Source: Flavisphingopyxis soli (GTDB lineage Bacteria > Pseudomonadota > Alphaproteobacteria > Sphingomonadales > Sphingomonadaceae). Taken from it: a stretch of 64,000 nucleotides of DNA. The notes beneath the pieces were generated by a model. The model worked only from the letters and a program-made list of their open reading frames with translations, had not been told where the DNA came from and did not search any database. The position numbers were made by a program, and so were the translations under genes. Shown here in pieces: positions 1 through 64,000 of this stretch (positions within the stretch are counted from its first letter, which is position 1; each line of letters opens with the position of its first letter). The DNA is taken from the NCBI RefSeq assembly GCF_007995095.1, contig NZ_VOPY01000001.1, positions 583,001 to 647,000 of the forward strand. Reading direction: 5' to 3'.

Positions 1-1002
1 ACCTTGTGGGACAATCCCAAGGGCGCGCAGGAGGTGATGCGCGAACGTGGTCGGCTCGACGACGCGATCAACGCGGTCACCGCGATCAAGCGAGAGATGG
101 ACGACACTTCCGAACTCATCGAGATGGCCGATGCCGAGGGTGACACCGACCTTGGCGACGAAGGCCTCGCCGCGCTCGGCAAGCTCGCCGAACGCGCCGA
201 TGCCGACAAGATCAAGGCGCTGCTCGCGGGCGAGGCCGACGGCTACGACACCTATATCGAAATCCATGCCGGCGCCGGCGGGACCGAGAGCCAGGACTGG
301 GCCGAGATGCTGCTGCGCATGTACCAGCGCTGGGCCGACAAGCGCGGCTACAAGGTCGACATGGTAGATTACCAGGCGGGCGACCAGGCCGGGATCAAGT
401 CGGCCACGCTCGAGGTCAAGGGCGAGAACGCTTATGGCTATGCCAAGACCGAAAGCGGCGTTCACCGGCTCGTGCGCATCTCGCCCTATGACAGCGCGGC
501 CAAACGCCACACCAGCTTCTCGAGCGTCTGGGTCTATCCGGTGATCGATGACGACATCGATATCGAGATCAACGAGGGCGACCTCAAGATCGATACCTAT
601 CGCGCCTCGGGTGCCGGCGGCCAGCACGTCAACACGACCGACTCCGCGGTGCGCATCACGCACATCCCCAGCGGCATCATCGTCGCCAGCCAGAACGATC
701 GCTCGCAGCACAAGAACCGCGCGACCGCGATGAACATGCTGAAAGCCCGGATGTACGAGGCCGAACTGGCGCGGCGCGAGGCAGAGGCGTCGGGCGAATA
801 CCAGGCCAAGACCGAAATCGGCTGGGGCCACCAGATCCGCAGCTACGTCCTCCAGCCCTACCAGATGGTCAAGGATTTGCGCACCGGCGTTACCTCGCCG
901 TCGCCCGACGATGTCCTCGACGGCGCGCTCGATCCGTTCATGGCCGCCGCATTGAGCCAGAAGGTGACCGGCGAAAAGGTCGAAGTCGAGGACGTCGACT
1001 GA
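1..1002 (+). CDS. prfB: Peptide chain release factor 2 (5' end outside window)
   Basis: Class I release factor that reads UGA/UAA in the ribosomal A site and triggers peptidyl-tRNA hydrolysis. The catalytic loop is visible as GAGGQHVN near the middle of domain 3, followed by the conserved stretch TDSAVRITHIPSG. The stop-codon recognition site reads SPY, a variant of the canonical RF2 SPF. The reading frame is open to base 1 (codons for T-L-W-D precede the first possible start), so roughly the first 40 residues lie outside the window and any programmed frameshift site cannot be judged. The stop TGA overlaps the ATG of the next gene, suggesting translational coupling. Identification is secure. 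Confidence 0.97.
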   Translation, partial: TLWDNPKGAQEVMRERGRLDDAINAVTAIKREMDDTSELIEMADAEGDTDLGDEGLAALGKLAERADADKIKALLAGEADGYDTYIEIHAGAGGTESQDWAEMLLRMYQRWADKRGYKVDMVDYQAGDQAGIKSATLEVKGENAYGYAKTESGVHRLVRISPYDSAAKRHTSFSSVWVYPVIDDDIDIEINEGDLKIDTYRASGAGGQHVNTTDSAVRITHIPSGIIVASQNDRSQHKNRATAMNMLKARMYEAELARREAEASGEYQAKTEIGWGHQIRSYVLQPYQMVKDLRTGVTSPSPDDVLDGALDPFMAAALSQKVTGEKVEVEDVD

Positions 1003-1733
1003 TGCGCCGGCGGGGGGCCTTGCTGATCGCGGCGGCGGGGCTCGCGCTCGCGCTGCCGGGGTGCGACTGGATTCACGACCCGCAGGCCGACCGGCCCGAA
1101 ACCGCGCGCGAATTTCCGCGCGCCGACCGCCCCGTCGCCCCCGTCGTCTCGAACCAGTATTCGGACGAGAACAATCGCGACCGGCTCGGCGAGGCGGTCG
1201 CGGTGATGGACCGGGCGAACATCGTCGCGGGGATGACCGTCGCCGATATCGGCGCGGGCGAGGGCTATTACACCGTTCGCCTGGGTCAGCGCGTCGGCAG
1301 CAAGGGCCGCGTCCTTGCGCAGGATATCGACCGCGGCGCGATCCGCCGACTTGCCGACCGCGTCGCGCGCGAACGGCTCGACAATGTCTCGATCAAGCTG
1401 GGCGCGCCCGACGATCCCAAGCTGCCTGCAGCCAGCTTCGATCGCATCTTCATGGTCCACATGTATCACGAGATCGCCGAACCCTATGCCTTTCTCTGGC
1501 GGCTGCGGCCCGCTTTGCGCGCCGGCGGCCAGGTCATCGTGATCGACGCCGATCGCCCGACGACGCAGCACGGCACGCCGCCCAAGCTGCTGTTCTGTGA
1601 ATTCGAGGCGGTCGGCTACAAGCTCGCCGAATTCACCGAACAGCCTGGCCTCGGCAGCTATTACGCCAGCTTCGAGGCCAGCGGCGACCGTCCCGATCCG
1701 GGCAAGATCGAGGCGTGCAAATCGTCAAGCTGA
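1002..1733 (+). CDS. Class I SAM-dependent methyltransferase-like lipoprotein
   Basis: 243 residues. The N-terminus is a lipoprotein signal (charged MRRR, a hydrophobic stretch, then LPGC with Cys21), so the protein should be exported and lipidated. The rest is a Rossmann methyltransferase fold: motif I is VADIGAGEGYYTVRL near residue 80, then an acidic residue after the second strand (AQDID) and a late strand VIVIDAD. The start overlaps the prfB stop (TGATG). The 3' end overlaps the convergent LysR gene by about 73 bp. Cytoplasmic SAM-dependent chemistry does not fit an exported protein, so the activity may be lost or redirected; substrate unknown. Family assignment is confident, function is not. 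Confidence 0.85.
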   Translation: MRRRGALLIAAAGLALALPGCDWIHDPQADRPETAREFPRADRPVAPVVSNQYSDENNRDRLGEAVAVMDRANIVAGMTVADIGAGEGYYTVRLGQRVGSKGRVLAQDIDRGAIRRLADRVARERLDNVSIKLGAPDDPKLPAASFDRIFMVHMYHEIAEPYAFLWRLRPALRAGGQVIVIDADRPTTQHGTPPKLLFCEFEAVGYKLAEFTEQPGLGSYYASFEASGDRPDPGKIEACKSSS

Positions 1734-2641
1734 GGCGCCGCGCGCACTGCCTCGCCCCACGGACCCCGCTCCGCCTCGGCGACCGCCCAGTCGCGAAATG
1801 CCTTGATCTTGGCCTGGTTGCGCTGGTGCTCGCGACAGACGACCCACAGGCTCGAGCCGGAATAGGTCGCGGGGAATAGCTGGACCAGCCGACCTTCACG
1901 CACGGCTTCGTCCCAGTAGACCGGGTTGAGCAGCGCAATGCCTTGCCCGGCCAGCGCAGCGCTCCCCTCGACGCTCTGCGAATCGAACCGGATGCCCGGC
2001 GCGGGTGGCGGCAGCGCGGTCAGGCCGACCGCCGCGAACCAGGTCGCCCACCAGCGATCCTGAGGGCTGAGCAGGCGTCCCGCGGCGATCTGTTCGGGCG
2101 TGTCGAACGGGCCATGGTCGGCGACATAGGCGGGGCTCGCCATCGGCGCGAACAGGCTGCGCATCAGCAACTGCGCGTGCAGGCCGGGCCAGTCGCCCAG
2201 CCCGCCGCGCACCGCGACGTCGATATCGTCGCGGGCGAAATCGTTGATCCGGTCCTCGACCGTCAGGCGCACCGCGAGGTCGGGATGCGAAAGCTGGAAC
2301 CCGCCGATCCGCCCACCGAGCCACAGATTGGCGAAACTGGAAAAGCTGTTGACCGTCAGCTGGCTGGCATCCTCGTCGCGCAGCCGGTCGAACGCATCGC
2401 GCAGCGTGGCAAAGGCGGCGCTGGTCTGGACCGACAGGTCGGCCGCTTCCGCGCTGAGCATGACGCGGCCCTTTTCGCGCCGGAACAGCGATACGCCCAG
2501 CGCCTGTTCGAGCGTGCGGATCTGATAGCTGACCGCCGCCTGGCTCATCCCCAGCTCTTCGGCTGCGCGCGAGAAATTCTCCAGCCGTGCGGCGGCTTCG
2601 AAGACGCGGATGGCGGCGAGCGAGGGGAGCGATGACATCAT
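1661..2641 (-). CDS. LysR-family transcriptional regulator (GcvA-like)
   Basis: About 326 residues. The N-terminal winged helix-turn-helix is clear (AIRVFEAAARLENFSRAAEELGMS, then QAAVSYQIRTLEQALGV; both typical of LysR), followed by a substrate-binding effector domain. The pattern PSLAAIRVFEAAARL at the N-terminus resembles the GcvA/AmpR branch. Two adjacent ATG codons (2641 and 2638) are the likely starts; an in-frame GTG at 2656 would add five residues. The 3' end runs into the opposite-strand methyltransferase gene. LysR regulators usually control a divergent neighbour, which here would be the 72-residue membrane protein starting at 2755. The effector is unknown. Confidence 0.9.
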   Translation of the reverse strand: MMSSLPSLAAIRVFEAAARLENFSRAAEELGMSQAAVSYQIRTLEQALGVSLFRREKGRVMLSAEAADLSVQTSAAFATLRDAFDRLRDEDASQLTVNSFSSFANLWLGGRIGGFQLSHPDLAVRLTVEDRINDFARDDIDVAVRGGLGDWPGLHAQLLMRSLFAPMASPAYVADHGPFDTPEQIAAGRLLSPQDRWWATWFAAVGLTALPPPAPGIRFDSQSVEGSAALAGQGIALLNPVYWDEAVREGRLVQLFPATYSGSSLWVVCREHQRNQAKIKAFRDWAVAEAERGPWGEAVRAAPQLDDLHASILPGSGRSPLASKLA

Positions 2642-2754
2642 GTCCACATAAGCCACACTTATATATGATGTCGAGTTTCAAATTGGGCCTGGCGGCTGGT
2701 TATGGGCATATTCGGGTCATCGGGCGATCAGGTCCGGTGATAAGGAGGTTTGTG

Positions 2755-2973
2755 ATGCAAGACGAATTCATCAGTCGCCTGTTGGTCGATCGGCAGCAGG
2801 ATTTTGCCGCCGGTCTCGATCCCCTGTTCACCTCGGTAGGCAGGTCGTTCGCCATGGTCGCTCGGCGCCTGCGTCGCGCCGCCAGCGCGACCGCCGCGGT
2901 CGGCGCGGCGCTCGTCTCGGTGCCGCTTGTCCTCCTCGTCATCGGGCTTTGCGAGCGCGGGCCGTTCGGCTGA
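2755..2973 (+). CDS. Small single-pass membrane protein, unknown function
   Basis: 72 residues. The start is fixed by a perfect Shine-Dalgarno AAGGAGG at 2742-2748, six bases before the ATG; the longer frame running upstream from 2587 has no such support and overlaps the LysR gene. The N-terminal half is charged (MQDEFISRLLVDRQQDF) and the C-terminal half is a single hydrophobic helix (AAVGAALVSVPLVLLVIGL). It is divergent from the LysR gene and may be its target. I do not recognise the family; high third-position GC and the strong ribosome binding site support a real gene. Confidence 0.7.
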   Translation: MQDEFISRLLVDRQQDFAAGLDPLFTSVGRSFAMVARRLRRAASATAAVGAALVSVPLVLLVIGLCERGPFG

Positions 2974-3105
2974 TCGCGCGCGTGGCGCCACGATTGCGTG
3001 GCGCGGTACCATCGGCTAAGGCGGGGCACGCCCCGGACACGCCGCGACCGAGTTCGCGGACCTTGTCCGGGGCCTCGTCTTTTATCGGTAAAAAGGTCTC
3101 CGCCC

Positions 3106-3885
3106 ATGCCCCGTCGCCGCCAGATTTACGAAGGCAAGGCCAAGATTCTCTATGAAGGCCCCGAGCCGGGCACGCTGATCCAGTATTTCAAGGACGACGC
3201 GACTGCGTTCAACGCGCAAAAACGCGGGACGATCTCGGGCAAGGGCGTGCTCAACAACCGCATCTCCGAACACGTCTTCACGCTGCTCGGGCAGATCGGA
3301 GTGCCGACGCACTTCATCCGCCGGCTCAACATGCGCGAGCAGCTGATTCGCCAGGTCGAGATCGTCCCGATCGAGGTCGTCGTGCGCAACGTCGCCGCGG
3401 GCACGCTGTCGAAACGCCTCGGCATCGAGGAAGGCACGCAGCTGCCCCGGACACTGATCGAATATTGCTACAAGGACGACGCGCTCGGCGACCCGCTGAT
3501 CGCCGAAGAGCATATCGCGTGCTTCAACTGGGCGAGCCAGGAAGAGATGCACGACATCGCCGACATGGCGATCCGCGTGAACGACTTCATGTGCGGCCTG
3601 TTCGCCGGCATCGGCATCCGCCTGGTCGACTTCAAGCTCGAATTCGGGCGGATCTGGGACAACGACTTCTCGCGGATCATTCTCGCCGATGAGATCAGCC
3701 CCGACAGCTGCCGGCTTTGGGATATGAAAACAAACGAGAAACTTGACAAGGATCGCTTCCGTCGGGATCTAGGCGGCGAAGCCGAGGCCTATCAGGAAGT
3801 CGCTCGCCGACTGGGCCTGCTGCCCGAAGGCGCCGACAACGAAGTCCTCGATCTCGAGACTCACCGCAAAAAGCGAGGAAAATAA
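3106..3885 (+). CDS. purC: SAICAR synthetase (phosphoribosylaminoimidazole-succinocarboxamide synthase)
   Basis: 259 residues, usual length. Condenses CAIR with aspartate using ATP in de novo purine synthesis. Begins [18 protein letters not shown], the standard PurC N-terminus with the YEGKAK ATP-binding strand; [17 protein letters not shown] and [10 protein letters not shown] are conserved family motifs. A frame open to 2998 would add 36 residues that match nothing in the family, so the ATG at 3106 is preferred (AAAAGG lies about ten bases upstream). Other purine genes purS and purQ follow 3.3 kb downstream on the same strand, separated by a peptidase gene. Confidence 0.97.
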
Positions 3886-3888
3886 TCG

Positions 3889-6804
3889 ATGCTGCATAGC
3901 CGACTGACCCGGGCCCTCCTGACGACCTCGTTGATGTCATTGGGCCTGGCGCTCTCGGCCTGCGCGACGATGCCAGCGACCTCGGTCGCGCCGGCAACAG
4001 TCGACCAGACCGCGCCGCCCGTCGCCGCCGTCACCGGGCAGACCGGCTGGGGATATCCCGTCTACGATATCGCGCCCGATCCCGCGGTGCGCTACGGCAC
4101 GCTGCCCAACGGCATGAAATACGCGATCCTGCGCAACGCGACGCCGAAGGATTCGGCGTCGGTGCGGATGCGCGTCGATTTCGGTTCGATCGCCGAAAGC
4201 GATGACGAACAGGGGCTCGCCCATTTCATCGAGCATATGGCGTTCAACGGGTCGAAGAACGTCCCCGAAGGCGACATGGTCAAGATCCTCGAGCGCAAGG
4301 GACTGGCGTTCGGCGCCGACACCAACGCCTCGACCGGCTTCGATGCCACGGTCTATCAGCTCGATCTGCCCAAGACCGACGACGACATGATCGACACCGC
4401 GCTGATGCTGATGCGCGAAACCGCGGGCAATCTCGCCATCGCGCCCGATGCAGTGGGACGCGAACGCGGCGTGATCCTGTCCGAAATGCGCACCCGCGAC
4501 AGCTTCCAGCTGCGCCGGATCAAGGACTATCTCGGCTTTGTCGCGCCACAGGCACCGTTCGCGACGCGCCTGCCGATCGGCACGCAGCAGGTCCTCGAAA
4601 ACGCCAGCGCGGCCGACATCCGCTCGCTCTACGAACGCTATTATCGCCCCGAAAAGACGACGCTCGTCCTCGTCGGCGATTTCGACCCCGCCGCGATCGA
4701 GGCGAAGATCCAGGCGCGCTTTGCCGACTGGCGCGGGGTCGGTCCGGCCGGCGCCGACCTCGACGAGGGCCGCATCGATGTCACGCGCCCCGCCGCCGCC
4801 GACACCTTCGTCGATCCCGACGTTCCCTATATCGTCAGCATCGACAGCTTTCAGCCCTATGTCGCGCCCGCCGAAACGATTGCGCAGAACCGCCGCTCGC
4901 TGCTCGAACAGCTCGGCAACGCGATCGTCAACCGGCGCTTCGAAAAGATCGCCAACGCGCCCGATAGCCCGATCCTCGGCGCCTCGGCCTCGACCGGCGA
5001 CCTGTTCAAGGCGGCACGCGACACGTCGATCTCGGTGACCGCCAGGGAAGGCGCATGGAAACAGGGGCTGACGGTCGGCCAGACCGAGCTCAACCGCGCT
5101 CTGCAATACGGTTTTACCCAGGCCGAACTCGCCGAGCAGCTGGCCAATTTCCAGCTCGCCTTCGACACCGCCGCCAACCAGGCCGATACGCGCCGTTCGG
5201 CCTCGCTCGCCAACGGCATCGTCGGGACGGTCGACGACCAGTCGCTGTTCACCACCCCCGCCGCCAACCGCGAACTGTTCAACACGCTCAAGCCGACGTT
5301 CAGCGTCGATGCGGTCAACGCCGCGTTTCGCGCGCGCTGGGCGGGATCGCCCCCGCTCGTCCACGTCTCGGCCAAGGCGCCGATCGCGGGCGGCGATGCG
5401 GGCGTGCTAGCCGCGTTTGACGCGGCCAAGGCGATCAAGGTCGAGGCGCCCGCCGCGGCGGTCGAAACCGCCTTTGCCTATGACGATTTCGGCACGCCAG
5501 GCGCCGTCGTCGCCGATACGGTGATTGCCGATCTTGGCGTTCGTACGATAACATTCGCCAACAACGTCCGGCTCAACCTCAAGAAGACCGATTTCGAGCA
5601 GGGCAAGCTGCGCTATTCGATCCGCATCGGCTCGGGCGAGTTGCAGCTGCCCGCCGACCAGCCGGGCCTCGCGCTGCTGATGAGCTCGATGTTCGCCAAT
5701 GCCGGCCTCGGCCAGCACAGCTTCGATGATCTTCAGCAGGTCCTCGCCGGACATGACGTTTCGCCGGGCCTCGTCGCGGGCGATGACAGCTTCGGCTCGA
5801 GCGGCACGACGACGATGGCCGACCTGCCGCTCCAGCTCAAGGTGACCGCCGCCTATCTGACCGATCCCGGCTATCGCGCCGAGGCGCAGTCGCGCTGGGC
5901 CAGTCTCGTCCCGACCTACGAGGCACAGCTCGACGCGACGCCGCAATCGGTCGCGGCGCGCGACGTCGGCCGCATCCTCGCGAGCGGCGATCAGCGCTTC
6001 GGCATTCCCGACGAGGCGACGCTGCTGTCGCGCAACCTCGGCGAACTCAAGGCGGCGCTGACACCGATCCTGGCCAGCGCGCCGATCGAGATCGGCATCG
6101 TCGGCGATATCGACGGGGCGGCGGTGATCGCCGCGGTCGCGTCGAGCTTCGGCGCGCTGCCGACACGCGACGCCGATTTCGGCGCCTATGACGCGGCGCG
6201 CACCGTTCGCTTCCCGGCCGGCACGACGCCGGTCACGCTGACCCACGGCGGCACGCCCGACCAGGGGCTGGCGCTCGCCTACTGGCCGACCGACGACGAC
6301 AGCGACGCGGTCGAAACGGCCCGGGTCGACATGCTCGCCGAAGTGATGGGGATATTGCTGATCGACGAAGTCCGCGAAAAGCTCGGCGCGACCTATTCGC
6401 CCAATGCGTCGTCGGACATGTCGCGGATCTACAAGGATTACGGCACCTTCGGCACCTCGGTCGTCGTCGCTCCGTCGCAGACCGACGAGGTGTTTGCCGC
6501 GATCGACACGATCGCCGGGGAATTGCGCGATGCGCCGGTCAGCGCCGACATGCTCGCCCGCGCCCGCACGCCGCTGCTCGAACGGATCGTCAAGAACCGG
6601 CGTGAAAACGGCTGGTGGCTTGGCGTGACGGCACGCGCGCAGAGCGAGGCGGCGCGGCTCGACCGCTACCGCACGCTCGAAGCGCGGGTGAAGGCAATCA
6701 CGCCCGCCGACCTGCAGGCGGCGGCGCGCAAATATCTGGTGCCGGGCAAGGAGCTCAAGATCCGCATCGTGCCGGAGGCCAAGGCGCCAGCGGCGGCGAA
6801 GTAA
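3889..6804 (+). CDS. M16-family zinc metallopeptidase, predicted lipoprotein
   Basis: 971 residues, a full-length two-module M16 (insulinase/pitrilysin) protease. The signal peptide ends in LSAC (Cys25), so it is probably a periplasmic or outer-membrane lipoprotein. The inverted zinc motif HFIEH is at residues 112-116, with the third ligand supplied by the downstream ERGVILSEM segment. The C-terminal module (from about residue 530) lacks the zinc motif, as is normal for the inactive half; it contains the R/Y element REKLGATYSP. It starts only three bases after the purC stop, but shares no obvious role with purine synthesis. Substrate unknown. Confidence 0.93.
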   Translation: MLHSRLTRALLTTSLMSLGLALSACATMPATSVAPATVDQTAPPVAAVTGQTGWGYPVYDIAPDPAVRYGTLPNGMKYAILRNATPKDSASVRMRVDFGSIAESDDEQGLAHFIEHMAFNGSKNVPEGDMVKILERKGLAFGADTNASTGFDATVYQLDLPKTDDDMIDTALMLMRETAGNLAIAPDAVGRERGVILSEMRTRDSFQLRRIKDYLGFVAPQAPFATRLPIGTQQVLENASAADIRSLYERYYRPEKTTLVLVGDFDPAAIEAKIQARFADWRGVGPAGADLDEGRIDVTRPAAADTFVDPDVPYIVSIDSFQPYVAPAETIAQNRRSLLEQLGNAIVNRRFEKIANAPDSPILGASASTGDLFKAARDTSISVTAREGAWKQGLTVGQTELNRALQYGFTQAELAEQLANFQLAFDTAANQADTRRSASLANGIVGTVDDQSLFTTPAANRELFNTLKPTFSVDAVNAAFRARWAGSPPLVHVSAKAPIAGGDAGVLAAFDAAKAIKVEAPAAAVETAFAYDDFGTPGAVVADTVIADLGVRTITFANNVRLNLKKTDFEQGKLRYSIRIGSGELQLPADQPGLALLMSSMFANAGLGQHSFDDLQQVLAGHDVSPGLVAGDDSFGSSGTTTMADLPLQLKVTAAYLTDPGYRAEAQSRWASLVPTYEAQLDATPQSVAARDVGRILASGDQRFGIPDEATLLSRNLGELKAALTPILASAPIEIGIVGDIDGAAVIAAVASSFGALPTRDADFGAYDAARTVRFPAGTTPVTLTHGGTPDQGLALAYWPTDDDSDAVETARVDMLAEVMGILLIDEVREKLGATYSPNASSDMSRIYKDYGTFGTSVVVAPSQTDEVFAAIDTIAGELRDAPVSADMLARARTPLLERIVKNRRENGWWLGVTARAQSEAARLDRYRTLEARVKAITPADLQAAARKYLVPGKELKIRIVPEAKAPAAAK

Positions 6805-6834
6805 TCGAAGGGCTGGTGGCGGCGGCGGTGGCCG

Positions 6835-6984
6835 TCAGGCGTTGACGCGATAGCCGCAGATGATGCCGAACAGGAAGGCAGCGAACAGCGCGAGCTGGAT
6901 CTGGCCATCGGGGTCGGACCACATGAACAGCTGGTGGCCCCAGCCGAACAGGGCGATGAACATCGCGAGCGCCAGCATTCCCAT
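6835..6984 (-). CDS. Small two-helix membrane protein, unknown function
   Basis: 49 residues, found by reading the minus strand between the M16 peptidase and purS. The ATG (6984-6982) is preceded by GAGGGG about seven bases upstream. Translation gives MGMLALAMFIALFGWGHQLF, a short polar turn (MWSDPDGQ) and a second hydrophobic helix LALFAAFLFGIICGY ending RVNA. Two transmembrane segments of this size with almost no loop suggest a small membrane protein. I do not recognise the family. The good ribosome site, the strong hydrophobic pattern and the complete frame make it likely real. Confidence 0.62.
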   Translation of the reverse strand: MGMLALAMFIALFGWGHQLFMWSDPDGQIQLALFAAFLFGIICGYRVNA

Positions 6985-7164
6985 CGTACGTCCCCTCTCG
7001 CAGGCCGACCGAAGACCGGCGGTCCTTTAGAGCGTCACGGGACTAGCCGAATAAGGTAAATAACTGCTTAGCCGCGTTGCGCCCGACTTGGGTCTTGCGG
7101 CCCTGCGACGCACACGGCATAGCGGCGGCGTTTTCCAAGCCAGCCACGAAGGGCAGGGTGCGCG

Positions 7165-7395
7165 ATGAAGATCAACGTCTATGTTACGCTCAAACCGGGC
7201 GTTCTCGACCCGCAGGGCAAGGCGATCCACCATGCGCTGGCCAGCCTCGGCTTTGCCGGCATCGACGATGTCCGCGCCGGGCGCTTCATCGAACTCGAGG
7301 TCGCCAACGACACGTCGGACGACGATCTCGACGCGATGTGCCGCAAGCTGCTCGCCAACACCGTCATCGAAAACTACCGCATCGAACGCGGCTGA
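7165..7395 (+). CDS. purS: Phosphoribosylformylglycinamidine synthase subunit PurS
   Basis: 76 residues. Small dimeric subunit that bridges PurQ and PurL in the FGAM synthetase complex and assists ammonia channelling. [20 protein letters not shown] is the standard PurS N-terminus; [12 protein letters not shown] and the ending ENYRIERG also match. purQ follows after a 16-base gap, as usual in alphaproteobacteria; purL is not in the window. Confidence 0.96.
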
Positions 7396-7411
7396 ACCGG
7401 GACACGCTGTC

Positions 7412-8101
7412 ATGAAATCCGCCGTCATCGTCTTCCCCGGATCGAACTGCGACCGCGACATGGCCGTCGCCATCCGCGATATCTCGGGCAGCGCGCCGGC
7501 GATGGTCTGGCACGGTGAGAGCGCATTGCCCGACGGGCTCGATTTCATCGCGATCCCCGGCGGATTTTCCTACGGCGATTACCTCCGCTCGGGTGCGATG
7601 GCGGCCCGCTCGCCGGTGATGCGTGCCGTGGTCGATGCCGCCGCGCGCGGCGTCGCCGTGCTCGGCGTGTGCAACGGCTTCCAGGTGCTGACCGAGACAG
7701 GTCTGCTGCCCGGCGCGCTGATGCGCAATGCCGGGCTCAACTTCGTCTGCCGCGACGTCGCGCTGAGCGTCGAGAATACGCAGTCGGTCTTCACGTCAAA
7801 TTACCGCGCGGGCGAACAGATCGTTCTTCCCGTCGCGCATCACGACGGCAATTATTTCGCCGACGATGCAACGCTCGACCGGCTCGAGGGCGAGGGCCGC
7901 GTTGCCTTGCGCTATGCCGGTGGCGACGCGAACGGCCGCGTCAACGGCTCGGCGCGCGATATCGCCGGGCTGCTCAACGACGCCGGCAACGTCCTCGGCC
8001 TGATGCCGCATCCCGAACGCGCGATCGAGGCAGCGCACGGCGGCAGCGATGGCCGCCGCCTGTTCGAAGGCGTCTTCGCCGGCCTGTCGGTCGCGGCCTG
8101 A
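7412..8101 (+). CDS. purQ: Phosphoribosylformylglycinamidine synthase subunit PurQ (glutaminase)
   Basis: 229 residues. Class I glutamine amidotransferase supplying ammonia to PurL. Visible elements are [11 protein letters not shown] at the N-terminus, the oxyanion segment [12 protein letters not shown], the nucleophile in GVCNGFQVL, and the His-x-Glu pair in [10 protein letters not shown] near the C-terminus. A frame open to 7181 exists, but the ATG at 7412 gives the conserved PurQ N-terminus. It sits 16 bases after purS and is presumably cotranscribed. Confidence 0.97.
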
Positions 8102-8186
8102 CGCGGGTGCGCCCGCCCCGCATTCTTGCATCGCTAGGCATCACGCGCTTCGCGCGCTAGAACGCCGACCGCCGGACCCCCGGTGC

Positions 8187-8263
8187 GCGCCCGTAGCTCA
8201 GCTGGATAGAGCACGAGACTTCTAATCTTGAGGCCGCTGGTTCGAATCCAGCCGGGCGCACCA
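8187..8263 (+). tRNA. tRNA-Arg, anticodon TCT
   Basis: A 77-base tRNA with an encoded CCA end. The acceptor stem pairs GCGCCCG with CGGGCGC; the D arm is GCTC...GAGC; the anticodon stem CGAGA/TCTTG encloses the loop CTTCTAA, giving anticodon TCT; the T arm is GCTGG-TTCGAAT-CCAGC. All four arms fold with normal lengths. It reads AGA codons. The gene-poor stretch starts immediately downstream. Confidence 0.98.
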
Positions 8264-8393
8264 ACCTGCCATTGAAGTGCGATGATGCAGGCTCGGCTTG
8301 CAGGACTGGCCTCGCCGCCATCTCGACACGAAGCGGCGCGAATAGCAACGCGGGCGAGCAGCTAGCGCAAGCGGCCGATTACTGGTCGAGCGA

Positions 8394-8433
8394 ATGTTGA
8401 GCGCATGCGCGATTCTGCGCATGCACTCAACAT
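8394..8433. repeat. 17-bp inverted repeat forming a strong hairpin
   Basis: The left arm (8394-8410) is ATGTTGAGCGCATGCGC and the right arm (8417-8433) is GCGCATGCACTCAACAT, separated by a six-base loop. Sixteen of 17 positions pair, and the odd one is a G-T. No T-tract follows, so it does not look like a classical intrinsic terminator. It could act on the tRNA transcript or be a protein-binding palindrome. Confidence 0.75.
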
Positions 8434-8515
8434 CCGGATATGCTTGTGTGCTTGGTCAGGATGCCGCGTAAAAAGGTGATTCAGGACCTGTACCGCCGCC
8501 CCCGCGCGTGCGGTG

Positions 8516-8710
8516 GACCGGGATCGTCGAGCGGACCCGCGGCGCGGACCAGGCCTTGCGATTGCTCGTTCCGTTTTTGGTGGATATGGCTGACAGTTTT
8601 TTTGTCATTGTTTTTCTCGTCCTCTTCGACGGTTCGTCGTTACGACTTGAGCCGCTTCGACTGAAAGCGGCACGGGAGGGCAAGCGGGATTCCATACAAG
8701 CCCAAAGATC
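8516..8710. repeat. Diverged direct repeat, copy A
   Basis: Aligns over about 195 bases with copy B at 9013-9206. The best block is ACCAGGCCTTGCGATTG at 8548-8564; further matching blocks are GGCTGACAG, TTTTGTCAT, CGTTACGAC and GGCACGG, in the same order. On the plus strand, frame 8508-8714 encodes a 68-residue peptide with a hydrophobic core (FFVIVFLVLF) that is also partly kept in copy B. It could be a decayed small-protein gene or a non-coding repeat. Confidence 0.7.
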
Positions 8711-9012
8711 GTGAGGTTTCCGTGCCTCTCGACGCTGTCGGACCCGTCACATTCCTTCATCAAATCGCGTGTGAGCGGACCCGATCTACTGGGCGCAATG
8801 CCTTGCAGGTTGGAAAGGCGATTTACCGCACGCGCGCTCCTGCGCGCTCGCTCTGCCACGATATGACTGATAACGGGCTTGCCCAGCCATCCTGTCCGGG
8901 CGGATGGGCTCAGGGCGTGTCGGCGCTTAGAGTCCGGATGACGTGCTGATCAGGAAACCGAGTAGAAGGGACCGTTTTCAGCTCGGCTAGCAAAGCCGCC
9001 TCGCGTACGGCT

Positions 9013-9206
9013 AACCGGAAGGACCGAGCGGAGCTGCGGCGCAGACCAGGCCTTGCGATTGTTCGTCCCGGTTTTTGCGGATTTGGCTGACAGATGTTTT
9101 GTCATGGTTTTCTTGTTCTTTCCAACGGGACGACGTTACGACCATATCCTCATCGACAGTAATCGGCACGGTATAGCAAGAGGTTTTCCGCACAAGCACA
9201 AATGAC
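9013..9206. repeat. Diverged direct repeat, copy B
   Basis: Second copy of the repeat at 8516-8710, in the same orientation about 500 bases downstream; the shared core ACCAGGCCTTGCGATTG is at 9045-9061. The frame equivalent to the peptide in copy A reads GADQALRLFVPVFADLADRC, then FVMVFLFFPTG, but has no start codon, so this copy is not an intact gene. Confidence 0.7.
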
Positions 9207-9425
9207 CACGAGAATTCCGGGTCGCTAACGCTTTCAATTGCCTCGCTAATAGCTCTCGAAACATGATGACATCGGCCTCATCCCGTCGCGCGCAGTCATC
9301 GCGGACACGCGCGCGCGATCTGTTGGCCCGATAGCTTGCCGTGAAAAAAAGTGCGGCGGTCTGCGGGGGACGGGCGTTTGATCGCAAGATCGACCTGATT
9401 GCGCACATCGCCGGGCGAAGGCGCA

Positions 9426-11618
9426 ATGCCGATCGCAATGCCCCCGGTTGACGGGGCTGGATGCAGTCCGCACAATCCGACCGACCATCCGGCCACGCCC
9501 GTCTCCCCGCGAAAGGTATTGCCCTTGCTGCAACGCGCCAACCTGCAGGTCGCGCCCCTGCTCGCCGACTTCATCGAAACCCGCGCCTTGCCCGGCACCG
9601 GGATCGACGCAGAGGCCTTCTGGCGCGGCGTCGGCGCGATTTTCGATGCGTTCGCGCCGCGCAACCGCGCGCTGCTCGCGACGCGCGACCGGTTGCAGGC
9701 CCAGCTCGATGCCTGGCACCGCGACCATGCCGGGCAGGCGATCGACCAGGCCGAGTATCAGGGCTTGCTGCGTGAGATCGGCTATCTCGTCGCCGAACCC
9801 GCCGACGTCGCGATCGACCCCGAGAATATCGATGCGGAAATCGCGACCATCGCCGGGCCGCAGCTCGTCGTCCCGATGCTCAACGCGCGCTTCCTGCTCA
9901 ACGCCGCCAACGCGCGCTGGGGCAGCCTCTACGACGCGCTCTACGGCAGCGACGCGATTCCCGGCGCCGCCGAAGGGCCCGGCTTTGACGCCGCGCGCGG
10001 GGCGCAGGTCGTCGCCTGGGGCCGCGCCTTTCTTGATGAAGCCGTGCCGCTGGCCAGGGGATCATGGACCGATTGGGACGGCAGCACGCCCGCGCTCGCC
10101 GATCCTGCGCAACGCGTCGGGCGGCGCGGCGACAGCCTGCTGTTGCGCCACAACGGCCTGCATATCGAGATCGTCATCGACCGCGATCACCCGATCGGCG
10201 CGACCGATGCCGCGGGCGTCGCCGACATCGTCCTCGAAGCCGCGCTGACGACGATCTGTGATCTCGAGGATTCGGTCGCCGCGGTCGATGCCGAAGACAA
10301 GGTCGCGGGCTATGCCAACTGGCTCGGCCTGATCGATGGCGACCTCACCGCCAGCTTCGCCAAGAACGGCAGGACGGTCGATCGTCGCCTTGCACCCGAC
10401 CGCGATTATGTCGACGCGTCGGGCAACGCCTTTTCGCTGCCCGGCCGCGCGCTGCTGCTCGTGCGCAATGTCGGCCATCTGATGACGACGCCTGCGGTCC
10501 GCCTCGCCGATGGCGGCGAAGCGCCCGAGGGTATTCTCGATGCGATCGTCACCGGCCTCATTGGCCTGCGCGACCTCAATGGGCTCGGCCGGTTTACCAA
10601 CAGCCGCGCCGGCTCGATCTACATCGTCAAGCCGAAGATGCACGGGCCCGACGAGTGCGCCTTCAGCAACGACCTGTTCAACGCGGTCGAGGACCTGCTT
10701 GGCCTCGCGCGGCACAGCATCAAGATCGGCGTTATGGATGAGGAGCGCCGCACCTCGGCCAACCTTGCCGCGTGCATCGCCGCGGTTCGCCACCGCATCT
10801 TCTTCGTCAACACGGGTTTTCTCGACCGCACCGGCGACGAGATCCATACGTCGATGGAAGCCGGTCCGATGCTGCGCAAGGGCGACATGAAGCTCGCGCC
10901 GTGGATCTCGGCCTATGAGGATCGCAACGTCCAGATCGCACTCGCGGCGGGCTTTTCGGGGCGCGCGCAGATCGGCAAGGGGATGTGGGCGGCGCCCGAT
11001 CGCATGGCCGAAATGCTCGCCACCAAGATCGGCCACCCGCAAGCCGGGGCCAATACTGCCTGGGTGCCGAGCCCGACCGCCGCTACGCTCCATGCGACGC
11101 ATTACCACCGGCTCGACGTCTTCGCGCGACAGGCGGAGCGCGCCGCCGAGCCGGTCGCCTCGCTCGACGACCTGCTCACCATCCCCGTCGCGCGCGGGGT
11201 CAACTGGTCCGATGACGAGATCCGCGCCGAGCTCAACAACAACACGCAAAGCCTGCTCGGCTATGTCGTGCGCTGGATCCAGCAGGGGATCGGCTGTTCG
11301 ACCGTCCCCGACATCGCCGATGTCGGGCTGATGGAGGACCGCGCGACGCTGCGTATCTCGTCGCAGCACATCGCCAACTGGCTGCACCACGGGATCATCA
11401 CCCCCGACGATGTCGACGGCGCGATGTTGCGCATGGCGGCGCGCGTCGATGCGCAGAATGCGGGGGATGATAAGTATCGCCCGATGGCCGGACGCGGCAT
11501 GGGCAGTACCGCTTTTGCCGCCGCACGCGCGCTGATCTTCGACGGCGCCGCGCAACCCAATGGCTATACCGAACCGCTCCTCCACGCCTACCGGCTAAAG
11601 GCGAAGGCGCAGGATTAG
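9426..11618 (+). CDS. glcB: Malate synthase G
   Basis: About 730 residues; condenses glyoxylate with acetyl-CoA to malate. Recognised from [27 protein letters not shown] (shown here only in part as the typical N-terminal pattern), the segment [17 protein letters not shown] containing the catalytic Mg-binding acidic residues, [13 protein letters not shown] and [13 protein letters not shown]. The ATG at 9426 follows GAAGG; an ATG at 9399 is also possible, and a TTG near 9519 would give the more usual family N-terminus. No isocitrate lyase is in the window, so the glyoxylate could come from glycolate or from a distant aceA. It is convergent with the TetR gene and overlaps it by four bases. Confidence 0.95.
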
Positions 11619-12316
11619 CCTTTCGGTTTGATGAGCCCGCGCGCGATCATGTCGTTGGCGCGTGCCGCGATGTCGCCGGGGTCGGCCTCGTCGGTCCAGA
11701 CCGCGTAGCGCAGACCCAGGAAGACGTTCATCCCCATCAGCGCCCAGGCGTGCAGCTCGTCGACATCGTCGCGCAGCTCGCCCGCCTCGGCGCCTTCCTT
11801 CAGCCGCGCGAGGATGCGTGTCGCGGTATTCTCGTAATGCGCACGATAGCTTTCGGGATCGACGAACTCGGACTCGTCGACGATGCGATAGACTTCCTTG
11901 TGGATCCGCGCGAAGTCGAGGAACGACGCGAGCGCCGCCTCTTCGCGCGCCAGCGCCCCGGTGACATCCTTCAATGCCGCACCGGCATGGCGCCCGACCT
12001 GGCCGCTCATGTCCTGGACCAGCGCGCGGAAGATCGCGTCCTTCGAATCGAAATAGGTATAGAAACTGCCGAGCGCGGTCCCGGCGCGCCGCGTAATCTC
12101 GGCGATCGAGCTCTCGTAGAACCCGCGCGTCCCGAATTCGATCGCTGCGGCATCGAGCAATTTGCGCAGCGTCTTGCGCCCGCGTTCGGTCCGCGGCGCC
12201 TTGTCGGACGGTGCACCCGCAGCGGTTGCGCGACCCGATTCGGGAGGCGTCGCGCGCCGCTTCGCCGGCGCGGCGGCCTTCCCCTTTTGCGCGGGATTGC
12301 TGCGATCGGTGCCCAT
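11615..12316 (-). CDS. TetR/AcrR-family transcriptional regulator
   Basis: 233 residues. A basic, Ala/Pro-rich N-terminal tail of about 45 residues precedes the TetR helix-turn-helix ([20 protein letters not shown], then [20 protein letters not shown]). The C-terminal ligand domain is helical and not informative about ligand. It is transcribed divergently from the TonB-dependent receptor gene at 12469, and the 150-bp gap contains two inverted repeats that could be its operator. The context suggests ligand-controlled expression of the receptor and MFS transporter downstream. Confidence 0.92.
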
Positions 12317-12365
12317 GTTCAGCGTCCCCTTGCCAACCCCCGTGTTGCTCTATGGCCACGGTGTA

Positions 12366-12406
12366 ATTGCAAACGCAATAGAACAAGTTGAAAGCTGGTT
12401 CAACTT
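12366..12406. promoter_or_regulatory. Two inverted repeats between divergent tetR and receptor genes
   Basis: ATTGC-AAAC-GCAAT lies at 12366-12379 and AAGTTGAA-AGCTGG-TTCAACTT at 12385-12406. Both are perfect palindromes with short centres, in the only intergenic region shared by the TetR gene and the TonB-dependent receptor gene. TetR-type repressors usually bind palindromes of this kind. The role is inferred from position. Confidence 0.5.
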
Positions 12407-12468
12407 TCAGTATGCGGTCGATCAAGAGCGAGTGTCAGACTCGCCGAATCATTCCAGGGAGGATCCGC

Positions 12469-14727
12469 ATGACCCGCTTTCGTACACAGTTTTTCGCTGC
12501 CCTAATCGGCTCGACCGCCTTTGCCGCGCTCGCCGCCAGCCCCGCCATGGCACAGGACATGTCCGACGACGCGGTCGCGACCGCCGATGCCGACGCGCCG
12601 ATCGCCGACCAGGTCGCAGCCGAAGGTGACGAAATCGTCGTTACCGCGCGCCGTCGCGAGGAAAGCCTGATCGACGTGCCGATCTCGATGTCGGTCGTCA
12701 CCGGCGACAGCCTGATCCGCACCGGCGCGGTCGATATTACCGCATTGCAGGACAAGACCCCGAACCTGACGCTGCAGATCGCGCGCGGGTCGAACTCGAC
12801 GCTGATCGGCTTCAGCCGCGGCGTCGGCCAGCAGGATCCGCTGTGGGGCTTCGAACCGGGCGTCGCACTCTATCTCGACGACGTTTACGTCGCGCGTCCG
12901 CAGGGCGCCGTGCTCGACATTTTCGACGTCGACCGGATCGAAGTGCTGCGCGGCCCGCAGGGCACGCTCTATGGCCGCAACACGATCGGCGGCGCGGTCA
13001 AGTACGTCACGCGTCGGCTCGGCTCGGACTATCACGCCAGTGCGCGCGTATCCTACGGTTCGTACAACCAGCTCGACCTGATCGGCCAGGTGACGGTGCC
13101 GGTCGGCGACTCGCTGTCGATCGGCGCCGCGGTCGCGCGCTACAAGCGCGACGGTTACGGCAAGAACCTCAACACCGGTGCCGAACAGTATGACAAGGAC
13201 GTGCTCGCTGCGCGCGTCTCGGCCGAATTCACTCCGTCGGACGCGGTCTTCGTCCGCATCGCTGCCGACCGCACGCTCGACAAGTCGAACCCGCGTCACG
13301 GCACGCGCCTCGCGGGCAACGGTGGCCTCCCATCCTACGAACCGACCGCCAGCGTCTATGACACGCGCGCCGGCATCGGCGACACCAACCGCGTCCTTGC
13401 CCAGGGCATTTCGGGCACCGGCGAGTTCGATCTCGGCGGCCCGCTGACGCTCAAGACGATCACCGCCTATCGCGACGGCCACACCGACACGCTGATCGAT
13501 TTCGACAACACGCCGGCGCCGACGCTCGATATTCCGGCCGAATATGACGACCGTCAGTTCACCCAGGAAATCCAGCTGCTCTATCAGGGCGACCGGATGC
13601 AGGGCGTGTTCGGCCTCTATTATCTCGATGCCCGCGCCAGCGGTGCGTTCGATACCGTCGTCGGCCTGCTCAACCTGACGATCCTGACGTCGGGCACGGT
13701 CAAGACCAAGAGCTACGCCGCGTTTGGCGATTTCAGCTTCGACGTCACCGATCAGCTCAAGCTGTCGGCCGGCCTGCGCTATACCAAGGATGACAAGACA
13801 GGCACCGTCTATCGGCAGAACTTCACCGGCCTGCGCAGCCCGTATTTCGGCAACGCCACTGCGGTTCCCGGACTGCTGCGGACCGATTACACCAACAGCC
13901 GCAGCTTCGATAAGCTGACCCCGCGCGTCAGCCTCAGCTACGAGCCACGCACCGATCTCAATTTCTACGCCAGCTATGGCCAGGGCTTCAAATCGGGTGG
14001 CTTCGACATGCGCGGCGATGCCATCCTGACCCCGACCACGGTCAACGGTTATGAGCCCGAAACGATCGATTCGTGGGAGCTCGGCATGAAGGGTGCGTTC
14101 CTCGATCGCACGCTGTTCATCAACACCGCCGGCTTCTTTTCGAAGTACAAGGATCAGCAGGTGACGATCCAGTCGCCCGCGCAGGGCGGCGGCATTGCCA
14201 GCTTCGTCGACAATGCCGGCAAGGCCGACATCTACGGCTTCGAGCTCGAAACGCGGATGGTGCCTTCGCGCCATTTCCAGGCCAGCCTCGTGCTCGGCTA
14301 CACGCATGCCGACTACAAGGAGTTCTTCACCTATGTCGGCGGCGGCACGACCCCGGTCGACGTTTCGAACGCGCGCGTCTTCCAGAACACGCCCAAGTTC
14401 ACCGGCAACATTTCGGCGACCTGGTCGGAGGATGTCGCTGGCGGCACGCTTTCGTTCACCCCCGCGGTCTCGTTGCGCAGCGATTACAACCTGTTCGAAA
14501 TCCCGACCCCGGCGCTTGACCAGGACGGCTATTACCTCGTCCAGGCATCGCTCAACTGGACCTCGGGCGACGGTCGCTACCGTCTCGGCGTCACCGGGCG
14601 CAACCTGACCGACGAACGCTATCGTGTCGGCGGCTACAACTTCCCCGGCGCGCTCTACGGCAACTCGATCATCGGCTATTACGGCCCGCCGCGCACCGTC
14701 ACGGCAACGGTCGAAGTGCGCTACTGA
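12469..14727 (+). CDS. TonB-dependent outer-membrane receptor
   Basis: 752 residues. The start at 12469 follows the ribosome site AGGGAGG (12456-12462) and opens a signal peptide ending AASPAMA. A TonB-box-like segment EIVVTARRR is near residue 55, then the plug domain (SLIDVPISMSVVTGDSL; VEVLRGPQGTLYG-type motif seen here as IEVLRGPQGTLYGRNTIGGA) and a beta-barrel ending in aromatic-rich strands, VTATVEVRY. It imports a substrate across the outer membrane using TonB energy. With the TetR regulator and the MFS transporter it forms a plausible uptake locus; the substrate cannot be read from sequence. Confidence 0.95.
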   Translation: MTRFRTQFFAALIGSTAFAALAASPAMAQDMSDDAVATADADAPIADQVAAEGDEIVVTARRREESLIDVPISMSVVTGDSLIRTGAVDITALQDKTPNLTLQIARGSNSTLIGFSRGVGQQDPLWGFEPGVALYLDDVYVARPQGAVLDIFDVDRIEVLRGPQGTLYGRNTIGGAVKYVTRRLGSDYHASARVSYGSYNQLDLIGQVTVPVGDSLSIGAAVARYKRDGYGKNLNTGAEQYDKDVLAARVSAEFTPSDAVFVRIAADRTLDKSNPRHGTRLAGNGGLPSYEPTASVYDTRAGIGDTNRVLAQGISGTGEFDLGGPLTLKTITAYRDGHTDTLIDFDNTPAPTLDIPAEYDDRQFTQEIQLLYQGDRMQGVFGLYYLDARASGAFDTVVGLLNLTILTSGTVKTKSYAAFGDFSFDVTDQLKLSAGLRYTKDDKTGTVYRQNFTGLRSPYFGNATAVPGLLRTDYTNSRSFDKLTPRVSLSYEPRTDLNFYASYGQGFKSGGFDMRGDAILTPTTVNGYEPETIDSWELGMKGAFLDRTLFINTAGFFSKYKDQQVTIQSPAQGGGIASFVDNAGKADIYGFELETRMVPSRHFQASLVLGYTHADYKEFFTYVGGGTTPVDVSNARVFQNTPKFTGNISATWSEDVAGGTLSFTPAVSLRSDYNLFEIPTPALDQDGYYLVQASLNWTSGDGRYRLGVTGRNLTDERYRVGGYNFPGALYGNSIIGYYGPPRTVTATVEVRY

Positions 14728-14747
14728 CGCCAGCGCGTCGGATCGTG

Positions 14748-14776
14748 GCTAGCGCGGCGCCTGGCGCCGCGCTAGC
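14748..14776. repeat. Perfect 13-bp hairpin between receptor and MFS genes
   Basis: GCTAGCGCGGCGC (14748-14760) pairs perfectly with GCGCCGCGCTAGC (14764-14776) across a three-base loop. It ends nine bases before the MFS start codon, where no Shine-Dalgarno sequence is visible. There is no T-tract. It may stabilise the upstream receptor mRNA or limit translation of the transporter. Confidence 0.7.
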
Positions 14777-14785
14777 GCGCACCGC

Positions 14786-16129
14786 ATGACCACTCCCGCA
14801 TCCAGCTCGCCGATCGGCTCCGCCGTACACGGCCGCCGCCTCGTCCTGGCGATGCTGCTCGTCGTCTACACCTTCAACTTCCTCGACCGGCAGATCCTCT
14901 CGATCCTTGCCGGCCCGATCCAGGCCGATCTCGGCTTTAGCGATACGCAGATGGGCTTGCTTGGCGGCTCGGCCTTCGCCTTGCTCTACGCGATATTGGG
15001 AATACCCTTCGCACTCGTCGCCGACCGCACCAGCCGCAGCTGGACGATCGCCATCAGCCTCGGCGTGTGGAGCGGCTTTACCGCCCTGTGCGGCTTCGTC
15101 ACCGGATTCTGGCAGATGTTCCTCGCGCGCGTCGGCGTCGGCGTCGGCGAAGCGGGCGGCGTCGCCCCCAGCTATGCCCTGATCGCCGACTATTTCCCGC
15201 CGCAGAGCCGCGCCCGCGCGCTCGCGGTCTATTCGCTCGGCATTCCGCTGGGATCGGCTGCGGGCGTCCTGTTCGGCGCGCGCATCGCCGCCGCGTTCGA
15301 CTGGCGCACCGCGTTCATCGGCCTCGGCCTCGCCGGCCTGATCGTCGCGATCCCGTTCAAGTTCCTCGTCAAGGACCGCGCGCGCCAGTCCCCCCTCCCG
15401 CTTGCGGGAGGGGCCGGGGGTGGGCAGAAGCTGGAAGCAGCGCCTAGTCAGCCCACCCCTAACCCCTCCCGCAGGCGGGAGGGGGACATCATCTCGGTAT
15501 TCGCCACCCTCGCGCGCAAGAAGAGCTTCTGGCTGCTCAGCCTCGGCGCGGGGTCGAGCTCGCTGTGCGGCTATGGCCTCGCCTTCTGGCTGCCCAGCCT
15601 GATGCAGCGCAGCTTCGGGCTCGATCTCGTCGCGACCGGACAGTTCATCGGCGGCATCCTGCTCATCGGCGGCGTCGCGGGCGTGCTGGCCGGCGGCTGG
15701 CTCGGTGACAGGCTCGGCGGCGGCGACCGCGCGATGTACGCGCGCGTCCCCGCGATCGCCTTTGTTATCGCGGTACCGCTGTTCGCCGCCGCCTTCCTGT
15801 CGAGCAGCCCCGCCACCGCCTTCGCCTTCGCCGTCGTGCCACAGGCGCTCGCCTATATCTGGCTCGCCCCCGTCATCACCGCGATCCAGCACCTCGTCCC
15901 CGCGGAACAGCGCGCGACCGCCTCGGCGAGCTTCCTGTTCATCAACAACGCGATCGGCCTCGGCCTCGGCACGCTCGTCCTCGGCGCGTTGAGCGACGCA
16001 ATGACCGCAAGCTACGGCGCAGAGGCGCTCCGCTACGCCATGCTCGCCGCGCTGGGCTTCTACCTCATCGCCGCGCTCCTCATGGCGCTAGGCGCCACAG
16101 CCCTGCGCAAGGACTGGGTCGAGGGCTAG
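14786..16129 (+). CDS. MFS transporter with an in-frame palindromic-repeat insertion
   Basis: 447 residues, twelve predicted transmembrane helices. The N-terminal half has VVYTFNFLDRQILSILAGPI and a motif A-like loop (ADRTSRSW), typical of the spinster/ACS-like MFS subfamily that follows TonB-dependent receptors in sphingomonads. The central cytoplasmic loop, about residues 202-234, is encoded by a duplicated-hairpin repeat (15392-15484) and reads as low-complexity SPLPLAGGAGGGQ...NPSRRREGD. The frame is kept across the insertion, so the protein may still function. Probably an inner-membrane exporter or importer working with the upstream receptor; substrate unknown. Confidence 0.9.
   Translation: MTTPASSSPIGSAVHGRRLVLAMLLVVYTFNFLDRQILSILAGPIQADLGFSDTQMGLLGGSAFALLYAILGIPFALVADRTSRSWTIAISLGVWSGFTALCGFVTGFWQMFLARVGVGVGEAGGVAPSYALIADYFPPQSRARALAVYSLGIPLGSAAGVLFGARIAAAFDWRTAFIGLGLAGLIVAIPFKFLVKDRARQSPLPLAGGAGGGQKLEAAPSQPTPNPSRRREGDIISVFATLARKKSFWLLSLGAGSSSLCGYGLAFWLPSLMQRSFGLDLVATGQFIGGILLIGGVAGVLAGGWLGDRLGGGDRAMYARVPAIAFVIAVPLFAAAFLSSSPATAFAFAVVPQALAYIWLAPVITAIQHLVPAEQRATASASFLFINNAIGLGLGTLVLGALSDAMTASYGAEALRYAMLAALGFYLIAALLMALGATALRKDWVEG
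15392..15484. repeat. Intragenic palindromic repeat element (nested hairpins)
   Basis: Two identical hairpins, CCCCTCCCGC with GCGGGAGGGG, occur at 15392-15413 (loop TT) and 15463-15484 (loop AG). Between them GGGGTGGGC (15417-15425) can pair with GCCCACCCC (15451-15459). The whole unit is a symmetrical mobile-type palindromic element inserted in frame inside the MFS gene, in the inter-domain loop where extra residues are tolerated. Confidence 0.85.
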
Positions 16130-16191
16130 GCGAGGGGGGCAAACCCCCTGTCGAGCCGTGGATCAGCCCGCTCAGCGAGCATCTCGACAAT

Positions 16192-16419
16192 ATGCGCCGC
16201 GTGATCTGGAGAGAGCTCGCCGATCCGCCGCGCCCGCCGATCGACCACAGCCGCCGCGTCGCGCCGCACGCGGCGGTCTGGGGCGGCCCCAACGTCCAGG
16301 ACCGCCACCGCGCCCGCGCAGAGGCCGAAGCCCGCATGGCCCGCGACCAGCGCCTGTGGGAAGCCGCCGGAACCGAGGACAGCTGGGCCGCGTGGGTGCA
16401 GGGGGAGGGGGAGGAATGA
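16192..16419 (+). CDS. Hypothetical 75-residue protein
   Basis: Sequence starts MRRVIWRELADPPRPPIDHS and ends in an acidic tail (VQGEGEE). Third codon positions are nearly all G or C, as in neighbouring genes, which supports coding on this strand over the two overlapping minus-strand frames. No Shine-Dalgarno is visible before the ATG; the frame is open upstream into the MFS 3' end, so the true start is uncertain. A GGGGG-CAAA-CCCCC hairpin lies just upstream, near 16136-16150. No signal peptide or membrane segment. Family not recognised. Confidence 0.45.
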   Translation: MRRVIWRELADPPRPPIDHSRRVAPHAAVWGGPNVQDRHRARAEAEARMARDQRLWEAAGTEDSWAAWVQGEGEE

Positions 16420-16557
16420 TGGAACACGAGCGTTGGCACGCAAGTCCGGTCGGCGACTAGCCGACCGCAAGGCCGAACGGCCGCCCGAGCTTATGCGAGG
16501 CAGCTAAGGCGGGCGGATGCCCGCCGCCCGGCGCTTGAGGCCAAAACAAAAGACTCC

Positions 16558-16856
16558 CTAGCGCTTGAAACAATTCTCGCGATGCCACGCAAGAAACGCC
16601 GGGTGCGGCCGCTCAGCTTCGCGCGCGGGCGCCATCGCCTTGCCGGTGCGATTGCTGATCGCTTCGACGCTGGGCCGATCATTGACCTGCCGCGAGATCA
16701 TGATGTCGAGATTATCCGACAGCCCAATCAACCCGCGATCGAACATCCAGTGCGCGGTGCCTGACAGCGCTAGCCCGTCGCGGATACTGTCGGGCCCGCC
16801 ATGCTCGACCAGCCTGACATGCGCTGCCTGCGCTGCAAGCTGCCCCCACGCAGCTA
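16558..16856 (-). pseudogene. C-terminal remnant of an HNH endonuclease
   Basis: Reading the minus strand from about 16856 down to the stop at 16558 gives AAQAAHVRLVEHGGPDSIRD, then GLALSGTAHWMFDRGLI and RPHPAFLAWHRENCFKR. This is the C-terminal part of a family of HNH nucleases (AAHI-x-P-x-E-x-GGPD, then ALSGT-x-HWMFDRGL). The N-terminal region is missing: upstream the frame hits a stop within about 40 bases, and composition changes abruptly to AT-rich. The first possible start inside the remnant is at 16746, after the histidine motif. It was probably truncated by acquisition of the adjacent island. Confidence 0.8.
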
Positions 16857-17134
16857 ATATGAATGGGAAAACGCGGCCCGGCTACAACGCAGGCTACCCC
16901 ATAAATACTCAGATCACTTAACTTACTGAACTAACAAGCAAATTCGGCTCCCGTCATTCTACCGCTTCCATCAAGTCTGTACCATCTGATCCGCGTGGGT
17001 TATTTTCGATATCAAATATCAACTAAATTACGCCTTTACGTGGGTTCATATAATATAAGACACATTAGTTTTGAAGAGTCGCTTGACATTTCGCGTACCT
17101 AAACTACTTAAGACGAATCATAATGGAGTTCACC
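16857..17134. other. AT-rich left flank of the three-gene island
   Basis: About 280 bases of markedly AT-rich DNA with no open frame of note, between the broken HNH gene and the first island gene. It contains the promoter-like elements listed separately at 17083-17110. I see no direct repeat that would mark an attachment site. Confidence 0.6.
17083..17110 (+). promoter_or_regulatory. Sigma70-like promoter for the island genes
   Basis: A perfect -35 hexamer TTGACA at 17083-17088 is followed after 16 bases by TACTTA at 17105-17110, about 25 bases before the first start codon. The region is AT-rich and directly upstream of three co-directional genes. Predicted from sequence only. Confidence 0.5.
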
Positions 17135-17593
17135 ATGTCAGAAGACCGCGAATTTGAAGTTAGTTTAAGCGGCCCAGGCATCAGCGTAGAGCGCAGCCTG
17201 AGTGAAGAAGACGCGTTTCGGGTGCTTGCCGCGATAATGGGGAAGCAAGCTGGATCGATCGCAGCCGGGCAAGACCCCCAAACATCAGTCGAACAACAAT
17301 CACGCAGGCCTATTTCGTTGCGAGAGTTTATGTCGGGGATAGGCCCTTCTACTCATGTCGAAAGAATAGCCACGATTGGTACTTATTTGCATGATTACAA
17401 AGGGGTGTCTGCCTTCACCAAATCAGACATTGAGGAAGGATACCGAAGTGCCCGAGAGCAAATGCCTGGAAATCTTAGCCGAGATATTAGCAAGGCTGTG
17501 GCTGCAGGCTGGCTTGATGATGCCGGCGAAAAAAGTAAGTTTCATGTAACGAACAGCGGCGCAACGGCGGTAGAGACCAACTTTAAAAGTTAG
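17135..17593 (+). CDS. Island gene 1: winged-helix-like protein of unknown function
   Basis: 152 residues. GGAG at 17125-17128 lies six bases before the ATG at 17135; an ATG at 17123 in the same frame is less well placed. The N-terminal 60 residues look like a small beta-rich segment (FEVSLSGPGISVERSLSEED). The C-terminal half (HVERIATIGTYLHDYKGVSA, then FTKSDIEEGYRSAREQMPGN, ending KFHVTNSGATAVE) has the shape of a winged-helix domain seen in many prokaryotic proteins of unknown function. Composition is far more AT-rich than the flanking genome, indicating transfer. The next gene starts 23 bases downstream. Confidence 0.75.
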   Translation: MSEDREFEVSLSGPGISVERSLSEEDAFRVLAAIMGKQAGSIAAGQDPQTSVEQQSRRPISLREFMSGIGPSTHVERIATIGTYLHDYKGVSAFTKSDIEEGYRSAREQMPGNLSRDISKAVAAGWLDDAGEKSKFHVTNSGATAVETNFKS

Positions 17594-17616
17594 TTTGGAA
17601 AATTTGGAGAAAAATA

Positions 17617-18312
17617 ATGTCGCTGAAGGATCTCATAGCTGACGCATCGAAACTGGATGAAGGCGCTATTGAAAGTGTGATTGCTCCATTTGTCAAATAC
17701 GATCCTAGTGCAGAGCGAATTATATTCACTCCCAGCGGCGTCGCTTTGTCTCATGAGAATAAGGTTCTGGTTTATCTTACGGCAGTCGCAGGCTGGCCTT
17801 TCGTAAGCGATACACCTCCCGAACACCCAACCAAACCTGCTGACCTTGGGTCGGCCCTAGGTATCCCCGGTGGCTCACTTCGGCCAGTTCTCAAGAAATT
17901 GAAAGATTTGCATCTACTAGCAAACGATGCAGGTCATTATTCAATTCAGTCGGCGAATCTGACACATATTGAAGCTTATGTGAAAGGTGAGTCAAAGCCA
18001 TCTAAACGTAGACCTCCCGCCAAGCACACTTCGCGTTCGAATGCGAATTCAGATAAAACTAAGGTAAGATCGAAAAAGCAAAGAGGCGGGGGTTCAGCGT
18101 CCGATGCATTTGAGGACCTCGTTGGTCATGGTTTCTTCAAAAGCCCTAGGACACTTGCGAATCTAAAAAATAAGCTGGAAGACCGTGGGCTTATCTTCCC
18201 TCAAAGTGCTCTATCTGGACTCGTACTGAAAGCTGTGAGACAGAACGTGCTCAAGCGAGAAAAAATTGAATCAGACGGACGCAAAGTCTGGGCTTATTCA
18301 GATCATGAATGA
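17617..18312 (+). CDS. Island gene 2: two winged-helix-like domains joined by a basic linker
   Basis: 231 residues, preceded by TTGGAG. Residues about 45-125 (SHENKVLVYLTAVAG, then GSALGIPGGSLRPVLKKLKD) form a typical DNA-binding-like winged helix. Residues about 126-155 are a Lys/Arg/Ser-rich linker, and the C-terminal part (GFFKSPRTLANLKNKLEDRG, then LVLKAVRQNVLKREK) looks like a second winged helix. Low GC and unusual codons compared with the genome. Its last eight bases overlap the start of gene 3, so the two are probably translationally coupled. Function unknown; the architecture suggests binding nucleic acid or acting as an adaptor. Confidence 0.8.
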   Translation: MSLKDLIADASKLDEGAIESVIAPFVKYDPSAERIIFTPSGVALSHENKVLVYLTAVAGWPFVSDTPPEHPTKPADLGSALGIPGGSLRPVLKKLKDLHLLANDAGHYSIQSANLTHIEAYVKGESKPSKRRPPAKHTSRSNANSDKTKVRSKKQRGGGSASDAFEDLVGHGFFKSPRTLANLKNKLEDRGLIFPQSALSGLVLKAVRQNVLKREKIESDGRKVWAYSDHE

Positions 18313-19060
18313 CGCAACAATTATTGCCGAAACCCGATCAGATTTGATTGCTCATTTTCCCGAGAATGTTGTCGACGATATTCTTCAGACCTATATAAAC
18401 CTTCTTCAAAAGTTCCGACAAGGAAAACTGGATGACGGGTTGATGCAGGCGGGCAGATTCGTTGAGCATCTTTTGCGAGCTATCGACTTTAAGATAACCG
18501 GAAATTTGCCCAAAGAGATAAAATCGGTTGCAGCAAAAATACGCGAAGTCGAAAATGCAACAGCTCTACCGGAAAGCCTACGTCTTCTTATTCCGAAAGC
18601 TCTCTACGGGATGGCGTATAACATTCGCAGCAAACGAGATGCTGTACATGTAAAAGAAATTGATGCTCGGCCAATCGATCTGGCCATGTGTGTTGCTGCA
18701 GCAAGCTGGACTGTCGCGGAACTAATCCGTGAATTTCATATCAGTGATGCGCGCGATGTAGAGAGTCGGATGGCTGCGCTCAGCAGAACGAAAATTCCAC
18801 TTATTGAGTCGATCAATGGAGAGGTTTTCGTGTCCCGTAAGGTCAAGCCAAAAACCGAAATCCTACTTTTGCTCGCTCATAACGTTACAGCCGGACTTTC
18901 TCGTCGTGAACTGGGTGTTGCTGCTAAGTGCAGTCCAAGTTCTGTTACAACCTCTCTCCAAGCATTGATGGGCGAGCGTTTTGTGCATCAGTCCATAGAT
19001 GCGCGGTATCACATTACGTCAGAAGGCGAATCACACTTGTCAAAGATTCTCATCGTTTAA
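18305..19060 (+). CDS. Island gene 3: HEPN-like domain plus winged helix, candidate effector
   Basis: 251 residues, starting inside the end of gene 2 (8-base overlap). An all-helical N-terminal region, residues about 20-140, contains YNIRSKRDAVHV at 105-116 (Arg108, Arg111, His115), resembling the R-x4-6-H motif of HEPN ribonucleases and abortive-infection proteins, in a similar context (family members typically read NxRNKxGxxH). Residues about 180-245 (LLLLAHNVTAGLSRRELGVA, then SSVTTSLQALMGERFV and HITSEGESHL) form a winged helix. Assignment to HEPN is my inference; no catalytic activity is proven. A longer frame from 18266 exists but lies inside gene 2. Confidence 0.75.
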   Translation: MNDATIIAETRSDLIAHFPENVVDDILQTYINLLQKFRQGKLDDGLMQAGRFVEHLLRAIDFKITGNLPKEIKSVAAKIREVENATALPESLRLLIPKALYGMAYNIRSKRDAVHVKEIDARPIDLAMCVAAASWTVAELIREFHISDARDVESRMAALSRTKIPLIESINGEVFVSRKVKPKTEILLLLAHNVTAGLSRRELGVAAKCSPSSVTTSLQALMGERFVHQSIDARYHITSEGESHLSKILIV

Positions 19061-19063
19061 TCT

Positions 19064-20881
19064 CTACTCCTCCCCCATCCGCAACGCAGCGATAAACGCC
19101 TCCTGCGGGATGCTCACGCTCCCATACTCGCGCATCCGCGCCTTCCCCTTTTTCTGCTTGTCGAGCAGCTTCTTCTTGCGCGAGATATCGCCGCCATAGC
19201 ATTTCGCGGTGACGTCCTTGCGCATCGCGGCGATCGTTTCGCGCGCGATCACCTTGCCGCCGATCGCGGCCTGGATCGGGACCTTGAACAGGTGGCGCGG
19301 GATGAGGTCCTTCAGCCGCTCGCACATGTGCCGCCCGCGCGCCTCGGCGACGCCGCGGTGGACGATCATGCTCAGCGCGTCGACCGGCTCTGCATTGACC
19401 AGGATGTTCATCTTGACGAGGTCGCCCTCGCGCAGCCCGATCTGCTCGTAATCGAAGCTGGCATAGCCGCGGCTGATGCTCTTCAACCGGTCGTAGAAAT
19501 CGAACACCACCTCGTTGAGCGGTAACTCGTACGTCACCTGCGCGCGCCCGCCGACATAGGTCAGGTCCTTCTGCACCCCGCGCCGGTCCTGGCACAGCTT
19601 CAGGATACTGCCGAGATATTCGTCGGGGGTATAGATCACCGCCTTGATCCACGGCTCCTCGATGCTCGCGATGCGGCTCGGGTCGGGATAGTCGGCGGGG
19701 TTGTGCAGCATGATCTCGCGCGCGTCGTCGGTGCGCGATTTGTTGAGCTGGATGCGATAGACGACCGACGGCGCGGTCGTGATCAGGTCGAGATCATATT
19801 CGCGCGTCAGCCGCTCCTGGATGATCTCGAGGTGGAGCAGGCCCAGGAACCCGCAGCGAAAGCCGAAGCCCAGCGCCGCGCTCGTCTCCATCTCGAAACT
19901 GAAGCTCGCATCATTGAGCCGCAGCCGCGAAATGCTCTCGCGCAGTTTTTCAAAGTCCGCCGCATCGACCGGGAACATGCCGCAGAACACGACCGGCTGG
20001 ACCTGCTTGAAGCCCGGCAGCGCCTTGGCGGCGGGGCGAACGACGGTGGTGATCGTGTCGCCGACCGCGGTCTGCGCGACCTCCTTGATCTGTGCGGTGA
20101 TGAAACCGATCTCGCCGGGGCCGAGCTCGGGCAGCTGCTCGATCTTGGGCCGGAAGCAGCCGACGCGGTCGATCAAATGCTCGGTCCCCGCCTGCATGAA
20201 TTTGACGCGCAGGCCTTTTTTCAGGACCCCGTCGATCACGCGGACGAGGATCACGACGCCGAGATACGGGTCGTACCAGCTGTCGACCAGCATCGCCTTC
20301 AGCGGCGCGTCGCGGTCGCCCTTGGGCGGCGGGATCTTGGCGACGATCGCTTCCAGCGTTTCGGCGATGCCGATTCCCGACTTGGCGCTGGTCAGCACCG
20401 CCTCGGACGCATCGATGCCGATGATGTCCTCGATCTCGGTCCGCACGCGCTCGGGGTCGGCGGCGGGCAGGTCGATCTTGTTGATCACCGGGACGATCTC
20501 GTGGTCGTGCTCGATCGACTGGTAGACATTGGCGAGCGTCTGCGCCTCGACCCCCTGCGCCGCGTCGACGACCAGCAGCGCGCCCTCGCACGCGGCCAGG
20601 CTGCGGCTGACCTCATAGGCGAAATCGACATGGCCCGGCGTGTCCATCAGGTTGAGCTCGTACGTCTCGCCGTTGTTCGCGACATAATTGAGGCGCACCG
20701 TCTGCGCCTTGATCGTGATCCCGCGCTCCTGCTCGATCTCCATGTTGTCGAGCACCTGGCTCGTCATCTCGCGCTCGGTCAGCCCGCCGGTCTGCTGGAT
20801 CAGCCGGTCTGCGAGCGTGCTCTTCCCATGGTCGATATGCGCGATGATGGAAAAATTGCGGATGTGGCTAAGGTCGGTCAT
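19064..20881 (-). CDS. lepA: Elongation factor 4 (LepA)
   Basis: 605 residues, usual length. Ribosomal translocase-like GTPase that back-translocates or rescues stalled ribosomes. The G1 loop is [21 protein letters not shown]2/G3 include [13 protein letters not shown] and [15 protein letters not shown], and G4 is NKIDLPAA. The specific C-terminal domain is present ([20 protein letters not shown]; given here as a landmark). It directly abuts the right edge of the AT-rich island, only three bases from the stop of island gene 3, convergent with it. Confidence 0.97.
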
Positions 20882-20905
20882 TGGACGATCTGGGTACTTT
20901 TCTGG

Positions 20906-20971
20906 CCGCTCACCCTGAGCCTGTCGAAGGGGCGGCGCGCGCCTGGGCTTCGACAGGCTCAGCCTGAGCGG
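20906..20971. repeat. Intergenic palindromic repeat (REP-like)
   Basis: Arms of 24 bases: CCGCTCACCCTGAGCCTGTC followed by GAAG (20906-20929), and CTTCGACAGGCTCAGCCTGA followed by GCGG (20948-20971), around an 18-base GC-rich centre. The core CCCTGAGCCTGTCGAAG is a very common dispersed repeat in sphingomonad genomes. It lies between lepA and crtB, upstream of lepA and downstream of crtB. Confidence 0.85.
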
Positions 20972-21012
20972 GTTGAGGTCAGTGCGCGCTTAGCAGGGGT
21001 GGCGGGGACGCA

Positions 21013-21960
21013 CTAGTGCCTAGGCCGCGTCCACAGCTTCGATCGGTCGCGCATCCCGTCGCGGGCGAGCGCGCGCGGCGTCGCCGCCTCGTACCCCGCG
21101 CGCGCGACCCAGCCGATCTTGGCGAGCTTGCTCGTCGTCACGCGATGGTCCCAGGCATGGTCGCCGCGCTTGCGCACCGCACGCGCGATGTCGCCGTAAA
21201 TCCCCGTCGCCGCGAGCACCGCCCAGCGCGCCCGAAAGGGCAGGCGTGCCGCGCCGATGCGCGCGCTGGCGGCGTACTCCTCGGCATATTCGGCGAGCCA
21301 CCCGGCCATCACCGACAGGCGGTCGCGATATTGCGGTTTCATGTGCTCGCCCGGCGGAATGTCCATTTCGACGAGCCATTCGAGCGGCAGATAGCAGCGG
21401 TCGGCGGCGGCATCTTCCTCGATATCGCGCGCGATGTTGGCGAGCTGGAAGGCGATGCCGAGGTCGCTCGCCCGGTCGAGCGTGTCGGTATCGTCGGGGC
21501 GCACGCCCATGATGATCGCCATCATGCAGCCGATCGCGCCGGCGACGTGGTAGCAGTATTTGAGCAAATCGGCCTCGCTGCGCGGGCGCCAGTCCTGCGC
21601 ATCGAGTGCAAACCCTTCGATGACGTCGTCGGCATAGGCGCGCGGGATGCGGCAGTTGGCGGCGACCGCGGCGATCGCGCGGAACGGCAGCGCATCGACG
21701 CGCTGCCCGGCAAAGGCGCGGTGCGTCTGCCCGCGGATCTCGGCGACGCGGTCCTTGGGGTCGGGCACGTGGCTCATCGCGCCGCCCATGTCCTGCCCGT
21801 CGACCAGGTCGTCGCACGCCCGCGCCCAGGCATAGAGCAAATGCGCGTGGCTGCGCATCGGGTCGGAGAACAGCTGGCTCGCCAGCGCGAACGATTTCGA
21901 CCCCTTGGCGATGACCTCGCGCACTTCGGAAAACAATACGGGGTCGGTGTCGGGACTCAT
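21013..21960 (-). CDS. crtB: Phytoene synthase
   Basis: 315 residues. Condenses two geranylgeranyl diphosphates to phytoene, the first committed step of carotenoid synthesis. The two Asp-rich Mg/diphosphate motifs are visible: ARACDDLVDGQ near residue 50 and ANIARDIEEDAAADRCYLPL near residue 180. The N-terminal SKSFALASQLFSDPMR is also typical. It is the last gene of the crtY-crtI-LOG-crtB set on this strand, separated from the LOG gene by a 157-bp gap containing a large palindrome. Confidence 0.96.
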   Translation of the reverse strand: MSPDTDPVLFSEVREVIAKGSKSFALASQLFSDPMRSHAHLLYAWARACDDLVDGQDMGGAMSHVPDPKDRVAEIRGQTHRAFAGQRVDALPFRAIAAVAANCRIPRAYADDVIEGFALDAQDWRPRSEADLLKYCYHVAGAIGCMMAIIMGVRPDDTDTLDRASDLGIAFQLANIARDIEEDAAADRCYLPLEWLVEMDIPPGEHMKPQYRDRLSVMAGWLAEYAEEYAASARIGAARLPFRARWAVLAATGIYGDIARAVRKRGDHAWDHRVTTSKLAKIGWVARAGYEAATPRALARDGMRDRSKLWTRPRH

Positions 21961-21986
21961 GAGTCCTTCTCCGCCTTACGGCGGAG

Positions 21987-22070
21987 GCGGCACCGGCCCG
22001 CTCCCCCTCCCGGCCACCCAACGGAATTGTACGCTATGGGTGGCCGGGAGGGGGAGCGGGCTGGTGCCGC
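21987..22070. repeat. 34-bp-arm palindromic element within the carotenoid operon
   Basis: The left arm (21987-22020) and right arm (22037-22070) are complementary at 33 of 34 positions around a 16-base loop; the arms contain GCTCCCCCTCCCGGCCACCC and its complement. A smaller hairpin (TCCGCC-TTAC-GGCGGA, 21970-21985) adjoins. It sits between the LOG gene and crtB and would form a very stable RNA hairpin in a common transcript, so it could reduce crtB expression relative to upstream genes. Confidence 0.85.
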
Positions 22071-22117
22071 GCATAGGGCTTGGCTTTGCCAAGCCCGGCT
22101 CAATGCAAAGGTCGCGC

Positions 22118-22708
22118 TCACAACTGGTCGGCCGTCATCCGGAAGATCGTCTGGTGCGGCGTATAGTCGCCCATCTTCGCCAGCAGCGCGTCGATCTCGT
22201 CGGCGACGACCATGATCTCGGCGTGCTGCGGCCGGATGAAGCCCGTTGATATCATCGTATCGCGAAACGCGACGAGTCCGTCGTAGAAGCCTGCGACGTT
22301 GAGCAGGCCGACGGGCTTTTCGTGATAGCCCAGCTGCGCCCAGCTGATCGCCTCCCACAGTTCGTCCATCGTCCCGACGCCGCCGGGCAGGGTGACGAAG
22401 CCGTCGGAAAGATCGGTGAACATGCGCTTGCGCTCGTGCATGTCCTTGACGGTGTGGAGCTCGGTGCAACCGCAATGCGCGACCTCGGCATGGACCAAAG
22501 CCTCGGGGATCACGCCGATCACCTCGCCGCCGGCTTCCAATGCCGCATCGGCGACCGCACCCATCAGGCCGAGCCGCCCGCCGCCATAGACGACGCCGAT
22601 GCCACGCTCGGCCAGCACCCGCCCGACCGCGCGCGCGTTTTCGATATAGGCGGTGTCCTCGGGCGAGGCCGACCCGCAATAGACCGCGAGGCGTTTCATC
22701 GTCGTCAC
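22118..22708 (-). CDS. LOG-family protein (cytokinin riboside 5'-monophosphate phosphoribohydrolase-like)
   Basis: 196 residues. Rossmann-like fold with the family signature LPGGVGTMDELWEA and the upstream VVYGGGRLGLMG; RKRMFTDLSDG carries the conserved basic residue. Enzymes of this family cleave nucleoside monophosphates to base and ribose phosphate, releasing free cytokinins in plants and plant-associated bacteria; many bacterial members act on purine nucleotides. The gene overlaps the crtI stop by four bases (ATGA), so it lies inside the carotenoid operon although it has no known part in pigment synthesis. Confidence 0.92.
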   Translation of the reverse strand: MTTMKRLAVYCGSASPEDTAYIENARAVGRVLAERGIGVVYGGGRLGLMGAVADAALEAGGEVIGVIPEALVHAEVAHCGCTELHTVKDMHERKRMFTDLSDGFVTLPGGVGTMDELWEAISWAQLGYHEKPVGLLNVAGFYDGLVAFRDTMISTGFIRPQHAEIMVVADEIDALLAKMGDYTPHQTIFRMTADQL

Positions 22709-24195
22709 TTCAAATCCTCCAGCATCAATCGCGCGGTTGCCTTGGCGCTGCCGACGACGCCGGGAATGCCGGCGCCCGGATGCGTGCCCGCGCCGACGAA
22801 GTAAAGGTTGCGAAGCACATCGTCGCGATTGTGGACCCGGAAATAGGCGCTCTGCGTCAGCGTCGGCTCGAGGCTGAACGCGCTGCCGAGATGTGCATTG
22901 AGATCGACCGAGAAATCCTTCGGGCTGTAGCTGAACTTGGTGACGATCCGATCGTGCAGGTCGGGGATCAGCCGCGCCGCGATCTCGTCGAGGATGCGTT
23001 TCTCGAGTTTCGGTCCTTCGACCTCCCAGTCGATATCGAGCTGGCCGAGATGCGCGACCGGCGCGAGCGCGTAAAATGTCGAATGTCCCGGCGGCGCCAT
23101 GCTCGGGTCGGTCACCGTCGGATGGTGGAGGTAGAGCGAGAAGTCGTCGGGCAATATGCCCTTGCGATAGATGTCGTTGAGCAGGCCTTCGTAGCGCGGC
23201 CCGAACAGGATCATGTGGTGCGGGATCTCGGGAAATTCCCCCTTCACGCCGAAATGGACGACGAACAGCGACGGCGAATAGGATTTGCGCATCAAGGCCT
23301 TGGCCGCCTTCTTGCCGCGCGCCGACTTGCCCAGCAGGTCACGATAGCTGTGAACGATATCGCCGTTCGACACGACCGCATCGACGTCGATCCGCCAGCG
23401 GCTCTTGCACAATACCCCGGTTGCTCGCGCGCCGTCGGTCTCGATTTCCCAGACCGGATCGCCGACCCGCATGCGGCCGCCGATCCGCTCGAACTGCGTC
23501 ACCATTGCGGCGATCAGCCGGTTGGTCCCGCCGCGCGCAAACCACACGCCGCCGTCCTTTTCGAGCTTGTGGATCAGTGCATAGATCGCGCTCGTCGTCA
23601 TCGGGTTGCCGCCGACGAGCAGCGTGTGAAAGCTCAGCGCCTGGCGCAATCGCTCGTCGGTCACATAGCTCGACACGATCGAATAGACCGATCGCCACGC
23701 CTGGTATTTCATCAACTTGGGCGCAGCGGCAATCATCGACTTGAAATCGAGAAAGGCGACGTGACCGAGCTTCTCATAGCCCTCTTCATAGACCCCGGCC
23801 GAATAGGTCAGGAATTTCTCGTATCCCGCGACATCGTCGGGGTTGAGCTTGGCGATCTCGGCCAGCAGCTGCGGCTCGTCGTTCGAATAATCGAAGTTGG
23901 TCCCGTCGGGCCAGTTGAGCCGATAGAACGGCATGACCGGCATCAGCTCGATATCGTCGGCGATGTCGTGCCCGCTCAGCGCCCACAGTTCGGCCAGGCA
24001 CGGCGGGTCGGTGATGACCGTCGGTCCGGCATCGAACACGAAACCGTCACGTTCCCAGAAATAGGCGCGCCCGCCCGGCCGGTCGCGCGCTTCGATCACG
24101 GTGACATCGTGCCCCGCCGCCTGCAGCCGGATCGCGAGCGCCAGCCCGCCGAAACCCGCGCCGATGACCGCCACGGTCTTGCCTGTTTTGCTCAC
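22705..24195 (-). CDS. crtI: Phytoene desaturase
   Basis: 496 residues. FAD-dependent desaturase converting phytoene to lycopene. The N-terminal dinucleotide site VAVIGAGFGGLALAIRLQAA is followed by RPGGRAYFWERDGFVFDAGP; the C-terminal bacterial carotenoid-desaturase signature is FVGAGTHPGAGIPGVVGSAK. The start overlaps the crtY stop by four bases and its stop overlaps the LOG gene start by four, indicating one transcript. Membrane-associated; supplies lycopene to CrtY. Confidence 0.97.
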   Translation of the reverse strand: MSKTGKTVAVIGAGFGGLALAIRLQAAGHDVTVIEARDRPGGRAYFWERDGFVFDAGPTVITDPPCLAELWALSGHDIADDIELMPVMPFYRLNWPDGTNFDYSNDEPQLLAEIAKLNPDDVAGYEKFLTYSAGVYEEGYEKLGHVAFLDFKSMIAAAPKLMKYQAWRSVYSIVSSYVTDERLRQALSFHTLLVGGNPMTTSAIYALIHKLEKDGGVWFARGGTNRLIAAMVTQFERIGGRMRVGDPVWEIETDGARATGVLCKSRWRIDVDAVVSNGDIVHSYRDLLGKSARGKKAAKALMRKSYSPSLFVVHFGVKGEFPEIPHHMILFGPRYEGLLNDIYRKGILPDDFSLYLHHPTVTDPSMAPPGHSTFYALAPVAHLGQLDIDWEVEGPKLEKRILDEIAARLIPDLHDRIVTKFSYSPKDFSVDLNAHLGSAFSLEPTLTQSAYFRVHNRDDVLRNLYFVGAGTHPGAGIPGVVGSAKATARLMLEDLK

Positions 24196-25358
24196 GCACG
24201 TTTTCCGATCATTGCCTGGAGAGCCTTACCTATGGCTACGGGCGGCTTGCCCGACAAGATGCGCAGCTTGTCGAAAAGAGTCGACTGGCCGGCATAGAAG
24301 CGGCCGATCAGCGCTTCGGGCAGGCGGTAGAAGCGCTCGAGCAGGCGATAGCGTTCGTCCGGTTCGGCGGCGCGGAACAGCATTCGCGCGAGCAGGCGGT
24401 AAAAACTGTTGGCGCGCCAGCGTGCCTTGGCATAGTCGCGCGTCCAGCGGTGCAGGTCGGGAATGCCTCCGTTTGGCGCCCACGCCTCGCCCAGCGCGAG
24501 GGCAAAGCGCGCCGCCTCGGGCAGCGAATAGCTCGTCATCGGGTGGAACAGCCCGGCGCGCACGCCGCCCTTGGCGATGTCGGTCCCGCCGCTTTGCCAA
24601 TAGGCGGCGAAATCGCCCGACATCACCACCGGCAGCACGCCGCTTTCCTCGTGCGTGACGCTCGCCCCCTGCCAGCCGCGGCTTTCGGCATAGGCGGCGA
24701 TCCGTGTGCCCAGCGCGTCGCTGTCGAGCGCGGGCGTGTCGCTGTAATAGGTGTCCTCGACGAAAATCTCGCGGGAATCGAGCGGCAGGACATAGACGAA
24801 ACGATAGCCGTCGATCTGCGCGACGCTGGCATCCATGATCGTCGGTCGTTCGACGCCGTGCTTGTGCTCGAGGCTCAGGACGCGCCCGACGAATTTCTGC
24901 CAGCCCAGGTCGAGATGGACGAGGTTGCCCGCGCCGCGGCAATCGAGCACCGGCCCGTACACGCGCGTGTCATCGGCCAGCCTGACCGATCCCGGCGTGA
25001 TCGTGCCCACCGGTGTGTGCATCAATATCGCGTCGTCGCCCAGCCGGGCGCGCAGGACGCGCTCGAAATGCCAGCTCGGGATCGATGCATAGGGGCCTTC
25101 GAGCCGCCGCTGATAGGCGGGAAAGACGACCTCGTTGCCCGCCCAGCGATGCGCGATCAGCGGCGCGACGAGATTGTGTCCCGCAGCATCGAGGTCGCTG
25201 GCGAAGAAAGACCAGATATGGTTGCCGCCCAGCGTGCCGCTCGCTTCGACCAGCAGCAGGCGGATATCGGGGCGCGCGCGTTTGAGCGCCAGCGCCGCCA
25301 GCCCCCCCGCCAGCCCCCCGCCGACAATGATGATGTCGTAACTGTCCTCGCTCGTCAT
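24192..25358 (-). CDS. crtY: Lycopene beta-cyclase
   Basis: 388 residues from the ATG at 25358. Cyclises both ends of lycopene to beta-carotene. Shows the N-terminal nucleotide-binding pattern DIIIVGGGLAGGLAALALK and the CrtY-type segments GGNHIWSFFASDL and VLPLDSREIFVEDTYY. A longer frame upstream to 26009 is antisense to the hydroxylase gene and is ignored. First gene of the operon; the promoter is probably in the 66-bp gap shared with the divergent hydroxylase gene. Confidence 0.96.
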   Translation of the reverse strand: MTSEDSYDIIIVGGGLAGGLAALALKRARPDIRLLLVEASGTLGGNHIWSFFASDLDAAGHNLVAPLIAHRWAGNEVVFPAYQRRLEGPYASIPSWHFERVLRARLGDDAILMHTPVGTITPGSVRLADDTRVYGPVLDCRGAGNLVHLDLGWQKFVGRVLSLEHKHGVERPTIMDASVAQIDGYRFVYVLPLDSREIFVEDTYYSDTPALDSDALGTRIAAYAESRGWQGASVTHEESGVLPVVMSGDFAAYWQSGGTDIAKGGVRAGLFHPMTSYSLPEAARFALALGEAWAPNGGIPDLHRWTRDYAKARWRANSFYRLLARMLFRAAEPDERYRLLERFYRLPEALIGRFYAGQSTLFDKLRILSGKPPVAIGKALQAMIGKRA

Positions 25359-25424
25359 GCGTGCTGACCTAGCGGGCGCGACTTGCCGCTTCAATCGCCG
25401 TTGCGAATGGCGTAGGCCACCGCG

Positions 25425-26159
25425 ATGTCGACCAGCCTTGCCATCCTGCTCTCCGCGCTCGCGATGTCGGCCATTGTCGGGCTGCGCTATCTCGCGGTCA
25501 GTGGCGGCTTTGCGCTCGCCACGCGGCTGAGGTCGCGCGGCCTGTATCGCGGGCTCGATCGCCAGATCGCGCGCGAAATCGGCTGGAGCCTCGCCAGCGC
25601 GGCGATCTACGGCATCCCCGCCGGGATCGTTGCCTGGGGCTGGGCGGAGCACGGCTGGACGCGCGTCTATAGCGACGTCGGCGCCTATCCGATCTGGTGG
25701 CTGCCGGCCTCGGTGCTCGCCTATCTGTTCGCGCACGACACGTGGTTCTACTGGACGCACCGGCTGATGCACCGCCCGCGCTGGTTTCGCGCGATGCACG
25801 CGGTCCACCACGCCAGCCGCCCGCCGACCGCCTGGGCGGCGATGAGCTTCCACCCGCTCGAAGCGCTGACCGGCGCGCTCGTCATTCCGGCCCTGGTCTT
25901 TATCGTGCCGATCCATGTCGGCGCATTGTTCGTCGTCCTGACGATCATGACGGTGATGGGCGTGACCAATCACATGGGCTGGGAGATGTTTCCGCGCGGT
26001 CTGGTTCATGGGCGGTTAGGACGATGGCTGATAACCGCGAGCCATCACCAGCGGCATCATGATCGCTACGCTTGCAATTACGGCCTCTATTTTCGCGTCT
26101 GGGATCGCCTGTGCGGCACCGACGGGGGCATTGGCGGCTTCACGGGGAACAACCGATGA
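25425..26159 (+). CDS. Fatty acid hydroxylase/sterol desaturase superfamily protein, probable carotenoid hydroxylase
   Basis: 244 residues, polytopic membrane protein. The three His clusters of the di-iron superfamily are present: HDTWFYWTHRLMH, HAVHHASRPP and ASHHQRHHDRY. It is longer than typical CrtZ beta-carotene 3-hydroxylases (about 160-175 residues) and looks more like the sterol desaturase branch. Divergent from crtY with a 66-bp gap, so action on a carotenoid (for example ring hydroxylation) is likely by context but not shown. The stop overlaps the next gene start (ATGA). Confidence 0.85.
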   Translation: MSTSLAILLSALAMSAIVGLRYLAVSGGFALATRLRSRGLYRGLDRQIAREIGWSLASAAIYGIPAGIVAWGWAEHGWTRVYSDVGAYPIWWLPASVLAYLFAHDTWFYWTHRLMHRPRWFRAMHAVHHASRPPTAWAAMSFHPLEALTGALVIPALVFIVPIHVGALFVVLTIMTVMGVTNHMGWEMFPRGLVHGRLGRWLITASHHQRHHDRYACNYGLYFRVWDRLCGTDGGIGGFTGNNR

Positions 26160-26593
26160 ATCACCTGACAAAGGGCGCCGCGGCGCTCGCCATCGCGCTC
26201 GTGGCGGGCGGGGCGATGCCGACCGCCGATCTCACTCTGTCGATCGACAATCTTCGCTCGGATCGCGGCACGGTGATGATCTGCGTCACGTCCCAGGCGA
26301 GCGCCTTTCCTGATTGCACCGGCGACACCAAGGCGCGCCGCCTCATTGTCGACGCGGCGAATGCGGGTTCGATTCCCGTCGTCGGCCTCGCTCCGGGCGA
26401 TTATGCGGTCGCGGCGATCCATGACGAAAACCGCAATGGCAAGCTCGACAAGCGGCTGATCGTGCCGCGCGAAGGCTTCGGCTTTTCGCGCAATCCGCCG
26501 ATCGGTTTCGGCCCGCCGGCCTTCTCCGCCGCCAGTTTCGACCTTGCCGGCGGCCCGGCGCGCCAGACGATCCACATGAAATATATCTTCTGA
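26156..26593 (+). CDS. DUF2141 family secreted protein
   Basis: 145 residues. Signal peptide (ALAIALVAGGAMPTA) and a compact beta-sandwich-like domain with the family pattern GTVMICVTSQASAFPDC, LAPGDYAVAAIHDENRNGKL and GFGFSRNPPIGFGPPAF. DUF2141 proteins are exported proteins of unknown function often found beside carotenoid genes in sphingomonads. The start overlaps the hydroxylase stop by four bases, so the two are probably made together. Confidence 0.88.
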   Translation: MNHLTKGAAALAIALVAGGAMPTADLTLSIDNLRSDRGTVMICVTSQASAFPDCTGDTKARRLIVDAANAGSIPVVGLAPGDYAVAAIHDENRNGKLDKRLIVPREGFGFSRNPPIGFGPPAFSAASFDLAGGPARQTIHMKYIF

Positions 26594-26662
26594 ACCGGCC
26601 TCGCCGCTGCAACCGCTTGGCTTGGCGAGCGTTATGGTCGCGTAACAATCGGGAAGCCTTTC

Positions 26663-27514
26663 ATGCCAAAGTCCACATTTCGCCTTGCGGCCGCGTGTAT
26701 CGCGTTCGCCGCCGCCACGCCTGCCTTCGCCCAGTCGGACGTCGCGCCCGAAGCCAGCGTCTTCGACGGCGACTATCTCACGCTCGGCGTGGGGCTCGGC
26801 TACGGCGCGCAATATGAAGGCGGCGACGAATACGAGATTTTCCCCGCGCCGCTGATCCAGGGCAATCTGGGCGGCGTCGCGATCTCGCCGCGTCCCGGCG
26901 GCCTCGCGCTCGACTTCATTCCCGATGCCAGGGACGCCAAGGTCGGCTTTTCGCTCGGTCCGGTGATCCGCTATCGCGCCAACCGCACCGGCAAGATCAA
27001 GGATCCACAGGTGCGCGCGCTCGGCAAGCTCGACGCCGCGGTCGAGGTCGGCGCCAATGCCGGCGTCACCTTTTACAAGCTGCTCAGCGACTATGACGCG
27101 CTGACCGTCTCGAGCGACCTGCGTTACGATATCGCGGGCGCGCACAAGGGCCGCGTGATCGCGCCGGGGATCAGCTATTTCACCCCGCTCAGCCGCGCCG
27201 CGGCGGTCGTCCTGTCGGTCTCGGGCGAATTCGTCGATGACAAATATGCCGACTATAATTTCTCGGTGTCGCCGACCGGCGCGCTCGCCAGCGGCCTGCC
27301 CGCGTTTCAGGCCAAGGGCGGGCTCAAGAGCTACGGCCCGACGCTGCTCGGTGCCTATGACTTCGACGGCAACCTGCTCAACGGCGGGCTCAGCGCCTTT
27401 GCGCTCGCAGGCTATTCGCGCCTCGCCGGCGACGCCCGCCGCAGCCCGGTCACGAGCATCGCGGGGTCGCCCGACCAGTGGATCGTCGGCGCCGGCCTTG
27501 CCTATACCTTCTGA
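26663..27514 (+). CDS. MipA/OmpV family outer-membrane protein
   Basis: 283 residues with a signal peptide ending TPAFAQS. Repeated amphipathic beta strands with aromatic residues and a final strand ending VGAGLAYTF mark an outer-membrane barrel; the segment YEGGDEYEIFPAPLIQGNLG is typical of the MipA/OmpV family (scaffold for murein-synthesising complexes or porin-like). The upstream 70-bp gap carries no clear regulator site. No operon partner. Confidence 0.9.
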   Translation: MPKSTFRLAAACIAFAAATPAFAQSDVAPEASVFDGDYLTLGVGLGYGAQYEGGDEYEIFPAPLIQGNLGGVAISPRPGGLALDFIPDARDAKVGFSLGPVIRYRANRTGKIKDPQVRALGKLDAAVEVGANAGVTFYKLLSDYDALTVSSDLRYDIAGAHKGRVIAPGISYFTPLSRAAAVVLSVSGEFVDDKYADYNFSVSPTGALASGLPAFQAKGGLKSYGPTLLGAYDFDGNLLNGGLSAFALAGYSRLAGDARRSPVTSIAGSPDQWIVGAGLAYTF

Positions 27515-27523
27515 TCGTCGCTG

Positions 27524-27802
27524 CTAGGTCTTCGGTCCCGCCAGCGCGCGAAAGCGCCTTGCGCGGATGATGATTCCGGCGATCAGCAGGACCCAGCCGG
27601 CGGCGAGCGCGATCCAGCCGAGCGTTGCGGTGTCCAGTCCGCCAATCTCGCTGCGTCCGGTCAGTTGCGGCGATGCGAACAGCATCAGCGCGAGCAGCGT
27701 CAGCGCCATCCCGCCGCGCTTGGCGGGCGAGGGGGCGGCCCGCAATCGCGCGCGCATCGCGGCGCGCTCGTCGTCGTCGCCCGGAAATTCTAGCGTGTCC
27801 AT
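27524..27802 (-). CDS. Small two-helix membrane protein
   Basis: 92 residues. Acidic N-terminus (MDTLEFPGDDDERAAMRARL), then helices at GMALTLLALMLFASP and GWIALAAGWVLLIAGIIIRA, and a basic tail. Convergent with the MipA gene and divergent from thiC. No family recognised; the codon pattern matches the genome. Confidence 0.65.
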   Translation of the reverse strand: MDTLEFPGDDDERAAMRARLRAAPSPAKRGGMALTLLALMLFASPQLTGRSEIGGLDTATLGWIALAAGWVLLIAGIIIRARRFRALAGPKT

Positions 27803-27831
27803 CGCTGGACTATGCGGCCCTGCGCTCCTAT

Positions 27832-29887
<2,056 letters not shown>

Positions 29888-29892
29888 GGGGG

Positions 29893-29938
29893 TGAGCGGG
29901 CGGGGGATACATCCCCCCCTGTCGCCCCCGTCCGCTCA
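29893..29938. repeat. Nested inverted repeat between thiC and the FNT gene
   Basis: The 14-base arms at 29893-29906 (TGAGCGGGCGGGGG) and 29925-29938 (CCCCCGTCCGCTCA) pair with one mismatch. Inside, GGGGGAT-AC-ATCCCCC (29902-29917) forms a competing shorter hairpin. It lies right after the thiC stop. It may end or protect the thiC transcript; no U-tract is present. Confidence 0.6.
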
Positions 29939-29968
29939 TGTCCCGCACACGATCGAGGAGGCCCCCGC

Positions 29969-30784
29969 GTGACCGGATCCGAAAAGGTCAACGAGAAGCT
30001 CGATCCGAAACAGGAACGCGAGGCCGAGAGCCGAGAGAACCCCAGCGCGCTGATCGTTCACGAGGCGATCCGGATAGAGGGCGAGAAGGAGCTCAACCGC
30101 CCCTCGTCGTCGATCGCCTGGTCGGGCCTCGCCGCCGGCCTGTCGATGGGTTTCTCGATGGTCGCAGAGGGCGTCCTCCACACCTTCCTGCCCGATGCGC
30201 CGTGGCGCCCGCTCGTCTCCAGCTTCGGCTACACCCTGGGCTTCCTCATCGTCGTCCTCGGGCGGCAGCAACTGTTCACCGAAACGACGCTCAACGTCAT
30301 CCTGCCGTTGCTCCACAGCGCCTGCCGCCTGCGCGACGTTGCGCGTTTCTGGGCGATCGTCCTCGCCGCCAACCTCGTCGGCACGTTGATCTTCGCCGTT
30401 GCCGCCTCGAGCGCGGTGTTCGTGCCCGAAGTCCGCGCGTCGTTCCTCGCGCTGGGGCTGGAGGCGGCGCAGGGCGGCTTCCTCGTCCTGTTCGCCCGCG
30501 CGATCTTTGCCGGCTGGCTGATCGCGCTGATGGTCTGGCTGCTCCCCGCCGCGGGTTCGGCGAGATTCCTCGTCATCGTCACGCTCGCCTGGATCGTCGG
30601 CATCGCCGGCTTCGCCCACGTCATCGCCGGATCGGTAGAGGTCATCTACGCCGTCATCGCCGGGCCGCTAAGCTGGGTCGATTACCTCGCGGGCTATCTG
30701 CTGCCCGTGCTGGCGGGGAATATCGTCGGCGGCGTCGTGCTCGTCTCGATGCTCAACCATGCGCAGGTTAAGGCGGAACTATAG
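29969..30784 (+). CDS. Formate/nitrite transporter (FNT) family channel protein
   Basis: 271 residues. GTG start with GAGGAGG at 29955-29961, seven bases upstream. A charged N-terminal tail of about 45 residues precedes six hydrophobic helices. Landmarks are LAAGLSMGFSMVAEGVL, FTETTLNVILPL and GFAHVIAGSVEVIYAVIAG, which match the YfdC-like branch of the FNT family. Probably an inner-membrane pentameric channel for a small anion; the ion is unknown. The last 287 bases are duplicated in decayed form at 32073-32352. Confidence 0.9.
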   Translation: MTGSEKVNEKLDPKQEREAESRENPSALIVHEAIRIEGEKELNRPSSSIAWSGLAAGLSMGFSMVAEGVLHTFLPDAPWRPLVSSFGYTLGFLIVVLGRQQLFTETTLNVILPLLHSACRLRDVARFWAIVLAANLVGTLIFAVAASSAVFVPEVRASFLALGLEAAQGGFLVLFARAIFAGWLIALMVWLLPAAGSARFLVIVTLAWIVGIAGFAHVIAGSVEVIYAVIAGPLSWVDYLAGYLLPVLAGNIVGGVVLVSMLNHAQVKAEL

Positions 30785-30921
30785 GGGGCAGGGGCTAACC
30801 CTTGCCAAAAATGTTTCCGCCGCGCACATCCGCATCATGTCCCCGATGAAACTCTGCAGCATGGTGATTTTGCAGGTGGCTATCCTGTCGGCTGGCGGAT
30901 CGGGCGCGGCAGGGGCGTTAT

Positions 30922-32073
30922 ATGCCCCCTGCTGAAACCGACCTTGTCCGGCTGGTGACGCAGGGTGCCGACGCGCTGCGCGGCAACCGCCCGGCCGATG
31001 CGCGCCGCGCGCTGGAGGCGGTGACCCAGACGGGCCGCGGCAATGTCCAGGTCTGGCTGCTCCTCGCCACCGCGTGCCGCGCGCTTGACGATCGTGCAGC
31101 GGAGGAGGCCGCGCTCGACGCGGTCCTCGCGCTCGATGCAAAGGTCGTCCGCGCGCGCATCATGAAGGCCGATTGCCGCGTGCATGCGGGCGATGAAGGC
31201 ACCGCGCTCGGCCTCTATACCAGCGCGCTGGCCCTCGCCTCGGGGCATCAGGTGCCCGATGACCTGGCAAGGGAACTCGCCCGCGTGGAGGCTGCCGTTG
31301 CTCACCTCAAGGCACAGCGCGAGACGCGGCGAGAGGGCTCGCTCATCGCTCAGGGGCTGCCCCCCGGCGACCGCAGCGAACGCTTCCAGCGCTCGCTCGA
31401 CCTGCTCGCCGGACGCAAGCAGATCTTCGTCCAGGATCCGACCAGTTACTACTTCCCCGATCTGCCCGCGATTCCCTTCTTTGATCGGCAGGATTTCGCC
31501 TGGGCACCCGCCGTCGAAGCGGCCACCGGGGCGATCCGCGAAGAGCTCGCGGCAATCGTCGCCGATGGCGGCGGCGACTTTCGCCCGTATCTCCACGGCG
31601 ATCCCAACCGGCCGCGCGTCGACGACAGTTCGCTGCTCGATAGCGCCGACTGGAGCGCGCTGTTCCTGTGCGAGAACGGGCGCGTGTTCGACGAAGCGGT
31701 CGCCCGCGCACCGCTCACCTGGGCCGCGCTGCAGGCCGCCCCACTGCCGTGGATCGCGCAGTCGCCCACCGTCATGTTCTCGCTGTTGCGTCCCGGCGCG
31801 CGGATCGCGCCGCATACCGGCACCCACAATGCGCGCCTGATCTGCCACCTGCCGATCGTCGTCCCGCCCGGCTGTGGCTTCCGCGTCGGCAGCGAACAGC
31901 GCGAATGGCGAGAGGGAGAGCTCCTGGTGTTCGACGATTCGATCGAGCACGAGGCATGGAACGACAGCGACCGCGACCGGGTGGTGTTGATCTTCGACAT
32001 CTGGCGCCCCGATCTGTCCGACCGGGAACGGCGCGAAGTCGGCGCACTGTTCGAGGCGGCACTGCTCGATTAG
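30922..32073 (+). CDS. TPR-containing aspartyl/asparaginyl beta-hydroxylase domain protein
   Basis: 383 residues. The first 130 residues look like TPR helices (LLLATACRALDDRAAEEAAL, LGLYTSALALASGHQV). The C-terminal half is a 2-oxoglutarate/Fe(II) dioxygenase of the Asp/Asn hydroxylase type: SLLRPGARIAPHTGTHNARL, ICHLPIVVPPGCGFRVG, then FDDSIEHEAWN supplying the second iron histidine. Related enzymes act on EGF-like domains, proteins or lipids; the bacterial substrate here is unknown. It is flanked by the intact FNT gene and a decayed FNT fragment, and its stop codon touches the fragment's edge. Confidence 0.9.
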   Translation: MPPAETDLVRLVTQGADALRGNRPADARRALEAVTQTGRGNVQVWLLLATACRALDDRAAEEAALDAVLALDAKVVRARIMKADCRVHAGDEGTALGLYTSALALASGHQVPDDLARELARVEAAVAHLKAQRETRREGSLIAQGLPPGDRSERFQRSLDLLAGRKQIFVQDPTSYYFPDLPAIPFFDRQDFAWAPAVEAATGAIREELAAIVADGGGDFRPYLHGDPNRPRVDDSSLLDSADWSALFLCENGRVFDEAVARAPLTWAALQAAPLPWIAQSPTVMFSLLRPGARIAPHTGTHNARLICHLPIVVPPGCGFRVGSEQREWREGELLVFDDSIEHEAWNDSDRDRVVLIFDIWRPDLSDRERREVGALFEAALLD

Positions 32074-32352
32074 CGCGATCTTTGCCGGCTGGCTGATTGC
32101 GCTGATGGTCTGGCTCCTCCCCGCCGCGGGCTCGGCACGCTTCCTGGTGATCGTCACGCTCGCCTGGATCGTCGGCATCGGCGGCTCCGCCGCCTTCGCC
32201 CACGTCATCGCCGGATCGGTAGAGGTCATATACGCCGTCATCGCGTCGATTACCTCGCGGGATACCTGCTGCCCGTGCTGGCGGGGAATATCGTCGGCGG
32301 CGTCGTGCTCGTCTCGATGCTCAACCACGCGCAGGTGAAGGCGGAGTTATAG
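32073..32352 (+). pseudogene. Decayed duplicate of the 3' end of the FNT channel gene
   Basis: Nearly identical to 30498-30784 (the last 287 bases of the FNT gene), in the same orientation. It begins exactly at the stop codon of the hydroxylase gene (GCGCGATCTTTGCC). Relative to the intact copy it has a 9-base insertion (extra Gly-Ser-Ala-like codons around 32180) and a 16-base deletion near 32248, which shifts the frame. It has no start region of its own. Not a functional channel. Confidence 0.9.
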
Positions 32353-32464
32353 CGGGAGTGGCTGGGATTGCCCGACTACTTTTATTAAGTTATAACCATC
32401 TTAAACAAAGAACTAGGTTTTTCTTTATCGTAGAATATAGGAACTATATTCCATCGATATTCGA

Positions 32465-32480
32465 CCGACCTGAGGGTCGG
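32465..32480. promoter_or_regulatory. Palindrome upstream of the toxin-antitoxin genes
   Basis: CCGACC-TGAG-GGTCGG, a perfect 6-bp-arm palindrome 18 bases before the antitoxin start, just upstream of the ribosome site GGGGA (32489-32493). The preceding 100 bases are AT-rich (TTTATTAAGTTATAACC...), unlike the surroundings, and probably hold the promoter. Autoregulation at such palindromes is usual for type II toxin-antitoxin operons; the role is inferred. Confidence 0.5.
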
Positions 32481-32497
32481 GGTCGTCTGGGGATGAA

Positions 32498-32986
32498 ATG
32501 AACAAATCTGAGTTGATCGAAAGGGTCGCTGAGGCGGCAGGACTGTCTAAGTCCGATGCATCCCATGCAGTCGATGCAGTGATGGGATCGATTTCTGCGG
32601 AGCTAGGACGGGGCGGCAATGTGCGGTTGGTTGGTTTCGGCACCTTCACAACGTCTTCACGTAAAGCCCGGCATTCGCGAGATCCCCGAACTGGCGAAAT
32701 CGTTTCCTTTCAAGCGTCAGTCAGCCCCTCCGTCAAGGCAGGGAAGCAACTTAAGGCAACCAACACTTCGCTCAAAATCACGAAAATCGGCAATTCCGCC
32801 GGGGTCATCCTGCCCAAGGAGGTGCTCGCGCATCTCGGCGCTTCGGCGGGGCAGGAGCTGTCGCTCGTCGTCACGCCGCGCGGGATCGAGCTGTCGTCGA
32901 GCGATCCCGATTTCGAAGAGCAGATGAAGGCCGCCCGCACGGTCATGACCCGGCGCAATCGCGCGCTTAGGGAATTGGCGAAGTAG
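32498..32986 (+). CDS. HU-AbrB/MazE fusion protein, probable antitoxin
   Basis: 162 residues in two domains. Residues 1-86 are a complete HU/IHF histone-like domain: MNKSELIERVAEAAGLSKSD at the start, VRLVGFGTFTTSSRKAR, and the DNA-bending tip RDPRTGE with Pro63. Residues 90-162 are an AbrB/MazE/SpoVT-type antitoxin (SLKITKIGNSAGVILPKEVL, then TPRGIELSSSDPDFEEQM, ending RRNRALRELAK). The usual antitoxin start Met before N-T-S-L is replaced by a Thr codon (ACC), so the antitoxin can be made only as a fusion. The HU part is lower in GC than the rest. The Doc toxin gene follows after nine bases. Antitoxin role inferred from pairing. Confidence 0.88.
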   Translation: MNKSELIERVAEAAGLSKSDASHAVDAVMGSISAELGRGGNVRLVGFGTFTTSSRKARHSRDPRTGEIVSFQASVSPSVKAGKQLKATNTSLKITKIGNSAGVILPKEVLAHLGASAGQELSLVVTPRGIELSSSDPDFEEQMKAARTVMTRRNRALRELAK

Positions 32987-32995
32987 GCGTCGGCG

Positions 32996-33385
32996 ATGGC
33001 GCATCGCTGGACCTGGGTGCTCGATGCCGTCGCGCTCGCCGCGCATGCCGAACAGCTGACCGAACATGGCGGGGCCGACGGGGTCAGGGACGAAGACGGC
33101 CTGGCCAGCGCGATGGCGCGCCCGCGCAACCTTGCCGGCTATGGCGATCCCGATGCCGCCGCGCTCGCCGCGGCTTATGCCTTCGGCATCGCGCGCAACC
33201 ATCCCTTCGTCGACGGCAACAAGCGGACCGCGGCGGTCGTCGCCGAAACCTTCCTCGCGCTCAATGGCCACCGGCTGAAGGCGAGCGATGCCGAACTCGT
33301 TGTGACGTTCGTCGCCCTCGCCGCGGGAGAACTGACCGAAGACGAGCTCGCGCACTGGCTGCGGACACACATCGCGGCCGACTGA
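32996..33385 (+). CDS. doc: Doc-family toxin (death on curing)
   Basis: 129 residues. Fic-fold toxin with the motif HPFVDGNKRT at residues 69-78, between the canonical Fic HPFxxGNGR and the Doc form with Lys in place of the final Gly. Doc of phage P1 phosphorylates EF-Tu and halts translation. The N-terminal stretch LTEHGGADGVRDEDGLASAM and PRNLAGYGD match the 'death-on-curing' family. It is encoded nine bases after the HU-AbrB fusion gene, the normal antitoxin-toxin order. All motif residues are present, so the toxin is probably active. Confidence 0.93.
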   Translation: MAHRWTWVLDAVALAAHAEQLTEHGGADGVRDEDGLASAMARPRNLAGYGDPDAAALAAAYAFGIARNHPFVDGNKRTAAVVAETFLALNGHRLKASDAELVVTFVALAAGELTEDELAHWLRTHIAAD

Positions 33386-33455
33386 TCGGGCGGTCAGGGC
33401 AGCGCCGCCAGAAAACCCTTTCCTACAATTTACCCGATATGCATTATCCTGTCCG

Positions 33456-34052
33456 ATGAAGCACCAGCGCCTCGATCCGGCCGCCCGCAGCCGCGCCAGC
33501 GACGCCTCGTCCGCCGCGTCCGACGCAACCGCCGCGCGTTTCATTCCGGCGATCGTCGTTCCCGATTTCACCCCCGTGCCGCTGCGCGCCCGCGCCGACG
33601 GCTGGACGCCCGCCCGCCAGCGCGGCTTCATCGCTGCCCTGGCGCGCTGCGGCTGCGTCGATGCCGCCGCGCGGCATGTCGGCATGGCGCGCGAAACCGC
33701 CTATCGCCTGCGCCGGCGCCGCGGCGTGCAATCGTTCGTCGCCGCGTGGGACGCGATCATGGCAGAGGCGCGCCGCCGCAACTACCGCTCCGACCGCAGC
33801 TTCGATACGCTGTGGCTCTCCGCGCTCCACGGTCGCTACACGCCGATCACCCGCAACGGGGTAGAGGTCGCGGTGATGCATTCGCCCGACAACGCCGCGC
33901 TGCTCAGCCTCTACGATCGCGCGATGCGCGGCCGCCGCGTCGGCGGCGCCGCGCTGGCGCGCTCCGATGCGCGCCCCGATGTTCGCCCCGGCACCCGCCG
34001 ACCCTATCCGCACGCCAAAGGTCACGGCGAACGGAAACCGCCGCGAACGTGA
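33456..34052 (+). CDS. Hypothetical helix-turn-helix-like protein, paralogue of the 40.2-kb gene
   Basis: 198 residues. An Ala/Ser-rich N-terminus (about 45 residues), then a conserved block GWTPARQRGFIAALARCGCV, DAAARHVGMARETAYRLRRR and FVAAWDAIMAEA that resembles a helix-turn-helix of phage terminase-small-subunit type. The C-terminal part is Arg-rich and reads ITRNGVEVAVMHSPDNAALL before a basic tail. The gene at 40215-40595 encodes a related block with the same spacing. Such proteins are common in sphingomonads but uncharacterised. Start ATG at 33456 has no strong ribosome site. Confidence 0.75.
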   Translation: MKHQRLDPAARSRASDASSAASDATAARFIPAIVVPDFTPVPLRARADGWTPARQRGFIAALARCGCVDAAARHVGMARETAYRLRRRRGVQSFVAAWDAIMAEARRRNYRSDRSFDTLWLSALHGRYTPITRNGVEVAVMHSPDNAALLSLYDRAMRGRRVGGAALARSDARPDVRPGTRRPYPHAKGHGERKPPRT

Positions 34053-34107
34053 ACCTGTGATCTTCCGGCACACACCCCGCTTGCTGGCAGCCGCGATCGG
34101 CGGCACA

Positions 34108-34641
34108 ATGACGCGCATGACCAGCCCCCTCCGCTTCGCCCTCCCGCTCGCCGCGCTCATCGCGCTGTCCGCCTGCCAGCCGTCTGGCAACGAAGGCGCC
34201 AGCGGCGACGTCACCCAGGTGCAGGGCGCCGATGACAAGCAACCCTTCAACGGCATCGCATCGACCGAGACACTCCACGTCACCGGTACCGAGCCGTTCT
34301 GGGGCGGCACCGTCACCGGCGACACCGTCACCTACACAACTCCCGAAAACCAGGCGGGAGAGGCGATTCCCGTCCACCGCTTCGCCGGCCGCGGCGGCGT
34401 CTCGTTCACGGGCCTCTACAACGGCGCCGATTTCGCGCTGATGGTCACCCCGGGCACCTGCAGCGACGGCATGTCCGACCGGACCTACCCCTTCACCGTC
34501 ACGCTCAAGCTCGCCGAAGACGTCCGCAGAGGCTGCGGCTGGGGCGACGCACATCCCGTCACCGATCCCAACGCCGCCGAGGCCGCCGTGACCGGATCCA
34601 ACGCCGCCGCCCCCAACGCTGTCGACCCCAACGCGCCGTGA
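34108..34641 (+). CDS. COG3650-like lipoprotein
   Basis: 177 residues from the ATG at 34108 (an ATG three codons later is also possible). Signal peptide MTRMTSPLRFALPLAALIAL ends in LSAC, a lipobox. The body has GTEPFWGGTVTGDTVTY and CSDGMSDRTYPFTVTLKL, the pattern of COG3650 envelope proteins of unknown function. The C-terminal 25 residues are repeats rich in Asn, Ala and Pro (DPNAAEA, GSNAAAPN, DPNAP). Probably periplasmic face of a membrane. No operon partner is obvious. Confidence 0.8.
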   Translation: MTRMTSPLRFALPLAALIALSACQPSGNEGASGDVTQVQGADDKQPFNGIASTETLHVTGTEPFWGGTVTGDTVTYTTPENQAGEAIPVHRFAGRGGVSFTGLYNGADFALMVTPGTCSDGMSDRTYPFTVTLKLAEDVRRGCGWGDAHPVTDPNAAEAAVTGSNAAAPNAVDPNAP

Positions 34642-34708
34642 CCGCGATTAGGAGATTTCGTTACAAAGGCGTAACGTCTCGCTTCCAATCTTTCGGGGGA
34701 GCACAATC

Positions 34709-35101
34709 ATGATCGGTCGTCACAGCTATCTGCAAGCCGCACTTGTCGTTTTCGGGGTAATCTTCTGCCTCGTCTATCCGCTCGCGATCATCTGGCCGTC
34801 GGGCTGGGCGTGGCACGACGGCGCGCCCGCCGCCTCGCAATATTTCATGATGATCGTCGGCGTTTACGCGACGCTCGGCGTGTTCCTCGTGATGGCCGCC
34901 AAGGATCCGCTCGGCAACGCCTCGCTGATCTGGTTCACCGTCTGGTCGAGCGTCGTCCACGCCGTCATCATGGCCGCGCAGGCGCTCGCCAACCCGGCGC
35001 ACAGCGGTCACCTGATCGGCGACGTGCCCGCATTGCTGTTCGTCGCGGTCATGCTCGGTTTGCTGCTGCGCCGCGCGCAGGCCCGCACGGCATCCCTCTG
35101 A
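34709..35101 (+). CDS. Four-helix membrane protein (DUF6632-like)
   Basis: 130 residues with four hydrophobic helices: ALVVFGVIFCLVYPLAIIW, YFMMIVGVYATLGVFLVMAA, LIWFTVWSSVVHAVIMAAQA and VPALLFVAVMLGLLLRRA. The HSGHLIGDVPAL segment between helices 3 and 4 is typical of a family of small alphaproteobacterial membrane proteins. GGGGGA lies upstream of the ATG, and a palindrome GTTAC-AAAGGC-GTAAC at 34662-34677 precedes it. Function unknown. Confidence 0.75.
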   Translation: MIGRHSYLQAALVVFGVIFCLVYPLAIIWPSGWAWHDGAPAASQYFMMIVGVYATLGVFLVMAAKDPLGNASLIWFTVWSSVVHAVIMAAQALANPAHSGHLIGDVPALLFVAVMLGLLLRRAQARTASL

Positions 35102-35131
35102 CGCCGCGCGGACCGCGCTGCTCGTGTCGCA

Positions 35132-35824
35132 TTAGGCGTCGGCGGTGGCCTTGATCTTGGCCATCAGCTGCTTCGCCGCCTTCTCCGAGCTGGCGGGGTT
35201 CTGGCCGGTGATCAGGTTGCCGTCCTCGACGACGAACTCGCTCCAGTCGGCGCCCTTCTGATAGTCGCTGCCATGCTGCTTGAGCATGTCCTCGACCAGG
35301 AACGGGACAACGTCGGTCAGCCCGGCCGCGTCTTCCTCGCCGTTGGTAAAGCCCGTCACCGTGCGGCCCTTGACCAGCGCTTCGCCGTTCGCCGCCTTGG
35401 TGTGGCGGAATATCGCCGGGGCGTGGCACACCGCCGCGAGCGGCTTGTCCGCCGCCAGCGTCGTCTCGATCAGCGCGATCGAGGTCTTGTCTTCGGCCAG
35501 GTCCCACAGCGGTCCGTGCCCGCCGGGATAGAACACCGCGTCGTAATCGGCCGCGTCGATCTCGCTCAGCTTGTGCGTGTTCGCCAGCGCCTTCTGGCTC
35601 TCGGCATCGGCCTTGAACCGCTTGGTCGCTTCGGTCTGCGCGTCGGCCTCGTCGCTCGTTGGGTCGATCGGCGGCTGTCCGCCCTTGGGGCTGGCCAGCG
35701 TGATCGTCGCGCCGGCGTCCTTGAACACGTAATAGGGTGCGGCGAATTCCTCGAGCCAGAAGCCCGTCTTCTTGCCGGTGTCGCCCAGCTGGTCGTGCGA
35801 GGTGAGGATCATCAGGATGTTCAT
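35132..35824 (-). CDS. DJ-1/PfpI family type 1 glutamine amidotransferase-like protein
   Basis: 230 residues from the ATG at 35824, preceded by AAGGA; a longer frame from 35896 lacks support. The nucleophile elbow is AAVCHAPAIF with Cys133-His134, and YPGGHGPLWDLAED supplies the oxyanion side. This is the branch related to Hsp31/HchA-type chaperone-glyoxalases and general-stress proteins. Probably cytoplasmic, protecting against carbonyl or oxidative damage. It is divergent from the PRC-barrel gene, which carries a stress-type promoter. Confidence 0.92.
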   Translation of the reverse strand: MNILMILTSHDQLGDTGKKTGFWLEEFAAPYYVFKDAGATITLASPKGGQPPIDPTSDEADAQTEATKRFKADAESQKALANTHKLSEIDAADYDAVFYPGGHGPLWDLAEDKTSIALIETTLAADKPLAAVCHAPAIFRHTKAANGEALVKGRTVTGFTNGEEDAAGLTDVVPFLVEDMLKQHGSDYQKGADWSEFVVEDGNLITGQNPASSEKAAKQLMAKIKATADA

Positions 35825-35965
35825 GGGCGGTGTCCTTGGTCTGAGGGTTGGAAGGTCTGGCAAGGCGGCGGTGAACGCTACCACGCCTCTGTCCAACCAA
35901 GCGCGCAGACCGCCGCGAAGTTCCTTGCCGGTGAAGCCACGAACTTGTGAAACCGGCGCATTTCC

Positions 35966-35991
35966 GGAACAAAACCCTGTCTTCGCCCGTT
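35966..35991 (+). promoter_or_regulatory. EcfG-type general stress promoter
   Basis: GGAAC at 35966-35970 and CGTT at 35988-35991 are separated by 17 bases, matching the GGAAC-N16/17-CGTT consensus of the alphaproteobacterial general-stress sigma factor EcfG. It lies 50 bases before the PRC-barrel gene start. Known PRC-barrel genes are frequent members of this regulon. Predicted from sequence. Confidence 0.75.
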
Positions 35992-36040
35992 AATCTGGCA
36001 GGGGAACAAGACGAACTTTCTCGAAAGGAGAAACGCCTCC

Positions 36041-36493
36041 ATGGCATTTGATAATGACACCAACACTCTCGAACGCAACACGACGGCTGGCACCGCCAGC
36101 GACACGAAATTCGCCAGCGACCCGGAAAATGATCTGATTGAGCGCGACGAAACTCGCGAACTCATTTCCTCGGAAAAGGTCGATGGCACCGCGGTCTACA
36201 GCCGCGACGGCGAAAAGCTGGGGTCGATCCACCACTTCATGGTCGGCAAGCGCAGCGGACGCGTCAGCTACGCGGTGATGAGCTTCGGCGGCCTGTTCGG
36301 CATGGGCGAAGATTACTATCCGCTACCGTGGGATTCGCTGACCTACGATACCGACCGTAATGGCTATGTCGTCGGCATCACCAAGGACATGCTCGATAGG
36401 GACAAACAACCGTCCTATGCCCGCAACAGCGAGCCCGAGTGGAACGACGATTTCGATACGCGCATCCGGACATTCTATGTCCGCACCGCGTAA
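36041..36493 (+). CDS. PRC-barrel domain protein
   Basis: 150 residues. A charged, flexible N-terminus (about 40 residues) precedes a PRC-barrel: SSEKVDGTAVYSRDGEKLGS, IHHFMVGKRSGRVSYAVMSF, GGLFGMGEDYYPLPWDSLTY. The start follows AAAGGAG. PRC-barrels are found in RNA-processing, photosynthesis and stress proteins; single-domain members like this are usually stress-induced and uncharacterised. An EcfG-like promoter lies upstream and an intrinsic terminator downstream, so it is a monocistronic stress gene. Confidence 0.9.
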   Translation: MAFDNDTNTLERNTTAGTASDTKFASDPENDLIERDETRELISSEKVDGTAVYSRDGEKLGSIHHFMVGKRSGRVSYAVMSFGGLFGMGEDYYPLPWDSLTYDTDRNGYVVGITKDMLDRDKQPSYARNSEPEWNDDFDTRIRTFYVRTA

Positions 36494-36537
36494 CCGATGA
36501 TTGACGACGCGGCTCCCAGCGTTGGAGACCGGCAATC

Positions 36538-36563
36538 AAGGGTGGCCTCGCGCCACCCTTTTT
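36538..36563 (+). terminator. Intrinsic terminator after the PRC-barrel gene
   Basis: GGGTGGC (36540-36546) and GCCACCC (36552-36558) form a GC-rich stem, followed by TTTTT. It lies 45 bases after the PRC-barrel stop codon. Confidence 0.85.
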
Positions 36564-36593
36564 GTTGCGGTCGTGGGAGGCGCTGGTGCTGTC

Positions 36594-36725
36594 TCAGCCG
36601 TTCTTCATATTGTCGAGGCCCTTGACCACGCCGCCCTTCAAAGACGGCTGCGACGCGTTGGTCTTTTTCTTCTCCGCCTTCGGCTTGCGGATTTCCTTGC
36701 TCGACTTCTTCTGGCTTTTGGCCAT
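36594..36725 (-). CDS. Small lysine-rich protein
   Basis: 43 residues read from the minus strand: it starts MAKSQKKSSKEIRKPKAEKK and ends GGVVKGLDNMKNG. Fourteen or so Lys/Arg residues in 43 and no hydrophobic core suggest a disordered, nucleic-acid-binding type peptide. Small Lys-rich proteins beginning MAK...KKSxKE-x-RKPK are widespread in alphaproteobacteria. ATG at 36725-36723 is preceded by GGGAACGAG. It was too short for routine ORF calling. Confidence 0.7.
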   Translation of the reverse strand: MAKSQKKSSKEIRKPKAEKKKTNASQPSLKGGVVKGLDNMKNG

Positions 36726-36811
36726 GGCTCGTTCCCATCGGGGCGGCATGCCCCGCCAACATCCTACACGCGCTCGACGAGCCCAGCCCTATGGAATCGT
36801 CTGGGGTGTTG

Positions 36812-37117
36812 TTATCGTTTCTTGACGAATTCGGCGCGCAGCACGAGCCCCTTGATCCCTTCGTAACGACAATCGATTTCCTGCGCATCGCCGGTCAGCC
36901 GGATCGACTTGATCAGCGTGCCGCGCTTGAGCGTCTGCCCCGCGCCCTTGACCGTCAGGTCCTTGATCAGCGTTACCGCATCACCGTCGGTCAGCACGTT
37001 GCCAACCGCGTCGCGCACTTCGACCGTATTGTTTTCGGCCTCGGTCAATTGCGCTGCCTCGGATGCCGGCAGCCATTCTCCCGAAGTCTCGTCATAGACA
37101 TAGTCTTCGTCGCTCAT
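36812..37117 (-). CDS. PhnA-like protein lacking the zinc ribbon
   Basis: 101 residues. The C-terminal part has the PhnA/YjdM domain pattern: VRDAVGNVLTDGDAVTLIKD, LTVKGAGQTLKRGTLIKSIR and YEGIKGLVLRAEFVKK. Canonical PhnA starts with a Cys4 zinc ribbon, but here there is only one Cys in the whole protein (DCRYEG) and the N-terminus is the acidic MSDEDYVYDETSGEWLPASE. The gene overlaps the S1/P1 nuclease stop by four bases. It is unlikely to have any phosphonate role; function unknown. Confidence 0.85.
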   Translation of the reverse strand: MSDEDYVYDETSGEWLPASEAAQLTEAENNTVEVRDAVGNVLTDGDAVTLIKDLTVKGAGQTLKRGTLIKSIRLTGDAQEIDCRYEGIKGLVLRAEFVKKR

Positions 37118-37926
37118 CGTGCGTCTCCGAACATTGCGTTGAGATAGGTCGCCAACCGCACGCCGCCCTGGATCAGGCGTTGCTTGAGGATGGCGTCATG
37201 GGCGAAAGCGTAATCGTAGCTGACCTTCGTGCCGTCGGGATAAAGTGTCAGGCGGATGGCCGCGCTTTCGGCGACCCAGGTCAGCGGGTTGGGGTCCATC
37301 CAGGCCTTGGCCTGCTTGATGTCGGTGCTGCGCATCAGCCAGCGCGCCATCTCAGTATAGCTCAGCTGTTGCCGGTCGATCAGCCCCGAATCCCAGATGC
37401 TGTGGAGATTGCTCGGCTGGCCGAAGAAGTCGAGCTTGACGTCGTTGCCGCCGCGATCGGTGCCGTCGCCGACATGCATCGGCTGGTGGAGATCGCCGAC
37501 GACATGGATGATGAAGCGCAGCGCCAGCGCGCGCTGGGCCTTGGGCAATCGGGTGTCGAGAACCTGTGCGCGGAAGCGGGCGAGCGCAGTGACCGCATCG
37601 CCCTCCGGCGGAGGACCGACCTCGGCATAGGTCTTGCCCTCGGGAACGGTGACGTAGTGCAGCGCGCTGGCCTCTTCCTTCCAGAACTTTTCGGGGCTGG
37701 CCTTCATGAAATCGGGCCAGTTCGCCGCCTCGGCGAGATCCTCGTTCTCAAGAATGCCGGCGACGCCAGCGCGCGCCTCGGTGGTTAACAGGGATTGCGC
37801 AATTTCACCGACCACGCGGTGACCGGTCAGGCCCCAGGCAGAGGCGGTTTGCGGCAAGATGAGCGCGGCGGCAGCGAGCGCGGCGACGGCGGCGCGCAGT
37901 GCGCGGCGGAGGGGCTGGGTGGTCAT
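37114..37926 (-). CDS. S1/P1-type nuclease
   Basis: 270 residues. Secreted zinc-dependent nuclease cutting single-stranded DNA and RNA. The signal peptide ends ASA and the mature protein starts at Trp31 (WGLTGHRVVGEIA), which is the N-terminal zinc ligand in this family. Further ligands are in HYVTVP, LALRFIIHVVGDLHQPMHVG and NLHSIWDSGLID. Periplasmic or extracellular; probably scavenges nucleotides or phosphate. It overlaps the PhnA-like gene by four bases. Confidence 0.94.
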   Translation of the reverse strand: MTTQPLRRALRAAVAALAAAALILPQTASAWGLTGHRVVGEIAQSLLTTEARAGVAGILENEDLAEAANWPDFMKASPEKFWKEEASALHYVTVPEGKTYAEVGPPPEGDAVTALARFRAQVLDTRLPKAQRALALRFIIHVVGDLHQPMHVGDGTDRGGNDVKLDFFGQPSNLHSIWDSGLIDRQQLSYTEMARWLMRSTDIKQAKAWMDPNPLTWVAESAAIRLTLYPDGTKVSYDYAFAHDAILKQRLIQGGVRLATYLNAMFGDAR

Positions 37927-37973
37927 CGAGCCGACCTACTGGGCGGAAAGCGCAAAGTCGAATTGAACCGACA

Positions 37974-38516
37974 TCAACGCGTCGATTCGAGCAGATAGCG
38001 GGCGATAGCGTCGTAGCGTGATCCGCCGTGGCCCATCCGGCTTTCGTACAGCACCAGCGAATCGACGGTAAATGCGGGACCCGACAGGCCGCCATGGTGC
38101 TCGCGGAAATGATCGACCGGACCCGACGAGCGGTTGAGCCGGGCCAGCGTGATGTGGGGTACGAAGGAACGATGCTCGGGAGCGATGCCGACCCGCTGGC
38201 AGGCCTGTTCGACCTTGTGATGGAGTTGCGTCAACTGCATCGCGGGTTCGAGTCCGGCCCACAGCGTATGGACCATGCCTTTCCGGTCGAAGCTGCCCGT
38301 GCCGCTGATCCTCGCTTCGAACGCCGCGAAGTGGATCTGGCCGAGCGCGGCGGCAACGTCTTCGGCGCAATGGCGGTCGACCTCGCCGATGAACTTCATC
38401 GTGCAGTGCAATTGCTCGTCGTCCTGCCAGCGGGCACCCGAAACGCCTTCCATGATGCCAAGCAGGAAGCGGCGAACGGGGGCGGGGGGCCGGATGGCGA
38501 CGAACAGGCGGTGCAT
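37974..38516 (-). CDS. thpR: RNA 2',3'-cyclic phosphodiesterase (2H family)
   Basis: 180 residues. Two H-x-T/S-x catalytic motifs are visible: HCTM at 37 and HITL at 121. N-terminal RLFVAIRPPAPVRRFL is typical. This family hydrolyses 2',3'-cyclic phosphate RNA ends and was first described as a 2'-5' RNA ligase. It lies 48 bases upstream of the S1/P1 nuclease gene on the same strand, so both nucleic-acid enzymes may be cotranscribed. Confidence 0.93.
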   Translation of the reverse strand: MHRLFVAIRPPAPVRRFLLGIMEGVSGARWQDDEQLHCTMKFIGEVDRHCAEDVAAALGQIHFAAFEARISGTGSFDRKGMVHTLWAGLEPAMQLTQLHHKVEQACQRVGIAPEHRSFVPHITLARLNRSSGPVDHFREHHGGLSGPAFTVDSLVLYESRMGHGGSRYDAIARYLLESTR

Positions 38517-38663
38517 GGCAGTCTCACTATAGGCATGCTACGATGCAGCAACAGCGCAAAAGCGCGACGGATTGGTGTTCCGGTTTTGCTTGAAATCGCG
38601 GCGTCTTATCCCGATATTACAGACACTGGCGGATCGATCCGCCGCAAAGGAGAATATTTCATC

Positions 38664-39407
38664 ATGGACAACCGTACCGATCCACGCACGACCGGCTTCG
38701 GCTATGCGGGTGGGCTCGAAGCAGGACGCCGCGATGTGGCGTTCGACGCCGGGCTGCGTTCGTACATGCTGTCGGTCTACAACTACATGGCTTCGGGCGT
38801 GCTGCTGACCGGCATCGTCGCGATGCTGTTCGCCAATTCGCAGGTCGGCATCGACATACTGGTCAACGGCGGCGCGCTGCGCTGGGTCATCATGCTGGCG
38901 CCGCTGGCGTTCGTCCTGGTGCTGAGCTTTGGCATCAACAAGCTTTCGACCGGTGCCGCACAGGCGCTGTTCTGGGGCTTCGCGACGGTCATGGGCCTGT
39001 CGATGGCGTCGATCTTCCTCGTCTATACCGGCGCTTCGATCGCCCAGACGTTCTTCGCCACCGCTGCCGCCTTCGCCGGTCTCAGCCTGTTCGGCTATAC
39101 GACCAAGAAGGACCTGTCGGGCTGGGGCACCTTCCTGATCATGGGCGTCGTCGGCCTGATCGTCGCGATGCTGCTCAACGCATTCGTGTTCAAATCGGGC
39201 GCGATGGAGCTTGCTATCTCGGCGATCGGTGTGCTGATCTTCGCCGGCCTCACCGCCTACGACACGCAGAAGATCAAGAGCATGTACGCCTATGTCGCGG
39301 GCACCGACATGATGGGCAAGACGGTCATCATGGGGGCGCTCAACCTCTATCTCGACTTCGTCAACATGTTCATGTTCCTGCTGCGCTTCATGGGCAACCG
39401 CAGCTAA
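38664..39407 (+). CDS. Bax inhibitor-1/YccA family membrane protein
   Basis: 247 residues, seven hydrophobic helices. Conserved segments: RSYMLSVYNYMASGVLLTGI, FINKLSTGAAQALFWGF-type (here GINKLSTGAAQALFWGFATV), FAGLTAYDTQKIKSMY and NLYLDFVNMFMFLLRFMGNR. The start at 38664 is preceded by AAAGGAGA at a rather long spacing (12 bases). Family members include E. coli YbhL/YccA; YccA inhibits the FtsH protease. A terminator follows. Confidence 0.93.
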   Translation: MDNRTDPRTTGFGYAGGLEAGRRDVAFDAGLRSYMLSVYNYMASGVLLTGIVAMLFANSQVGIDILVNGGALRWVIMLAPLAFVLVLSFGINKLSTGAAQALFWGFATVMGLSMASIFLVYTGASIAQTFFATAAAFAGLSLFGYTTKKDLSGWGTFLIMGVVGLIVAMLLNAFVFKSGAMELAISAIGVLIFAGLTAYDTQKIKSMYAYVAGTDMMGKTVIMGALNLYLDFVNMFMFLLRFMGNRS

Positions 39408-39433
39408 GCGAACGAACATAATGAACCGAACAT

Positions 39434-39468
39434 CGGCCCGGCGGAGCGATCTGCCGGGCCTTTTTCTT
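39434..39468 (+). terminator. Intrinsic terminator after the Bax-inhibitor-1 gene
   Basis: A GGCCCGGC...GCCGGGCC stem with a ten-base loop, then TTTTT. It ends against the 3' end of the convergent GST gene and could serve both strands. Confidence 0.85.
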
Positions 39469-40093
39469 AGCCCTTGCGCTGCATTTCCTCGATCTCGGCG
39501 GTGTCGATCGCCTTGGCCGCGCGATAGGCGTCGCGCGCGCGCATCCGTCCGGCATAGGCGGTGAAGGCGTCGCGTTCGGGCAGCGTGCCGAACTGCAGCC
39601 CCCAGTCGACCTGGCTGCCGACATAGACGTCGGCCATCGTGAAACGGTCGCCGCAAACGTAGTCGCGATCGGCCAGATGTGCCTCGAGCGTGTCGATGAC
39701 GCGGTCGAGATTGCCATAGCCCGCCATCCGCTCCTGATCGGCGGTCGGGATGATGCCGAGATTCTTGTCGGTAATCGCCTGTTCGAGCGGGCCGGCGGTG
39801 AAGAACAGCCAGCGATAATAATCGGCGCGCTCGTCGGGCTTCGGCGCCAGCCCGGCATCGGGGAATGCCTCGGCGAGATAGGCGCAGATCGCGGCGCATT
39901 CGGTCACCGTGCGACCTTGATGGACGATCGCGGGCACCTTTCCCATCGGGTTGATCGCGAGATAATCGGCGCCCTTCATCGTCGAGCCGTAATCGAGGAT
40001 GATCGCCGAATATTCGGCCCCCGCCTCGTGCAGCGCCCAGCGCGCGATCTGCCCGCGCGACATCGGATTGGTGTAGAAAGTGATATTGGACAT
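39467..40093 (-). CDS. Glutathione S-transferase family protein
   Basis: 208 residues. The N-terminal thioredoxin fold begins MSNITFYTNPMSRGQIARWA, with the cis-Pro/Glu-Cys region MGKVPAIVHQGRTVTECAAI; the C-terminal helical domain has GDRFTMADVYVGSQ, the N-capping motif of GSTs. Cytoplasmic; conjugates or reduces electrophiles with glutathione. The upstream region carries a cluster of GCGTGAC repeats that may control it. Confidence 0.92.
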   Translation of the reverse strand: MSNITFYTNPMSRGQIARWALHEAGAEYSAIILDYGSTMKGADYLAINPMGKVPAIVHQGRTVTECAAICAYLAEAFPDAGLAPKPDERADYYRWLFFTAGPLEQAITDKNLGIIPTADQERMAGYGNLDRVIDTLEAHLADRDYVCGDRFTMADVYVGSQVDWGLQFGTLPERDAFTAYAGRMRARDAYRAAKAIDTAEIEEMQRKG

Positions 40094-40127
40094 CGGGGCG
40101 TTCCTTTCGGGGAGCTGTGATGCGGGG

Positions 40128-40213
40128 CGTGACCTTGCGCGTGACTTTCACGCGGTGACAAAAAAAGCGTGACCGTAGCCGCGAGCTTCACGCCGCTGCG
40201 GCGAAAGCGTGAC
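40128..40213. repeat. Cluster of GCGTGAC repeats upstream of the GST gene
   Basis: GCGTGAC occurs at 40128-40134, 40139-40145, 40167-40173 and 40207-40213, with the inverse TTCACGC at 40147-40153 and 40187-40193. Six copies in 86 bases is far above expectation. The cluster is the only intergenic DNA between the HTH gene and the GST gene, both transcribed leftward, so it may be the GST operator or promoter region. Confidence 0.65.
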
Positions 40214-40214
40214 C

Positions 40215-40595
40215 TTAATCGAGCAAGCGATCGAGCCGGCGCAGCAGCGCCAGCCCCACCATGCCGTCGGGACGATAACGATAGCCGACTCGCTTGCCAT
40301 GATAGCGCACTTCCTCGGGGTCGCCGACCAAAGCTTTCTCGATCGTCGTCACGGGTCGTCGCGTCACGGGCAACGGGGGCGCATCGTGCGCCATCGCGGC
40401 ATCCCACGCGCGGGCAAATTGAGGACAGCGGCGGCGCAGGCGATAGGCGCCCTCCCGGCTCATCCCCGCGACATGCGCCGCGTGGGCGACATTGCCCCAG
40501 GCGCGCAGCACGTTGAGGAAGACCTTGCGCCGCTCATTCGTCCAACCGTTGCGGCGGGGACGGCGGCGACGCGAATCGGGTGTTGGCTGGGTCAT
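40215..40595 (-). CDS. Hypothetical helix-turn-helix-like protein, paralogue of the 33.5-kb gene
   Basis: 126 residues from the ATG at 40595. Block GWTNERRKVFLNVLRAWGNV, AHAAHVAGMSREGAYRLRRR and FARAWDAAM has the same order and spacing as in the 33456-34052 gene (GWT-x3-R...A-x2-VGM-x-RE-x-AYRLRRR...F-x2-AWDA). The C-terminal part is different: EEVRYHGKRVGYRYRPDGMV and a leucine-rich end LALLRRLDRLLD. Probably a DNA-binding protein; role unknown. Confidence 0.75.
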   Translation of the reverse strand: MTQPTPDSRRRRPRRNGWTNERRKVFLNVLRAWGNVAHAAHVAGMSREGAYRLRRRCPQFARAWDAAMAHDAPPLPVTRRPVTTIEKALVGDPEEVRYHGKRVGYRYRPDGMVGLALLRRLDRLLD

Positions 40596-40795
40596 GTCCA
40601 CACAGGAACATAAAAAGAACATGTAGGAAAGGGCGATCGGTCAGATACGGAAGCCCAAGAGCATTCGATCTTAAGTCTGCTTTGTGCCCAAACCCGGTCA
40701 TCACAGAGGCTGTTCCAAATCCCCGAAAGCGGATCGTCAGCTTTTCGCGACGGTGACCAAACCACAATGTCTGGTATTGGGTGGAAAACTGACAA

Positions 40796-40945
40796 TCAAT
40801 CCCGATGAACTTCGACCCGCTCGCAGAGCTTCCTGACAATCAAGCTTGCTCCGAGCACGCCGACAATGACGCCGAACGCTAGAAACGGCAGGCCATCGAA
40901 ATCCGCGTGAAAGATAGGTTGGGCGACAACAGCTACACCAAGCAT
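40796..40945 (-). CDS. Possible small membrane protein (or remnant)
   Basis: 49 residues read from the minus strand, starting MLGVAVVAQPIFHADFDGLP, with a second helix FLAFGVIVGVLGASLIV and a charged tail. The frame is open for about 11 codons upstream of the ATG before a stop, and no Shine-Dalgarno is present, so this may be the end of a decayed gene. Two hydrophobic segments separated by an acidic turn support coding origin. Confidence 0.4.
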   Translation of the reverse strand: MLGVAVVAQPIFHADFDGLPFLAFGVIVGVLGASLIVRKLCERVEVHRD

Positions 40946-41327
40946 CAAACAGGCAAAGTTGATACCCGTTCGAACGAGCGCCTATGGTCAATCAGGGTCA
41001 TGCGGGTGATTGTGCTCCAAAAACCGAATGTCCGCAATTGGGTCGTTAGCCGACCGACTGGTCTTAGCGCTCTCGTCTCCCCGAGCCACCGGCCGCAATT
41101 GGCTCGTTTGCTGACGGCCGCCTTCCTTTGCTCGCCTGCCCTATCAGACTGGCCGAAATCGACCTGGGGAGCTGCTATGCTTTACCCGCCGGAGCTATTC
41201 GCCCAACGGCATGACTTGCTTTCAATGGGCCACTGGCGTTTGTTCGGTTCTGTCAGCACTACGCGTGCCGTCCGAAGCCGGCGTCGCGGCAACTGAACCA
41301 TGCATTATCCCTGGAAGCGAGATCGAA
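40946..41327. other. Intergenic stretch with a short direct repeat, no gene seen
   Basis: About 380 bases without a convincing gene. It contains two 23-base direct repeats (CCGCAATTGG-x-TCGTT core) at 41032-41054 and 41093-41115 with 20 identical positions. GC is lower than in the neighbouring genes. The frames crossing it have no family resemblance. Confidence 0.5.
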
Positions 41328-42248
41328 ATGACCAATTCACCGTTCTATCCGATCGGCACGCCCGGCAAAGCCTGGGGCGAGGCCGAGCTTGGCCAATGGC
41401 AGGCAAGCCAGTCCCGGCAGCGCCGTTACAAGGACGATGTGGTGCCCCGCATCATGGCCCTGGCGGACCGTTTCGAAATCCTCTCTTACGGTCAAATCGA
41501 CTATGCTGGCGAGGCTTACAGCCTCTTTGCCCTGCGCAATGGCGCACCCGATCCGAGCCTGCCGACGGCTCTGGTGACGGGCGGCGTCCATGGATACGAA
41601 ACGAGCGGCGTGATGGGGGCGCTGCAGTTCCTCGAGACCCGCGCCGACGACTATGTCGGCAAGGTCAACCTGCTGGTCGCCCCCTGCGTCAGCCCATGGG
41701 CATATGAGCGGATCAACCGCTGGAACCGTGATGCCATCGATCCCAACCGCAACTTTACCCCGGATAGCAAGGCACGCGAGTGCACTGCATTGATCGAATT
41801 GGTGGCCGCGCAAGGCGGATCGTTCCTGCTGCATATCGATCTGCACGAAACGACCGACAGCGATGAAAGCGAGTTTCGCCCCGCTCTGGCCGCGCGTGAC
41901 GGCGAAGATTTTGTCCCGGGCGCGATCCCCGATGGCTTCTATCTCGTCGACGATAGTGAAAATCGGCAACCTGCCTTCCAGCAGGCCATCATTTCAGCGG
42001 TTGAACAGGTTACGCACATCGCACCGCCGGACGATGCCGGAATGATCATCGGCTCGCCCGTCGTGGCGCACGGAGTGATCGAATATCCCCAGGCCAGATA
42101 TGCCATGTGCGCCTCTGTGACCGGCGCGCGGTTCACAACGACCACCGAAGTCTATCCCGACAGCCCGCGCGCCACGTCGGCGATATGCAACCATGCCCAA
42201 GTGGCCGCCGTGTACGCAGCCCTGGATTTCGCGATCGCGCATAGGTGA
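41328..42248 (+). CDS. M14-like zinc carboxypeptidase family protein
   Basis: 306 residues from the ATG at 41328; a longer frame from 41211 has no support. The zinc motif HGYE sits in LVTGGVHGYETSGVMGALQF, the substrate-Arg/Asn segment is DPNRNFTPD, and the second histidine ligand lies in FLLHIDLHETTDSDESEF. TTTTEVYPDSPR carries a probable catalytic Glu. No signal peptide, so cytoplasmic. Could be a carboxypeptidase or a deacylase of small acylated amino acids; substrate not known. It stands alone between gene-poor flanks. Confidence 0.88.
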   Translation: MTNSPFYPIGTPGKAWGEAELGQWQASQSRQRRYKDDVVPRIMALADRFEILSYGQIDYAGEAYSLFALRNGAPDPSLPTALVTGGVHGYETSGVMGALQFLETRADDYVGKVNLLVAPCVSPWAYERINRWNRDAIDPNRNFTPDSKARECTALIELVAAQGGSFLLHIDLHETTDSDESEFRPALAARDGEDFVPGAIPDGFYLVDDSENRQPAFQQAIISAVEQVTHIAPPDDAGMIIGSPVVAHGVIEYPQARYAMCASVTGARFTTTTEVYPDSPRATSAICNHAQVAAVYAALDFAIAHR

Positions 42249-42402
42249 GGCAAGGCCGCCGATCATTCTTCAGCAGAGTCGCTCAGCCTGTTGCGGGCCG
42301 ATAGCCAACTTCAATCAATGCCAGTCAGGTGGTCGATCCCACTCGATTGCCGCTCGGGGCATGAGCCGACTATCCACGATCGGACGGCCCAATCCGTCTC
42401 TT

Positions 42403-44523
42403 TCAATTGCCATCAGCAGGAGCGGGGACCGGCGGCGGCGACGCAGCCGGCGGGCGGGCGTCGGGAGCGGGGCGGACGCGCAGGCCGTTGCGATCGATGC
42501 GGACGCCCACGCCGCCGATATCGCCTTCGACGCCGATGCCCTGGTCGGGATCGATCGTGATCTCGGGGGGGAGTATCCCCTCGGGCAGCGTGATGTCGGG
42601 AGTTGGCATAGGTTCGGGCTTCGGCTTGGGCCGCGGCGCAGCGCCGGGCAGCGCGCCGGCCATGAAATTGCGCCAGATCCGTGCGGGTGCGCCGCCGCCG
42701 CTGGCGCTGCCGAGCGGGCGATTGTCGTCATGGCCGATCCACACGCCGACGACGAGATCGCCGGCATAACCCACGAACAATGCGTCGCGGCTGTCCTGGC
42801 TGGTGCCGGTCTTGCCATAGGCAGGGACCGACAGGCGCGCGGCGCTGCCGGTGCCGGTGTTGACCGCCGCGCGCAGCAGGTCGCGCAATTGTTCGACGGT
42901 GCGGCTGCCGAGTGCGGTGCGGCCGTCGAACAGCGATCCGAGAAAGCCCTTCTCGGAGCGCTTGAGTGCGTGCGGTTCGACCGGGGCTTCGCCCGCCGCG
43001 ACCGCGGCATAGGCGGCGGTCAGTTCGATCAGCGTCAGGTCGGCGCTGCCCAGTGCGACGCTCGCGTTGGTTGGTAGCTTGTGCGTGATACCGAGCTCGT
43101 CGGCGGCGCGCTGGATCGCTTCGTGGCCGAGGCGATTGTAGAGGCGCACCGCGACGACGTTGCTCGAATGCGCGAACGCCTGGCGCAGCGTGATCTCGCC
43201 GCGATAGCGCCCGCCCGCATTGCTCGGTCGATAGCTGCCGCTGTCGATCGGGGTGTCGCTGACCAGCGTGTCGGGGGTCAGGCCCGAGCGCAGGGCAGCG
43301 AGATAGACGACCAGCTTGAAGGTCGAACCCGGCTGGCGTTCGGCCTGCGTTGCGCGATTGAACGGCGAGGCATCGTAATCGCGCCCGCCGACCATGGCGA
43401 CCACCTCTCCGTTCTTGCGCATCGCCACCAGCGCGACCTGGGCGCCGCGCGGGGCACCGCTGCGCGCGACCTGCTCGGCAAGCCGCTGGAGCTTCCGGTC
43501 GAGCGTCGTGACGACCTTTTCGCCGGCATAGCCGCTGCCGCGCTCGGTACGCGCCTCGGTCATCGCCCAGTCGGCGAAATAGCTGCCACGCGCGAGGCTG
43601 GGCGGCGGGCGATGATCGACGCTCGCCAGCGGGACCGCCTTGGCCGCCGCCGGCGTCAGGTAACCGGCGTCGACCATCGCTGCGAGAACGACGCGCTCGC
43701 GGGCCTGAGCACCCTCGATGTTGTTGGTCGGCGCATAGCGCGACGGCGCCTTCATCAGCCCCGCGAGCATCGCCGCCTGGGTCAGCGTGAGGCGCTCGGG
43801 CTGGCGATAGAAATAGTGCATCGAGGCGGCGCGCAGGCCGTAGGTGTTGTCGCCGAAATAGGCGTTCGAGAGATAGCGTTCGAGGATCTGGTCCTTGGTC
43901 AGCCATGCCTCGAGCCACAAAGCGATCGGCAGTTCCTGAAGCTTGCGCCCGATCGTCCGCTGGTTTTCGAGATAGGTGATCTTGGCGAGCTGCTGGGTGA
44001 TCGTGCTGCCGCCTTGGAGCCCGGCATCGCCCCGGATGTTGCTCCACAGCGCGCGCCCGATGCCGAGCGGGTCGATGCCCCAATGATCGTAGAAGCGGCG
44101 ATCCTCGATGGCGAGGAACGCGTGCGCGACGTGCGGCGGCAAGTCGGCGATCCTGACCGCGCGGTCGGTGATCGCGCCGGCGCGGACGAACGGCGTGCCG
44201 TCCGCGCTGGCGAGCGTCAGTTGCGGCGGGACGATCGGCTGTGCGGTGCGCGACACCGGCGCGAAGATCGCCAGCCATGCCAGCAGCACGAGCAACGCGG
44301 CGAGGATCGCGAGCGCGGCGCGCTTGAGCCAGAGCGGGCGGCGCCACCATGGTGTCGTGGGTTTGGTCGGCGTATCGGGGCCGGGGATATCGGCAGGGTC
44401 GAGCCATGGCGCGAACGTGCCGTCGCCTGCGCCGGCGGCAGCGATGGCATAAGGCGTATCGGGCTCGGGTGGGCGGGTGCCGCCATAGCCGTCGGGCAGC
44501 GCAAATGGGTCTTCGTCGGCCAT
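42403..44523 (-). CDS. Bifunctional penicillin-binding protein 1A/1C-type (transglycosylase/transpeptidase)
   Basis: 706 residues. A proline-rich cytoplasmic tail is followed by one membrane helix (ALAILAALLVLLAWLAIFAP), then the glycosyltransferase 51 domain (FLAIEDRRFYDHWGIDPLGI; GGSTITQQLAK; ILERYLSNAYFG) and a transpeptidase domain with the SxxK serine in RQPGSTFKL, then SSN and KTGT (YGKTGTSQDSRDALFVGY). It polymerises and crosslinks peptidoglycan in the periplasm. The C-terminus is Pro-rich. All key residues are present. Confidence 0.95.
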   Translation of the reverse strand: MADEDPFALPDGYGGTRPPEPDTPYAIAAAGAGDGTFAPWLDPADIPGPDTPTKPTTPWWRRPLWLKRAALAILAALLVLLAWLAIFAPVSRTAQPIVPPQLTLASADGTPFVRAGAITDRAVRIADLPPHVAHAFLAIEDRRFYDHWGIDPLGIGRALWSNIRGDAGLQGGSTITQQLAKITYLENQRTIGRKLQELPIALWLEAWLTKDQILERYLSNAYFGDNTYGLRAASMHYFYRQPERLTLTQAAMLAGLMKAPSRYAPTNNIEGAQARERVVLAAMVDAGYLTPAAAKAVPLASVDHRPPPSLARGSYFADWAMTEARTERGSGYAGEKVVTTLDRKLQRLAEQVARSGAPRGAQVALVAMRKNGEVVAMVGGRDYDASPFNRATQAERQPGSTFKLVVYLAALRSGLTPDTLVSDTPIDSGSYRPSNAGGRYRGEITLRQAFAHSSNVVAVRLYNRLGHEAIQRAADELGITHKLPTNASVALGSADLTLIELTAAYAAVAAGEAPVEPHALKRSEKGFLGSLFDGRTALGSRTVEQLRDLLRAAVNTGTGSAARLSVPAYGKTGTSQDSRDALFVGYAGDLVVGVWIGHDDNRPLGSASGGGAPARIWRNFMAGALPGAAPRPKPKPEPMPTPDITLPEGILPPEITIDPDQGIGVEGDIGGVGVRIDRNGLRVRPAPDARPPAASPPPVPAPADGN

Positions 44524-44643
44524 CGGGCTGTATTAGCGGGGCATGACACAAAGTGCGAGCCTCAATTGTCGGTGGAACGGGTGACGGCGTGCGCCGTTGA
44601 GGATGTGACGCCCTGATCCCTTGCGACGACGAAGGAAATTCCC

Positions 44644-46014
44644 GTGACCATCACCACGCGCAACCCTGCCACCGGAGAGACGCTCGAAACTTATGAGACG
44701 CTCGATGAGGCGGGGATCGACCGCGCGCTCGACCACGCCGCAGCAGCGTATCGCGACTGGCGATCGACCTCATATGCGACGCGCATGACGCTGCTCGGCA
44801 AGATCGCCGATGCATTTGCGAGCAACCGCGAGAAGCTCGCGCGGCAGACTTCGCTCGAAATGGGCAAGACCTATGCGAGTGCGCTGGCCGAAGCCGATAA
44901 GTGCGTCGCCGCGTTTCGTTATTACGCGACGCGCGGGGCGGAATTCCTGGGCGATACCAGGATCGACCTCGGCGGCGGCAAGTCGGCGACCGCGCGCTGG
45001 ATGCCGCATGGACCGGTGCTTGCGGTGATGCCGTGGAATTTCCCGCTATGGCAGGTCGTGCGCTTCCTCGCGCCGACGATCATGGCGGGCAATGTCGCCT
45101 TGCTCAAACATGCCAGCATCAGCATGGGAACCGCGCGACTGATGGAAGAGGCCGTCCGCGAGGCGGGCGCGCCTGAAGGGCTGTTCCAGGCGCTGATGAT
45201 CGGATCGAAGCCAGTCGAGGCGATCATCGCCGACGATCGCGTCGTCGCGGTGACGCTGACCGGGAGCGAGGGCGCAGGGCAAGCGGTCGCACAGGCGGCG
45301 GGCAAGGCGCTCAAGAAGGTCGTGCTCGAACTCGGCGGGTCGGACCCGTTCATCGTCATGCCGTCGGCCGATCTCGACGTCGCGGTCGAGATGGCAGTCA
45401 AGGCGCGCATCCAGAACACCGGGCAAAGCTGTATCTGCGGCAAGCGGATGATCGTTCACCGCGATATCTACGCTGATTTCCGCGAGCGCTTCTGCGACGC
45501 GATGAAGGCGGTGACATGGGGCGATCCGTTTGACGAGAAAACCGACATGGGCCCGCTGTCGAGCGTCGAGCAACGCGATACCGTGCTCGACCAGCTCGCG
45601 AAGCTCAAGGCCAAGGGGGCGAAATTATTGTTCGGCGGCGAAGCGGTCGGCGAGCGTGGCGCGTTCATGAATGCAGGCGTGCTCGTCGATGTGCCGGTCG
45701 ACGATCCCATCGCGCACGAAGAGCTGTTCGGCCCGGTCGCCATGCTGTTCGAAGCGAGCGACGCCGAAGACGCGCTGCGGATCGCCAACAGCGTGCCGTT
45801 CGGGCTCGGCTCGGCAGTGTTCACCAACGACGCCGACGAGCAGGCGCTGTTTGCCGACCGGATCGAGGCGGGGATGGTCGCGATTAATCAGATGCTCGCC
45901 TCGGCGCCCGAAGCCCCGTTCGGCGGGATCAAGCGATCGGGTCATGGTCGTGAGCTCGGCCCGTGGGGCCTGCACGAATTCATGAATTTGAAGACGATTA
46001 TGCGCTCCGCCTAG
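44644..46014 (+). CDS. NAD(P)-dependent succinate-semialdehyde dehydrogenase-like aldehyde dehydrogenase
   Basis: 456 residues, GTG start with AAGGAA upstream. Aldehyde dehydrogenase fold: PWNFPLWQVVRFLAPTIMAG, the catalytic Glu in VVLELGGSDPFIV and the catalytic Cys in NTGQSCICGKRM, then EAPFGGIKRSGHGRELG near the end. Shape and length match the Sad/GabD group oxidising succinic semialdehyde. Convergent with clpA. Confidence 0.92.
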   Translation: MTITTRNPATGETLETYETLDEAGIDRALDHAAAAYRDWRSTSYATRMTLLGKIADAFASNREKLARQTSLEMGKTYASALAEADKCVAAFRYYATRGAEFLGDTRIDLGGGKSATARWMPHGPVLAVMPWNFPLWQVVRFLAPTIMAGNVALLKHASISMGTARLMEEAVREAGAPEGLFQALMIGSKPVEAIIADDRVVAVTLTGSEGAGQAVAQAAGKALKKVVLELGGSDPFIVMPSADLDVAVEMAVKARIQNTGQSCICGKRMIVHRDIYADFRERFCDAMKAVTWGDPFDEKTDMGPLSSVEQRDTVLDQLAKLKAKGAKLLFGGEAVGERGAFMNAGVLVDVPVDDPIAHEELFGPVAMLFEASDAEDALRIANSVPFGLGSAVFTNDADEQALFADRIEAGMVAINQMLASAPEAPFGGIKRSGHGRELGPWGLHEFMNLKTIMRSA

Positions 46015-46046
46015 CCGTTCAGGGTACGGCCAGGCGGAGGTGGCGC

Positions 46047-48380
46047 CTATTCGGTCGTGCTGGTCTGTTTTGCCGAAGGCTTTTTGGGCTTTTTTGCCGC
46101 AGCCTTCTTGCGCTTGGGCGGTGCGGGCGAGATTTCGAAGGTCGGCTGGCCGTCCTTCATGCGAACATGGACCTCGCCGCCATTGACCAGCTTGCCGAAC
46201 AACAATTCCTCGGCGAGCGGCTGCTTGATCTTTTCTTGGATCAGCCGGCCCATCGGGCGCGCGCCGTAGAGCTTGTCATAGCCCTTGGCGGTCAGCCATT
46301 CGCGGGCATCGTCGTCGAGCTTGATGTGGACATCGCGATCGGCGAGCTGGAGCTCGAGCTGGAGGATGAACTTGTCGACCACGCGGGCGACGACTTCGGG
46401 CGGCAGATAGCCGAACGGTACGATCGCATCGAGCCGGTTGCGGAATTCGGGGGTGAACATCTTCTTCACCGCCTCTTCCTGGACGTCGTCGCGCGACATG
46501 TCGCCGAAACCGATGCTTTCGCGCGCCATGTCGCTGGCGCCGGCATTGGTCGTCATGATCAGGATGACATTGCGGAAATCGACGGTCTTGCCGTGGTGAT
46601 CGGTCAGCTTGCCGTTGTCCATCACCTGCAACAGAATGTTGAACAGGTCGGGATGCGCCTTTTCGATCTCGTCGAGCAGCAGGACCGAATGTGGCTGCTG
46701 GTCGACCGCGTCGGTCAGCAGGCCGCCCTGATCGTAACCGACATAGCCCGGAGGCGCGCCAATCAGCCGGCTGACCGAATGGCGTTCCATATATTCGGAC
46801 ATGTCGAAGCGCTGCAGCGGGATGCCGAGCACCGCCGACAGCTGGCGTGCGACCTCGGTCTTGCCGACGCCGGTCGGGCCGGTGAACAGATAGTTGCCGA
46901 TCGGCTTGTCGGGATCACGCAGGCCTGCACGGCTGAGCTTGATCGCCGAGGCAAGCCGGTCGATCGCCGCATCCTGGCCGAATACGACGCGCTTCAAGTC
47001 GGTCTCGAGATGCTGGAGCACCGACTTGTCGTCGGACGACACCGTCTTGGGCGGGATGCGCGCCATCGTCGAGATGACCATCTCGATTTCCTTCGGCGTG
47101 ATCGTCTTGCGCCGCTTCGACGGGGCGACGAGCATCTGCATCGCGCCGACCTCGTCGATCACGTCGATCGCCTTGTCGGGCAATTTGCGGTCGTTGATGT
47201 AGCGTGCGCTAAGCTCGACCGCCGCCTTGATCGCGTCGGGCGTGTACTTGACCGAATGATGGCCCTCGAATGCGCTGCGCAGACCGGTCAGAATCTTGAT
47301 CGTGTCGTCGATCGTCGGTTCGTTGATGTCGATCTTCTGGAAGCGGCGCAGCAGCGCGCGGTCCTTTTCGAAATGGTTGCGGAATTCCTTGTAGGTGGTC
47401 GAACCGATGCAGCGGATGACGCCACCCGAAAGCGCGGGCTTGAGCAGGTTCGAAGCATCCATCGCGCCGCCCGAGGTCGCGCCTGCGCCGATCACGGTGT
47501 GGATCTCATCGATGAACAGGATCGCGTGCGGCATTTTTTCAAGCTCGGTCACGACCGCCTTGAGACGCTCCTCGAAATCGCCGCGATAGCGCGTGCCCGC
47601 CAGCAGCGCACCCATGTCGAGCGAATAGATCACCGCTTCGGTGAGGACTTCGGGAACTGCGCCCTCGATGATCTTGCGTGCCAGGCCTTCCGCGATCGCG
47701 GTCTTGCCGACACCGGGATCGCCGACATAGAGCGGGTTGTTCTTCGAACGGCGGCAGAGGATCTGGATCGTTCGATCGACCTCGGCCGAGCGCCCGATCA
47801 GCGGATCGACGCGGCCCTCCTTGGCCTTTTCGTTGAGGTTGACGGTGAACTGGTCGAGCGCCGATTCCTTCTTCGACTTGGTTTCGCTTTTGCTTTCCTT
47901 GCCCTCGTCGCTCTCGCTCGTCTCGGCTGCCGAGGGCGATCCGCCCTTGCCGACGCCGTGGCTGATGAAACTGACCGCGTCGAGCCGGCTCATGTCCTGC
48001 TGCTGGAGGAAATAGACGGCATAGCTCTCGCGTTCGGAAAACAGCGCGACGAGGACGTTGCCGCCGGTCACTTCGTCCTTGCCCGATGACTGAACGTGGA
48101 GGATCGCGCGCTGGATGACGCGCTGGAATCCCGTCGTCGGCGAGGGATCGGGTTCGCCTTCGATCTTGAGCGATTCAAGCTCGGTATCGAGATAATGTTC
48201 GACCGTGTCCTTGAGCTCGCCGAGCGCGACGCCGCACGCGCGCATCACTTCGGAAGCATGCTCGTCGCCGGTCAGCGCGAGCAGCAGATGCTCGAGCGTG
48301 GCATATTCGTGATGGCGATCGGACGCGTTTTTCAGCGCCTGATGCAGGGTTTTTTCAAGGCTTTCGGCGAAAATGGCCAT
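46047..48380 (-). CDS. clpA: ATP-dependent Clp protease ATP-binding subunit ClpA
   Basis: 777 residues from ATG 48380 (a TTG one codon upstream is less likely). Hexameric AAA+ unfoldase feeding proteins to ClpP. The N-domain [20 protein letters not shown] binds ClpS; the first AAA+ module has [18 protein letters not shown] and the second [19 protein letters not shown] with [20 protein letters not shown]. The C-terminal tail is Lys-rich ([19 protein letters not shown]). clpS is not adjacent; a DUF1192 gene lies upstream. Confidence 0.97.
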
Positions 48381-48502
48381 CAATCACTCCGGTCGGGCGA
48401 TGGGATCGCAAACGCTGCTCGGGATGTGCAACGGCATGTCCCGCCCGCTGTTAACAATTTGGGGAAGCGCCGCGAAACATGCAAGGGCGCTCGGTCCATC
48501 GC

Positions 48503-48703
48503 TCAGGACTTTCGGAACAGCGCGTCGGCGCTTGCCATGTGATCGCGCGCGAACGACAGCTTGGCTTCGGCCCTGACGATTTCCTGTTTGAGCGCGGCGA
48601 TGCGCGCGTCGAGTTCGGCCACCGAGAGCAGGTCGAGATCCTCGCGGAGCAGCGCGTCGAGGGCGTCGGCGCGGCGGCGCGGCAGGTCTTCGTCGATATT
48701 CAT
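48503..48703 (-). CDS. DUF1192 domain protein
   Basis: 66 residues, acidic N-terminus (MNIDEDLPRRRADALDALLR) and a coiled-coil-like C-terminal helix with the family motif LSVAELDARIAALKQEIVRA. DUF1192 proteins are short and found throughout alphaproteobacteria, with unknown function. It lies upstream of clpA on the same strand and is divergent from the oxidoreductase gene. Confidence 0.88.
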   Translation of the reverse strand: MNIDEDLPRRRADALDALLREDLDLLSVAELDARIAALKQEIVRAEAKLSFARDHMASADALFRKS

Positions 48704-48772
48704 CGTTGGGGAGTGTTGACCGCGTGCGGCTTGCTGTCAATATCGCCGCCCATCCCGCCAAGAGGTATCGCC

Positions 48773-49771
48773 ATGACCAGCACAGCCGAAACGATGACCG
48801 TTATCGCGATCCGCGAGGCAGGTGATCCCGATGTCCTGGTGCCCGAAACGCTGCCGGTGCCAACGCCGGGCGCGGGCGAGGTGCTGGTTCGCGTCGCCGC
48901 TTCGGGGGTCAATCGCCCTGATGTGCTGCAACGCCGCGGCATGTATCCGCCGCCAGCCGGAGCGTCGCCGATCCCGGGGCTCGAAATCGCCGGAGAGGTC
49001 GTCGCGCTCGGCGAAGGGGTCGATGCGTCGATGGCGGGTGCGCGCGTCTGCGGCCTTGTCGCGGGCGGCGGCTATGCCGAATATTGCCTCGTCCCGGCGG
49101 CGCAGTGCCTGGTGGTTCCCGACGGCCTGTCGATGATCGAGGCCGCGGCGCTGCCCGAAACGTTGTTCACCGTCTGGTCGAACCTGTTCCAGCGCGGCGG
49201 GGCCAAGGCGGGCGACACCGTCCTTGTCCACGGCGGCACCAGTGGCATCGGCACGATGGCAATCGCCCTGTGTAACGCGATGGACATCGCGATCATCGTG
49301 ACGTGCGGCAGCGCGGAAAAATGCGCGGCGGCGCTTGAGGCGGGGGCCGATCACGCGATCAACTACAAGACCGAGGATTTTGTCGAGGCGGTGACCGAGG
49401 CGACCGAGGGGCAGGGTGTTGCCGTCGTGCTCGACATGATCGGCGGCGATTATGTGCCACGCAACCTTGCCTGTCTTGCCGAGGACGGACGGCATGTGTC
49501 GATCGCATTCCAGCGCGGGATGACCGCCGAGATCGGCATCGTCGACATCATGCGCCGCCGCCTGACGCTGACCGGATCGACGCTGCGCCCGCGCGGTGCG
49601 GACTTCAAGGCGGCGCTGGCGAGCGACATCCGTGAGCATGTCTGGCCGCTCGTCGCGGCGGGCAAGGTGCGCCCGGTGATCGATCGCAGCTTCCCGCTTT
49701 CCAAAGCGAACGCGGCGCACAGCCGGATGGAGGCGGGCGACCATGTCGGCAAGATCGTTCTGGTGATCTAG
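48773..49771 (+). CDS. NAD(P)H-quinone oxidoreductase, zinc-independent MDR family
   Basis: 332 residues from the ATG at 48773 (AGAGG upstream); a frame from 48479 is not supported. Medium-chain dehydrogenase/reductase fold: VRVAASGVNRPDVLQRRGMY, GLEIAGEVVALGEGV, and the NADPH site VLVHGGTSGIGTMAIALCNA. No zinc ligands, as in quinone oxidoreductases of the PIG3/QorA type. Cytoplasmic; reduces quinones. Confidence 0.93.
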   Translation: MTSTAETMTVIAIREAGDPDVLVPETLPVPTPGAGEVLVRVAASGVNRPDVLQRRGMYPPPAGASPIPGLEIAGEVVALGEGVDASMAGARVCGLVAGGGYAEYCLVPAAQCLVVPDGLSMIEAAALPETLFTVWSNLFQRGGAKAGDTVLVHGGTSGIGTMAIALCNAMDIAIIVTCGSAEKCAAALEAGADHAINYKTEDFVEAVTEATEGQGVAVVLDMIGGDYVPRNLACLAEDGRHVSIAFQRGMTAEIGIVDIMRRRLTLTGSTLRPRGADFKAALASDIREHVWPLVAAGKVRPVIDRSFPLSKANAAHSRMEAGDHVGKIVLVI

Positions 49772-49897
49772 ACGCGCCCCGTTCGGTCGCTGCGGTCGCA
49801 TGCGTACCCCTTGCCGAAATGCGCGGCTCGGGCTAAAGGAGCGCCATGTTTACGGCCGCTCCGTCTGGGGCGGCCCTTTATTTATGGAGATGCCGTC

Positions 49898-50677
49898 ATG
49901 GCACAGGATAAACCCACCCCGTTGATGCCGCACGCGACCGCCAGCTGGCTGGTCGACCACACTTCGCTGACCTTCGAACAGGTCGCCGAATTCTGCGGCA
50001 TCCACATCCTCGAAGTCCAGGCGATCGCCGACGAGACCGCCGGCACCAAATATACCGGACGCGATCCGGTTCACGCGCACGAGCTGACCAACGAGGAAAT
50101 CGAAAAGGGTCAGGCCGATCCCGAGTACAGCCTCGTCATGTCGAAGGGTCCCGATCAGGTCCGCCGGACCAAGGGTCCGCGCTATACGCCGGTGTCGAAG
50201 CGCCAGGACAAGCCCGACGGCATTGCCTGGCTGATCAAGAACCATCCCGAGATTTCGGACGGCGCGATCGGCAAGCTGATCGGCACGACGCGCAACACGA
50301 TCAACGCGATCCGCGATCGCGAACATTGGAACATCGCCAACATCGTCCCCAAGGACCCCGTCACGCTCGGCCTGTGCACGCAGCGCGAGCTCGACGCGAT
50401 CGTCGCCAAGGCGGCGAAGAAGGCGGGCATCGAGAACCAGTCGGATACGCGTTTCGACGGCGACAAGGCTGCCTTGCTTGATGAGTTGCGCGCCGAGCGC
50501 ACCGCCAACAAGCTGGCCGCCGAACGGGCGCTGGCTGCCGAAGAGGCCGCTGCCAACGGCGAAGTCCCGGCCGAGCTCGACGTTCTCCAGGACGCGCTGC
50601 GCAAGCAGAACGAGGAAGAGGCGCGCCGTGCGCCTTCACTTCCCGTCGGCGTCGAGGATCCGTTCAAGAAGGACTGA
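49898..50677 (+). CDS. trcR: DUF1013 cell-cycle transcriptional regulator TrcR
   Basis: 259 residues; GGAG seven bases upstream of the ATG. Opens MAQDKPTPLMPHATASWLVD and shows the conserved DUF1013 stretch KGPRYTPVSKRQDKPDGIAW, LIKNHPEISDGAIGKLIGTT, RNTINAIRDREHWN (a helix-turn-helix). DUF1013 proteins are essential or near-essential in alphaproteobacteria; the Caulobacter member TrcR acts with RNA polymerase. The C-terminal 70 residues are a charged coil. Confidence 0.9.
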   Translation: MAQDKPTPLMPHATASWLVDHTSLTFEQVAEFCGIHILEVQAIADETAGTKYTGRDPVHAHELTNEEIEKGQADPEYSLVMSKGPDQVRRTKGPRYTPVSKRQDKPDGIAWLIKNHPEISDGAIGKLIGTTRNTINAIRDREHWNIANIVPKDPVTLGLCTQRELDAIVAKAAKKAGIENQSDTRFDGDKAALLDELRAERTANKLAAERALAAEEAAANGEVPAELDVLQDALRKQNEEEARRAPSLPVGVEDPFKKD

Positions 50678-50687
50678 GCGTGACGGC

Positions 50688-52061
50688 CTAGGCGGCTTCG
50701 CTCGCCCGGCTGCGCATGTCCTGTCCGAGCATCTCGCCGACGAGAAAGGCGAGCTCGAGGCTCTGCGCCGCGTTGAGTCGCGGATCGCAATGCGTGTGAT
50801 AGCGGTCGGATAGACCGTCGGCAGTGATCGCTACCGCGCCACCGGTGCATTCGGTCACGTCGAGCCCGGTCATTTCGACATGGACCCCGCCGGGGAAGCT
50901 GCCCTCTGCGCGGTGAATCGCGAAATAGTCCTTCACTTCGGTCAGGATGCGGTCGAACGGGCGCGTCTTCAATCCGCTCGCGGTGCGCACGACATTGGCG
51001 TGCATCGGATCGCTGCACCAGGTGACTTCATGCCCCTCGCGCGCGACCGCGGCGATCAGCGGCGGCAGGTGACGGCCGATCAGGTCGCTGCCCATCCGCG
51101 TGATCAGCGTGATCCGGCCCGCCTCGCGCTTCGGATTGAGCGTGTCGAGCAGCGCGACAAGCGTATCGGGAGCGAGCGACGGACCGCATTTGATCCCGAT
51201 CGGATTGGCGATGCCGCGCAGGAACTCGATATGCGCCGAGCCTTCGAAGCGCGTCCGGTCGCCGACCCAGAGAAAGTGCGCCGATGTGCCGAAATATTCG
51301 CCCGTCGCCGGATCAGCGCGCGCCATCGCCTGCTCATAGGGCAACAGCAGGGCTTCGTGGCCGGTGAAGAACCGCACGGTTTGCAAGCTCGGCTGGGTCC
51401 GCGGATCGATGCCGCACGCTTCCATGAAATCGAGCGCGTCGCCGATCCGGTCGGCGAGCGCGCGATAGCGGTCGGCCCACGGGCTCTGGTTCATGAAGGC
51501 GTGCGTCCAGCTCTGCACTTCGCGCAGATTGGCGTAGCCGCCCGAGCTCATCGCGCGCAGATGGTTGAGCGTCGCGGCCGATTGCGAATGCGCGCGCAGC
51601 ATCCGCGCCGGATCGGCGTGCCGGGCCTCCGCGGTAAAGGCGATGTCATTGATGCTGTCGCCGCGCCAGGCGGGAAGCGTCACGTCGCCGTGCGTTTCGC
51701 TGGGGGCGGACCGCGGCTTGGCGAACTGTCCCGCCATTCGCCCCATCTTCACGATCGGCAGCTTCGACGCATAGGTCAGCACTGCCGCCATCTGGAGGAT
51801 GACGCGAAAGGTGTCGCGGATCGCATCGGGGTGGAAATTGACGAAGGTTTCGGCGCAATCGCCCGCCTGGAGCAGGAAGGCACGGCCCGCGCCCGCCTCG
51901 CCGAGCGAGCGTTTGAGCTCGCGCGCCTCGCCGGCGAAGACGAGCGGTGGCTGCGTCGACAGCTGTTGCGTGACCGCGGCAAGCGCCGCCTTGTCGTCGT
52001 AATCGGGCAATTGCCGCGCTTCGCATGCCTGCCAGCTATCGGGGGTCCATCGTCGGGTCAT
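50688..52061 (-). CDS. aroG: Class II 3-deoxy-7-phosphoheptulonate synthase
   Basis: 457 residues. First enzyme of the shikimate pathway, condensing PEP with erythrose 4-phosphate. Class II (plant-like) signature: RRWTPDSWQACEARQLPDY at the N-terminus, LLQAGDCAETFVNFHPDAIR, and GVHVEMTGLDVTECTGGAVA near the end with metal ligands. Class II is usual in sphingomonads. Convergent with trcR. Confidence 0.96.
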   Translation of the reverse strand: MTRRWTPDSWQACEARQLPDYDDKAALAAVTQQLSTQPPLVFAGEARELKRSLGEAGAGRAFLLQAGDCAETFVNFHPDAIRDTFRVILQMAAVLTYASKLPIVKMGRMAGQFAKPRSAPSETHGDVTLPAWRGDSINDIAFTAEARHADPARMLRAHSQSAATLNHLRAMSSGGYANLREVQSWTHAFMNQSPWADRYRALADRIGDALDFMEACGIDPRTQPSLQTVRFFTGHEALLLPYEQAMARADPATGEYFGTSAHFLWVGDRTRFEGSAHIEFLRGIANPIGIKCGPSLAPDTLVALLDTLNPKREAGRITLITRMGSDLIGRHLPPLIAAVAREGHEVTWCSDPMHANVVRTASGLKTRPFDRILTEVKDYFAIHRAEGSFPGGVHVEMTGLDVTECTGGAVAITADGLSDRYHTHCDPRLNAAQSLELAFLVGEMLGQDMRSRASEAA

Positions 52062-52100
52062 GCGCCTGATAATAGGGACGGGCGCGCGCTAGCGCCAGCC

Positions 52101-53915
52101 TCACTCGGTTTCGAACAGCCCGGCGAGCTGTTCGACCATCGCGCCGCCGAGCTGTTCGGCATCCATGATCGTGACCGCGCGGCGGTAATAGCGCGTGACG
52201 TCGTGGCCGATGCCGATCGCGATCAGCTCGACCGGCGACTTCTTTTCGATCCACTCGATGACGTTGCGCAAATGCTGGTCGAGATAGGCGCCGTTGTTGA
52301 CGCTGAGCGTCGAATCGTCGACCGGCGCGCCGTCTGAAATGACCATCAATATGCGGCGATCCTCGGGCCGGTGGATCAACCGGTCGTGCGCCCAGGCGAG
52401 CGCCTCGCCGTCGATGTTTTCCTTGAGCAGGCCTTCGCGCATCATCAGGCCGAGCGAGGTCTTGGCGCGGCGCCACGGCTCGTCGGCGCGCTTGTAGATG
52501 ATATGGCGCAGGTCGTTGAGGCGGCCGGGATGTGGCGGGCGATCGGCAGCGAGCCAGCTTTCGCGGCTCTGCCCGCCCTTCCAGGTGCGCGTCGTGAAGC
52601 CCAATATCTCGGTCTTGACGCCGCAGCGTTCGAGCGTGCGCGCCATGATGTCGGCGCTGATCGCGGCAATCGCTATGGGGCGCCCGCGCATCGAGCCCGA
52701 ATTGTCGATCAGCAGCGTCACGACGGTATCGCGAAACTCGGTGTCGCGCTCGATCTTGTAGCTGAGCGACTGGCCGGGCGACACGATAACGCGGGCAAGG
52801 CGCGCGGCGTCGAGCAGGCCTTCCTCCTGGTCGAAATCCCAGGCGCGCGATTGCTGCGCCATCAGGCGGCGCTGGAGCCGGTTGGCGAGCCGCGTTACCG
52901 CGCCCGACAGGTTGGTCAGCTGCTGGTCGAGATAGGTGCGCAGCCGTTCGAGCTCGTCGGCGTCGCACAGGTCGCGCGCCTCGACGACCTCGTCATAGGC
53001 GTCGGTCCAGATGCGATAGTCGAAATCGGGCACGTCGCCGGTCGGGCGGTTGGGGCGCACGGGCAGCATCGCATCGTCGCCCGATTCGCCGATATCGCCG
53101 TCATCGTCGTCGCCAAGCTCCTGGCTCGACTGGTCCTCGCCTTCGTCGGACTGGTCGCCGTCCATTTCGGGGCGCTGCTCGGACGCGCCCTGGCCTTCGT
53201 CCTCGCTGGCGTCTTCGTCGCCGGCGTCGGGCTGTTCGTCGTCGGTATCGTCATTGTCCTCGTCGCCCGCCTCGTCGGCGTCCTCGTCGCCGAGCGTCAG
53301 GTCGAGCTGGCGCAGCGCGGCGCGGGCGAATTCGGCGAAATGCGCCTGATCGTCGAGCGCGAGGCCGAGCGTGTCGAGCGCGGGACCGGCGCCCTTTTCG
53401 ATCCGGTCGGCGACCATCAGCACGCCCTCGAGCGCGGCGGGCGGGATCGGTTCGCCGGTCAGCCGGGTGCGCAGCATCAGCTCGAGCGCGGTCGACAACG
53501 GGACATTTTCTCGGCTCGTGGCGCGGGCGATCGGATCGGTGCGGATGCGCGCGTCGAGCGCCCTGGCCAGGTTGCCGCGCATCCCGGTATAGCGACGTGC
53601 ACCGAGCGCCTCGACCCGCGCGCGTTCCATCGCGTCGAAACACGCCGCCGAAACGGGGTCGGTGGGGCGGTGGGCGCTGTGGACGGCGGCATCGTGGTGA
53701 CGCAGGCGCAGCGCCATCGCATCGACCTGGCCGCGCGCCTCGGCGACCTGGTCGGCGGGCAGGTCGCGCGCGGGCATCGGCACCTTGAGGTGCAGCCCCG
53801 ATTGCGACGGCGCATCGGAACTATAGGCCAGATCGATCTCGCCTTGATGGGCGATCGCGCGCGCGGCGCCGGTCAGCGCAGATTTGAGATCGTCGAGAGG
53901 CGTGCGTTCGGTCAC
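52101..53915 (-). CDS. cobT: Cobaltochelatase subunit CobT
   Basis: 604 residues from the GTG at 53915; a start at 53945 would overlap cobS. It inserts cobalt into hydrogenobyrinic diamide together with CobN and CobS in aerobic cobalamin synthesis. N-terminal helical region, a long acidic centre ([20 protein letters not shown]) and a C-terminal VWA domain with [20 protein letters not shown]. cobS lies 13 bases upstream. Many bacteria with only cobS and cobT here keep them for other chelation or transport roles, so cobN location matters. Confidence 0.95.
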
Positions 53916-53928
53916 GGCGTGAGCGCGG

Positions 53929-54936
53929 TCACTTCGTGCGGCCAACGACGCTTTCGGGCAGGTCCTCGCCGAACACGCGCTGGTAATATTCGGCGACGAG
54001 CATGCGTTCGGCCTCGTCGCACTTGTTGAGGAAGCTCAACCGGAAAGCGAAGCCGACGCTGCCGAAGATCGTCGCGTTCTGCGCCCAGCTCATCACCGTG
54101 CGCGGGCTCATCACGGTCGAGATGTCGCCCGCCATGAAACCGGCGCGGGTCAGCTCGGCGACCTTGATCATGTCCTCGACGGTCTTGCGCCCGTCCTCGG
54201 AATCATACTGGCCCGACTTGGCGAGGACGATCTTCGCCTCGGTCTCGGCGGGCAGGTAATTGAGCGTCACGACGATGTTCCAGCGGTCCATCTGGCCCTG
54301 GTTGATCTGCTGCGTGCCGTGATACAGCCCGCTGGTGTCACCGAGGCCGACGGTATTGGCGGTGGCGAACAGGCGGAAATAGGGGTTGGGGCGGATCACG
54401 CGGTTCTGGTCGAGCAGCGTCAGCTTGCCCTCGACTTCGAGCACGCGCTGGATGACGAACATCACGTCGGGGCGACCCGCGTCATATTCGTCGAACACCA
54501 AGGCGGTGGGATGCTGCAGCGCCCAGGGGAGCAGGCCTTCGCGGAACTCGGTGATCTGCTGGCCATCGCGCACGACGATCGCATCGCGGCCGACCAGGTC
54601 GATGCGGCTGATGTGCGAATCGAGGTTGATGCGGATGCACGGCCAGTTGAGGCGCGCGGCGACCTGTTCGATGTGCGTCGACTTGCCGGTGCCGTGATAG
54701 CCCGAGACCATGACGCGGCGATTATAGGCAAAGCCCGCCGCGATCGCGAGCGTGGTGTCGGGGTCGAAGACATAGGCGGGGTCGAAATCGGGGACGCGCT
54801 CGTCGGCCTCGCTGAACGCGGGCACTTCCATGTCGCTGTCGATGCCGAACAGGTCGCGGACCTTCACCATCTTGTCGGGCGCATCCATCACCGTGCCTTC
54901 GCGGCTGTCGGGCTGGACGTTGGGCAGGTCGGTCAT
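53929..54936 (-). CDS. cobS: Cobaltochelatase subunit CobS
   Basis: 335 residues. AAA+ ATPase partner of Cob[21 protein letters not shown] is the Walker A loop, [20 protein letters not shown] the Walker B region and [20 protein letters not shown] the sensor segment. Order cobS-cobT is usual. A J-domain protein gene lies 43 bases upstream on the same strand, as in many alphaproteobacteria. Confidence 0.96.
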
Positions 54937-54978
54937 GGCAGCGTCTTTCGAAAGCGGGTGCGAGGGGTGCGTTGCGTC

Positions 54979-55596
54979 TCAACGCGCGGTCTTGAGCTCG
55001 GTATAGGCGGCGACGACCGCCTGCAAAGCCTTTTCGTGGCGGCGATCGCCGCCATTCTGGTCGGGATGGAACTTGCGCAGCAACGCGGCATAGCGGCGGC
55101 GGATCGTCGGACGGTCGGCATCGGCGGGAAGGTCGAGCGTCTTCAGCGCGCGGTCGCGCGGCGTTTCGACGGCGCTGCGCCGGGCGCGGTCGTAAACGCT
55201 CGCGCGGTCCTTGACCCCGCCGCGAATGCCCGCGCCTATGGCGTCGAGCGGGTCGGCAAAATTGGCCCAGCGCGGGACGGGATCGGCGCCCTTGCCGGCA
55301 AAGGCATGCGTCTCGCGCTCCCAGCCGCCATAAGGGGTTTGCGCGGCCGAAATCTCTTCAATCGTCATGCCCGCGAAATAGTTGAAACCCGCATTGAACG
55401 CGCGAACATGGTCGAGGCACAGCCAGCGCCAGCGATCGGCGCCGCTCTCGCTGCCGCCGCCGACGCGGCCCGGCGCGCGGAACTCGCCGGGCTCGTCGCA
55501 GCCCGGGACCTGGCACGGTCGCGTCCCGTCGCCGACGCGTCCATGGAAGCGATTGGGGCGGCGGCTGGCGGAATCGGAAGAGGAAGAACGGGACAG
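54979..55596 (-). CDS. J-domain protein with N-terminal zinc-type Cys motif
   Basis: About 205 residues. The N-terminal part has PCQVPGCDEPGEFRAP and WRWLCLDHVRAFNAGFNYF, a possible C-x4-C...C-x2-H zinc site. The C-terminal 70 residues are a J-domain (TLDLPADADRPTIRRRYAAL, LLRKFHPDQNGGD) with the HPD triad that activates DnaK. No ATG, GTG or TTG lies in frame near the start; a CTG at 55596 is the most plausible start, as the frame stays open further upstream only across bolA on the opposite strand. Precedes cobS and diverges from bolA. Confidence 0.8.
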   Translation of the reverse strand: MSRSSSSDSASRRPNRFHGRVGDGTRPCQVPGCDEPGEFRAPGRVGGGSESGADRWRWLCLDHVRAFNAGFNYFAGMTIEEISAAQTPYGGWERETHAFAGKGADPVPRWANFADPLDAIGAGIRGGVKDRASVYDRARRSAVETPRDRALKTLDLPADADRPTIRRRYAALLRKFHPDQNGGDRRHEKALQAVVAAYTELKTAR

Positions 55597-55647
55597 GGTA
55601 AGGCTCGGCGCTGGCGTTATCGGGGTAGGCGATCCTATATAGGCGCT

Positions 55648-55938
55648 ATGACCGATAGCGAAACCACCCGCGGCTCGATCGCCGCAGAGATCGAGGCGTT
55701 GCTGGCCGACGCCTTCGCCCCCCAAACCCTCGTCGTCACCAACGACAGCGCCAGGCACCACGGCCATAGCGGCGACGACGGATCGGGCGAATCGCATTTC
55801 TCGATTGAAATCGTCAGCGACGCGTTCGTGAACACATCGCGGCTCGATCGGCAGCGGATGGTCAATGCCGCACTCGGCGACCTGCCCGGACAGCGCGTCC
55901 ACGCGATGGCGATCAAGGCGCGGGCGCCGGGCGAGTGA
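55648..55938 (+). CDS. BolA family protein
   Basis: 96 residues. BolA partner of monothiol glutaredoxins in Fe-S trafficking; conserved ARHHGHSGDD and SHFSIEIVSDAFVNTSRLDR, QRVHAMAIKARAPGE. Begins MTDSETTRGSIAAEIEALLA. Its stop overlaps the GTG start of the cupin gene (GTGA), starting a chain of four tightly coupled genes. Confidence 0.94.
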   Translation: MTDSETTRGSIAAEIEALLADAFAPQTLVVTNDSARHHGHSGDDGSGESHFSIEIVSDAFVNTSRLDRQRMVNAALGDLPGQRVHAMAIKARAPGE

Positions 55939-56309
55939 GCGCCGCACCGGCCAAGGTGAATATCGCCGCGGCGCTGGCCGGCATCGACGACCACTGGAAC
56001 CCGCGCATCGCCGCCGAAGTCAACGGCACGCAGGTCAAATTGGTCAAGTTCGCTGGCCGCTTCGACTGGCACAGCCATGCCGAAGAAGACGAGCTGTTCC
56101 TCGTCATTTCCGGGACCATGCGGATGCACCTGCGCAGCGGCGCGGTCGATGTCGGGCCGGGCGAGTTCATCACGATCCCCCACGGCACCCAGCACTGTCC
56201 CGAAGCGCTCGACGGCGAATGCGCGGTGATGCTGATCGAGCCCGCCGCGACGCTCAACACGGGCGATACGATTACCGACAGGACGCGGAAGGAGTTGCAG
56301 CGGCTATGA
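55935..56309 (+). CDS. Cupin domain protein
   Basis: 124 residues, GTG start. A single cupin: GRFDWHSHAEEDELFLVISG gives motif 1 (H-x-H...E) and GPGEFITIPHGTQHCPEA gives motif 2 (H...). Small single-domain cupins of this kind are metal-dependent with unknown substrate. Overlaps bolA at the start and the pirin gene at the end (ATGA). Confidence 0.9.
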   Translation: MSAAPAKVNIAAALAGIDDHWNPRIAAEVNGTQVKLVKFAGRFDWHSHAEEDELFLVISGTMRMHLRSGAVDVGPGEFITIPHGTQHCPEALDGECAVMLIEPAATLNTGDTITDRTRKELQRL

Positions 56310-57220
56310 GCGATTCGATCATCCAGACGATTACACCGACGACCCATGACCTGGGCGATTTCAAGGTCCGGCGGACCTTGCCGAGCCGGCCGCGGACGAT
56401 GGTCGGGCCGTTTATCTTCGTCGACCAGTTCGGCCCGGCGCAGTTCGACCTCGGCGGCGGTATGGACGTCCGTCCGCATCCGCATATCAACCTGTCGACG
56501 GTGACCTATCTGTTCGAAGGCGCGATCGACCATCGCGACAGCCTGGGCACCGTCGCGACGATCCGTCCCGGCGCGGTGAACCTGATGACCGCGGGCAGCG
56601 GAATCGTCCATTCCGAACGCTCCCCAGCCGCCGAACGCCGCCGCGAGGACGGCAGCGCGATGGGCCGGATCTCGGGCATGCAGACCTGGCTCGCCTTGCC
56701 CGACGGCCGCGAGGAGATCGCGCCCGCCTTCCAGAACGTCTCGGCCGAAGACCTGCCGATCGTCGAAGGCGAGGGTGTCCGCGCCCGCGTCATCATGGGC
56801 AGCCTGTGGGGAAAGACCGCACCCACGACGCAGCACGGCGCGACGATCTATGCCGACATCCTGCTCGATGCCGGAGCGTCGGTTGCGATCGAACCGGACG
56901 CAGACGAACGTGCGATCGTCGTCGCGCTGGGCGATGCCAGTCTCGACGGCGCGGCGCTCGAACGCCACGCGCTCTACGTCCTCGCGCCGGGTCAGGCGAT
57001 GACGCTCAAGGCGTCGAGCGATGCGCGCGTGATGCTGCTCGGCGGCGAGGATTTCAAAACCCCGCGCCATGTCTGGTGGAATTTCGTCTCGTCGTCGCGC
57101 GAGCGGATCGAACAGGCGAAGGACGACTGGCGCGCGGGCCGCTTTGCGATCGTTCCGGGCGATTCGGAAGAATATATTCCGCTCCCCGAGGGCGCCCCAA
57201 AGACGGTGAGCTATCCATGA
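56306..57220 (+). CDS. Pirin family protein
   Basis: 304 residues. N-terminal pirin cupin (VGPFIFVDQFGPAQFDLGGG, DVRPHPHINLSTVTYLFEGA, SGIVHSERS) and C-terminal pirin domain. The histidines of motif 1 (HPHINL, IVHSE) bind Fe. Pirins act as quercetinases or redox-sensitive regulators. Four-base overlaps to the cupin and hydrolase genes show a single operon. Confidence 0.93.
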   Translation: MSDSIIQTITPTTHDLGDFKVRRTLPSRPRTMVGPFIFVDQFGPAQFDLGGGMDVRPHPHINLSTVTYLFEGAIDHRDSLGTVATIRPGAVNLMTAGSGIVHSERSPAAERRREDGSAMGRISGMQTWLALPDGREEIAPAFQNVSAEDLPIVEGEGVRARVIMGSLWGKTAPTTQHGATIYADILLDAGASVAIEPDADERAIVVALGDASLDGAALERHALYVLAPGQAMTLKASSDARVMLLGGEDFKTPRHVWWNFVSSSRERIEQAKDDWRAGRFAIVPGDSEEYIPLPEGAPKTVSYP

Positions 57221-58143
57221 CCGACATTGCCGAATTCGCGCTTCAACGCGTTGCCCTCGCCACCGGGGTCGAGCTCGATATCGTCGATACGGGCCCCAAG
57301 GATGCGCCCGCGCTGATCTTCCTCCACGGCTTTCCCGAATCGCACCGGACGTGGCGTGAGCAGATCGGCGTGTACGCGAAAGACTATCGCGTCATCGCGC
57401 CCGACCAGCGCGGCTATTGCCAGTCGTCCAAGCCCGAAGGCGTCGAGAATTACACGCCCGACAAGATCGCCGCCGACGTTTTCGCGATCGCCGATGCGCT
57501 CGGCGTCGATCGCTTCACCGTCATCGGACATGACTGGGGCGGGGCGATCGCCTGGCTGGTCGCGCTGATGGGCGGGCCGAAAGAGGCGGGCGGCAATGGC
57601 CGCGTCGAGCGGCTCGTCATCCTGAATGCGCCGCATCCCTATAAATTCCAGCAGGCGGTGTTCGACGACGAGGGCCAGCGCGCCGCCTCGCAATATATCC
57701 GCGATTTCCGCGATCCTGCCAACGACGCACTGATCGCCGAGCAAGGCATTATCGGGATGCTGATGAAGGCGGTGCGGTGGGAGCGCAGCACCGCGCTGAC
57801 CGGGGAAGAGAGCGCGCTGATGTTGCGCAACTGGCAGGAGCCCGGCGCGGCGATGGGCATGCTCAACTGGTACCGCGCGACGCAGCTTGTCGTTCCGGCA
57901 ATGGGCGAAGAGGCTGAGCGACCGGCGCTGCTCGACGCGCCGTTTCCCACGATCGCGGTGCCCACGCTCGTCATCTGGGCAACCGGCGATCTTGCGCTGC
58001 GCCCCTGCCTGATCGAGGGCCTCGACGACTATGTCGCGGACCTGACGCTGGTGAAGGTCCCCGATTGCGGGCATTTCGTCCCGTGGGAGGCGCCCGGGGC
58101 AGTCAATGCGGCGATGTCCGACTGGTTGGCGAAAACCGCCTAG
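57217..58143 (+). CDS. Alpha/beta hydrolase (epoxide hydrolase-like)
   Basis: 308 residues. Oxyanion segment LIFLHGFPESHRTWREQI, the nucleophile Asp in VIGHDWGGAIAWLVAL (Asp instead of Ser points to epoxide or haloalkane chemistry), and a late catalytic His in VPDCGHFVPWEAPGAV. Last gene of the bolA-cupin-pirin-hydrolase operon. Its stop overlaps the convergent DUF2332 gene by four bases. Cytoplasmic. Confidence 0.92.
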   Translation: MTDIAEFALQRVALATGVELDIVDTGPKDAPALIFLHGFPESHRTWREQIGVYAKDYRVIAPDQRGYCQSSKPEGVENYTPDKIAADVFAIADALGVDRFTVIGHDWGGAIAWLVALMGGPKEAGGNGRVERLVILNAPHPYKFQQAVFDDEGQRAASQYIRDFRDPANDALIAEQGIIGMLMKAVRWERSTALTGEESALMLRNWQEPGAAMGMLNWYRATQLVVPAMGEEAERPALLDAPFPTIAVPTLVIWATGDLALRPCLIEGLDDYVADLTLVKVPDCGHFVPWEAPGAVNAAMSDWLAKTA

Positions 58144-59201
58144 CCTGCATCCCATTCGATCCACGCGCCGTGCGCATGCGCGGTGGCGAGCTGGGTCCAG
58201 TCGGGCACGGCGGGCCAGTGTTGGACGCGCAACTCGTGGCGAAAGTTGGTGCGATTGGCCTCGAGCATGATCCACGCCAGCGGGGCGTCGGGTGTCGCGC
58301 GTGCGCCCGCCGCCGCCATCGCCACCTTGACCCGCTCGCGGCTCGCCTCGGGAACATATTGCCAGACGATCGAGTGCATCAGGACGCGCGTCGTACCCGC
58401 CTGCTGCGGCGCGGCGAGCATGGCTTCGACGAAATCGGCGGCGTCGGCGCGCACGAGATCGAGCGCGGCGCGCTGCGCCTCGACGATCGCGGCCTCGAAC
58501 CGGGCAAAGCGCTCCTTGTGCTCGGGCCAGATATAGGCGCGCAACCGATCGGCCTGCGCCGGATCGGTCAGATCGACCGGAGCGGCATCGCAGCCCTTTG
58601 CGCCGAGAATTGCGATGTGCTGATCGGGCGGCGGCGATCCGCGCCAGTCGGGCGCAAACTGCATGGCGGCGTCGGCGGGCCCGACGATCACGCCGCCAAG
58701 ATCGTAGCGATAGCGATCGAGCATCAGGTTGATGCCCGCGCTCGACCCGATCTCGTGCAGCGCGAACCGCGCTGGCAGGCCTTGTTCGGCGAGCCAAAGC
58801 AGTGCGGCGATGAACCCCGCCGATCGCCCCGCCTCGTTGGTCTGCGGCGGGCTGTCGAGCCATGGCAGCAGCGCATAGCCGCGTTCGGCGATGATCGTCG
58901 CGATGGCCTTGCGGACGGCAAGATCGCGCGCGACGCCGGCATAGGCCTGATCGAGCTCGGGCGCCTTGCCGGCGAGGTGGAGCGCATGAAAGCCCGCAGC
59001 ACAGCGTAGCGGCAGCGCGTCGGCGAGCGGAGCGCCCTGCCAGCCGAGAACGCGCTGGCCGAACACGCTGTCGTCGTCGATCGCGGCGGCGATGCCGGCG
59101 ACGATCGCACCGGTGATCGGGGCGCCGTTCGCCTCGCAATAAGCGACCTGGTTGGCGAAGGCGGCGCGGACATCGTCGGGGCTGGTCATGGCCGCGCTCA
59201 T
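58140..59201 (-). CDS. DUF2332 domain protein
   Basis: 353 residues from the ATG at 59201 (an ATG four codons downstream is equally plausible). Conserved elements: FANQVAYCEANGAPITGAIV, ALHEIGSSAGINLMLDRYRY, and VLMHSIVWQYVPEASRERVK, typical of DUF2332 with a Rossmann-methyltransferase-like fold (EIGSSAGIN resembles motif I). Function unknown. Convergent with the hydrolase gene. Confidence 0.88.
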   Translation of the reverse strand: MSAAMTSPDDVRAAFANQVAYCEANGAPITGAIVAGIAAAIDDDSVFGQRVLGWQGAPLADALPLRCAAGFHALHLAGKAPELDQAYAGVARDLAVRKAIATIIAERGYALLPWLDSPPQTNEAGRSAGFIAALLWLAEQGLPARFALHEIGSSAGINLMLDRYRYDLGGVIVGPADAAMQFAPDWRGSPPPDQHIAILGAKGCDAAPVDLTDPAQADRLRAYIWPEHKERFARFEAAIVEAQRAALDLVRADAADFVEAMLAAPQQAGTTRVLMHSIVWQYVPEASRERVKVAMAAAGARATPDAPLAWIMLEANRTNFRHELRVQHWPAVPDWTQLATAHAHGAWIEWDAG

Positions 59202-59269
59202 GCCAAGCCGGGCACATGGCGTAAAGTGCAGCTTTGCTTTCGGACGCAACGCAATCTAGAGAGCGGCGC

Positions 59270-59719
59270 ATGTCCGCATCCAAACCCAATCCGCGCAGTG
59301 CCGCGCGTCTCGCCGCCGCCCAGGCGCTCTACCAGCGTGAAATGGAGGGCGGCGAGCTTGCCCCGCTGCTCCACGAGTTCCACGCCCATCGCCTCGGCGC
59401 GTTGATCGAGGACGACCAATATGCCGAGGCCGATCCCGATTTCTTCGACGATGTCGTCGCCGGCGCGGTCGCGCGCGCCGATGACATCGACGCGGCGATC
59501 ACCGCCAAGCTCGCCAAGGGCTGGAGCCTGGCGCGCCTCGACAAGCCGATGAAGGCGATCCTGCGCGCCGGCGCGTACGAGCTGATTGCGCGACCCGACG
59601 TTCCGCGCGCGACGGTGATCAGCGAATATGTCGAGGTCGCCAAGGCATTCTACGACAAGCGCGAAAGCGGCTTCGTCAACGGCCTGCTCGACGCGATTGC
59701 CAAGGATGTGCGTGGCTAA
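59270..59719 (+). CDS. nusB: Transcription antitermination factor NusB
   Basis: 149 residues. All-helical NusB: RSAARLAAAQALYQREMEGG, LDKPMKAILRAGAYELIARP, and VISEYVEVAKAFYDKRESGF, VNGLLDAIAKD. Binds boxA RNA with NusE to prevent early termination of rRNA operons. ATG 59270 is used; an upstream ATG at 59234 would add 12 residues. thiL follows after 33 bases, a common pairing. Confidence 0.96.
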   Translation: MSASKPNPRSAARLAAAQALYQREMEGGELAPLLHEFHAHRLGALIEDDQYAEADPDFFDDVVAGAVARADDIDAAITAKLAKGWSLARLDKPMKAILRAGAYELIARPDVPRATVISEYVEVAKAFYDKRESGFVNGLLDAIAKDVRG

Positions 59720-59752
59720 GGCTGTCTTGCCGTACCGCTCTATGGAGGCGAA

Positions 59753-60670
59753 ATGACCGGCGAATTCAGCTTTATCGACCGGCTCAGGACATTCGCGACG
59801 CATCCTGCCGCGCGCGGGCTGGCCGACGATGCCGCGGTGCTGTCGCTGCCCGCGGGCGAGATCGTCGTGACGCACGATATCCTCGCCGAGGCTGTCCATT
59901 ACCTCCCCGACACCGCGCCCGACGACGTCGCGGCGAAGCTGGTTGCGGTCAACCTGTCCGATCTTGCCGCCAAGGGCGCGCGACCGCTTGCCGCGCTGCT
60001 CGGCTACACGCTGGGCGAGAGCGCGTGGGACATGGCATTTGCCGCAGCCCTGGGCGAAGCCCTCGCGCGCCATGACCTGCCGCTGATCGGCGGCGATACG
60101 GTGCGGCTGGTGGCCGGATCTCCGCGCGTGCTGGGCCTGACGCTGGTGGGCGCAGCGCCCGCTGGCGGAGCGCCTGCACGCAGCGGCGCAAAAGCGGGCG
60201 ACGCGCTCTGGGTTACCGGGACGGTCGGCGACGCAGGCGCAGGGCTCGCGCTGTGTCGCACCGGCGCTAGCGAACCCGCCGAACTGGTCAGAGCCTATCT
60301 TCGTCCGCATCCGATGCTTGCCGAAGGGCAGGCGCTCGCCCCCCAGGTTACCGCGATGATGGATGTTTCCGACGGCGTGTTGATCGATGCGGCGCGCATG
60401 GCGGCCGCTTCGGGGCTGGCCGTGCGCATCGCGATCGACGCGCTGCCGCTGTCGGACGCGCTGCTTGCGCACGCCGGGAATGACTGTGATGCCAGGCTGG
60501 CGGCCGCGACTGCGGGCGACGATTACCAACTGCTGTTCGCGCTGCCCACCGGTCAGACTCCCATTGTCGCTGCCACGCGTATCGGCGCATTGGCCGAGGG
60601 CGAGGGGATCACGCTGAGCTGGCAGGGTGCGCCGCTGACGCTGCCCGATTCGCTCGGCTTCGCGCACTGA
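59753..60670 (+). CDS. thiL: Thiamine-monophosphate kinase
   Basis: 305 residues. Phosphorylates thiamine monophosphate to TPP, the ligand of the riboswitch upstream of thiC in this window. EFSFIDRLRTFATHPAARGL and DDAAVLSLPAGEIVVTHDIL, with VNLSDLAAKGARPLAALLGY and MMDVSDGVLIDAARMAAASG carrying Mg-binding Asp residues. Follows nusB. Confidence 0.96.
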   Translation: MTGEFSFIDRLRTFATHPAARGLADDAAVLSLPAGEIVVTHDILAEAVHYLPDTAPDDVAAKLVAVNLSDLAAKGARPLAALLGYTLGESAWDMAFAAALGEALARHDLPLIGGDTVRLVAGSPRVLGLTLVGAAPAGGAPARSGAKAGDALWVTGTVGDAGAGLALCRTGASEPAELVRAYLRPHPMLAEGQALAPQVTAMMDVSDGVLIDAARMAAASGLAVRIAIDALPLSDALLAHAGNDCDARLAAATAGDDYQLLFALPTGQTPIVAATRIGALAEGEGITLSWQGAPLTLPDSLGFAH

Positions 60671-60863
60671 TCGCCAGCGACTCGCGGGGTGCCGTGCCGA
60701 GTGGCTTGCCCTCCCTCCCAATTGCCGACATAAGTTAGCCCACGTCCCCGTTCGGGGATGATCAAGCTATTGGCCAGGGGGCTGCCGACAGCGAAACCCG
60801 CGTTCCAAGACGGGGAGCTGATCACCGGTGCCGTCCCTTGTGCCCAGGGGAAGGAAGACACCA

Positions 60864-62993
60864 ATGACCATCGTTACCATCGCCATAGTGTGCGGCATCA
60901 TCGCCGTGCTCTACGGCCTCATTACCAGCCGACAGGTGCTCGCAAGCTCCGCCGGCAGCGAAAAGATGCAGGAAATTTCCGCCGCGATCCAGGAAGGCGC
61001 ACGCGCCTATCTCGGCCGGCAGTACCGCACCATTGCGATGGTCGGCATCGTCGTCGCGATCCTCGTCGGCATCTTCCTCGGACCGCTTTCGGCCGCAGGC
61101 TTCGTCCTCGGCTCGGTCCTTTCGGGCGCCGCGGGCTTCCTCGGCATGAACATCTCGGTCAAGGCCAACGTGCGCACCGCCGAGGCGGCGCGCAACTCGC
61201 TGCAATCGGGCCTCACCGTCGCGTTTCGCGCGGGCGCCGTCACCGGCATGCTCGTCGCGGGTCTCGCGCTGCTCGCGATCGCGCTGTTCTTCGGGTATCT
61301 CACCAGCATCAAGGGTGATGCCAGCAACAGCCGCGAAGTCATCGACGGCCTGCTCGCACTCGCCTTCGGCGCCTCGCTGATCTCGATCTTCGCGCGTCTC
61401 GGCGGCGGTATCTTCACCAAGGCCGCCGACGTCGGCGCCGACCTCGTCGGCAAGGTCGAGGCGGGTATTCCCGAGGATGATCCACGCAACCCCGCGGTCA
61501 TTGCCGATAACGTCGGCGACAATGTCGGCGATTGCGCCGGCATGGCGGCCGATCTGTTCGAAACCTATGTCGTTACCGTCGGTGCGACGATGGTCTCGAT
61601 CGCTCTGCTCGTTACCGGCCTCGATGCCGCCGCGCTCGACAGGCTGATGGCGCTGCCATTGCTGATCGGCGGCGTGTGCATCATCACCTCGATCATCGGC
61701 ACCTACATGGTCCGCCTGGGCAGTTCGCAGTCGATCATGGGCGCGCTCTACAAGGGCTTCCTGACCACCGCGATCCTGTCGATCCCGGCGATCTGGTGGG
61801 CAACGGGCTATGCCATCGGCGACATGAACACCGCGATCGGCGGCGGCCTGACCGGCGAAGGCGCCTTTACCGGCATGGACCTATTCTGGTCGATGATGGT
61901 CGGCCTCGGCGTGACCGGACTGATCGTCTGGATCACCGAATATTACACCGGCACCAACTACCGCCCGGTTCGCTCGATCGCCAAGGCGTCCGAGACGGGC
62001 CACGGCACCAACGTCATCCAGGGCCTCGCAATCTCGCTTGAAGCGACCGCGCTGCCGACACTGGTGATCTGCGTCGGCATCGTCGTCGCCTACCAGCTCG
62101 CCGGGTTGATCGGGATCGCCTTTGCCGCGACCGCGATGCTTGCGCTTGCCGGCATGGTCGTCGCGCTCGACGCTTATGGTCCGGTCACCGACAACGCCGG
62201 TGGCATCGCCGAAATGGCGGGCCTCGACGAAAGCGTGCGGACCAAGACCGATGCGCTCGACGCGGTCGGCAACACGACCAAGGCGGTGACCAAGGGCTAT
62301 GCGATCGGTTCGGCGGGGCTTGCCGCGCTGGTGCTGTTCGGGGCCTATACCGAGGATCTGAAATACTTCTCGCCCGACCTCGGCATCACCGAAACGCTGA
62401 CCTTCTCGCTCAGCAATCCCTATGTCATCGTCGGGCTGCTGCTCGGCGCGCTGATGCCGTATCTGTTCGGTGCAATGGGGATGACCGCGGTCGGCCGTGC
62501 GGCCGGTGCGGTGGTCGAGGAAGTGCGTGGCCAGTTCCGCGACAATCCCGGGATCATGGCAGGCACGTCGAAACCCGATTATGCCCGCACCGTCGATCTC
62601 GTCACCAAGGCGGCGATCAAGGAGATGGTGATCCCGTCGCTGCTGCCGGTGCTTGCGCCGATCGTCGTCTATTTCGTCGTCGAAGCGGTGGCCGGGCAAG
62701 CCAATGCCTTCCAGGCGCTCGGTGCGTTGTTGCTCGGCGTGATCGTCTCGGGCCTGTTCGTCGCGATCTCGATGACCTCGGGCGGCGGCGCATGGGATAA
62801 CGCCAAGAAGTACATCGAGGACGGCCATCACGGCGGCAAGGGCAGCGAAGCCCACAAGGCCGCGGTGACCGGCGATACCGTCGGCGATCCGTACAAGGAT
62901 ACGGCGGGCCCGGCGGTCAACCCGATGATCAAGATCACCAACCTGGTGGCCTTGCTCCTGCTCGCCGCGCTGGCGCAGAACGCGGTCGGCTAA
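60864..62993 (+). CDS. hppA: Membrane-bound H+-translocating pyrophosphatase
   Basis: 709 residues, about 16 transmembrane helices, from the ATG at 60864 with GGAAGGAAG upstream. Pumps protons using pyrophosphate. The substrate loop is [20 protein letters not shown], then [20 protein letters not shown]; the second [17 protein letters not shown]. The segment [20 protein letters not shown] carries Lys rather than Ala after GNTT, the mark of K+-independent enzymes. A terminator follows. Confidence 0.96.
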
Positions 62994-63025
62994 ACCGACG
63001 CGCATCTCGCGCAATAAGCAGATAC

Positions 63026-63066
63026 AAAAACCCCGTCCGGTGCAAATCGGGCGGGGTTTTCGTTTG
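63026..63066 (+). terminator. Intrinsic terminator after hppA
   Basis: AAAACCCCG and CGGGGTTTT form a stem with an internal GC-rich loop, followed by CGTTT. 33 bases after the hppA stop. Confidence 0.85.
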
Positions 63067-63123
63067 ATATAATGGTCATTTGACAATAGGTTGGCCATTA
63101 AATCGAGTGTTGGGGGAAAAAGC

Positions 63124-64000
63124 ATGACCTTTCGGTATCAACTGCGTGACTGCGCAGTTGGAGTATTGTTCGCAGTTGGATTATTCGCGCCGCTTACGGT
63201 GCAAGCGGCCAATACGCCCAAAGTCATGGCTGATGGCATCGCTCCGCTTGAAGCTTTTAAATTTCATCCCGATTTCGATTCTCCGCGCATTTCTCCAGAT
63301 GGCCAACGTATCGCCGCAAAGATGAATGTCGACGGCGAGGAATGGCTCACGATCCTTGACGTGTCCGGCAAGGGCGCCAAGCCAATTCCGGTGGCGAACG
63401 ATGGAGCGTTCGACAAGACCGGTGACAAGCGCATTGCGTCCTGGACCTGGGCCGACAGCGACAATCTCGTACTCACCATTACCGAGCGGGTCGATTATGC
63501 TGGCCAACCGGTGGATGCGAGCGCGCTCGCCGGATTCTACGTTCCTGACCGTAAGATTACGCCATTGGGGTGGGATACCAATTTCGTATTCGGTGGCAAT
63601 ATCCTGTGGACTGACCCGAAAGGATCGGAAGAAATTCTCGTGTCGCGCTGGTCAAATCGCTACGGAACGGAGCGCCTGACCAAGCCGGAAGTCATCCGCA
63701 TGAATGTGCGAACCGGTAAATTCGAGACTGTCGAACGGCCCAATCCGGTGATTTCGGGATGGTCTGCAGATGGTCACGGCCAGGTCCGCATGGGTGTATC
63801 CAGCAATTCGGACTCGGGTCAGCTGCGCGTGCTTTATCGCGCCCCCGGCGAAAGCAATTATAAGACGATCATCAAGCAAAAGAGCGAGAAATATAAGACC
63901 ATCCCGACGCCCGAGATCTTTCTGAAGGACGGCAAGACGGCGATCGCACTGAGCAATCATGAAGGCTATGAAGCCGTCTACAAACTTGATCTCGAAACGA
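63124..64000 (+). CDS. S9-family peptidase, N-terminal part (cut by window edge)
   Basis: 292 codons visible, open to base 64000. ATG at 63124 with GGGGGA upstream. Signal peptide (AVGLFAPLTVQAAN), then WD/propeller-like segments such as SPRISPDGQRIAAKMNVDGE and RIASWTWADSDNLVLTITER, typical of prolyl-oligopeptidase/acylaminoacyl-peptidase beta propellers. The catalytic alpha/beta hydrolase part would be beyond the window. Base composition is lower in GC than neighbours. Confidence 0.85.
   Translation, partial: MTFRYQLRDCAVGVLFAVGLFAPLTVQAANTPKVMADGIAPLEAFKFHPDFDSPRISPDGQRIAAKMNVDGEEWLTILDVSGKGAKPIPVANDGAFDKTGDKRIASWTWADSDNLVLTITERVDYAGQPVDASALAGFYVPDRKITPLGWDTNFVFGGNILWTDPKGSEEILVSRWSNRYGTERLTKPEVIRMNVRTGKFETVERPNPVISGWSADGHGQVRMGVSSNSDSGQLRVLYRAPGESNYKTIIKQKSEKYKTIPTPEIFLKDGKTAIALSNHEGYEAVYKLDLET

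Follow-up and report, generated by a model that had tools for sequence, protein, structure and literature searches.

A short palindromic element in frame within an MFS transporter gene of Flavisphingopyxis soli, and its probable kinship to hairpin-ended elements carrying a DUF559 nuclease gene

An MFS transporter gene of Flavisphingopyxis soli carries in frame a palindromic element that is probably a MITE-like form, short and non-autonomous, related to a hairpin-ended mobile element. The sole gene of the latter encodes a nuclease of the DUF559 family (PF04480), with the Vsr/EDxHD homing-endonuclease fold. The gene lies in a stretch of 64,000 nucleotides (assembly GCF_007995095.1, contig NZ_VOPY01000001.1, positions 583,001 to 647,000), referred to here as the window. 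Judged from the loci compared, genes for DUF559 nucleases are widely paired with inverted hairpin arms, a pairing unreported in the searchable open-licence literature; no earlier report linking DUF559 to palindromic arms was found there, subscription papers lying outside the search. The link to a nuclease gene was missed by the initial annotation of the window and is the stronger finding.

The palindromic element and its short copies

The element occupies positions 15388-15487 of the window, where it encodes residues 202-234 (SPLPLAGGAGGGQKLEAAPSQPTPNPSRRREGD) of the transporter, and was delimited by its fold, its inverted repeats and its absence from 109 orthologue rows. The left hairpin (CCCCTCCCGC-TT-GCGGGAGGGG, 15392-15413) is followed by the inner tail of the left arm, read from the sequence as GGGGGTGGGC (15416-15425, plus strand), an unpaired core separating both arms (15426-15450), the inner tail of the right arm (15451-15459, minus strand; GCCCACCCC on the plus strand) and the right hairpin (CCCCTCCCGC-AG-GCGGGAGGGG, 15463-15484). 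The initial annotation had described two identical hairpins with a matching central pairing. The 10-nt stems are indeed identical, but the 2-nt loops differ (TT against AG, 91% identity overall); the inner tails do pair, and the larger inverted repeat has 38-nt arms that are 87% complementary with 19 nt between them. The RNA fold of the 100-nt element had an energy of -88.7 kcal/mol (z -9.22), and none of 200 shuffles was as good. With up to three mismatches, the hairpin pattern was found at two places only in the window, two matches being reached in 3 of 100 shuffles, and with up to two mismatches it was found at nine places in the whole genome against none for the reversed control pattern. 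The hairpins, as read from the sequence, are open in every reading frame. The element has the layout of a REP/REPIN, with two hairpin units in inverted orientation flanking a core, as well as that of a MITE, with terminal inverted repeats and no enzyme gene inside, while neither the GTAG nor the CGTC tetranucleotide that tags a hairpin base was read anywhere in 15388-15487.

Short copies were counted with the pattern GGGGTGGGN{12,40}CCCACCCC, which was relied on for this genome only; elsewhere many of its matches were not clearly elements and the reversed control was high in some genomes (93 matches in genome G017, 19 in G028 and 13 in G046). In the F. soli genome (2.59 Mb) the pattern occurred at eight places and its control at none. 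Three of these copies are in open frames, namely the MFS gene, an ORF of 538 aa which reads its element in the same frame (SPLPxAGGAGGG...PTPNPSRxREG), and the beginning of SufS, the true start of which is uncertain. The other five are between genes, one of them between a putative atpD and a putative atpC, as we name these two from their sequences. The genome-wide count thus agrees for the most part with the annotation's remark that such elements are normally intergenic, although a coding location is not unique to the transporter. A palindrome found both between genes and in frame within protein genes is RPE-like in its distribution.

At the sufD-sufS junction (L298:796-845; G000:C1:471396-471444, G000 being the F. 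soli genome) we observed a variant short element that is open in the SufS frame, and at the same spot the congener has a different hairpin repeat, of the GTCATGCTGAAC type. A second short palindromic family, CCCTCATCC...CCTTCTCCCGC, was seen in the genome at L022 (G000:C3:95994) and L023 (G000:C1:972995), and resembles the arms of other DUF559 copies (L143, L177).

DUF559 genes between inverted hairpin arms

A BLAST search of the F. soli genome with the element matched, at 92 and 94%, both arms of a longer element (G000:C2:440016-440497) lying between rimM and a gene which, from its sequence, we take to be rpsP. Arms of the window type, with the same tail GGGGGTGGGC, here enclose a DUF559 gene (Pfam 2e-33, 115 bits against a cut-off of 20.6), at the place corresponding to the core of the window element, and the genome thus contains the larger relative, with the same ends and an enzyme gene, that is looked for in the case of a MITE. 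In the congener G001, rpsP and rimM are adjacent and the element is absent. The genome has six DUF559 copies, and the window arms match those of the rpsP-rimM copy at a score of 56 and those of the other five at 17-19. Among all 99 DUF559 copies compared, the best arm match to the window was a Qipengyuania copy, which in the protein tree is the sister of the rpsP-rimM copy (98% SH-aLRT). These matches point to the rpsP-rimM element as the likely parent form of the window element. As a separate observation, its DUF559 frame is open into RimM (L169:1065-1973; G000:C2:440064-440972), giving a putative fusion protein of 303 aa with both domains, and the rimM start codon of the congener is missing in F. 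soli.

The conserved residues of DUF559 are E23, W27, Q43, D52, E63-x-D65-G and R79, of which E23, E63 and D65 are invariant and D52 is present in at least 90% of 42 rows. Profile searches against solved structures matched 3hrl (NGO0050) at 3.9e-35 and 3r3p (I-Bth0305I) at 8.5e-6. The structural model (pLDDT 88) matched the fold of 3hrl and that of 3r3p (TM 0.66 by query for the latter), then those of PvuRts1I/AbaSI and Vsr. The predicted fold is thus the catalytic fold of I-Bth0305I, which excerpts of PMC3943268 describe as an EDxHD homing endonuclease. DUF559 resembles I-Bth0305I and Vsr in profile and fold but, unlike them, is here a catalytic domain only, placed outside any intron or intein and between inverted hairpin arms. 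PADLOC gave weak matches and nothing stronger. The Caulobacter crescentus DUF559 protein VsrA (CCNA_02930) is responsible for an SOS response in the absence of the ScmA methylase, with double-strand breaks as the proposed cause; neither "palindrom" nor "inverted repeat" appears in that paper (PMC12907096).

DUF559 was found in 44 of 59 relatives and in 27 of 76 genomes sampled from the class, the weakest matches in both counts lying inside other, mostly larger genes. A first test, for inverted repeats in the flanks at E <=1e-3, detected them at 52 of 66 DUF559 copies and at 5 of 440 random intervals (5 of the 71 matches, too short or near a contig end, were omitted). A stricter test at a score of at least 16 returned 74 of 99 copies, leaving 25 below the threshold, against 4 of 271 control genes and none of 62 controls shorter than 700 nt (of 103 domains, three near an end and one duplicate were omitted). 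Ten plasmid loci were opened from 44 records, and seven had a flanking inverted repeat at E <=1e-3 (all three from Deinococcus, two of three from cyanobacteria, one each from Qipengyuania and S. meliloti), while none was found at this threshold in those from Photobacterium, Azospirillum and one cyanobacterium. Armed examples come from Alphaproteobacteria, Deinococcota and Cyanobacteriota. Comparison of these loci showed the association of DUF559 with the arms, and the kinship of the window arms to those of the rpsP-rimM copy is likewise shown. Some DUF559 elements occupy one flanking site across genera (e.g. L146, L150, L154 and L155), and such elements can, by their shared positions, be old residents.

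It could be envisaged that DUF559 genes are homing-like passengers which invaded pre-existing palindromic repeats, themselves spread by something else. Hairpin units do occur singly, as in E. coli, and with no DUF559 inside, the S. meliloti copy L276 has an apparently complete short element on either side (a 110-nt inverted repeat), and the fold of DUF559 is that of a homing endonuclease. We nevertheless consider it unlikely, on two grounds. Within one copy the two arms resemble each other much more closely than do arms taken from different copies, as mis-paired flanks (the left of one copy with the right of another) reached a score of at least 16 in only 76 of 1000 cases, against the 74 of 99 given above. 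Furthermore, arm types, classified by tail motif, track the DUF559 protein tree, with 10 changes over 55 rows against a mean of 29.5 and a minimum of 22 in 300 shuffles, which a random invasion of repeats would not yield. The 55 rows leave out 19 of 74 that were of unclassified type, and over all 74 rows there were 24 changes against a shuffled minimum of 38; the tree has many forks of weak support and includes copies from shared sites, and the label of L160, an apparent chance match of the regular expression, was retained.

Arms often begin just past the stop codon of the upstream gene, and stable hairpins beside genes can act on RNA, and so the hairpins might instead be terminators or attenuators needed by DUF559 genes, recurring for regulation and not mobile. 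This reading is improbable, as it leaves unexplained both the short, nuclease-free copies in frame in the MFS gene and the 538-aa ORF, and the arms common to distant loci of one genome.

Two inverted hairpin units, a core and a linked enzyme gene are also the layout of REPINs and RAYTs (excerpts of PMC3116915), from which the element could be an ordinary REP/REPIN moved by a RAYT (Y1 transposase). There is, however, little room for such a mover. The genome has a single Y1_Tnp match, in an open frame of 137 aa that lacks neighbouring hairpins of this kind, Y1_Tnp is present in 15 of 59 relatives and DUF559 in 44 of 59, and the element has neither the GTAG nor the CGTC tag. When one rule was applied to the same genomes, flanking arms were found at 21 of 24 DUF559 loci, none of 28 ParE loci and none of 14 Y1_Tnp loci, after 6 of 30, 2 of 30 and 7 of 21 loci, respectively, had been dropped by locus size. 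RAYT was thus rejected as the mover, given the armless Y1_Tnp of F. soli and the 0 of 14 in its relatives.

Insertion into the MFS gene

The transporter gene (14786-16129, plus strand, 447 aa; Pfam MFS_1 1.3e-49) was taken from the ORF list and is open throughout, element included. The palindrome reported within it is real, and the absence of a stop in the coding frame was correctly noted in the initial annotation, as was the central loop as insertion site. AlphaFold gave a pLDDT below 50 at residues 201-229, between the helices 173-194 and 246-277, and the segment encoded by the element is predicted to be a disordered loop between the two. The element sequence was present in none of 109 orthologue rows from other genomes (107 distinct sequences; 91 rows of at least 50% identity), and the same loop was not encountered in unrelated genera. 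The segment is thus not ancestral, and the alignment shows a species-specific insertion of the element. The loop measures 66 residues in F. soli and 46 in the congener G001, and thus the 33 codons of the element, in agreement with the roughly 32 added residues annotated, amount to a net gain of only 20, about 13 loop residues having gone from the site. No target duplication is evident at either the MFS gene or rimM, and target bases appear to have been replaced (about 39 nt at the former, some at the latter), the congener being too distant for certainty in either respect.

That the loop is an ancestral low-complexity stretch, palindromic by chance, is scarcely credible even though the loops of family members of at least 50% identity range from 39 to 85 residues, and was rejected since the sequence is absent from the congener and every other row, folds at a z of -9.2 and has full copies elsewhere in the genome. 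The one long loop, in the orthologue L045, is of low complexity, is 85 residues long and stands at the same place; it was considered as a second insertion and ruled out by its lack of a hairpin.

Outside the loop, comparison of 390 codons of the transporter with the congener gave a dN/dS of 0.175. This value indicates past purifying selection on the gene, but neither dates the insertion nor reveals a use for it. The element had been called domesticated; the analysis found no function for the loop, and its presence is compatible with simple tolerance, so that an element tolerated inside the protein is the best reading.

Proposed movement and comparison with known systems

Each arm consists of a hairpin with an asymmetric tail of the GGGGTGGG type, and two such units in inverted orientation form the ends of the element; they enclose the DUF559 gene in the parent form and a core of some tens of bases in the window form. 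Under the DUF559 reading, which we infer from the sequences, the mover would be the nuclease and its manner of moving would be as follows. The nuclease would recognise the hairpin units, whether extruded as cruciforms or folded from a single strand, and would nick or cut the element ends and the target, after which repair would join a copy into the break with a small loss of target and no obvious duplication of it. One such copy landed in the MFS gene; as its hairpins contain no stop in any frame and the reading frame was preserved, the transporter would have survived, lengthened by a disordered loop. To our knowledge, no single-domain nuclease is known to suffice for transposition. The broader proposition, which we hold to be evenly balanced, is that DUF559 nucleases characterise a separate class of bacterial mobile elements, in which a single PD-(D/E)XK/EDxHD-type nuclease would lie between inverted hairpin-plus-tail arms in at least three phyla. 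Its short, MITE-like derivatives would explain many untagged CCCTCTCCC-type palindromic repeats and supply proteins with new in-frame segments.

No insertion polymorphism within a species was seen at the few sites checked in E. coli and S. meliloti. At one S. meliloti short-element site a hairpin-like sequence was present in all three other records aligned, and a second site looked fixed among the S. meliloti rows listed. In E. coli, 3361 of 5426 genomes matched the DUF559 gene ycjD (sapF-fabI) and its flanks at a query coverage of at least 80%, and a related hairpin unit is found downstream of this gene. Three other E. coli genomes that were opened had efflux genes beside sapF and no clean empty site. 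The repeat units of this species also occur solitarily and at low copy, at no more than seven places per genome. We also observed that ycjD is absent beside sapF in some strains, and that a hairpin-plus-tail unit, GGTCCCCTCGCCCCTCTGGGGAGAGGGTTAGGGTGAGGGG (L305, L308, L310, L311, L314), has a few copies near fabI, tkt, pstA and zntA.

Genes that neighbour each other on one Deinococcus plasmid have a DUF559 element between them on a second one. Two such plasmids (L267, L268) were seen to have DUF559 elements at different junctions of what is apparently the same hpa gene cluster, and on a Pseudanabaena plasmid (L272) an annotated gene of 4866 nt contains, in frame, a DUF559 element whose arms are 41 nt long.

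The element and its DUF559 partner resemble REPINs and RAYTs in their two inverted hairpin units, short core and repeat-linked enzyme gene, and in that enzyme clade and repeat type go together. In contrast, DUF559 is a PD-(D/E)XK/EDxHD-type nuclease and not an HUH transposase, the element has no GTAG tag, and RAYT-type genes are rarer in these genomes and have none of these arms. By description, an analogy may be drawn with the Rickettsia palindromic elements, which are of about 100-150 nt, palindromic, intergenic as well as in frame, and give tolerated peptides (PMC2229807); excerpts of that source name no enzyme partner for them, whereas one is proposed here, and the hairpins of the present element are GC-rich with a tail. 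The GTAG/CGTC-tagged REPs likewise consist of short hairpins located at gene ends, in some cases in frame within genes and in sphingomonads too, and CGTC REPs are stated by the source to lack a dedicated enzyme (PMC3733652); the element carries neither tag. In-frame elements had been annotated as rarely noted in sphingomonads, which is in part incorrect, as intragenic GTAG/CGTC REPs, albeit of a different repeat family, are listed for S. alaskensis and E. litoralis in the same source.

Palindromic repeats with no RAYT have had no dedicated enzyme, and the bond between DUF559 and the arms offers a concrete and testable candidate for their mover, while DUF559, in Pfam still a domain of unknown function, gains a candidate role. 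Such elements lengthen proteins, as in the transporter loop, the 538-aa ORF and the open frame joining DUF559 to RimM. If true, the proposal would provide a nuclease-based counterpart of the RAYT/REPIN system.

Follow-up and report, generated by a model that had tools for sequence, protein, structure and literature searches.

We describe an antitoxin gene in which a near-complete HU domain runs in frame into a MazE/AbrB-type antitoxin directly before an intact doc toxin gene, a real and seemingly singular variant of a known toxin–antitoxin (TA) type. On balance we favour reading the locus as a composite MazE–Doc TA operon whose Doc antitoxin probably still works and has gained an N-terminal HU module. 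In support of this reading, both domains and Doc are recognized and intact, positions invariant in the family are preserved in AbrB and Doc, and the promoter with its putative operator is kept at family spacing; counting against a working HU module are the 11 of 53 conserved positions that it has lost, several of them at the arm tip. The fusion comes from a single genome, in which selection after the fusion is inseparable from selection before it. The features, numbered by position in the 64-kb window (the whole stretch of DNA analysed), are as follows:

32368..32396, + strand: retained ancestral abrB-doc promoter and putative operator, TTGCCC -17 bp- TATAAC (family motif)
32397..32497, + strand: AT-rich leader (42% GC) from promoter to HU start, with the GAATATAG and CCGACCTGAGGGTCGG elements inside
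32498..32758, + strand: HU domain, residues 1-87 (PF00216; predicted HU fold; own hup nearest)
32759..32770, + strand: junction/linker T-N-T-S (ACC at the position of the orthologues' ATG; low model confidence)
32771..32986, + strand: MazE/AbrB (doc_partner) domain with predicted toxin-binding C-terminal helix (TIGR02609; orthologue identity)
32996..33385, + strand: Doc (Fic-fold) toxin with intact HPFVDGNKRT (PF02661, TIGR01550)

The fusion and its junction

One open frame (32498-32986, +; 162 aa) encodes the HU domain, about four further residues and then the MazE/AbrB antitoxin. Residues 1-87 match Pfam PF00216 over profile positions 1-87 of 90 (E 2.9e-26). The AbrB half matches both Pfam MazE PF04014 (residues 94-133, E 1.7e-7) and, across residues 92-162, the doc_partner family TIGR02609 of NCBIfam (E 1.4e-16, 60.6 bits against a cut-off of 55.9). 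The codon aligned with the ATG start of AbrB orthologues is ACC in the fusion, and no in-frame ATG, GTG or TTG occurs between codons 44 and 109. Under normal initiation there is thus no way to translate AbrB except within a fusion, which makes the fusion, judged from the sequence, obligatory. The missing ATG may have been lost by mutation or by removal at the junction, both being compatible with the sequence. An earlier note on this DNA had claimed an in-frame and obligatory fusion, with a conserved Pro63 tip, lying before doc; all of this is borne out, as the HU half contains R61-D62-P63 and the intact Doc gene lies 9 bp 3' of the fusion ORF.

The occurrence of the fusion in one genome only would fit a sequencing or assembly error that joined two genes, an explanation we regard as extremely improbable. 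No obvious single-base change separates HU from AbrB, and neither of the two alternative frames around the junction has a close-by ending able to split the ORF. A single-base error is also a poor explanation because the AbrB start codon and the adjacent promoter are both missing too. In addition, the genome is 99.99% complete in four contigs, and the locus lies well within a contig of 1.34 Mb.

The antitoxin half and its toxin are well preserved. The AbrB half is 62-79% identical to its best family orthologues and, the lost M1 and N2 aside, breaks none of 31 conserved positions, while Doc (PF02661, E 1e-16; TIGR01550, E 1.4e-16) differs at one of 41. The pair has the make-up of a type II mazE(AbrB)-doc module, with a SpoVT/AbrB-domain antitoxin ending in a doc_partner-family toxin-binding C-terminus and an adjoining Doc toxin with the HxFx(D/N)GNK motif (HPFVDGNKRT), and the AbrB half would be expected to neutralize Doc through its C-terminal helix. 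The AlphaFold model of the fusion contains an HU fold, an AbrB domain of moderate confidence and a long C-terminal helix, joined by linker residues (84-97) of low confidence; its pTM of 0.35 means that the relative placement of HU and AbrB is not readable from it.

The retained promoter and putative operator

Overlooked in the earlier note, the family's abrB-doc promoter, with its putative operator, is still present 5' of the HU segment. Its TATAAC sits within the palindrome GTTATAAC (32389-32396), which occurs once in the window (0.03 copies expected), and when the 141-bp segment was shuffled 200,000 times by mononucleotide, the arrangement of TTGCCC, 17 bp and TATAAC within GTTATAAC arose 12 times. 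In the family abrB-doc loci that carry the motif, exactly 6 nt separate the end of TTG-(16/17)-GTTATAAC from the ATG of the antitoxin (26 of 26 such loci, a few fetched orthologues being without the GTTATAAC motif), with a spacing from TTG to TATAAC of 17 in 24 loci and 16 in two. Since the -10 box lies 6 nt before the ATG, established promoter geometry predicts a leaderless antitoxin mRNA for these loci, in which the operator would coincide with the -10 box.

In the fusion locus the GTTATAAC promoter is 101 bp upstream of the HU start codon; by its sequence, then, the operon's old promoter is kept, with the HU segment interposed before abrB codon 2. The distance from promoter to abrB codon 2 is about 365 bp (leader plus HU), against 6 nt plus the start codon in the orthologues. 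Sequence and comparison together place a hup copy, with a 101-nt leader, after the promoter and its putative operator (GTTATAAC) and ahead of abrB codon 2, in the place of the orthologues' 6 nt and start codon, and this arrangement makes the fusion obligatory. Translation of the antitoxin would thereby have changed from leaderless to leader-dependent. The AbrB half would still bind the predicted GTTATAAC operator, with its C-terminal helix still neutralizing Doc.

Nearest to the HU start, the leader contains a palindrome, GAATATAG-GAA-CTATATTC (32433-32451), followed by a hairpin, CCGACCTGAGGGTCGG (32465-32480); neither has a counterpart in the orthologues' upstream regions. Folding of the leader RNA was not significant (z -1.22), and the leader had no match in Rfam.

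The AT-rich leader, together with a degenerate transporter remnant directly upstream and rearrangement nearby, could also be taken to mean that the module is decaying, the fusion antitoxin being impaired and the operon silent or its toxin no longer important. We consider this very unlikely, for neither Doc nor the AbrB half shows damage or loss of conservation, the promoter is retained, and selection should act against an active Doc whose antitoxin has failed.

Origin and conservation of the HU half

The HU half is a whole domain, with G46-F47-G48, R55, R61, P63, K80, G82, K83 and K86 all kept, including the conserved GFG, R61, P63 and C-terminal KxGKxLK of HU proteins. PDB HU chains were the best structural matches of its predicted structure in Foldseek (block means of pLDDT 64-93 across residues 1-80); the model fits an HU fold and is uninformative on the dimer. 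The half breaks 11 of 53 conserved family hup positions, several of them at the arm tip (S58R, T59H, G60S, N62D), whereas the genome's own hup breaks none.

That hup is a separate, single-domain gene (C1:1133002-1133265), making the fused HU a diverged second copy, one that is not a hup orthologue in the sense of a single-domain protein of about 90 aa in the hup role. HU/IHF-type matches elsewhere in the genome comprise this intact gene, C1:850931-851191 and C1:797999-798202. In the family sample the closest relatives of the HU half are the own hup (66% amino acid identity) and then the same-genus hup (62%), and the tree joins the HU half to the own hup with moderate support (80/83), a placement made unsure by its long branch (end branch 1.02 vs 0 for the own hup). 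These data suggest that the copy was probably derived from the hup of the organism's own lineage. A recent duplication of the own hup is contradicted by a nucleotide identity of only 58% and by the want of a common leader.

The earlier note had also remarked that the HU half is lower in GC and read this as a sign of recent fusion. The difference is real (GC3 0.54 vs 0.84 in AbrB and about 0.82 in the neighbours), but the inference of recency is not supported: sampled family hup genes span GC3 0.49-0.88, so that low GC alone does not date the fusion, and the long branch beside the own hup and the 11 changed positions point to a long history of the HU copy.

The same observations bear on whether the HU half does anything. 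The main rival reading, possible if somewhat unlikely, is that the HU copy is a passenger, an N-terminal extension that is tolerated but does nothing on DNA itself and matters only as supplier of a start codon and leader after loss of the AbrB start. The long branch would fit this, as would the broken positions in HU while AbrB and Doc are preserved. The open frame fits it too, since an in-frame antitoxin under selection downstream would keep the HU frame free of stops even if HU were idle; thus, although 97% of runs gained a stop in a neutral-drift simulation, the open-frame argument for selection on HU is weak. On the other hand, key DNA-contact and core residues are kept, and amino acid identity to hup (66%) is far above that simulated neutrally (expected 30%, maximum 45%), with change biased to third positions (67, 74 and 31% identical at the three codon positions; dN 0.41, dS 3.4, the latter saturated). 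The amino acid identity argument for selection on HU holds, yet, like the third-position bias, it may reflect time before the fusion.

Under the reading we favour, the HU half would also, though less surely than the AbrB half keeps its role, add a second dimer interface and a weakly specific DNA contact beside the predicted operator, and so may tighten repression, keep the antitoxin on DNA or alter antitoxin stability. A more elaborate proposal seems to us doubtful: that hup was captured behind the original promoter to give a regulator in which the same chain forms both an AbrB dimer that binds the operator sequence-specifically and an HU dimer that bends DNA, tying toxin expression to local DNA supercoiling or nucleoid state.

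Distribution of the fusion and flanking DNA

The earlier note had proposed a search for HU–AbrB fusions beside doc in other genomes. We searched with the full fusion protein in samples of the genus (two genomes), family (299), order (398), class (385) and phylum (160), which overlap and cover roughly a thousand distinct species, and in further genome, viral, plasmid and phage collections. Neither the taxonomic samples nor the phage, plasmid or viral collections yielded a second fusion, at score cut-offs (1e-23 to 1e-27) that a distant fusion could escape in most taxonomic samples. Matches reported outside the window were HU alone, AbrB alone, or alignments running through stops or upstream sequence, and among the matches listed for the genome-contig collection most were plain HU genes. 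An AbrB homologue occurs in 72 of the 299 family genomes, and none of these was seen joined to HU. Plasmid and phage matches over query 1-138 were considered as fusions; the one inspected has a stop after HU followed by read-through alignment. A genome match over query 1-115 proved to be HU with a chance extension through stops. In the literature outside most subscription journals we likewise found no record of HU–AbrB antitoxins, and the view that the architecture is undescribed agrees with the lack of another example in the genome, phage, plasmid and viral samples.

Upstream of the locus, 32073-32356 is a degenerate copy of 30498-30788, the 3' end of an upstream membrane-transporter-like gene (92-94% identical in ungapped blocks, with indels of +9 and -16 bp); the copy begins at the stop codon of an aspartyl/asparaginyl hydroxylase gene and ends about 12 bp before the retained -35 box. 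The flanks of the fetched hydroxylase loci contained no match to the transporter, Doc, the fusion or the downstream gene. The sole tRNA of the window is a tRNA-Arg (TCT) at 8187-8263.

Relationship to known systems and significance

The locus resembles TasA-TasB, a composite mazE-doc TA system of Bacillus thuringiensis pGI1, and the TIGR02609 'doc_partner' family in that the gene of a MazE/AbrB-type antitoxin is immediately followed by that of a Doc-type toxin, but differs in its N-terminal HU domain and in having lost the antitoxin's start codon and adjacent promoter position. The consulted passages on TasA-TasB mention an N-terminal antitoxin fusion with a putative acetyltransferase in Vibrio cholerae and none with HU (PMC1626090). 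PMC4803016 reviews both SpoVT/AbrB antitoxins and the regulation of Phd-Doc. As in Phd-Doc of phage P1, a Fic-fold Doc toxin follows its antitoxin gene, although the antitoxin here is of AbrB/MazE rather than Phd type.

Compared with the nucleoid protein HU (HupB), to which residues 1-87 correspond, with the own hup nearest, the module is joined to an antitoxin, has other residues in place of the final three or four of HU and carries the 11 changes noted above. HU-HIG and other HU-domain fusions (PF18291) likewise join an HU domain to another module; however, the best match here is PF00216, PF18291 matching only in part (26.5 bits vs a cut-off of 26.2), and the described PF18291 partners are wHTH, Ig and Gly-rich modules, AbrB not being among them.

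The fusion shows in nature how a nucleoid protein can be captured into a TA operon whose old promoter can still be recognized, and it allows the effect of a second DNA-binding dimer on TA autoregulation to be tested simply. The promoter pattern of the family abrB-doc loci, with its putative operator, is new here, and for these systems the family-wide palindromic -10 box (GTTATAAC) provides a concrete prediction of both an operator and a leaderless mRNA.
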